DNA of 29,709 nt. Origin: an uncultured bacterium. GTDB taxonomy: Bacteria; Patescibacteriota; Dojkabacteria; CALFHW01. This document shows, in pieces, positions 1 through 29,709 of the stretch. The position numbers were made by a program, and so were the translations under genes. The stretch spans positions 1 to 29,709 of the forward strand of contig CALFHW010000016.1 in the NCBI GenBank assembly GCA_937876695.1. Reading direction: 5' to 3'. The notes beneath the pieces were generated by a model. The model did not search any database, was not told the origin of the DNA, and saw only the letters and a program-made list of their open reading frames with translations. How positions within the stretch are numbered: position 1 is the first letter of the stretch; every line of letters starts with the position of its first letter.

Positions 1-48
1 TTTGGAGACTTTCGAGTTGTCTAAGAAATTTGTAGACTTCTTGCTTGC

Positions 49-1209
49 CTAGATACCCAACCGGTGCTGCTTGATATAGCTCTGAGTGAGCTTTGCGCCC
101 CACTTTCGCATGAATATCTGCTGCCCTTCCATAATTATTTCGGTACTTCTAGTGGAACGATTACCTCGTTCTTTGTGCAGCACCACCGCTGAAGGCTCCA
201 GGTGGATTTCATAGCCTGCCTCCCGCAGCCGCAGCGCCAGATCACTTTCTTCGTAATACATGAAGTAATCCTCGTCAAATGCACCTACATCCATAACAAC
301 TGGGAATCTGAGCAGCGCGCAGGCGCCATAGAATAGCGGGATTTCTTTGCTAGTTAAATCTTCATCTTTGAGGGAAGCTAAAATTTTCCCATACCCGATG
401 TGATCCGGTAGTTTTGCACCTTTTAGGAACCCTGAACCTAAAGAATTAACAATTTCTACCGCTTCATCTCTATTTACTTCCGGTAATTTAAGAATATACA
501 TTTTCAATGGGGCAAATCCCGTCACCTTATACAAGACTTTGCGGAAGAAAGCTATTATCTTATTACTGCTGTATTTTAGGTCGCCAATAGTTATCTTAAA
601 CCCTCTCATAGACTCATCGTATACTGTCAAATATTGCGGATCATCGCTGACAGGAAGTAGCAACTTAGTCTTATCGTACAAGCACTCTACAAAATCCATT
701 TGCCCGCCTAGCCTACCTAGGGAGAGGTCTCTGTGACTTGCACCAGTAGAAAACTGCGCCGAGAATCTATAGTCACTGTGGTGAAAAAATAAACCTTTGG
801 CGCCTATTATGGAGACCGGGAAGTACTTATCGCTATAAACTACCAGCGGGCCGACCGCTGCTGCTGCTGGTGTGAGCTCTGCGTACTTCACTAGATCACC
901 CAGCCAATCTCTTGTAAAAGCCATGTCTGGTTGAACCAGGCAGACGAATTCCGGTTTTTTGGGAAGTCCAGCTAAATAGGTAAACGCGAAGTTACTACCT
1001 TTGCCAAATCCCAGGTTTACGCCTGTCTCCAACACCGTTACGCCGCGATACACTTTTTTAATTGCCTCCCGGGAGCCATCATTTGAGCCATTATCTACCA
1101 CAATCAACTCATAGCTAGCACCAGCAGGCGTTTGGATTAAATTGGCGATGGTGTCCATCACTACTTGACCTCCATTGTAGTTGACCATTATTAGATAAAC
1201 CTTGCTCAT
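49..1209 (-). CDS. GT2 family glycosyltransferase (rhamnosyltransferase-like) with internal insert
   Basis: A 386-residue GT-A fold glycosyltransferase, expected to transfer an activated sugar onto a surface glycan at the cytoplasmic face of the membrane. The N-terminal nucleotide-binding half is clear (MVNYNGG at 8-14, VDNGSNDGS at 38-46). The metal-binding motif is QPD at 93-95, a common variant of DXD. The C-terminal half has GACALLR (295-301), GAFDEDYFMYYEESDLALRL (309-328) and VVLHKERG (342-349), as in WcaE/rhamnosyltransferase-like GT2 enzymes. Between the halves, roughly residues 130-290, lies extra sequence I do not recognise, so the protein is longer than the usual 250-300 residues. 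No membrane segment is seen. It is divergent from glmS. A TATTAT hexamer 5 nt before the ATG suggests a leaderless mRNA. The sugar and acceptor cannot be told. Confidence 0.9.
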   Translation of the reverse strand: MSKVYLIMVNYNGGQVVMDTIANLIQTPAGASYELIVVDNGSNDGSREAIKKVYRGVTVLETGVNLGFGKGSNFAFTYLAGLPKKPEFVCLVQPDMAFTRDWLGDLVKYAELTPAAAAVGPLVVYSDKYFPVSIIGAKGLFFHHSDYRFSAQFSTGASHRDLSLGRLGGQMDFVECLYDKTKLLLPVSDDPQYLTVYDESMRGFKITIGDLKYSSNKIIAFFRKVLYKVTGFAPLKMYILKLPEVNRDEAVEIVNSLGSGFLKGAKLPDHIGYGKILASLKDEDLTSKEIPLFYGACALLRFPVVMDVGAFDEDYFMYYEESDLALRLREAGYEIHLEPSAVVLHKERGNRSTRSTEIIMEGQQIFMRKWGAKLTQSYIKQHRLGI

Positions 1210-1214
1210 ACTAC

Positions 1215-1220
1215 ATAATA
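1215..1220 (-). promoter_or_regulatory. -10-like hexamer of the GT2 gene, leaderless start
   Basis: Read on the minus strand this is TATTAT, followed by 5 nt and then the ATG. There is no Shine-Dalgarno and no convincing -35. The spacing fits a transcript beginning at or next to the start codon, as at several other genes here. Confidence 0.4.
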
Positions 1221-1280
1221 ACCCAAGCTGATGCTAAACTGGGAATTAGTGATAGAAATTCGTAAGGTCCGTTAGCCAAT

Positions 1281-1310
1281 TTGAGGGATAATAGCAATTT
1301 TATTTATGAA
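1281..1310 (+). promoter_or_regulatory. Candidate glmS promoter
   Basis: TTGAGG (1281-1286), an 18 nt spacer and TATGAA (1305-1310). Transcription would begin about 5 nt before the glmS ATG, leaving almost no leader, and no Shine-Dalgarno is visible. A TATAGG at 1313-1318 is an alternative but is only 3 nt from the ATG. No room exists for a glmS ribozyme. Confidence 0.3.
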
Positions 1311-1321
1311 CTTATAGGCCA

Positions 1322-3172
1322 ATGTGTGGAATTTTTGGATTTTCAGGCTACAACCAGGCAGCACCTTACTTACTGCGCGGACTTAAGAGACTTGAGTATA
1401 GGGGCTACGACTCCTGGGGAATATCGGTTCTTAATGGAGGCAAGATCTTAACCGACAAACAAATTGGGCATCTGCCTGAAATTGATAGCTACCTGGCTGA
1501 TTCAAAGCTAATGGAGAGGACAGGTGCCGCAGATGGGTCTGCAGACGGTCATACGGAAAACCGCATGATCGGGATTGCTCATACACGTTGGGCTACTCAC
1601 GGCGGTGTCACCCAGGTGAACGCCCACCCACATAGCAGTAGTGACCGCAGCTTCGTGCTAGCCCAAAACGGAATTGTAGAGAATTATCAGGAGCTTAAGC
1701 AACAACTAGCAGCCCAAGGTCACCAATTTCAGAGCCAAACAGACACCGAGGTAATTGTGCGTCTGATTGAACAGGAGCTGAAAGCATCCCCGAGTGAGTT
1801 GTTCCAGGCTGTCGGTAGGGCGTTTAGCAAACTCGAGGGTAGAAATACAATTATTGTGCTAGCGGTAAGCGGTGAAATCATTGCTATCCGCAACGGTTCC
1901 CCACTTGTAGCAGGGCAGCGACAGTTAGAAGCTCAAAAAGAGTACTTCATCGGCTCTGATTACCTGTCTTTTGCCAACCACACCAACAGCATCATGGAGC
2001 TTGCCAATTTCGAAGGAGTCTATGTCAGAGGGGATGAAATCCAGAAGATTACAGTCAACCCCGAGGGCAAAGGTGAGATGAGTCTTGAGCCAGCGAAATT
2101 TCATAGCGTGGCTCATGAGGATATTGACATCGATAAAGGCGGCTTTCCCGATTTTATGCTCAAGGAAATCCACGAACAGGCTGACACTATTGGCGGCGCG
2201 ACTGCCTACACCTTGGAGGAGCTAGCGCCGCTCATCGATGCCATCAGGCAGGCGCGTACTGTCTATACTGTAGGCTGCGGTACTGCGGCCTATGCTGCAG
2301 GGCAAATCGCTTACTATTTACGAAAGTTAGCGGGAGTTAAGGCCTTGGAGCTGAAAGGCTACGAGTTAGATAGTTACAAAAATCTATTTGAGAAGCATGA
2401 CCTGTTGATCGCCATTTCCCAAAGCGGAGAAACTGCTGATACTATTGAAGCCGTCGAATTTATGAAGGCCGCTGGCGGCAAAGTAGCTAGTATTGTCAAC
2501 ATGATCGGCTCCAGTCTGACCAAAATCTCTGATTTCCCTTACCTATCTAGAACCGGAGCTGAGATCTGCGTGGCCTCCACCAAGGCTTTTACTGCTCAGA
2601 TCGCCTGGGGCTTTCTGCTGGCATCCACCCTGAACGGCAAATTCAGCGAAGCTAAAAGTGAGCTAAAGCAGACCAGTGCGAGCATCCGGCAGTTATTGGA
2701 TAGTGATCTGAATGACAAGGTAGCCCAGGTTGTGGATTATATGAAGGGTCAAGAACACGCGTTCGTGCTGGGTAGAGGCCAGAATTTCTACATTGCCTTG
2801 GAGGGCGCGCTCAAAGTTAAAGAGATAACATATAAGCACTTTGAGGGCTTTGCTGCGGGCGAACTTAAACACGGTGTCATCGCTTTGATCGACAAAGGCA
2901 CTCCTGTGTTCGCAATTATTTCAAACGACGAGAGCAGCAGTGACATGCTCTCGAGCGTAGCCGAGGTAAAAGCTAGAGGCGGCATGATCATCGCAATCTC
3001 GCCGAAAAACAATGAGTTATTTGATATTTGGATCCAGACGCCGGAGTTAGCGCACACCTCTGCACTAGTAAATGTTATCCCTTTTCAGTTATTATCTCAT
3101 CATCTGGGTGTGGCATTGGGTAACAATGTCGACAAACCTCGTAATTTAGCTAAAAGCGTAACTGTAAAATAA
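1322..3172 (+). CDS. glmS: Glutamine--fructose-6-phosphate aminotransferase (isomerizing)
   Basis: Makes glucosamine-6-phosphate from fructose-6-phosphate and glutamine, the first committed step to UDP-GlcNAc and peptidoglycan. The 616 residues are the normal length. The class II amidotransferase domain starts with MCGIFG, giving the Cys2 nucleophile, and keeps HTRWATHG (87-94) and NGIVENY (116-122). Two SIS sugar-isomerase domains follow, with VGCGTAAYAAG (317-327; CGTA where CGTS is usual), SQSGETADT (366-374) and VASTKAFTAQ (417-426). The C-terminus KPRNLAKSVTVK is the family signature. A short hydrophilic insert sits near residues 63-80. Its TAA stop shares one base with the yvcK ATG (TAATG), so the two are probably translationally coupled. 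Confidence 0.97.
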   Translation: MCGIFGFSGYNQAAPYLLRGLKRLEYRGYDSWGISVLNGGKILTDKQIGHLPEIDSYLADSKLMERTGAADGSADGHTENRMIGIAHTRWATHGGVTQVNAHPHSSSDRSFVLAQNGIVENYQELKQQLAAQGHQFQSQTDTEVIVRLIEQELKASPSELFQAVGRAFSKLEGRNTIIVLAVSGEIIAIRNGSPLVAGQRQLEAQKEYFIGSDYLSFANHTNSIMELANFEGVYVRGDEIQKITVNPEGKGEMSLEPAKFHSVAHEDIDIDKGGFPDFMLKEIHEQADTIGGATAYTLEELAPLIDAIRQARTVYTVGCGTAAYAAGQIAYYLRKLAGVKALELKGYELDSYKNLFEKHDLLIAISQSGETADTIEAVEFMKAAGGKVASIVNMIGSSLTKISDFPYLSRTGAEICVASTKAFTAQIAWGFLLASTLNGKFSEAKSELKQTSASIRQLLDSDLNDKVAQVVDYMKGQEHAFVLGRGQNFYIALEGALKVKEITYKHFEGFAAGELKHGVIALIDKGTPVFAIISNDESSSDMLSSVAEVKARGGMIIAISPKNNELFDIWIQTPELAHTSALVNVIPFQLLSHHLGVALGNNVDKPRNLAKSVTVK

Positions 3173-4224
3173 TGGACTCCAAACAAAAATTAAACGTAGT
3201 TGTAATTGGCGGCGGCACAGGCACATTCACTGCTCTCAGCGGGCTGAAGCATTACCGCAACTGCGAACTAACAGCTGTGGTTACTATGACTGATAATGGT
3301 GGTAGTGCAGGCAAATTAAGAGACGAATTTGGTTACTTGCCTGTGGGAGATATTAGGCAGTGCTTGGTTGCTCTGAGTAGGGAGGATGGAGCCAGTATGA
3401 TTCTAAGGCAACTTTTTCAATACCGCTTTCCAGAGTCTAAGACGGAATTATCGGGTCATAGCTTTGGCAATCTTTTTCTGACAGTACTAACCGAGATTTT
3501 GGGCTCGGAGGTAAAAGCCATCGAGGCGGCAGTAGACATTTTGAATGTGGAAGGTAAAATCTTGCCAATCACTACCGACAATGTCGATTTAATGGCGGAA
3601 TACGACGACGGTAGCGTGTTGATGGGCGAGAAAAACATCGACGAACCTAATGAGAAGCACAACGGGACAGCCAAGGTCAAACGGCTCTGGACCCAACCAC
3701 CTGCGATAATTCACCCCCCCACTAGGCAAGCTATCGCCAGGGCTGATTTCATAGTGATGGGTCCTGGCGATCTATACTCAAGTCTACTAGCAAATATCGT
3801 GGTGGGAGACGTAGCACAGGCGATCAAGGACTCTCCAGCCAAAATCGTTTTCGTCGGCAATTTAGTCTCTAAATTCGGCCAGACGCACGGTCTCAAGCAG
3901 TCCGATTATCTGGCCGAAATGGCCAAATATATTGGCAGACCTGCTGATTTTGCCCTGATTAATGACGCTCCTTTACCTGAGGATATCCTAGAAAAATATC
4001 GCGAGGAACAGAGTTACCCTGTAGAGGACGATTTGGGTAGCCAACCAACTGAAGTGGCCGTCAACGTAACTCAAGTGGTCCGTCAGGCTCTATTATCTGA
4101 AGAAATCGTCAATCGCGAAAGCGGCGATATTGTTCGCAGAAGCCTGCTTAGACACGACAGCCAGAAACTGGCGAAAGCGCTGATGGGCATTTTTGCTGGA
4201 AGTTCACCGCAAACTATCAAATAA
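3172..4224 (+). CDS. yvcK: YvcK/GlmR family UDP-GlcNAc-binding regulator (CofD-like)
   Basis: A 350-residue member of the CofD/YvcK family. It has VVIGGGTGTFTALSGLK (10-26), VTMTDNGGSAGKLRDEFG (37-54), GHSFGNLFL (about 93-101) and GPGDLYSSLLANIVV in the middle. YvcK of Bacillus (renamed GlmR) binds UDP-GlcNAc and is reported to act on GlmS to direct carbon to the cell wall; it is not an F420 enzyme. Here the gene overlaps glmS by one base, which fits that role directly. It begins at an ATG with no Shine-Dalgarno and probably depends on glmS translation. The name gluconeogenesis factor is also used for this family. Family certain; molecular role taken from the Bacillus homologue. Confidence 0.9.
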   Translation: MDSKQKLNVVVIGGGTGTFTALSGLKHYRNCELTAVVTMTDNGGSAGKLRDEFGYLPVGDIRQCLVALSREDGASMILRQLFQYRFPESKTELSGHSFGNLFLTVLTEILGSEVKAIEAAVDILNVEGKILPITTDNVDLMAEYDDGSVLMGEKNIDEPNEKHNGTAKVKRLWTQPPAIIHPPTRQAIARADFIVMGPGDLYSSLLANIVVGDVAQAIKDSPAKIVFVGNLVSKFGQTHGLKQSDYLAEMAKYIGRPADFALINDAPLPEDILEKYREEQSYPVEDDLGSQPTEVAVNVTQVVRQALLSEEIVNRESGDIVRRSLLRHDSQKLAKALMGIFAGSSPQTIK

Positions 4225-4238
4225 CGCTAGAATAAGTC

Positions 4239-4637
4239 ATGGGCAATTCAAAGCAGAATACTAACTACACTCAATTAGTAGCCAAGGCTAAGAAATTCGT
4301 AGCCGCTGAGCAGTTGGATCAAAAAAATGCCAAGTATGAAGAAAGCGACCCTAGACTGATTGAGGCTGCCTTGGAAGTTGCCGAAACCAGCAAGAACATA
4401 CTTTCTGGCCTTTATTTTGACTTTAGGCAAACAGGCGGGGGCAGCCTGCGTAGACTCAAGAACGCTGTGTTAGGTAAAATCGCTAGTATTGTGCGCAATA
4501 CCCTAGAGAGAAGCTTACTTTCGCAGCAGAAGTTCAACGAGCAGGCGTTGTTTCTGATCAAATCACTACAAAAAGATAATTCTGAGCTGCGCAGACAAAT
4601 TTCCGAATTGAAAACTATGAAGGATTCTAGCAAATGA
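4239..4637 (+). CDS. Small coiled-coil protein of the glycosyltransferase cluster
   Basis: A 132-residue soluble protein of no family I can name with certainty. Residues 40-60 are helical (IEAALEVAETSKNILSGLYF). Residues 69-95 are basic and amphipathic. Residues 96-128 (QQKFNEQALFLIKSL, then DNSELRRQISELK) should form a coiled coil. The pattern of a basic stretch, then QQ..FN, then a leucine-rich coil resembles helical segments found beside glycosyltransferases and methyltransferases of O-antigen clusters; this is an impression from memory. It lies 14 nt after yvcK and overlaps the next glycosyltransferase by 4 nt (ATGA), so it is probably co-translated with that enzyme and may be its partner or a length-setting coil. 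Confidence 0.75.
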   Translation: MGNSKQNTNYTQLVAKAKKFVAAEQLDQKNAKYEESDPRLIEAALEVAETSKNILSGLYFDFRQTGGGSLRRLKNAVLGKIASIVRNTLERSLLSQQKFNEQALFLIKSLQKDNSELRRQISELKTMKDSSK

Positions 4638-6982
4638 CTACCGAAGTTCTAATTTATGGCCCTTGTGCAGACGAATATTCACTAGCCAAGGTCAACCGCA
4701 GTCTGGCAGTTGCCCTCCGCGATCTAGCCGCATCCAGTAGCATTGAGAATCCCGTAAGAATTCAGATAGGGGCACATAGCACAGAAGTTTCTAGGCTTCC
4801 TAGTGCGACAGATTTAGCGCGATACCCAGAGCTATCAGGTCTTTCCATTGACCTGGATAAGCCGGAGTGGAAAGATAAACAGTGGGATATTGTTATCTAT
4901 AATAATTTCCCTAAAGATCCTCGCAGCTTACATGGACTAGCTGAGTTACCCGGGAAAGTCAAAATCTCGCTACTAGCTTGGGAAGAAAATCGTTTTCCTG
5001 AGAAATGGGTCAAAGAATACAATGACCACCTCGACTGCGTATTTGCTGCCAGCCTGCACACATTAATGGTACTGAGAAGATCTGGTGTAAGGCTGCCCAT
5101 ATACATAATTCCTAATGCACCTTTCCCCCTGGCGCAGAGCGAGAATTCGGATGACGATAAAGCCCAGCAAGTAGCGCTCGCTAGCAGGTCTAAGCAGCTG
5201 GCTGGTGTGACTGAAGCCAAAAGATCCGGGGAGCAGCTGCTTCTACATATCAGCAGCGGCCTGGCGCGCAAAGGTGCGAAAGAGTTAATCACTGCCTTCG
5301 CCAGCGAATTCTATTCGAATGCTGGCCAAGACCCGAGAGATGAAACCCTCAGGCCGATATTAGTTATCAAAAGTTACCCCAACTCCACCAATGAGTTCCC
5401 TTCTGCCATCAGCAGTTTGCCTAAGGAAGTTAGAGAAAGAGTGATTTACCTCGATAGCGATTTTAGTGACGCCGAAATGATGGCCTTGATGGGTATGTGC
5501 GACGTATATGTCTCTCCCAGTAAGGCTGAGGGCTTTAATATGCCAGTACTAGAGGCGATGGACATGGGGCTAGTGGTGGTGGCCACCGGCTGGAGCGGCC
5601 AGATGGACTTTCTCAACGATTACAATAGCTATCTAGTTGATTATGAGCTTAAACCAGCTCGTAGCCATCTGGATAACCCCGGTGCCTTCTGGGCAGAGCC
5701 AGATGCAGCTGACCTAGGCCGCAAGATGATGCTGGCACTAAGCAGCGACAATAAGGCCAAGATTCTACGTGCGTGGCACACTTCCAGAAGGTTTAACTGG
5801 AGTGACTCAGCTGCCAAGATCATCAGCCTATTACCAGCCTTGAGGTCATTAGAGAAGCTAGCAGATACACACTTAGCCGTCGTCTCTACTTATAACACAG
5901 TCTGTGGAATTGCTGAATACTCATCTTACCTGTATAGCGAGCTGGAGAGTTCCTTCGCGTCGGTGAGCTACTTGGCCACAAAAGATACCACCAACCGCGT
6001 GAATATAGACAAAGACAACGTGCATAGACTCTGGGAACACGGAGAGGTCGATTTTGCAGGTGTCCTCGACTTCTGCAAGCGTCGCCAGGCTGAAGGGAAG
6101 TTAGATCTAGTCCACATACAGTATAACTTAGGATTCTATAACTTCATGGCCTTGAAAAGACTAATTGACGGTTTGGAAAAGCTAGACCTCAAGATAATTC
6201 TTACCCCACATGCAGTACAATACCCTGGGTCTGAGCTAGGCCAACTCAAGGATACCTTACGAAAGTGCCATCAAATCCATGTCCTCAACCAGGACGACCT
6301 GGCCTACCTAAATAAACAAGGCCTCACTAATTGCTATCATTTCCCACACGGTGGGATTATGTTCCCCTATCAGAGTAAAGCTAGATTACGCAGCAGGTTG
6401 GGTTTTGAGGACTCAACTCCAGTAATCGCTACCCATGGATTTTTAGTAGAGAATAAAGGCGTATTTGAAACTCTCGAAGCAGTCTCCCAGCTTAAGTTGC
6501 AGTACCCGGACGTCAAGCTCATTGCGCTCAACGCAGTCAATCCCCGAAATATGAACTCTGCTGCCCTAGCTATACGGTTTAAGGAAGAGATAACTCGCCT
6601 CAATCTGGAGAATAACGTAATTCATATTTCCGATTTCCTAGACCGCGAAGAGATTATTACGATCTTAGGCCTGGCAGACATGCTGGTGTTTGCATATCCT
6701 GAGTCCAAGGAGACCGCCAGCGGCTCGATACGCCTTGCGCTTGCCGCGGGCAGGCCAGTCATTGTAAGTAGGTCATCGCAGCTCAAAGATCTACATGACG
6801 TCTGCCATACAATTACAGACAACACTCCTAACAGCATAGCTTCGGCCGTTGAGCAGCTATACACTGACAATGATCTCAGCCATGAGGTACTGCTAAAGAT
6901 ACAGAGCTACGCAGCTGCGAACTCCTGGGCAGAACTGAGCTGTGAGTACTTCGCACTAGTCAACAAACTGTCCAGTCACTAA
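4634..6982 (+). CDS. Tandem GT-B glycosyltransferase (two GT4-like modules)
   Basis: A 782-residue cytoplasmic protein made of two GT-B modules. Module 1 (about 1-405) has HISSGLARKGAKELITAF and the EX7E motif EGFNMPVLE with E299 and E307, as in active GT4 enzymes. Module 2 (about 410-782) starts STYNTVCGIAEYSSYL and has THGFLVENKGVFETLEA and FAYPESKETASGSIRLALAAG. In its EX7E position E693 is present but the second Glu is Leu701, so it may be impaired or use a different donor. Two-module GT4 proteins usually build surface polysaccharides with two successive linkages. The start overlaps the small coiled-coil gene (ATGA). The 3' end overlaps convergent radC by 27 nt. Confidence 0.88.
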   Translation: MTTEVLIYGPCADEYSLAKVNRSLAVALRDLAASSSIENPVRIQIGAHSTEVSRLPSATDLARYPELSGLSIDLDKPEWKDKQWDIVIYNNFPKDPRSLHGLAELPGKVKISLLAWEENRFPEKWVKEYNDHLDCVFAASLHTLMVLRRSGVRLPIYIIPNAPFPLAQSENSDDDKAQQVALASRSKQLAGVTEAKRSGEQLLLHISSGLARKGAKELITAFASEFYSNAGQDPRDETLRPILVIKSYPNSTNEFPSAISSLPKEVRERVIYLDSDFSDAEMMALMGMCDVYVSPSKAEGFNMPVLEAMDMGLVVVATGWSGQMDFLNDYNSYLVDYELKPARSHLDNPGAFWAEPDAADLGRKMMLALSSDNKAKILRAWHTSRRFNWSDSAAKIISLLPALRSLEKLADTHLAVVSTYNTVCGIAEYSSYLYSELESSFASVSYLATKDTTNRVNIDKDNVHRLWEHGEVDFAGVLDFCKRRQAEGKLDLVHIQYNLGFYNFMALKRLIDGLEKLDLKIILTPHAVQYPGSELGQLKDTLRKCHQIHVLNQDDLAYLNKQGLTNCYHFPHGGIMFPYQSKARLRSRLGFEDSTPVIATHGFLVENKGVFETLEAVSQLKLQYPDVKLIALNAVNPRNMNSAALAIRFKEEITRLNLENNVIHISDFLDREEIITILGLADMLVFAYPESKETASGSIRLALAAGRPVIVSRSSQLKDLHDVCHTITDNTPNSIASAVEQLYTDNDLSHEVLLKIQSYAAANSWAELSCEYFALVNKLSSH

Positions 6983-7651
6983 ACTAGTATAACCCTGGCC
7001 AATAACAATATGATCTGATAAGCTTACACCGACGATCCTGCAGGCTTGCCTTAGCCTTTTTGTAAAATCGATATCTTGTGGCGAAGGATCGGTATTCCCT
7101 GACGGATGATTGTGTAGAATCACTATAGCCCTAGCCTTGAGAGCGAATGCCGGTACTAGTATCTCCCTTATCTCACATTGCACTATATTTGTATTTCCCA
7201 CGGCCAGCAGCTCCTCGCCTAATAGACAGTGGTTCTGATCCAGGTAAAGTGCGCGCAGTTCCTCCCTTTTCTTATCCATCATAAACTTATAGCGAGCATA
7301 AATCTTCTCCGGTGTATTTAATAGCGGTCTGCCGGTGTACTCATCTTTGAAGATCCTCCTACCCAGCTCAAACATAGCTAGTAGCTGCATAGCTTTCACC
7401 TTACCTAGCTCCAAGTTTATCGCTAAGCGCTCATAGCTCTGCTCGCTGACAAAGTTCATCACCCCATAGTCCTTGATAATCCTATCTGCCAGGGCAAATA
7501 CACTCTCGCCCTTACTCCCCACGTTTAGGACTATGGCCAGCAGCTGGCTATTACTGAGGGCCCGCGGCCCCAGGGATTCAAGCCTCTCCCTGGGGCCATT
7601 TATTAACTTTTGAGTTTGCAGACCACACACAAGAGGTATATTAAACCTCAA
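6956..7651 (-). CDS. radC: RadC family JAB/MPN protein
   Basis: A 231-residue RadC (UPF0758) protein. The N-terminal helix-hairpin-helix-like part reads GPRERLESLGPRALSNSQLL (19-38). The C-terminal JAB/MPN+ domain has the metal ligands in HNHPSG (H180, H182) and SPQD (S190, D193), with E131 in REELRALYLD as the likely catalytic Glu. RadC is common but its function is unsettled; the old claim of a DNA-repair role has not held up well. The longest frame starts with TTG at 7651. A GTG at 7630 is an attractive alternative, because TAATAT lies 7 nt before it and the family normally begins shortly before PRERL. The 3' end overlaps the glycosyltransferase on the other strand by 27 nt. Confidence 0.93.
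   Translation of the reverse strand: MRFNIPLVCGLQTQKLINGPRERLESLGPRALSNSQLLAIVLNVGSKGESVFALADRIIKDYGVMNFVSEQSYERLAINLELGKVKAMQLLAMFELGRRIFKDEYTGRPLLNTPEKIYARYKFMMDKKREELRALYLDQNHCLLGEELLAVGNTNIVQCEIREILVPAFALKARAIVILHNHPSGNTDPSPQDIDFTKRLRQACRIVGVSLSDHIVIGQGYTSLVTGQFVD
7633..7649. promoter_or_regulatory. Inverted repeat at the radC start
   Basis: GAGGT, 7 nt, ACCTC. The spacer contains TAATAT on the minus strand (7638-7643), which would be a -10 box 7 nt from the GTG at 7630. The repeat could be an operator over that -10, or chance. Confidence 0.3.
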
Positions 7652-7716
7652 ACCTGAAATACTTCTATAGAAATTATGAAGCCAGCATTAAATTTTGCTA
7701 GTTACTGAAGATAAGT

Positions 7717-8418
7717 CTAGTTGACTCTTACTAACGGCTTGCGAAATGCCCCACGGTAAAACACCAAACCCCAGCGAGACATATTCTCCTTGATCAAATC
7801 ATCCAAGTACTGCTCACCGCCAAAAGCCTTCTCGCTGATGGCATATAGGAGTTCCTCACCAACCTCACCTACCTTAGAAATCGCAGCATCAGTCTTACAA
7901 ACTAACCAAAAGCTATCTGTAACTAGCCCAGAAACTGTGGCATTAGCGGCCAGCAAGGACCTGATATCAGTATCCGAGAAGAAGCTGTAGGTAGTCTTGT
8001 CCTCTGAATTCTTATGTTCGGGGTGGGTGTGGACGTTGAATAGAAAGCCCAGTTGTCCACCTTGCGCCATCTGCGCAGGCTTGATGGCGCTCTTACTCAC
8101 TACCCGCCCGTCCAGAATTATATTTCGATAATAAACCCTTTTTCTCTGGTCAATCTCATATTTGATGCTCATGCTATGAGAGGATGTAACCTGCTGCCTG
8201 CTACCGCGCAGCGGCGTAGTCAAAAAAGTCTCGCCCTCAGCGAAGAAAAATGAGGTCTCGTACTCATGCCCGTCCATACGTGTGAGGTTATAAAGTCTTT
8301 GGATACCCTCCCAAGCCTTACTATCGAGGGTTATCTCTCGTGGCCAAGCACTAGCAGGAGGATTCCTGCGCGCATCTCTCCATTTCCTCAAGAATTTAAA
8401 GAATTCTGAATAATTCAT
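7717..8418 (-). CDS. JAMM/JAB-like metalloprotein next to radC
   Basis: A 233-residue protein without an obvious named family. The core looks like a JAB/MPN+ (JAMM) domain: E54 within HEYETSFFF as the candidate catalytic Glu, then FNVHTHP (127-133) giving H130 and H132, then SDTD (148-151) giving S148 and D151 of the SxxD part. The spacer between HxHP and SxxD is 14 residues, longer than the 6 in neighbouring RadC. The first 35 residues are basic and may be a separate helix. No signal peptide or membrane segment is seen. JAMM domains are deubiquitinase-like isopeptidases, RadC, or nucleotide-processing factors; which applies here is unknown. The assignment rests on motif order and is an inference. 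TATATT lies 7 nt before the ATG. Confidence 0.65.
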   Translation of the reverse strand: MNYSEFFKFLRKWRDARRNPPASAWPREITLDSKAWEGIQRLYNLTRMDGHEYETSFFFAEGETFLTTPLRGSRQQVTSSHSMSIKYEIDQRKRVYYRNIILDGRVVSKSAIKPAQMAQGGQLGFLFNVHTHPEHKNSEDKTTYSFFSDTDIRSLLAANATVSGLVTDSFWLVCKTDAAISKVGEVGEELLYAISEKAFGGEQYLDDLIKENMSRWGLVFYRGAFRKPLVRVN

Positions 8419-8425
8419 TTACTCT

Positions 8426-8431
8426 AATATA
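8426..8431 (-). promoter_or_regulatory. -10-like hexamer of the JAMM-like gene
   Basis: TATATT on the minus strand, 7 nt before the ATG at 8418, with no Shine-Dalgarno. The spacing is that of a leaderless promoter. No good -35 is seen. Confidence 0.4.
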
Positions 8432-8445
8432 GCCTAAACTCGTCC

Positions 8446-9267
8446 TCAATAGAACTCCTCGGTATAGATTTGCACTTCACTCTGTCCGCTGGTAGTTAGC
8501 TGAGACTTAACGGTGGTAATCATGGAGTTACTGCCGCAAAGATAGAAATCGCAATTCTCAAACAGCAGGCCCCCAGGGCCAATTGCGCCAGGGCCTAAGA
8601 GATCTTGCTCAAGAGCTGCGCCCACTCTGCCTGTATATTCGATCTCACCAGCGGATCCCCATCCGCCCATCGGCTTTGATAAACATAGCTTATAGGTAAA
8701 CCCGGGCAGTTTGCTAGCAAGGTCAGCCAGTTCCTTAGTCAAATATAAATCAGTCTGACTACGCACGCCCCAATACAACAGCACTTGGCGGCCAAGTGCG
8801 TTTTCAACAGATGCATTTCCAGCTACACCTGCGGCTGTTTTCCCAGATGTCATATCTCTGAGCATCCCCAGGAATGGCGCTATCCCCGTCCCAGTAGCTA
8901 CAAATACCGGCACCTTTTCAGACTCCTGAACAAAGTTGAACCTGCCCAATGGACCTAAGAATTCAACTTGTTGACCGATGTGTAGACTGTCGAAAAAGAT
9001 GCTCCCCGGGCCACCTGGAGTGACGTCCACATATGTTTCCAAAAGTTCATGCTCCCCACTTGCGTTCGCAAGCGAGTACGACCTTCTGGTTTTATCCCCT
9101 GCTGTTAACCCAACTTTGAAGTTGATGTACTGACCAGCCTTAAACTCCATACCAGCTGGGCTGATACACTTAAATGTACTTCTAAATACCTTCCCATTTA
9201 CTTTTTCATGAGAAATTACTTCTGCTTTATAATTCGCGATCAAGACAATATGCGCTAAAATAAACAA
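8446..9267 (-). CDS. Ferredoxin-NADP reductase-like FAD/NAD(P)-binding oxidoreductase
   Basis: A 273-residue flavoprotein reductase of the FNR superfamily. The FAD domain has RRSYS (61-65) and the pyrophosphate loop GGPGS (85-89). The NAD(P) domain has ATGTGIAPF (124-132), LLYWGVRS (163-170), FYLCGSNSMI (241-250) and the C-terminal EEFY. No cysteine cluster for 2Fe-2S is present, so it passes electrons between NAD(P)H and a separate partner not encoded nearby. A glycine-rich stretch (about 223-235) breaks the NAD domain and looks like a lineage insert. The TTG start at 9267 is favoured, because TTGTTT, 17 nt and TAGATT sit so that TAGATT ends 5 nt before it; TTG at 9243 is the alternative. 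Confidence 0.88.
   Translation of the reverse strand: MFILAHIVLIANYKAEVISHEKVNGKVFRSTFKCISPAGMEFKAGQYINFKVGLTAGDKTRRSYSLANASGEHELLETYVDVTPGGPGSIFFDSLHIGQQVEFLGPLGRFNFVQESEKVPVFVATGTGIAPFLGMLRDMTSGKTAAGVAGNASVENALGRQVLLYWGVRSQTDLYLTKELADLASKLPGFTYKLCLSKPMGGWGSAGEIEYTGRVGAALEQDLLGPGAIGPGGLLFENCDFYLCGSNSMITTVKSQLTTSGQSEVQIYTEEFY
9256..9261 (+). promoter_or_regulatory. -10-like hexamer of the DUF1232 gene
   Basis: TAAAAT, 8 nt before the ATG at 9270, lying inside the 5' end of the divergent reductase gene. No clear -35; TATAAT at 9228-9233 is an alternative further upstream. Confidence 0.3.
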
Positions 9268-9269
9268 CT

Positions 9270-9545
9270 ATGAATCTACAAAAAATTTGGCAAGAAAACA
9301 AAAGTCCCTTGTTACTTTTATTATACCTGATAAGTCCGCTCGATGTTCTGCCTGAGGCATTCCTGGGATTAGTTGGCCTGATGGATGACGCTGTGGTCGG
9401 GGTTATTCTGGTATTGGTGGTGATATTCAAACTCGGCAAATGGGCAATTGGTAAACAAACTGAGCAAGTGCAGGAAAAACTAACAGGCAAGGAAGCCACC
9501 CAGAAAATCGGCCAGGTGAAAGTCAAAGATAGCACTGAAGAATAA
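9270..9545 (+). CDS. DUF1232 (YkvA-like) small membrane protein
   Basis: A 91-residue protein with the DUF1232 signature SPLDVLPEAF (22-31) followed by GLMDDAVV (36-43). Two hydrophobic segments (about 13-24 and 33-54) can make a membrane hairpin, with a charged tail from 61 to the end. Function of the family is unknown. Its ATG begins only 2 nt from the start codon of the divergent reductase. It ends 4 nt before the convergent fmt-Nudix gene. No Shine-Dalgarno is present. Confidence 0.85.
   Translation: MNLQKIWQENKSPLLLLLYLISPLDVLPEAFLGLVGLMDDAVVGVILVLVVIFKLGKWAIGKQTEQVQEKLTGKEATQKIGQVKVKDSTEE
9273..9301 (-). promoter_or_regulatory. Candidate promoter of the reductase gene
   Basis: On the minus strand: TTGTTT (9296-9301), 17 nt, TAGATT (9273-9278), then 5 nt to the TTG start. 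It lies within the coding sequence of the divergent DUF1232 gene. Confidence 0.4.
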
Positions 9546-9549
9546 ATTC

Positions 9550-10989
9550 CTAGCCTAATAGCTTCCTGCGCAGGTGCTCTGGCTGGAATAGCGCCAATTC
9601 CGGCGAACTTAGGTTAATCCAAGATAATTTGTAGGTGTTGTCGGCGCTAGATCTAGCCACTTCCTCTCCCAGCATTTGAACTTTGGGTTTACTTGCTAAA
9701 GTTGCCTGGAAATAAGTCACTTTTTCGCCAGTGGAAAGATCGGTGTAGTTGTGGATCTCCGTCAGGTCCGCGCTGGTTAGTTTAATAGTCGTCTCCTCGC
9801 TGAGTTCACGTAGGGCTGCCTTAACAGGAGATTCGCCTCGCTTGAGATGCCCGCCAGGCAATACGATATAACGCCTACCGAACTTCTGTCTGCGGATAAA
9901 CAAGACCTCATCGCCCACTCTAACCAATATTCTCGACTGAGCATTTTGATCCTCAGCCAGGTAGGCGTATACCCGAGCGTCACCGCGGTTTTTACCTGCC
10001 AGTTGCAGCTCTTGCAGAAGTAGCTGACCACCTTTAAGTGTCAGCACTAGTCCCTGCTCGGTTTCGGTTATTTTGCCCCAACTACTTTGCTGCAACTGAT
10101 CACTGAGCAGCTCCGCACTCCAGATTTTCAGTTCAATTGCCTTACTTTGCCTAAAAATTGTGATGTAGGCCCCAGATGCAGCCGCAAAGGCCCTGACCTT
10201 ACGCAGCGCCTCTACTGCACCCTCATAGGCATGTATCTGACCCTTTTCCCTAGCCAAATCCTTACTGTAACAATAACTGAGCTCGCGCTGCTTGCCCATT
10301 AGATTCGCTTGATCAGTGGGTTTAATTTTCCCGGCTACCCAATTTGGTAACACCGACAACAACAAACCTGCGCCCTCCTGCGCCGCTCTAGCACGCAGCC
10401 AAGTTGCGTCAGCATCAGCAGGGAGTTCAATCTCTTTCTCTGCCAGCACCGGCCCGTCATCGAGCCCTGGAGTCATCTTGATAACAGACACCCCTGATAA
10501 CTTATCGCCATTAAGAATTGACATTTCCAATGGCACTGCGCCGCGGTACATAGGTAGTAGCGAGCCGTGAATATTTAGGCAGCCATACTTTGGGTAATCT
10601 AGCACCACTGGCGGCACCATCTGGCCGTAGGCCGCGGTGATAATTAGATCAGGCTTGCTAGCCATCAATATCTCATCAGCCTGTTTAGTTAGTTTTTCAG
10701 GTTGGAATATCTGGAGTTCTTGTGCTGGAGCCGACATGGATGAGCCTGCAACCAAATCTAATAGCAATCTCTTAAGCGGCGGGGCTGTCAGGATCTGCTT
10801 GCGGCCCACAGGCCTGTCCGGCTGTGTAACTAAACCAACCAGTTCGAACCCTTCTCCAAGCTCACCTTGCGCTAATGCCTTAAGTGCCGGCCAAGCAAAT
10901 TCTGCCGTGCCGAGGAATAGAACTCTGACTACTTCTGTATGATTGGATCCAACAGAATCATTGTGCTTCTTGTCTGTAGTTTTTGCCAT
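9550..10989 (-). CDS. fmt: Methionyl-tRNA formyltransferase fused to a C-terminal Nudix hydrolase domain
   Basis: A 479-residue fusion. Residues 20-345 are Fmt, which formylates initiator Met-tRNA from 10-formyl-THF. RVLFLGTAEFAWPALKAL (22-39), LNIHGSLLPMYRGAVP (138-153) and GLDDGP (175-180) give the catalytic N139, H141 and D177, with SLLP (143-146) in the folate site. The OB-like C-terminal domain has KVRAFA (264-269). Residues 352-479 are a Nudix domain with a full box: GGHLKRGE (379-386), seven residues, then RELSEETTI (394-402), with Thr where Gly is usual. Fmt alone is about 310 residues. The frame runs unbroken through the junction. The first 18 residues are non-conserved, but TAAAAT 5 nt before this ATG supports the start. 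The Nudix substrate is unknown. Confidence 0.93.
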   Translation of the reverse strand: MAKTTDKKHNDSVGSNHTEVVRVLFLGTAEFAWPALKALAQGELGEGFELVGLVTQPDRPVGRKQILTAPPLKRLLLDLVAGSSMSAPAQELQIFQPEKLTKQADEILMASKPDLIITAAYGQMVPPVVLDYPKYGCLNIHGSLLPMYRGAVPLEMSILNGDKLSGVSVIKMTPGLDDGPVLAEKEIELPADADATWLRARAAQEGAGLLLSVLPNWVAGKIKPTDQANLMGKQRELSYCYSKDLAREKGQIHAYEGAVEALRKVRAFAAASGAYITIFRQSKAIELKIWSAELLSDQLQQSSWGKITETEQGLVLTLKGGQLLLQELQLAGKNRGDARVYAYLAEDQNAQSRILVRVGDEVLFIRRQKFGRRYIVLPGGHLKRGESPVKAALRELSEETTIKLTSADLTEIHNYTDLSTGEKVTYFQATLASKPKVQMLGEEVARSSADNTYKLSWINLSSPELALFQPEHLRRKLLG

Positions 10990-10994
10990 GTTAC

Positions 10995-11032
10995 ATTTTA
11001 GCAGTAAATTGCCGGCAAACTTACTGTATAAT
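10995..11032. promoter_or_regulatory. Divergent fmt/ileS promoter region with central palindrome
   Basis: The fmt -10 is TAAAAT (minus strand, 10995-11000). The ileS-side -10 is TATAAT (11027-11032), preceded by TG. A perfect 10-bp palindrome, TTGCCGGCAA (11009-11018), lies between them with exactly 8 nt on each side. This symmetry suggests a single operator controlling both directions. Neither side has a good -35 at normal spacing. Confidence 0.55.
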
Positions 11033-11039
11033 TGGCTAA

Positions 11040-11090
11040 ATGCAACTCGAAGTGCTTAATTTAAGTTCAATGACCTGTAAACAACAATGA
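11040..11090 (+). CDS. Leader ORF (16 codons) coupled to ileS
   Basis: Encodes MQLEVLNLSSMTCKQQ. Its ATG lies 7 nt after the TATAAT at 11027-11032, so the transcript would start at or beside the codon. Its TGA stop (11088-11090) overlaps the ileS ATG as ATGA, a classic coupling arrangement. ileS itself has no Shine-Dalgarno. The peptide has three Leu and no Ile codons, so simple Ile-codon attenuation is not indicated; delivering ribosomes to the ileS start is the simpler reading. An inverted repeat CTTAA-T-TTAAG (11055-11065) is inside it. Inferred from sequence; not homology-supported. Confidence 0.45.
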   Translation: MQLEVLNLSSMTCKQQ

Positions 11091-14000
11091 GCTTCAGCAA
11101 ACAGCCTACCAAACCAGACTTCCCAGCCTTAGAAGAGAAAATCGCTAGTTTCTGGGAGGCAGGTAAAATTTTCGAGAAATCGGTAGAGCAGCGCGAAGGC
11201 GGCCCTTCTTGGCATTTCTATGACGGGCCTCCATTTATCTCGGGAATGCCTCACTACGGGCACATCAAGGACTTTATCGTCAAGGATGCAGTGCCTAGAT
11301 ACTACGCTATGAAAGGCTATCACACGCCCAGGGTATGGGGTTGGGATTGCCATGGATTGCCAATCGAAAATAAAGTTGAAAAGAAGCTGGGGTTAACTTC
11401 CAAGTTACAGGTTGAGGAATTTGGAATTAGCCAATACATCGCAGAGTGTTATGACTATACTCGCTCGACTTCAGATGAATGGCCATGGTATGTGCGTAAA
11501 ATGGGTAGATGGACCGACTACAAGCACGCCTACCGTACCATGGACCAAAATTACATGGAAACAGTCTGGTGGGTCTTTAAAACCTTGAAGGAGAAAGGCT
11601 TAGTCTACCGAGGCTGGCGCTCTTCACTCTACTCTACTGATTCGGCAACTCCAGTGTCCAACTTCGAAATCGCTATGGACAACACCTACGAAGACGTGGA
11701 AGATAAGGCCATCACGGTTAAATTCAAGTTGCAGCAGGATCAAAAGCTAACAGATTTCCTGGCTAGAATCGGCACTGGGAATCTACCAACTGGCGCAGCT
11801 GAGGATCTGTTTATGTTCAGTTGGACCACTACGCCTTGGACTATCCCTAGTAATTATGCGCTGGCAGTTAATCCTGCTGAGGATTATGTGTTAGTCGAAA
11901 CCCCAGTAGATAATTCAAAATTCATTGCTAGATGGATATCTGGCGACAAGCCATTTGACTACACTAAGGCCCCTAGGCAAAGTGTGGAGACTATCATCCT
12001 CAGCCTGGCTGGGCAAGAGGTCGCAGCTGACAGCAAGCTAGCAAGCCAGGCTGGCAAGGCAGTTAGCGATTTGAGTCAGCTGACTGAGCTAGAGATCTGC
12101 CTCACGAAAATCGGCAAGGAGTTCTTTTTTGACTTAGATGGCGAGCTTACCCCGATTGATCAAAAGAATTACCAGGAGCTCAGCAAGCTCGCCACCACAC
12201 CGGCAATAAAGAAGGTGCGCTATAGTTACCCCTTGGGCGGCGAGAATGGAGTGGACGAACTCAGCAAAAGTGCCGACAAGAGACAACACACCGCGTATAT
12301 CGACGAATATCAAGGCGAGCTAGCAGGCCTAAACCTAATCGAAATCGACTTTGAGACGCCCGTGCACTACATTTCTTTTAAGGAGAACTTGCCTGATTGG
12401 TTTGGAGAAGACCTAACTTACCGCACCCAGCAGCTAAATAATCTGTTGAGCAAGGCAGGTAACAATTTGGCAGCAGTCATCGAGGCATTTAAATCCGCAC
12501 CAGAGCAAGTTTTCGACCTAAATCGCGAGAAGTATTATCAATATGCTGTTCTAGCTAACAAGTTGGCAGAGTCCAACTTGCGTGAGTTCCAAGTTCTAGC
12601 CTCATTCAAAGGTAAAGAGCTGGAAGGCTTAAACTATGAGCAAATCTATAAATTCTTCCCTGGCGGCGAAAACGACTTCAAGGTTTATCTATCAGAAGGG
12701 GTTACAGTTGAGGATGGAACTGGAGTTTTGCACTTAGCACCGGCTTTTGGCGAAGAGGACTTCAATCTTGGCAAGGAGCACGGACTTTCGTTTACCCAAT
12801 GTATAGACGATGCGGGTAAGCTGTTACCTCAGACCGAACAATTCGCAGGGCTATATCTCAGAGATGCTGCCATGCCAATTATCAACGACCTCAAAAAACT
12901 AAACCGCCTCTACAAGGCAGCAAATTTCACTCATAGACTGCCCTTCTATCGCTACGCCAATCCATTGATCTACCGCGCCCAGGAATCTTGGTTTGTAAAT
13001 GTGCAACAGCTCAAGCCTGCCCTTCACGCTGCAAATGAGGATATCAACTGGATCCCCGGGCATCTCAAAAAAGGCCGGTTTGCCAAAGGAATCGATACCG
13101 CTCCTGATTGGTCGGTGAGTAGATCCAGGTTCTGGTCCACCTCCATGCCTGTTTGGGTAAAGTCAGAAGGCGGCAAGATAATCGACAACTATAGCGAGGA
13201 GGACACCCTCATCGTAGGCTCCAGAAGCGAGCTAGCCAAGCTTTCCAAGAACCCTGTCACTCAACTCAATATGATGCACTTGCCTTCATGGCAGGTTTTA
13301 GCTACCGACGGTGCAGAGGTGTTGGAACGCCTTAAAACATTAGTCTCCGGGCTCGATGCCAGTCTAACCGGAATCGACTCAGCCAGCAAAATTGTGCTGC
13401 TAAACCCAGAAATTGAAACTGAAATGTTTAAAACTGTCATCCAGGAAGTTGCGGGGGCTGGTGGAAATCCTGCCTTGGCAGAAAGTATTGAGACAGTCAC
13501 TATTGCAGATCTGCATAGCTTGCCAGCCGAGCTAGCTAAGCGGTTTGCAGGTCAAAATGTAATCGTTTTTACGCCAACCACAGCAGCATCCCAGCTGGTC
13601 AGCCATTTCGAGGGCAAAAACGAAACAGAGGCCTATAACAGTCTAGAACGCGGCAAATATTCTCCCGGCTATTATCCCCTATTCCTACTTGGAGATCGCC
13701 TCCTAGACCTGCACAGGCCAGTTATTGACGATGTAGTGCTAGTCGATAAAGCCAGCGGCCAGGAATACGTGCGCGTACCCGAGGTGCTGGATGTATGGAT
13801 GGATAGCGGTTCTATGCCTTATGCCCAGTTACATTATCCATTTGAAAATAAGCTAACCTTTGAAAACAACTACCCAGCTGATTTCATAGTGGAATACATC
13901 GCACAGACCAGGGCTTGGTTCTACGTGACACACGTTCTGGGAGTAGCGCTTACGGGTAAGCAAGCTTTCAAAAACGTAGTCACTTCTGGGGTGATATTCG

Positions 14001-15280
14001 GTACTGATGGCCGCAAAATGAGCAAAACCTACGGCAATTACCCCGACCCTAAGCTGACTTTGGAGAGCTACGGCGCCGAGGCCATGCGCTGGTACTTCCT
14101 CAACTCTAAGTTGATCGTAGGCGAGGACATCAATTTCGACGAAAAAGGCCTGCGCGACCAGCTGAGGCTTTACATTTTGCCGTTATGGAATAGTTTCTCG
14201 TTCTTTACTACCTACGCACAGATGCATAATTGGCAGCCAACAGCTGAGTTAGTTACCAATAAGACCAATCCTAAGATCCGCACGGTATTCTCAGTTCCCG
14301 GCGGCGAGCGCAACGATACTTACTGGCATAAAGTACCACTTACCCCGAAGCACAAGCTGGATATCTGGATCATCGCCAAATTGCAGCAACTCACCCACGA
14401 AGTGCGCATCGAGCTGGATCAATACCAGATCCCCAAAGCCACCAGGATGCTGGAGGACTTCGTAGCAGTGCTTTCCAAATGGTACATCCGCAGTTCCAGG
14501 GCTAGATTTGCTAGCGGAGATAGCGAGGCATTCAGTACTCTGTACTACGTGCTGGTAGAATTTACTAAGCTCACCGCTCCTTTCACACCTTTCGTAGCGG
14601 AAGAGATGTACAACGAATTAGTTCATAAGCAATTACCTGAACAACTCGAGTCAGTGCACTTATGCGACTATCCAGAGGCAGATATTGAATTCTGGGAGGA
14701 GAACGCCTTGGTGCTCAAGAAAATGCAGGCGCTGCAGGAGATCGTCAGTCTGGGGCAGAAGCTGCGTAATCAAGCAGCCCTGAAGGTACGCCAACCATTG
14801 CAAGATATCGAGGTGAGGATGGTGTTAGACCACGCCCGTGATAAGGAGCTGGAAAATTGGATGGAAGAAATTATCGCTGAGGAACTAAATATCAAACAGG
14901 TTAAAGAGGTATTGAATTTACAAGAGAAAGAGGGCTATTTGCTGCTCAAGAGTAGCGAGGCTGACATCACAGTGAACCTAAATACCGCGCTCACGCCTCA
15001 GCTACTTGCCGAAGGCTATGTGCGCGAGTTGACTCGCCAGGTGCAAAAACTTCGTAAAGATGCTGGTCTCGATATCGCTGATAGCATTAAGCTGGAGATA
15101 ATTGGCGAAGCTCAAATTATCACTCTACTGGGTGAAATGCAATCCGAAATCAGCGGTGCAGTTAGAGCTAGCGAGCTTAAATTAAGCGGTAGCAGCCAAT
15201 ACAAACCTGCAGACCTCGAGGTCGTAGCTAGCCTTAAACTGGGCGAAGGGGTTGTTTACATAAGATTTGAGAGGGGCTAA
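11087..15280 (+). CDS. ileS: Isoleucyl-tRNA synthetase, type 2, with two extra inserted domains
   Basis: Charges tRNA-Ile with isoleucine in the cytoplasm. The class Ia signatures are HYGH (56-59) and KMSKT (977-981). WTTTPWTIPSN (246-256) and GTGVLHLAPAFGEEDF (544-559) belong to the CP1 editing domain; WSVSRSRFW (675-683), DVWMDSGSMPYAQ (902-914) and TRAWFY (941-946) belong to the core. The anticodon domain follows from about 1090, and no C-terminal Cys zinc finger is seen. HYGH and the missing zinc finger fit the type-2 (eukaryote-like) class. At 1397 residues it is well above the usual 900-1100. The excess is mainly residues 330-455 (CYTH-like) and 722-870 (histidine-phosphatase-like, without catalytic residues). 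It starts at the ATG overlapping the leader ORF stop, and lepB follows after 8 nt. Confidence 0.97.
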   Translation: MSFSKQPTKPDFPALEEKIASFWEAGKIFEKSVEQREGGPSWHFYDGPPFISGMPHYGHIKDFIVKDAVPRYYAMKGYHTPRVWGWDCHGLPIENKVEKKLGLTSKLQVEEFGISQYIAECYDYTRSTSDEWPWYVRKMGRWTDYKHAYRTMDQNYMETVWWVFKTLKEKGLVYRGWRSSLYSTDSATPVSNFEIAMDNTYEDVEDKAITVKFKLQQDQKLTDFLARIGTGNLPTGAAEDLFMFSWTTTPWTIPSNYALAVNPAEDYVLVETPVDNSKFIARWISGDKPFDYTKAPRQSVETIILSLAGQEVAADSKLASQAGKAVSDLSQLTELEICLTKIGKEFFFDLDGELTPIDQKNYQELSKLATTPAIKKVRYSYPLGGENGVDELSKSADKRQHTAYIDEYQGELAGLNLIEIDFETPVHYISFKENLPDWFGEDLTYRTQQLNNLLSKAGNNLAAVIEAFKSAPEQVFDLNREKYYQYAVLANKLAESNLREFQVLASFKGKELEGLNYEQIYKFFPGGENDFKVYLSEGVTVEDGTGVLHLAPAFGEEDFNLGKEHGLSFTQCIDDAGKLLPQTEQFAGLYLRDAAMPIINDLKKLNRLYKAANFTHRLPFYRYANPLIYRAQESWFVNVQQLKPALHAANEDINWIPGHLKKGRFAKGIDTAPDWSVSRSRFWSTSMPVWVKSEGGKIIDNYSEEDTLIVGSRSELAKLSKNPVTQLNMMHLPSWQVLATDGAEVLERLKTLVSGLDASLTGIDSASKIVLLNPEIETEMFKTVIQEVAGAGGNPALAESIETVTIADLHSLPAELAKRFAGQNVIVFTPTTAASQLVSHFEGKNETEAYNSLERGKYSPGYYPLFLLGDRLLDLHRPVIDDVVLVDKASGQEYVRVPEVLDVWMDSGSMPYAQLHYPFENKLTFENNYPADFIVEYIAQTRAWFYVTHVLGVALTGKQAFKNVVTSGVIFGTDGRKMSKTYGNYPDPKLTLESYGAEAMRWYFLNSKLIVGEDINFDEKGLRDQLRLYILPLWNSFSFFTTYAQMHNWQPTAELVTNKTNPKIRTVFSVPGGERNDTYWHKVPLTPKHKLDIWIIAKLQQLTHEVRIELDQYQIPKATRMLEDFVAVLSKWYIRSSRARFASGDSEAFSTLYYVLVEFTKLTAPFTPFVAEEMYNELVHKQLPEQLESVHLCDYPEADIEFWEENALVLKKMQALQEIVSLGQKLRNQAALKVRQPLQDIEVRMVLDHARDKELENWMEEIIAEELNIKQVKEVLNLQEKEGYLLLKSSEADITVNLNTALTPQLLAEGYVRELTRQVQKLRKDAGLDIADSIKLEIIGEAQIITLLGEMQSEISGAVRASELKLSGSSQYKPADLEVVASLKLGEGVVYIRFERG

Positions 15281-15288
15281 GATAAGGG

Positions 15289-15918
15289 GTGAATAGCAAA
15301 CTAAACAACTACCAGAGTAGTAATATCCGTCCGGGCGGGCTACTTATTGATTCGCTGCAGACGATCGTGTTTGCTTTGGCCTGTAGTGTTGTGATCTACT
15401 TGTTTTTTGCGATTCCAAACCAAGTCGACGGCCTATCTATGCAGCCTACTCTAGAGAATAGTGAGATATTACTCACCAATAAATTCATCCAGATCGCCGG
15501 CGGCGAGGGCAAACTGCTGCCTGGCTATGACTATGGCAGAGGAGATATTGTGGTGTTCCAGCAGCCCGGCAGGCCAGATCTAGTCAAAAGAATCATCGGT
15601 ATGCCTGGCGAGCGAGTCAAAGTCGAGGACGGCAAGGTCTATATCAACGGCAAAGTTATGGTTGAGGACTACCTACCTGCCGGAAGACGCACCAATGCCG
15701 GCGACTTTCTACCTGAAGGACAAGAAAAACGAGTGCCAGAAGGCAGCTACTTTCTGATGGGCGATAACCGCGGCAACAGCAAAGATTCTAGATATACCGA
15801 TGTAGGATTTGTAGACAGACAGTACTTAAAAGGTAGTCCCTTCTTGCGAATTTCGCCGCTGACTAGATTCGGGTTGATGGGACGAGGAGAGTCTAAGTTC
15901 ATTGCAGAGACAAACTAG
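15289..15918 (+). CDS. lepB: Signal peptidase I
   Basis: Removes signal peptides from exported proteins at the outer face of the membrane. A single N-terminal membrane anchor (about 23-42) precedes GLSMQPT, giving the nucleophile Ser50. VKRIIGMPGE (99-108) gives the general base Lys100. GDNRGNSKDSR (158-168) is the conserved box E region. The length of 209 residues suits a one-anchor bacterial enzyme. The start is GTG at 15289; GAGGGG at 15271-15276 is about 12 nt upstream and could act as the ribosome site. It lies 8 nt after ileS and 1 nt before parA, so the three are probably one transcript. Confidence 0.95.
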   Translation: MNSKLNNYQSSNIRPGGLLIDSLQTIVFALACSVVIYLFFAIPNQVDGLSMQPTLENSEILLTNKFIQIAGGEGKLLPGYDYGRGDIVVFQQPGRPDLVKRIIGMPGERVKVEDGKVYINGKVMVEDYLPAGRRTNAGDFLPEGQEKRVPEGSYFLMGDNRGNSKDSRYTDVGFVDRQYLKGSPFLRISPLTRFGLMGRGESKFIAETN

Positions 15919-15919
15919 A

Positions 15920-16678
15920 ATGACAATTAGCCTGGCCAATCAAAAAGGCGGCGTAGGTAAAACCACTACTTGCCTCAACTTAGCCGTTTACCTAAGCAGG
16001 TTAGGTAAGAAAGTGCTGTTGATCGACCTAGACCCACAGGGCAATCTAAGCTCAGGCGGCGGCATATCTAGGCAGCTGGCTTCTGAGAAGTCTATCTACA
16101 AAGTTATCAGCGATCAGTTGCCAGCGGTGGAGGCCGTAATCCCCCTACCCGGCACCGATGTTCACATCATCCCAGCTGGAATTGACCTAGCTGGCGCAGA
16201 AGTTGAGCTTGTTAACCGCATGTCTAGAGAGAGTATCGTCAGAGACGCGCTCTCAAGTATTGTTAGCAAATACGACCTCGTGCTAATCGACTGCCCGCCT
16301 TCACTGGGCCTTCTGACCATCAACGCGCTAGTCGCTTCCGATCGAGTCTTAATCCCAGTCCAAAGCGAATACTACGCCTTAGAAGGCTTAGGGCTGCTTC
16401 TCGACACCGTCAAACTCGTCAAACGCAAGCTCAACAACAAGCTAGAGCTACTGGGGATTGCCATCACGATGTATGACAGCCGCACCAATCTCTCCAAAGA
16501 TGTACTAGGTGAGCTCGTCAAAAACTTCGGCAAGAAAGTGTTCGAGACCATTATCCCCCGCAACATCAAGTTATCCGAGGCCCCTTCACACGGCAAACCC
16601 ATTCAGCTATACGCCGAACGTTCGCTCGGCGCCCTCTCATACCAGTCACTGGCTGAGGAAGTTGCCAGCAGGGTGTAG
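15920..16678 (+). CDS. parA: Chromosome-partitioning ATPase ParA/Soj
   Basis: A 252-residue ParA-type P-loop ATPase that binds DNA non-specifically and moves ParB-parS complexes. The deviant Walker A is KGGVGKTT (residues 9-16). LLIDLDPQGNLSSG follows as the Walker A' region, and LVLIDCPPSLGLLTINAL is Walker B. The ATG at 15920 is chosen over an in-frame TTG at 15902, because the latter would overlap lepB and the family starts right before the first strand. Only one base separates it from the lepB TAG. parB is close by but separated by a methyltransferase gene. I saw no canonical parS in the window. Confidence 0.96.
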   Translation: MTISLANQKGGVGKTTTCLNLAVYLSRLGKKVLLIDLDPQGNLSSGGGISRQLASEKSIYKVISDQLPAVEAVIPLPGTDVHIIPAGIDLAGAEVELVNRMSRESIVRDALSSIVSKYDLVLIDCPPSLGLLTINALVASDRVLIPVQSEYYALEGLGLLLDTVKLVKRKLNNKLELLGIAITMYDSRTNLSKDVLGELVKNFGKKVFETIIPRNIKLSEAPSHGKPIQLYAERSLGALSYQSLAEEVASRV

Positions 16679-16702
16679 CCAAAGTTCCACACCGAAAACA
16701 CT

Positions 16703-16731
16703 TTGCCGCTTAAATCTTTTTAAGTTATAGT
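16703..16731 (+). promoter_or_regulatory. Promoter of the methyltransferase-parB unit with inverted repeat in its spacer
   Basis: TTGCCG (16703-16708), 17 nt, TATAGT (16726-16731), then 5 nt to the ATG at 16737. The spacer is almost exactly filled by the inverted repeat CTTAAA-TCTT-TTTAAG (16709-16724), where a repressor would block the polymerase. A second inverted repeat, CAAAGT...ACTTTG (16680-16705), overlaps the -35. Confidence 0.55.
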
Positions 16732-16736
16732 GTCTT

Positions 16737-17330
16737 ATGCAACGAGCTTGGGAAGACCACTATAGGGCGCACAATTTTTTCCGAATGGAACCACACGAGT
16801 CGCTGCCTGGCTTTATGAGCGAGTGCAACAAGCGCCAGTTTAGCAAAGTTTTAGATTTAGGCTGTGGAACTGGCGCTGATATGCTGGCCTTAGCTGAGAA
16901 GGGTTTTGAGGTGACTGGAGTTGATTTCTCACCTTCTGCAGCCAGCAATGCAGAGGATCTGCTGCAAAGTAAGTCTCTAACTGGCAAAGTATTTGTAGAC
17001 AACATCTTCGACGTAGTCACCACTTATTTACCCAATGAATTTCCCGCAATCATGGCCATAAATGCGCTCGAGTACACCGATTACACTAGTTTTCAGACTG
17101 CACTCTGGGAAATCGCCAGAATTCTGGACGATAAAGGCCTATTTTTATTGGTGGTTTCCAGTCAAGAGACAAAAGTCGACCTAGAAATTCCCGAACAACT
17201 CTTCTTCAAGCAGCAGCAATTAACCGAGCTTCTTGGCAAACGATTCAACATTCTGGATTTCACCCGAGACAAAAAACAAAGTTATTCAATTCTAATGGAA
17301 AAGAAAGGCGGAACTAACCATGTCCAATAG
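16737..17330 (+). CDS. Class I SAM-dependent methyltransferase between parA and parB
   Basis: A 197-residue methyltransferase of the Methyltransf_11/25 type. It begins ERAWEDHYRAHNFF-like at its N-terminus (WEDHYRAHNFF, 4-14), and motif I LDLGCGTGADMLALAEKGFE (about 40-59) binds SAM. VTGVDFSPSAASNA carries the acidic residue for the ribose. INALEYTDYTSFQTALWEI and LLVVSSQETK follow as motifs IV-VI. The substrate is unknown; such N-termini occur in small-molecule and tellurite-resistance-like (TehB) methyltransferases. It has its own promoter and overlaps parB by 11 nt, so ParB is probably made from this transcript. The ATG directly follows the -10 with no room for a Shine-Dalgarno. Confidence 0.88.
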   Translation: MQRAWEDHYRAHNFFRMEPHESLPGFMSECNKRQFSKVLDLGCGTGADMLALAEKGFEVTGVDFSPSAASNAEDLLQSKSLTGKVFVDNIFDVVTTYLPNEFPAIMAINALEYTDYTSFQTALWEIARILDDKGLFLLVVSSQETKVDLEIPEQLFFKQQQLTELLGKRFNILDFTRDKKQSYSILMEKKGGTNHVQ

Positions 17331-18234
17331 TTTAGGCAAAGGCTTGGCAGCAATTTTGGGCGAAGGCAATATCGGTCCTGAGCAAGGTTATATCGCTGAT
17401 CTGGATATCAATTTGATACTACCAAACCCCAAACAGCCTAGACAGAGCATCGATACTGAGGAGCTGGTCGGGCTAGCAGACTCAATTCGGGAACATGGAA
17501 TCTTGGAGCCGCTATTGGTGACAAGAATTCCAGAGGAAGAGCGCTCGGATCTACTGCGCCTGAGCCAAATGGCTGAGTACTTCTTGGTCGCCGGCGAAAG
17601 GCGCTGGAGAGCTGCGGGCCTAGCGCAGATGCAGACAGTCCCGGTAATTATCAAGGAGGTAAGCGGGCGCGAGCTGCTGGAAATGGCGGTTATCGAAAAT
17701 ATTCAGCGCAAAGACCTAAACCCCATCGAAGAAGCGCTGGCATTTGCTGAACTGTACAATAATTACCGAGTAAAACTTGAAGACCTGAGTAAGAAGCTGG
17801 GCTTAAGTGAAAGTTCAATTAGCAATAAAATGAGGCTCTTGAAACTGCCAAAGCCGGTTCAAGACGGCGTGCTGGAGGGCAAAATCAGTGAATCACATGC
17901 CTATCTGGTGTTATCTCTAAAAAGCAAGGACGCTATGCTCGCCGTCTACAATCAGATAATCAAGCGCGGCCTGTCTGTCCGCGAAACAGACGAAGCGGTG
18001 CGCAGGATCGCCATGCTAAACAAGGCACTAGAGCCGCGCAAGAGTATGGGCGGACGCAGCGTGATTTATGATGAAAAAACAGTAGAAATTAGTGAAAAAT
18101 TGGCCGAAAAATTCGGACAAGGCTTCAAGTTGCGCCGCACTAAGCGCGGCGGCCAAATTGTAATTCCATTTAAATCTGATGAACAACTCGAAAAACTGTA
18201 TAAATACCTCACAGATAAGGATTTTCTGGTATAA
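17320..18234 (+). CDS. parB: Chromosome-partitioning protein ParB/Spo0J
   Basis: A 304-residue CTPase clamp that loads at parS and spreads. It opens with SLGKGLAAILGE, the usual N-terminal ParA-interacting segment. The CTP-binding domain has NPKQPRQ (about 35-41), GERRWRAAGL (92-101) and ENIQRKDLNPIEEA (126-139). A helix-turn-helix follows (LSKKLGLSESSISNKMRLLKLP, about 161-182, read in two halves). The last 50 residues form the dimerisation region. GGCGG 8-9 nt before the ATG is a fair ribosome site within the upstream methyltransferase gene, which it overlaps by 11 nt. Its stop overlaps the next promoter. Confidence 0.96.
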   Translation: MSNSLGKGLAAILGEGNIGPEQGYIADLDINLILPNPKQPRQSIDTEELVGLADSIREHGILEPLLVTRIPEEERSDLLRLSQMAEYFLVAGERRWRAAGLAQMQTVPVIIKEVSGRELLEMAVIENIQRKDLNPIEEALAFAELYNNYRVKLEDLSKKLGLSESSISNKMRLLKLPKPVQDGVLEGKISESHAYLVLSLKSKDAMLAVYNQIIKRGLSVRETDEAVRRIAMLNKALEPRKSMGGRSVIYDEKTVEISEKLAEKFGQGFKLRRTKRGGQIVIPFKSDEQLEKLYKYLTDKDFLV

Positions 18235-18235
18235 T
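18227..18235 (+). promoter_or_regulatory. Extended -10 promoter before the amidase gene
   Basis: TGG-TATAAT, an extended -10, overlapping the parB stop codon. No good -35 is present. Transcription would begin near 18242 and give a leader of about 49 nt. TAAGGG at about 18275 is 13 nt or so before the amidase ATG. Confidence 0.5.
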
Positions 18236-18238
18236 TAG

Positions 18239-18298
18239 ATGTGTATTATAGGATATTTTAATTCGCCCTACATAAGGGTTAAACTTAAAAATGGCTAG
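18239..18298 (+). CDS. Possible leader ORF overlapping the amidase start
   Basis: ATG at 18239 opens MCIIGYFNSPYIRVKLKNG, ending at a TAG (18296-18298) that lies 5 nt inside the amidase gene. The arrangement recalls the leader ORF before ileS. The ATG is only 3 nt from the -10, closer than expected for a transcript carrying it, so this is weak. Confidence 0.2.
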   Translation: MCIIGYFNSPYIRVKLKNG

Positions 18299-19883
18299 AG
18301 TAATCATATCGTCAGGTCATACTACCAGTAGTCCCGGAACAATCGTCGGAGATCTGCGAGAAGTAGATCTGGCGCGTAAAATCGCCAAAATGGTTACGCC
18401 TTATCTAAGGCAAAACGGCATCATCACCCTGGCAGTTCCCTACGAAATGGAGCTCCCAAAAAGAATTGACTGGATCAATAGCACGGGATATAAGGCCCAG
18501 CAAAATGACGTAGTACTGGAAATTCATATCAATGAGGGTGGTAAATCTGGAGTAGAGGCTTGGTATGTAAATACCGAAAACGGCGCCTCAAAGCAGTTTG
18601 CTACCGCAATTACCGACTCTATCAAAGCCAAGACAGGTCTCAAAATTCAAGGTGTAAATGACGAAAAAACTCATGAATACGGCGGAATTGGTCTATTACA
18701 GCAAGTGGGACCAGTATCAGCACTGATTGAGTGTCTGTACATCGACAATCCTGAGGATCAAAAGTTCTTGCGTTCGGAGCCAAAGCTCGATGATCTGGCA
18801 GAAGCAATCGCCGCAGGTATCGCCGAGTTTCTAGGTGTTGAATTTACCGGGAGAACACATACCAAGGCGGCTGTGAGTGCCTCCTCCCCTGCTCAGAAAC
18901 CTGCCGAGCAAAAGCCAGCGGGCGAGCAAAAACCAGCTGAGGCAAAAGCTCTTGAGTCAAGGCCTATTGAGCCAAAACCTACATCCGAGAAACCAATCTC
19001 TAATGTCGTCACCCAGGCGAAACCTGTCAACAGTCAGAACGTAGATACTTATGACGATCAAGAGGAGCAGGAGGATGAAGATGACGACGATTATGAGGAT
19101 GATATGGATACTGAAGATGAGAATACTTCAGATCAGGATGATGATGGTATGGATGAGGTTACCAATGATCTTCCCCAGCCAAGCCCACGTCCAATTGCCA
19201 AACCAGCATTTCCTACTCCAAGCCAAAAAGCAGCGTTTGGAGGCAATACTGTTTCAAATCCGCGTGATAACTTCCCCACTTTTGGTGGCGGTAGCTCTGC
19301 TGGAGGCAGTGCGTTTGGGGGAGGTAACTCGGGCGGGTCGTTTGGAACAAAAAACAGCGGCGGAAGCGCTTTTGGCGGGAGCCAGGGCGGCGGTACGTTT
19401 GGCGGAAGCCCAGCTGGAGCTGGCAAAGCCCCGATGAGCCGTGAGGAGCGCAAGGATATGATTTCCAAGTATTACAAAAAGGCTTTTGGAAAGGAACCGA
19501 GCCAGGGCGACCTCAATTATTTCCTAAACATCGGCATCAGCGAGGATCAATTCATCAAGCGCATCATGGATTCCCAAGATCATCAGGACCAAGTTCAGAA
19601 TGCTATTAAGTTCAAGCAAATAAACACCGAATTTGAGCAGTTAAAAGGAAAATTCGAATCTCTTGAAAAAGCCCACTCTGACCAAAGGTTGATTTTGGAA
19701 AAGCTAAACTCGTTGCTGCTTCAAAAAAACCAGGCGCTGGCCAATTTACAACGCAGATCTCAGCTACTGATGAATAAAATCGAAGAAATCCAAGGTAAAC
19801 AAGGTCCTCCCAAGATCAAAATCGACTACAAAGAGAGCACTTTCGAGAAGTTCCTCAAATACCTGAGCAAGAAATTATCTTGA
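18291..19883 (+). CDS. N-acetylmuramoyl-L-alanine amidase (Amidase_3) with acidic, Gly-rich and coiled-coil tail
   Basis: A 530-residue protein. Residues 1-183 are a zinc Amidase_3 domain that cuts the MurNAc-L-Ala bond in peptidoglycan. Likely ligands are H10 (SSGHTT), E24 (LREVDLA) and H79 (LEIHIN), with E147 (LIECLYIDN) as catalytic Glu. Residues 190-250 are Lys/Pro/Ala-rich. Residues 254-289 are a very acidic run. Residues 331-379 are Gly/Ser/Phe-rich repeats. Residues 383-435 (YYKKAFGKEPSQGDLNYFL, then GISEDQFIKRIMDS) resemble a DUF4214-like module. Residues 440-503 are coiled coil. No signal peptide is visible, so export must use another route or the enzyme acts on release. It ends on a TGA that overlaps the next promoter's -35. 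Confidence 0.87.
   Translation: MARVIISSGHTTSSPGTIVGDLREVDLARKIAKMVTPYLRQNGIITLAVPYEMELPKRIDWINSTGYKAQQNDVVLEIHINEGGKSGVEAWYVNTENGASKQFATAITDSIKAKTGLKIQGVNDEKTHEYGGIGLLQQVGPVSALIECLYIDNPEDQKFLRSEPKLDDLAEAIAAGIAEFLGVEFTGRTHTKAAVSASSPAQKPAEQKPAGEQKPAEAKALESRPIEPKPTSEKPISNVVTQAKPVNSQNVDTYDDQEEQEDEDDDDYEDDMDTEDENTSDQDDDGMDEVTNDLPQPSPRPIAKPAFPTPSQKAAFGGNTVSNPRDNFPTFGGGSSAGGSAFGGGNSGGSFGTKNSGGSAFGGSQGGGTFGGSPAGAGKAPMSREERKDMISKYYKKAFGKEPSQGDLNYFLNIGISEDQFIKRIMDSQDHQDQVQNAIKFKQINTEFEQLKGKFESLEKAHSDQRLILEKLNSLLLQKNQALANLQRRSQLLMNKIEEIQGKQGPPKIKIDYKESTFEKFLKYLSKKLS
19050..19157 (+). repeat. Acidic low-complexity tract in the amidase
   Basis: GAT/GAA/GAC/GAG codons encoding Asp/Glu almost continuously over about 36 residues, separating the catalytic domain from the Gly-rich linker. 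It explains long shadow frames on both strands here. Confidence 0.85.
19281..19427 (+). repeat. Gly-rich FGG repeats in the amidase
   Basis: About six imperfect copies of a unit like (A/S)FGGG(S/N)(S/Q)GG over residues 331-379. It is a flexible linker or a low-complexity adhesive segment. Confidence 0.8.
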
Positions 19884-19909
19884 CCAGGTAGCCTATAAGC
19901 GGTTATGAT
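19880..19909 (+). promoter_or_regulatory. Promoter after the amidase gene
   Basis: TTGACC (19880-19885), 18 nt, TATGAT (19904-19909); the -35 overlaps the amidase TGA. Start of transcription would be near 19916, upstream of the small ORF at 19950. The 10-mer TTGACCAGGT is repeated at 19987-19996. Confidence 0.5.
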
Positions 19910-19949
19910 GTAATAGCCCTTATTTAACATGTTTAGAGGAGCTGTTGGT

Positions 19950-20024
19950 ATGTTTTCAAGTATTGCAAAATCCAGTTACAAACGAATTGACCAGGTTAAT
20001 TATCCTGGAAGTTTGCTGGTATAG
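19950..20024 (+). CDS. Small ORF (24 aa) with strong Shine-Dalgarno upstream of rny
   Basis: Starts MFSSIAKSSYKRIDQ and ends PGSLLV. AGAGGAG (19935-19941) lies 8 nt before the ATG, the best Shine-Dalgarno in the window, and a promoter lies just upstream. It could be a real small protein or a leader peptide controlling rny. It carries no recognisable domain. Its stop lies inside the candidate extended -10 at 20017-20025. Confidence 0.4.
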   Translation: MFSSIAKSSYKRIDQVNYPGSLLV

Positions 20025-20063
20025 AATTGCGCTAGTTGCTTTCTGAAAACCCCGCAGTATATT
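19991..20063 (+). promoter_or_regulatory. Hairpin and candidate rny promoters
   Basis: A 5-bp inverted repeat CCAGG...CCTGG (19991-20008) overlaps the second TTGACCAGGT copy. TGG-TATAGA (20017-20025) is an extended -10. TTGCTT (20036-20041), 16 nt, TATATT (20058-20063) ends 4 nt before the rny ATG, giving a possible leaderless start. Which is used cannot be told. The 184-nt gap 19884-20067 holds these and the small ORF. Confidence 0.4.
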
Positions 20064-20067
20064 ACAA

Positions 20068-21600
20068 ATGGAAGTTCTGTTAGTTTTACTTATATTGATG
20101 ATCCCGGCCAGTATGGCAGGGACATATGCTATCCAACAGCGTGCCACCAAGAAGCTAGAGAGCAAGCTGGCTGGCGCTACTGAAAAGATTAGTGCAGGTG
20201 AGGCAGAAGCCGGCAAGGCGGATGAATTAGTACTTAACGCTAAGAAAAAGGCCTACGAGATCGAAGTTGAGGCTGATCGCAAAGCCAAAGAGAAGCTAAA
20301 CAAAGCTGAAGAGGCTGAGAGACAGTCCGTTTCCAGAGAGCAGAAGCTGCTGGAGAGGGCTAAATTGATGGATGAGAGAGAAGAATCGATGGAAAAGAAG
20401 GAGCATGCACTCGAACAGTCCAAAAAAGACGTCAAAAAGCGCTCAGACGAGATCAATACCCAGTTAGAACAAATCGCCGGTCTTAGCAAGAAAGAAGCCG
20501 AAGAGAGACTCATGAAGCAGTTAGAGGAAGAGCTTAAGGGTCACGTCAGCAAGAAGATCCACGAAGCTGAGCAGACTATTCAATTGGAATCTGAGAAGAA
20601 GGCCAAAGAAGTGATGATCGATGCTATGCAAAGGAGCGCCACTGATTTCGTAGCTGAAACTACTTCCACTACATTCCAGATTGAAGATGAGAAGCAAAAA
20701 GGAAAAATTATCGGTAAAGAAGGTCGAAATATTAGATCTTTCGAAAGACTTACTGGAGTTGAAATTATCATGGACGATGCTCCTGATATGATCACTGTCT
20801 CTTCATTTGACCCAATCCGTAGAGAAGTTGCTGCCCTTGCTATCAAGAAACTGCTTAAGGACGGAAGGGTTCACCCAGGTGCCATCGAAGACACTATCAG
20901 ACACATCAAAAACGACCTAGCCAAAGAGATCCAGAGAACTGGAGAAAAGATCGCTTACGATACTGGCTTCCCAGATCTACCAATCGAAATCATTAAACTT
21001 CTAGGTAGATTCAAGTACAGGTATAGTTATGGGCAGAACTTGGTCAAACATAGTTTGGAGATGGTGAATCTCGGCCAGCAGCTAGCGCAGGAAGTTGGTG
21101 CAGATGTGGCTTTCACTAAAAAGGCTTGTCTGCTGCACGATTTGGGTAAAGTTTTGACCTATGAGATCGAAGGTAAGCCTCATCACCATATTTCCGGCGA
21201 CATCGTGCGAAAGTACTTGAAGGACGAGAGACTAGCAAACGCAGTGGAATCACATCACGGTGACATTGAGCCTAAATCTATCGAGGCAGTTCTAGTTTCC
21301 ATCGCTGACGCGATTTCAGGTGCTAGACCTGGCGCTCGTCGAGATGACTACGATGATTACGTCAAGCGTGTCAAGGCTCTTGAGGACATCGCTAAGCAGT
21401 ATGGCGCAGTTAAGGATGCCTTTGCAATCCATGCTGGCCGTGAGGTTCGCGTGATCGTTAAACCAGAGGAGATCAACGACGAGGATAGCAAAGTGATGGC
21501 TTACAAGATCGCTAAGGAGATTGAGGAAAAGCAGAACTACCCTGGTACCATTAAGGTTACCGTCATCCGCGAAAACCGCATCGAGGCGATTGCGAAGTAG
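20068..21600 (+). CDS. rny: Ribonuclease Y
   Basis: A 510-residue membrane-anchored endoribonuclease that starts decay of many mRNAs. One N-terminal membrane helix (2-20) is followed by a long charged coiled coil (about 25-190). The KH domain has GKIIGKEGRNIRSFE (212-226) and DDAPDMITVSSFDPIRRE (236-253). The HD domain has HSL (328-330), LLHDLGK (355-361) with the His-Asp pair 357-358, and SHHGD (395-399). The conserved end is YPGTIKVTVIRE. Length matches the family. The ATG is correct because it precedes the membrane helix directly. No Shine-Dalgarno; see the promoters just upstream. A strong terminator follows, so it is a single-gene unit, or two genes with the small ORF. Confidence 0.97.
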   Translation: MEVLLVLLILMIPASMAGTYAIQQRATKKLESKLAGATEKISAGEAEAGKADELVLNAKKKAYEIEVEADRKAKEKLNKAEEAERQSVSREQKLLERAKLMDEREESMEKKEHALEQSKKDVKKRSDEINTQLEQIAGLSKKEAEERLMKQLEEELKGHVSKKIHEAEQTIQLESEKKAKEVMIDAMQRSATDFVAETTSTTFQIEDEKQKGKIIGKEGRNIRSFERLTGVEIIMDDAPDMITVSSFDPIRREVAALAIKKLLKDGRVHPGAIEDTIRHIKNDLAKEIQRTGEKIAYDTGFPDLPIEIIKLLGRFKYRYSYGQNLVKHSLEMVNLGQQLAQEVGADVAFTKKACLLHDLGKVLTYEIEGKPHHHISGDIVRKYLKDERLANAVESHHGDIEPKSIEAVLVSIADAISGARPGARRDDYDDYVKRVKALEDIAKQYGAVKDAFAIHAGREVRVIVKPEEINDEDSKVMAYKIAKEIEEKQNYPGTIKVTVIRENRIEAIAK

Positions 21601-21610
21601 GAATGATATT

Positions 21611-21644
21611 AATGCCCCCTTGTTTTCAAGGGGGCATTTTTTAT
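21611..21644 (+). terminator. Rho-independent terminator of rny
   Basis: A perfect 12-bp stem, AATGCCCCCTTG (21611-21622) with CAAGGGGGCATT (21627-21638), a TTTT loop, and a T run continuing to 21642. The stem also lies 38 nt past the stop of the convergent gene at 21682, so it may serve both strands. Confidence 0.92.
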
Positions 21645-21681
21645 TGTCTTGCTCAATGAAAAAATGACAGTTTATATTGCC

Positions 21682-22962
21682 CTATATAAACCCCTCTGTG
21701 ACAATTGTTTCCCAGTTTCTTTCGATCACATGTAAAACAGCTGCCGAGGCCTCTCTGGCAAACTGCGCATCTATTTCACCTTTTTGTCCCAAGATCCTCT
21801 GAACCAAAGGGCTCTCCCCAAACTTACTCCGAAAACCAGCTGACGTACCTAGCAAGCGCACTATTGGTGTTAAAACCAAACCTTCTTCAGAGCCAATTAA
21901 AGCAGGGTTTAGTACTCTGGTAGCCTCTTCCAACTGCATCATTGCAGGCCGTGTTATTCGATGTGGGTGTTCAAGTTTATTAAAGTAGTTACCCAATATA
22001 CCCAGTTCCTTTCCGTATACAGCGAGACTGGAAATTTGTAGCGCGTGTTTGGTTAGCTTATGGTTGTCTTCATCATAAAGGTACAATCTTACACCCTGGA
22101 ATTGCTTTCCTAGTCTATACTTCTCCACTTGGCTAAACCACCTCAACCTTTGGTAGACTACATATAGATACTCATCCTGCGGATTCAGGCCCTTGTTAGC
22201 AAGTAAATACCCTAGGTAGGTGAGGATGTTTTGATAAACTTCTTCTGGGCCCATTTGCCCGATTTCCCCGATAATATCCTCTTTCAAAAGTGAAAATTTT
22301 ACTGCCTTTGTTAGCTGAGGATCAGGGACAGTCATAATTCCGCAAAAATCAGTGTAGGAAATCGCATAACCAATTAACCCCAGAAGATTGTCACCTAATA
22401 ATTCGCCAACTCTTGAGTTATAATCTTCCTTAAAAGTTTCTAAATCGCTGTTGTGCTGCCCTCTAAGAATCGTCCTGGCTACAATTACTGATAAGTCTGT
22501 TGCTGCGAGTAATCTTTCCCTAGATGTGGTGTTTTCTGGTAAAGCATCAGCTAGCTTTACTGCTTTATCTCGCCACTGGTCAGCTATTCGATGATTACGG
22601 TTAATTCCATACCAATTCCCCCGATAATCCCTGATAGATGCATCAATATATAGCCCTATTCTTGAAGCGACTTGATTAAAGTCTAATATTGGGCTTGAGC
22701 GCCCCTCTTCTGTAACTGCGTCTGCAACTGCCTCTCCAATTTGAGCGATGATCCCGCCACCTCCCTGTGATAAATAATCCCCCAGGATTTGCTGATGAAG
22801 GTTATCCTCTATGATTGCGGCGCTATGATGGCCAACAATCTCTTGCAGGCGAGTAACTTTCTTTGGGTATTTGCTCTTATGGACTTCCAAAACCTCATCT
22901 CCAGGACTTATATACTCTGGCTTTTGAGGCAGTTTTCGACCAGCAATATCTGATTCAGACAT
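21682..22962 (-). CDS. Unrecognised 426-aa mostly helical protein
   Basis: I do not recognise a family. The ATG at 22962 is chosen over a TTG one codon earlier. The protein is soluble, mostly helical, and has no signal peptide, membrane segment, Cys cluster or nucleotide loop. Notable segments are QGGGGIIAQIGEAVADAV (about 66-83), NRNHRIADQWRDKA (about 121-134), LLGLIGYAISYTDFCG near the middle, and EYLYVVYQRLRWFSQVEKYR. The glycine run and conserved-looking aromatic residues may line a binding cleft, but that is a guess. It stands alone between two terminators, 134 nt downstream of groEL, with its own candidate promoter and palindromes, so it is probably transcribed separately from groESL. 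Confidence 0.8.
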   Translation of the reverse strand: MSESDIAGRKLPQKPEYISPGDEVLEVHKSKYPKKVTRLQEIVGHHSAAIIEDNLHQQILGDYLSQGGGGIIAQIGEAVADAVTEEGRSSPILDFNQVASRIGLYIDASIRDYRGNWYGINRNHRIADQWRDKAVKLADALPENTTSRERLLAATDLSVIVARTILRGQHNSDLETFKEDYNSRVGELLGDNLLGLIGYAISYTDFCGIMTVPDPQLTKAVKFSLLKEDIIGEIGQMGPEEVYQNILTYLGYLLANKGLNPQDEYLYVVYQRLRWFSQVEKYRLGKQFQGVRLYLYDEDNHKLTKHALQISSLAVYGKELGILGNYFNKLEHPHRITRPAMMQLEEATRVLNPALIGSEEGLVLTPIVRLLGTSAGFRSKFGESPLVQRILGQKGEIDAQFAREASAAVLHVIERNWETIVTEGFI

Positions 22963-22984
22963 CAATTAGTTATTTGCTAATAGT

Positions 22985-23019
22985 TAGAATTAGATTCTAC
23001 CAAACTATAGGATATCCTA
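22985..23019 (-). promoter_or_regulatory. Promoter and palindromes before the 426-aa gene
   Basis: On the minus strand TGG-TAGAAT (-10 at 22994-22999) is an extended -10, about 32 nt before the ATG. It lies inside the inverted repeat TAGAAT-TAG-ATTCTA (22985-22999). A perfect 12-bp palindrome TAGGATATCCTA (23008-23019) lies just upstream, near the -35 position. Both could be operator sites. Confidence 0.4.
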
Positions 23020-23036
23020 GCGAGAACTAATCTACA

Positions 23037-23062
23037 AAACCCCCGCTCAAGAGCGGGGGTTT
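23037..23062 (-). terminator. Terminator of groEL
   Basis: An 11-bp stem, AAACCCCCGCT (23037-23047) with AGCGGGGGTTT (23052-23062), and a CAAG loop, 35 nt after the groEL stop. The T run on the minus strand is short (TTTT then G). It isolates groESL from the next gene. Confidence 0.8.
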
Positions 23063-23096
23063 CTTTGCCAAATAGTAAACTTGAGAAGCAGCGACT

Positions 23097-24742
<1,646 letters not shown>

Positions 24743-24757
24743 CTTTTAAGAATTTAA

Positions 24758-25075
24758 TTAGTTAATAATTGCCAATATATCTCCTTCTTCCATAACTAGG
24801 TATGACTTGCTCTCTCCATTCTCGTCAACCTCAACCTCATCTGGTCCGTATTTCTTGAAAATAACTGCGTCGCCCACCTTCACATTAAAAGGGACAATCT
24901 TACCCGAGTCATCGAGCTTGCCTGTGCCTAGAGCCACGATCTCGCCTTTTTGTGGCTTTTCTTTGTTCATAGTATCGGGTAAAACAATTCCTGACTGTGT
25001 GGTTCGTTCCTCTTCCAGAGGTTTAACCAAAATATTTCCTCCAATAGGAGTGAGTTTTGTTTTGGCTGCTGCCAT
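24758..25075 (-). CDS. groES: Co-chaperonin GroES (10 kDa)
   Basis: Lid of the GroEL chamber. 105 residues, slightly longer than the usual 95-98. It has LTPIGGNILVKPLEEERTT (7-25) with the extended mobile-loop segment TQSGIVLPDT, then KPQKGEIVALGTGKLDDSGK and VGDAVIFKKYGPDEVE (about 67-82). A near-consensus promoter lies 73-102 nt upstream. There is no Shine-Dalgarno. It is the first gene of groESL. Confidence 0.98.
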   Translation of the reverse strand: MAAAKTKLTPIGGNILVKPLEEERTTQSGIVLPDTMNKEKPQKGEIVALGTGKLDDSGKIVPFNVKVGDAVIFKKYGPDEVEVDENGESKSYLVMEEGDILAIIN

Positions 25076-25125
25076 ATCTTGTTTGAATAATAAATTAATA
25101 TAATTTGGGCTGTTCTGAAATTTAG

Positions 25126-25177
25126 CAGTCGACTGACCACTGTGATAATCTTAGCAAAAGCCGCTATCCCCTGTCAA
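25126..25177 (-). promoter_or_regulatory. groESL promoter with downstream palindrome
   Basis: On the minus strand: TTGACA (25172-25177), 18 nt, TAAGAT (25148-25153) preceded by TGC, so a perfect -35 with an extended -10. Transcription would begin near 25141. Just downstream is the perfect palindrome CAGTCGACTG (25126-25135), placed as a repressor site. It is not the CIRCE element (GCACTC-N9-GAGTGC). The 153-nt gap 25076-25228 holds this and an AT-rich leader. Confidence 0.6.
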
Positions 25178-25228
25178 ACTAAATTGCCGATGAGGCTGGT
25201 GGAAGCTTGTTTAGCGTCTTTATTACTC

Positions 25229-27682
25229 TTATTGCGATAACTCTACCTGGATTTTATCTTGCGAGCCAGGCATACGGCGTAGAAAGCCGGGCAGGTATGC
25301 AGGACTGTAGTTAATCTGCACTTGTTCTACGTCTGGTATGGCTCTAAGCGTCTGTTCTGCCTGCTCAGTGCCTACCCCCAGGACTTTACCCCGGAGCTCA
25401 TCTTTATCGAACTGGGCAGATACAGAAGCATTCGTAGTGATTGTAAAGCTGGCTCTACTGCCATCGACTGTGATTGCAGAGAGGACGGGGCTCTCCATGC
25501 CGGCTATTTTGACCTCAGCAGCAATCTGAGACTGCTCGCGAACTAACTGCTCAGAAATGCTCGACAGGTCTGCTGCTGACACCACTGCGATTTCGGCCTT
25601 CATTGTAACTGTCAGATTAAAATTATCAGCCTCATCGCCTACTTTTTTATCTGAAGTTACCTCAGCATTGCCGAATTTGATCTCGTCATATAGCTTAACC
25701 TCGCTGCTGGATAAGAGTCCCTGGATCTCGGACTCGAGGGCATCTCTGGTCAGGCCAGTTAGCAAGGTGACACTGCCATCGTAGTCGTTCTGGCCGACGG
25801 TCTTGGTCTCGGATTTACTGCCACCGGTTATCTGGGAATAGCTAAAGATCAGTAAATCCGGGTTTCCACCATCCTTGAGTTTGAAGTCCTTTTTGGCATT
25901 GGTCTCTTGGTTATACTGGGTGCCCAGATCTACCGCAGTGATGCGAACCCCATTGGTATTGCCCGAGGCCGGAATCACTACGTCGCTATCAAGTGCATAT
26001 TCAATCCCGCTTTTACCAACCGAGCTCAACACTCTGCCAGCCTTCAGCTGAACTGGCACATTTGAGGAGTTGAGCATATTTACCGAACCCTTAGCCTTTT
26101 CACCCTTTTGCCCTGTCCCTGTAGTCGGGAAGGTATCTGATCTGGAAGCAGTTCTGGAAATAACTCTCATCGGTACAGTCAAAGCAGAGATATCAACTGC
26201 GGTGGCATCCACCAAGGCCGTAACTTGTTGACTAATGGGCACATCGCGCGAAGCCACATTTACTACAACTTTGGCGCTGGGGAATACAAATACAGACAGC
26301 AGCATAAAAACCAGACCGAAAACAGCTACGCCAGCTACAATTTTCGGTTTGTTACTGCCTGCTTGGCCCCAATACTTAGCCGAAGCGCTGCGAAAGCCAG
26401 CCCAGTATTTTCCGACCATGGCAGATTGGCTAGCTACTGCCCTGGAAATAGAATTGGCATTATTAGGCCTGGACCTCGGGGAGATATTGTTCATGCTTTG
26501 TGGGGCACTGCTGCGTCCACGTGACTGATAGTTTAATCTGTCATATGCACCTGCTCTAGCAAAATTCGTGTCGGTGAATCTAGATTTTGCGGGTTGTTGG
26601 GTGGTTGGAATCTCCGGTGTTGTATGTTCTGCCGTTACCTGCTCTGACTTTGCATTTTCTGCCGTTGGAGACTCGTGAATTGCAGTATCTTGCTCTGAAG
26701 GCGAAACTGTTTCAACTTCCGACATTATTGACGCTTCCGATGCTGGCAACACTGGTGCTGCTCCAACTACTTCCTTTACTGGTGTAACTCCAACAGCCGC
26801 AGTGGGTGTAGTCTGCTTGCGCAGCCTGGAAGCCAGGCCAGCAATCCCATGAGTAAAATTGGCTACACCCTGTTTGAGTCTGGCACGGTGGTCTAGTTCC
26901 TGTGTAAGCGCTTCTGGCTCAGTCGTTACTTTTTTTTTAGGTTGGGCGGGCTCCCTTAGTTTACTGATATTGCGCATTTTGTTGCGCAGCATAGGACCCA
27001 ACGCGCTCACGCCCACATCTCCGCCAGTTAGCAACGCGTACTCTTCGAGGTCAATTAGTTTAGGTTCCAACTTATTAAACAATGGTTTTACTTCTTCATG
27101 GACAGGAGTACTCATCGCTGCAGTTGTATCCACCGGCATAATTGGAGTAAAACTCTCTTCAATATTTGGGATCTCCGGATTATCGACTACTAGTCTAACT
27201 TTCTCTCCTGTATCAGCGACCGCATCCATCTCCCCTGTTGCGATTCCGATTCCAGCTTCCATTACACCAGCTTCGCTATTATCAACCTGAACGGTACTCT
27301 CCTCATCCACAATCTTGTAGTCACCCGCCGAACGCTCGGCGATTAACTCCATCTTTTTGTGATCTTTTTTGAGGATTAACTCTTGTTTGAATGTATTGGC
27401 CTGCTCCCAAACCTCGGTGGTCACGTCGCTGATCTTCCCAACCGCAGCAAGTGCCGAAGCGGCGGCATACTTAAGCCCGAGTTCATCTTCGGTCACGACT
27501 GTCACCAGCTTATCAGTCCGGGCTAGCATTCGCGAAAGCAACTTCATAGATACCTGGCTGGAGACGACATTCGCAGCTGCCGGAATCACCAAGATCACTT
27601 TGCGCGAGCCCGCAGTAGCAATCTTGTGGCAAGCAAATACCACGTCTTCGTTTGGTTCGATAAAAACTTTTGTTACAGACAT
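25229..27682 (-). CDS. Single-span membrane protein with baseplate-J-like extracytoplasmic region
   Basis: An 817-residue protein. Residues 1-115 form an alpha/beta domain (KVILVIPAAANVV, 28-40; KLVTVVTEDELGLKYA, 58-73) of unknown role. Residues 120-440 are low-complexity linker rich in Thr, Glu, Pro and Ser. One membrane helix (about 448-467) ends in FVFPSAKVVVNV. Residues 470-817 are outside and include GSVNMLNSSNVPVQLKAGR (532-550) and VVIPASGNTNGVRITAV (568-584), the pattern of baseplate J/gp47-like domains, which CPR genomes often carry in non-phage proteins. It follows the FtsA-like gene by 63 nt on the same strand. A link to cell division or envelope is inferred from that neighbour only. 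TATATT lies 3 nt before the ATG. Confidence 0.8.
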   Translation of the reverse strand: MSVTKVFIEPNEDVVFACHKIATAGSRKVILVIPAAANVVSSQVSMKLLSRMLARTDKLVTVVTEDELGLKYAAASALAAVGKISDVTTEVWEQANTFKQELILKKDHKKMELIAERSAGDYKIVDEESTVQVDNSEAGVMEAGIGIATGEMDAVADTGEKVRLVVDNPEIPNIEESFTPIMPVDTTAAMSTPVHEEVKPLFNKLEPKLIDLEEYALLTGGDVGVSALGPMLRNKMRNISKLREPAQPKKKVTTEPEALTQELDHRARLKQGVANFTHGIAGLASRLRKQTTPTAAVGVTPVKEVVGAAPVLPASEASIMSEVETVSPSEQDTAIHESPTAENAKSEQVTAEHTTPEIPTTQQPAKSRFTDTNFARAGAYDRLNYQSRGRSSAPQSMNNISPRSRPNNANSISRAVASQSAMVGKYWAGFRSASAKYWGQAGSNKPKIVAGVAVFGLVFMLLSVFVFPSAKVVVNVASRDVPISQQVTALVDATAVDISALTVPMRVISRTASRSDTFPTTGTGQKGEKAKGSVNMLNSSNVPVQLKAGRVLSSVGKSGIEYALDSDVVIPASGNTNGVRITAVDLGTQYNQETNAKKDFKLKDGGNPDLLIFSYSQITGGSKSETKTVGQNDYDGSVTLLTGLTRDALESEIQGLLSSSEVKLYDEIKFGNAEVTSDKKVGDEADNFNLTVTMKAEIAVVSAADLSSISEQLVREQSQIAAEVKIAGMESPVLSAITVDGSRASFTITTNASVSAQFDKDELRGKVLGVGTEQAEQTLRAIPDVEQVQINYSPAYLPGFLRRMPGSQDKIQVELSQ

Positions 27683-27745
27683 TTCAATATAAGTCTAACA
27701 GATATTGGCTGGATTTAACTATGATTATAACCTAGCTCTTGCAAG

Positions 27746-29023
27746 CTACCCCGCATCCACCAACATCCTAGCCAGGCTAGCTGGTGTTACATCACTGGGG
27801 TCAATTAGAAGCCTTGTCTCATCAGCGATTCCCTTGAGTTGGTTAGGGAAAAGGTAACTAATCTTTGGAAACTTAGCAAACGGCAACACCGTCAGCCAGG
27901 GGTGAGCCAAAAGCGCCTCCCTGACTTCAGGCAAAGCCACTCCCCCACCGCACAAATAAATCTGGCCCGGCAGCTTCTCCAGATCGCCTTCCTCGTCATC
28001 GAGCAGCTCCTCCAGGGCAATCTGCACGCCTTCTACCCAAATTTGCATGTCTTGAGTGACGATATCCTTGATCTGTTTTTTGACCTCGGGAGGAGCCGCC
28101 CCATCCGAATAATCGATCTTGAGCTCTTCAGCCTCAGGCATCTCTTTTTTCAGCGCTTCGGCGATTCGTTTAGTGAGCACGTCGCCGCCGAAGGCAAACA
28201 TCTTAGTACCCAGTACGCCCCCGTTATCTACTAAGGCCACGTCTGTTGTGCCGCCGCCCATATCGATGATAATTGCGCCTGATTTTTGCTCGCGTACTTC
28301 GGAAATCGCCCTGGCGACTGCGTAAGGCTGCACCACAATGCTAGCCTCCTCCAGGCCTAGTTGACTAGCTAGCTCATAGAGCGAGTTGACGTGTAGTTTT
28401 GGCGCAAAGGTAGAGTATACCCTGTAAGAGACATTGCTGCCGGTGAAACCCAATGGATTTGCTACCACCACGCCGTCGATCTGCGTGCTGTCTACCCGAG
28501 TGCTGATTTCTTCGATTTGATCTTCTGGCACGCCCGTCTCTTCAGCGATTTGCGCTAGAGCCCCAGCGAATGCCTCGCCTTTGACCTGCGCTACTACTGC
28601 GTCGATCTCTTCTTGAGTGATTTTAGCGCCGCTGCCGTTTGTCTCGTCGCGCTTATAGTTGGCCACGATTGAGACACCCTTGACCAGCTCGCCAGCGATT
28701 CCCACCACCGCGCGCCTTGGGAGCGGAATCTCCCCAAGTCTCTTCTCAGCGATATCCATACTTCTGCCTACGCAAACATCGCAGGCCTCAATCACGCTCT
28801 GTAAGTTCACAATCATGGCATCTCTCATCGCGCCATATTTCTGCGCAACCCGCGCGTAACCAATGATCGTCACATCACTTTCAGACGGTCCCTCAGGCAC
28901 ACGAAACAACACCGACTTGATATATCTAGTGCCCACATCCAGCGCCAGATAAACATCCCCAGGGTCTAGACCTTCGGCAGCAGCGTCAACCTTTTTCTTA
29001 AAAAACGGCAATGAAAATCCCAT
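27746..29023 (-). CDS. FtsA/PilM-family actin-like ATPase
   Basis: A 425-residue actin-fold protein. Phosphate 1 is ALDVGTRYIKSVLF (27-40), phosphate 2 is IIIDMGGGTTDVALV (251-265), and the adenosine motif is YLCGGGVALPEV (356-367). An SHS2-type subdomain is suggested by VDSTQIDGVVVANPLGFTG (177-195). This subdomain and the IIGYARV opening favour FtsA, the membrane tether of FtsZ, over PilM, but no C-terminal amphipathic anchor is obvious and no ftsZ or pilN is in view. The N-terminal MGFSLPFFKKK is hydrophobic then basic and could itself touch the membrane. The gene carries its own promoter, and TATAGT ends 5 nt before the ATG. The 817-aa membrane protein downstream may be a partner. Confidence 0.8.
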   Translation of the reverse strand: MGFSLPFFKKKVDAAAEGLDPGDVYLALDVGTRYIKSVLFRVPEGPSESDVTIIGYARVAQKYGAMRDAMIVNLQSVIEACDVCVGRSMDIAEKRLGEIPLPRRAVVGIAGELVKGVSIVANYKRDETNGSGAKITQEEIDAVVAQVKGEAFAGALAQIAEETGVPEDQIEEISTRVDSTQIDGVVVANPLGFTGSNVSYRVYSTFAPKLHVNSLYELASQLGLEEASIVVQPYAVARAISEVREQKSGAIIIDMGGGTTDVALVDNGGVLGTKMFAFGGDVLTKRIAEALKKEMPEAEELKIDYSDGAAPPEVKKQIKDIVTQDMQIWVEGVQIALEELLDDEEGDLEKLPGQIYLCGGGVALPEVREALLAHPWLTVLPFAKFPKISYLFPNQLKGIADETRLLIDPSDVTPASLARMLVDAG

Positions 29024-29028
29024 AATCT

Positions 29029-29057
29029 ACTATAACCTGATTTTGGCTGGCTGGCTA
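29029..29057 (-). promoter_or_regulatory. Promoter of the FtsA-like gene
   Basis: On the minus strand: TAGCCA (29052-29057), 17 nt, TATAGT (29029-29034), then 5 nt to the ATG. It predicts a leaderless message, with the same -10 sequence and spacing as the methyltransferase gene at 16737. Confidence 0.5.
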
Positions 29058-29077
29058 GACTCGCTCCATAAGTAGCC

Positions 29078-29491
29078 TCACGCCCCCGGCGCCAGCTCGA
29101 TGTAACCAATGTGCTTTGCCTTCTCGTAATATTTCCTGTCCATAGTCAGGAAAGTAAGATAGAGCTTGAGTGCCGCGGCGTGATAGATAGCATCGTATAA
29201 CGCAGTTTCGCACTCGAGAGCAATGTTGTAAGCACTATAATAGTCAATGGGAGTGTATGGCAAATGTTGGTATTTCTCTTCATCCAAAACCTCCAGGAAC
29301 TCCTGGTAAGCCTGTGGAAGAAGGCCTTTGGTTATGGCAACATTTGCGGCTTCAGATTTGAGCAAATCGATATAGAACAATCTAGGCTGAGCATCTAGCC
29401 AATTTCTTAGTTTTAAGTTGTCCTCTAAATAAGCTGAAACAAAAGTGGAAGCATCCAATAAATACTCCTTAGCTAAATTTTTTGGTTTCAA
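29078..29491 (-). CDS. PIN-domain protein, VapC-like toxin
   Basis: A 137-residue PIN-fold ribonuclease. The four acidic residues are in the expected order: D13 (YLLDASTFV), E47 (LLKSEAANVA), D100 (ALYDAIYHAAAL) and D118 (FLTMDRKYYEKA). VapC-type toxins cut specific RNAs when their antitoxin is lost. The start overlaps the upstream gene by 4 nt (ATGA), which is the usual antitoxin-toxin layout. It lies 54 nt before the FtsA-like gene on the same strand, but that gene has its own promoter. Confidence 0.85.
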   Translation of the reverse strand: MKPKNLAKEYLLDASTFVSAYLEDNLKLRNWLDAQPRLFYIDLLKSEAANVAITKGLLPQAYQEFLEVLDEEKYQHLPYTPIDYYSAYNIALECETALYDAIYHAAALKLYLTFLTMDRKYYEKAKHIGYIELAPGA

Positions 29492-29706
29492 GCTCTACCT
29501 ACCTTTCTCAGTCTTAATGTGTCTGCGACTGTAATCTTTATACCCTGCTCAGCTAAGAGAGATCTTAACCTTTTACTTGTCTCATGAATATTTCGCTTTG
29601 GCCTTTTCTCACCAGGGACATGCATTCTAAAATCTGTAATAAAACTCTTCTTGAAGCTGCTTCCCATCTGTTCTGCTAAAATAGCTCTCTCAATACTCTC
29701 TGCCAC
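29488..29706 (-). CDS. Candidate antitoxin of the PIN toxin (may be partial)
   Basis: A 72-residue basic protein ending 4 nt inside the PIN gene. Its first part is helical (MAESIERAILAEQMG) and its second is Arg/Lys-rich (PGEKRPKRNIHETSKRLRSL). I do not recognise a DNA-binding antitoxin family; the role is inferred from position. GTG at 29706 is a possible start, but the frame is open to the window edge, so the true start could lie outside. ATG at codon 14 is another option. Confidence 0.6.
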   Translation of the reverse strand: MAESIERAILAEQMGSSFKKSFITDFRMHVPGEKRPKRNIHETSKRLRSLLAEQGIKITVADTLRLRKVGRA

Positions 29707-29709
29707 AAA

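Follow-up and report, generated by a model that had tools for sequence, protein, structure and literature searches.

A CYTH-like domain inserted at an editing-region hairpin of a patescibacterial IleRS

The IleRS gene and its inserts

The window, by which we mean the whole stretch of 29,709 nucleotides that was analysed, contains an IleRS gene with large inserts at two places. The features are as follows, with residue numbers referring to the IleRS protein.

11087..15280, forward strand: IleRS gene, 1,397 aa, bearing inserts (open reading frame with family and structure matches)
11822..11842, forward strand: editing motif WTTTPWT, intact
11900..12532, forward strand: site-B insert, residues 272-482, between the strand DYVLVE (266-271) and YYQYAVLANKL (483-493), CP1 region
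11915..12463, forward strand: predicted CYTH / triphosphate-tunnel-like barrel, residues 277-459
11915..12148, forward strand: its N-terminal half, residues 277-354, strands predicted, CYTH sequence undetectable
12149..12460, forward strand: its C-terminal half, residues 355-458, significant CYTH sequence similarity by profile matches
12716..12763, forward strand: editing motif GTGVLHLAPAFGEEDF, intact
13247..13690, forward strand: site-C insert, residues 721-868, possibly a decayed histidine-phosphatase domain (alignment; model)

Pfam identified tRNA-synt_1, Anticodon_1 and DUF5915 in the window IleRS, which also matched the solved IleRS 1ile, 8c8u and 8wnd (Thermus, yeast, and Priestia are among the PDB sources). 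It presents a HIGH-like PHYGH motif, KMSK, the CP1 editing motifs, and an anticodon domain, as expected of a class I IleRS. Two stretches, about 272-482 and about 700-872, were uncovered in two printed alignments with solved IleRS; around the former, the match ended at residue 269 or 273 and restarted at 501 or 475. When aligned with 53 other IleRS (each frame 700 aa or longer and bearing a WTTTPWT-like motif; contig ends truncate some of them), the insert began after residue 271 and ended before YYQYAVLANKL.

The sequence-only reading of this DNA had proposed that residues 330-455 (12074-12451) are extra compared with the family and form a CYTH-like half-domain in the editing region. Its coordinates were correct, and so were the segments it singled out: IKKVRYSYPL (374-383), TAYIDEYQGELAGLNLIEID (402-421), and LPDWFGEDLTYRTQQLNNLL (435-454). 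These residues are extra, but the true extent is larger (~272-482). They do lie in CP1, but on a hairpin that precedes the editing body, with WTTTPWT and GTGVLHLAPAFGEEDF intact.

We considered an assembly chimera unlikely: the gene is one open frame, three member sequences are found on two contigs, and the layout is common to 42 clusters of other IleRS.

Next to the IleRS gene, a methionyl-tRNA formyltransferase with a C-terminal NUDIX domain (9550-10989, reverse strand; PF00293, E 1.4e-11) is another translation enzyme with an attached hydrolase. Further along, an 817-aa protein (25229-27682, reverse strand) gave a marginal Baseplate_J match (E 1.9e-5).

CYTH similarity, predicted fold and active-site residues

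We scored the window with a profile built from the CYTH rows of 47 other IleRS (the 42 clusters plus five loci 96-100% identical to a cluster, the window being left out). It obtained 29.6 bits (E 3.7e-8), whereas the best of 1,000 shuffles reached 10.5 bits and the best of 48 CYTH-less IleRS 2.7 bits. A profile of 72 stand-alone CYTH proteins gave 50.1 bits over residues 355-458, against 6.3 for the best of 500 shuffles. These profile comparisons confirmed that the CYTH similarity of the insert is more than chance, and it reached significance as expected of a superfamily member. For the N-terminal half (266-357), the CYTH score was indistinguishable from shuffles; the NE1496-type likeness proposed earlier is thus supported at the sequence level in the C-terminal half only. 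Moreover, a profile of 12 CYTH domains from the clusters, searched against the PDB, retrieved below E 0.02 only two entries, both NE1496 (E 3.1e-12 and 3.6e-12), with nearly the whole chain aligned.

That the stretch is a mere elaboration of the CP1 fold, resembling CYTH by chance, is hardly credible, even though Pfam CYTH did not match the window insert and the site-B insert alone, searched against the PDB, placed NE1496 in the top two positions at a non-significant E of 0.83-0.84. We rejected this candidate on the gap in the IleRS alignment, the profiles with their shuffle controls, the profile-to-NE1496 matches, the structure matches, and the 42 clusters with a clear CYTH at that site. The sequence-only reading had named best matches to other CP1 domains, with no CYTH similarity, as the result that would speak against it, and the searches returned otherwise.

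At the structural level, two models placed a barrel over residues 277-459, which aligns with two NE1496 chains over 142 of their 144 and 147 of their 150 residues; both were built on alignments with CYTH sequences, and such rows can impose the fold. The window domain is accordingly predicted to adopt the eight-stranded tunnel barrel that characterizes the CYTH superfamily. The term half-domain does not hold for its size, since residues 277-354 precede the matched half and the modelled barrel is complete over 277-459. On the whole, the earlier reading of the insert was partly supported.

According to passages of PMC8233210, ExExK is the CYTH hallmark, and plant TTM1/2-type proteins lack it. The pair Tyr-28/Lys-52 is put forward as the catalytic dyad of NeuTTM in a passage of PMC3440374. 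At the positions aligned with ExExK, the window has K, I, and R; opposite Tyr-28 it has Ile and opposite Lys-52 a gap, in a region where the alignment is uncertain. Overall, the equivalents of ExExK, Tyr-28, RxR, and Lys-52 are absent from the N-terminal half in the common alignment. Since this half lacks sequence support, the alignment behind these losses is uncertain; the ExExK and Arg strands, reported earlier as missing, are better described as unrecognisable. The C-terminal half keeps K-x-R-Y, D, E-x-D, and P-x-WFG.

The inserts of the 42 IleRS clusters are better preserved. Each Glu of ExExK is present in 41 of the 42, its Lys in none, and the equivalents of Tyr-28 and Lys-52, RxR, KxR, and the C-terminal E-x-E are each found in all 42. 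Among 48 stand-alone CYTH proteins of the type described below, 46 have a residue at the position of the ExExK Lys, and it is never Lys. Therefore, the loss of this Lys predates the fusion.

Relatives, origin and neighbouring insertion hairpins

The sequence-only reading knew of no standard IleRS with such an insert, but it is not a one-off. Searching one insert against 5.8 billion proteins with a cutoff of E <= 0.01, we retrieved 42 IleRS clusters (domain identity 54-99%), all with the CYTH insert directly after the WTTTPWT strand and fuller than that of the window. The four clusters with organism names are all Dojkabacteria or WS6. Precomputed Pfam matches included His_Phos_1 in 24 of the 42 clusters and CYTH in none, so domain-based database searches would miss the CYTH of these IleRS.

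A scan of genome contigs found a named Dojkabacteria locus (L001), and all 85 genomes of its class matched the window IleRS at E <= 0.001. Site B of the 53 other IleRS holds a CYTH-like domain in five and Nudix in two, with no insert of at least 30 aa in 46. One IleRS (L061) groups with the CYTH carriers yet has no CYTH and no scar. This scarless absence, together with the empty site B in 46 of 53, indicates that CYTH is dispensable in those lineages. We also examined whether fused and stand-alone CYTH exclude each other and rejected the idea: five of the 85 genomes had only the fused form, seven only the stand-alone form, none both, and 73 neither, which shows nothing because about 0.4 genomes with both are expected by chance.

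Regarding close kin of the window insert, only the insert itself was found among 1,915 candidates at E <= 1. A search of 379 sampled patescibacterial genomes matched four at E <= 0.001: the IleRS of two genomes (G003 and G006, already known), a 444-aa frame (L098), and a stand-alone protein (L100). The protein encoded at L098 (414 aa; 1459-2703, reverse strand), from a patescibacterial genome, carries a C-terminal CYTH with ExExK (EVERK), and its N-terminal part looks HD-domain-like by eye. The KMSK region most like that of the window among 145 genomes (63%) belongs to G128; in the order of this genome, matches at E <= 1e-60 were obtained in 20 of 27 genomes, the frames among the matches listed being no longer than 1,001 aa.

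The insert profile gave 2,055 matches, and the best 120 of the 2,055 start with 48 short proteins (P0044-P0091) of 120-254 aa (median 182). They are 42-54% identical to the first query row, except for P0076 (70%). We call them stand-alone patescibacterial-type CYTH proteins, a group name inferred from few named members (two Patescibacteria and one 'bacterium'). When the C-terminal halves were placed in a thinned tree, the IleRS inserts branched from within these proteins, which suggests that the IleRS insert arose by capture of a whole gene.

The window CYTH could instead derive from a separate, convergent capture, in which an ordinary CYTH with ExExK entered the hairpin that is also occupied in Dojkabacteria IleRS. 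The alternative is that both go back to one insertion, of which the window has a decayed copy. We hold separate capture as a tentative idea, somewhat less probable than its negation. The ordinary-CYTH profile scored the window higher than the IleRS-insert profile (50.1 vs 34.3 bits), and the residue log-odds of the window were +34.6, compared with +42 for the lowest of 72 ordinary members and -19 for the highest of 90 patescibacterial-type members. The window also fell within the ordinary clade in a 67-row tree (100/98), and its IleRS core joined five insert-free IleRS (99, quick tree) rather than the main clade of CYTH carriers. However, neither a single clade of the window and the IleRS inserts (p 0.52) nor one extended to the stand-alone patescibacterial type (p 0.79) was rejected by the AU test, and constraining the tree in these two ways raised the likelihood above that of the quick tree without constraint, by 0.5 and 11.7. 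The window branch is very long (4.27), its best pairwise score is with an IleRS insert (191, vs 178 for ordinary CYTH), and six diagnostic positions match the patescibacterial type. With profiles, log-odds, and trees in favour but AU tests and pairwise score not, we dropped a firm claim of separate capture; such an origin is compatible with the reading of the domain that we favour below.

Other hairpins of patescibacterial IleRS also hold domains. At site A, before WTTTPWT, six of the 53 IleRS have Nudix, recognised by the Nudix box (L038-L042 and L062), and two have a serine hydrolase (L001 and L060; PF06821, E 3e-10 for L001). A Nudix box is likewise present at site A of one Gracilibacteria IleRS, read with code 25. 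Site B holds either CYTH or Nudix (PF00293, E 1.4e-18 in L001). The Dojkabacteria IleRS of L001 (7980-12596; 1,538 aa) combines three inserts: serine hydrolase and Nudix, both by Pfam, and histidine phosphatase, by RHG. A scan across the phylum for Nudix was uninformative, since Nudix genes occur in most genomes and the matches listed are a part of the total.

At site C, the window insert presented an alpha/beta pattern in the model. Its core scored 9.5 bits with a histidine-phosphatase profile (best of 1,000 shuffles, 6.7), and residues 721-868 contain no RHG motif, as would mark a histidine phosphatase; the likeness is weak and suggestive only. A site-C insert, in many cases a histidine phosphatase, is also present in 37 of the 42 CYTH-carrying clusters, with 154-222 residues between the flanking anchors; the anchors are 29-30 residues apart in three clusters without insert, and two clusters were not measurable. 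PF00300 matched site C of L058 (E 3e-21) and L061 (E 4e-18), the site-C histidine phosphatase of L008 and L009 lacks RHG, and P0015 has a serine hydrolase there. An RHG/RHA motif near the start is kept in 28 of 44 site-C inserts examined.

Across the phylum, a search with the KMSK region at E <= 1e-20 matched 128 of 145 sampled genomes; of the 128 frames, 25 are 1,100 aa or longer. Among 20 of the 25 long frames that were read (L078-L097), besides L001, 16 have a histidine-phosphatase-like site-C insert with an N-terminal R-H-G motif, and Pfam confirmed the domain in the three tested (L078, L084, and L087). Another IleRS (L093) carries GNAT and histidine phosphatase elsewhere than at site C. 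A second histidine phosphatase was seen in L084 by Pfam and in L091 by likeness. Three more IleRS (L083, L086, and L088) share an unrecognised insert of ~130 aa at site C and one of ~50 aa at site A; in L083, the one tested of the three, Pfam matched neither.

Possible roles and comparison with known systems

The reading that we consider probable is that residues 272-482 are an inserted NE1496-type CYTH that folds as a barrel, has lost the N-terminal metal-binding acids, the Arg pair, and the Tyr/Lys pair, and is now a dead appendage. The CYTH would hang on a hairpin that follows the WTTTPWT segment and precedes the main CP1 editing body, where a self-contained domain with neighbouring ends may be tolerated. 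A compact CYTH domain with adjacent ends could thus have been captured at a surface hairpin, leaving synthetase and editing intact. In the relatives, site B would hold a preserved CYTH taken from the stand-alone patescibacterial family; this CYTH probably retains binding of a (tri)phosphate compound and may also hydrolyse it, and phosphate by-products of the synthetase may be its substrates. Since the N-terminal tunnel residues are gone, the window copy is most likely catalytically dead: dead weight, a passive spacer, or a docking surface. In proposing a structural or contact role, the sequence-only reading was right to the extent that a non-catalytic function is the best guess.

Several points weigh against a decayed CYTH: the N-terminal half without sequence support, the fold bias of the models, the absence of close kin from our searches, and a possible remaining phosphate-binding capacity of the retained K-x-R-Y, D, and E-x-D. 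The last could mean that the domain is no enzyme but a binding module, whose C-terminal basic and acidic residues hold polyphosphate, nucleotide, or tRNA and modulate aminoacylation or editing. These residues were kept while the N-terminal half diverged beyond recognition, and the domain is maintained in frame within an essential enzyme. However, they are also part of conserved C-terminal strands, the alignment used shows no equivalent of the Arg pair or of Lys-52 in the window, and close lineages manage without the domain; we regard a binding module as unlikely. That the domain is an active triphosphatase whose active site has been rearranged seems very improbable. The Tyr/Lys pair reported for NeuTTM (in a passage of PMC3440374) is present in the relatives, and the plant TTM1/2-type CYTH are described, in part of PMC8233210, as having a strong pyrophosphate preference despite lacking ExExK, but the window has none of the equivalents of ExExK, Tyr-28, RxR, and Lys-52, in an N-terminal alignment that is uncertain.

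Synthetases release PPi. Many of them can also make Ap4A, as stated in a passage of PMC8646023. At its broadest, patescibacterial IleRS may be a platform that has repeatedly captured CYTH, Nudix, histidine phosphatase, and serine hydrolase at three hairpins near the catalytic and editing sites. One enzyme would then combine synthesis and editing with the destruction of nucleotide or phosphate by-products (PPi, Ap4A, tripolyphosphate, and misactivated products), and some captures, perhaps the window CYTH, would be independent and later decayed. We find this scenario rather doubtful.

Searches of open-licence PMC papers gave us no description of CYTH, Nudix, or histidine-phosphatase insertions in IleRS; passages of PMC8646023 and PMC6744442 do not concern such inserts. 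The CYTH fusions listed in a passage of PMC8233210 involve HD hydrolase, exopolyphosphatase, nucleotidyl kinase, and CHAD, with no synthetase among them. Here, an essential and otherwise conserved translation enzyme acquired a phosphate-handling domain, and in other Patescibacteria it acquires other hydrolases at neighbouring hairpins. These findings raise the questions of whether aminoacylation is coupled to the clean-up of phosphorylated by-products in these organisms, and why domains have landed at these hairpins repeatedly.

Compared with known systems, the window IleRS shares its catalytic, editing, and anticodon parts with ordinary IleRS (1ile and 8wnd), which have nothing matching its inserts at about 272-482 and 721-868. 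The inorganic triphosphatase NE1496 / NeuTTM of Nitrosomonas europaea (PDB 2fbl and 3typ) stands alone, whereas the window domain does not and has lost the equivalents of ExExK, Tyr-28, RxR, and Lys-52. The stand-alone patescibacterial-type CYTH proteins are separate genes, about 50% identical to the Dojkabacteria inserts, C-terminal tail included, and further from the window copy (31.8 bits). Finally, the CYTH-carrying IleRS (clusters P0002-P0043; loci L008, L009, L011, L058, and L059) have the domain on the same hairpin as the window and are 41-47% identical to the window IleRS over its first 1,060 residues, but their CYTH is full and well conserved, and only 23-27% identical to that of the window in the five loci compared.
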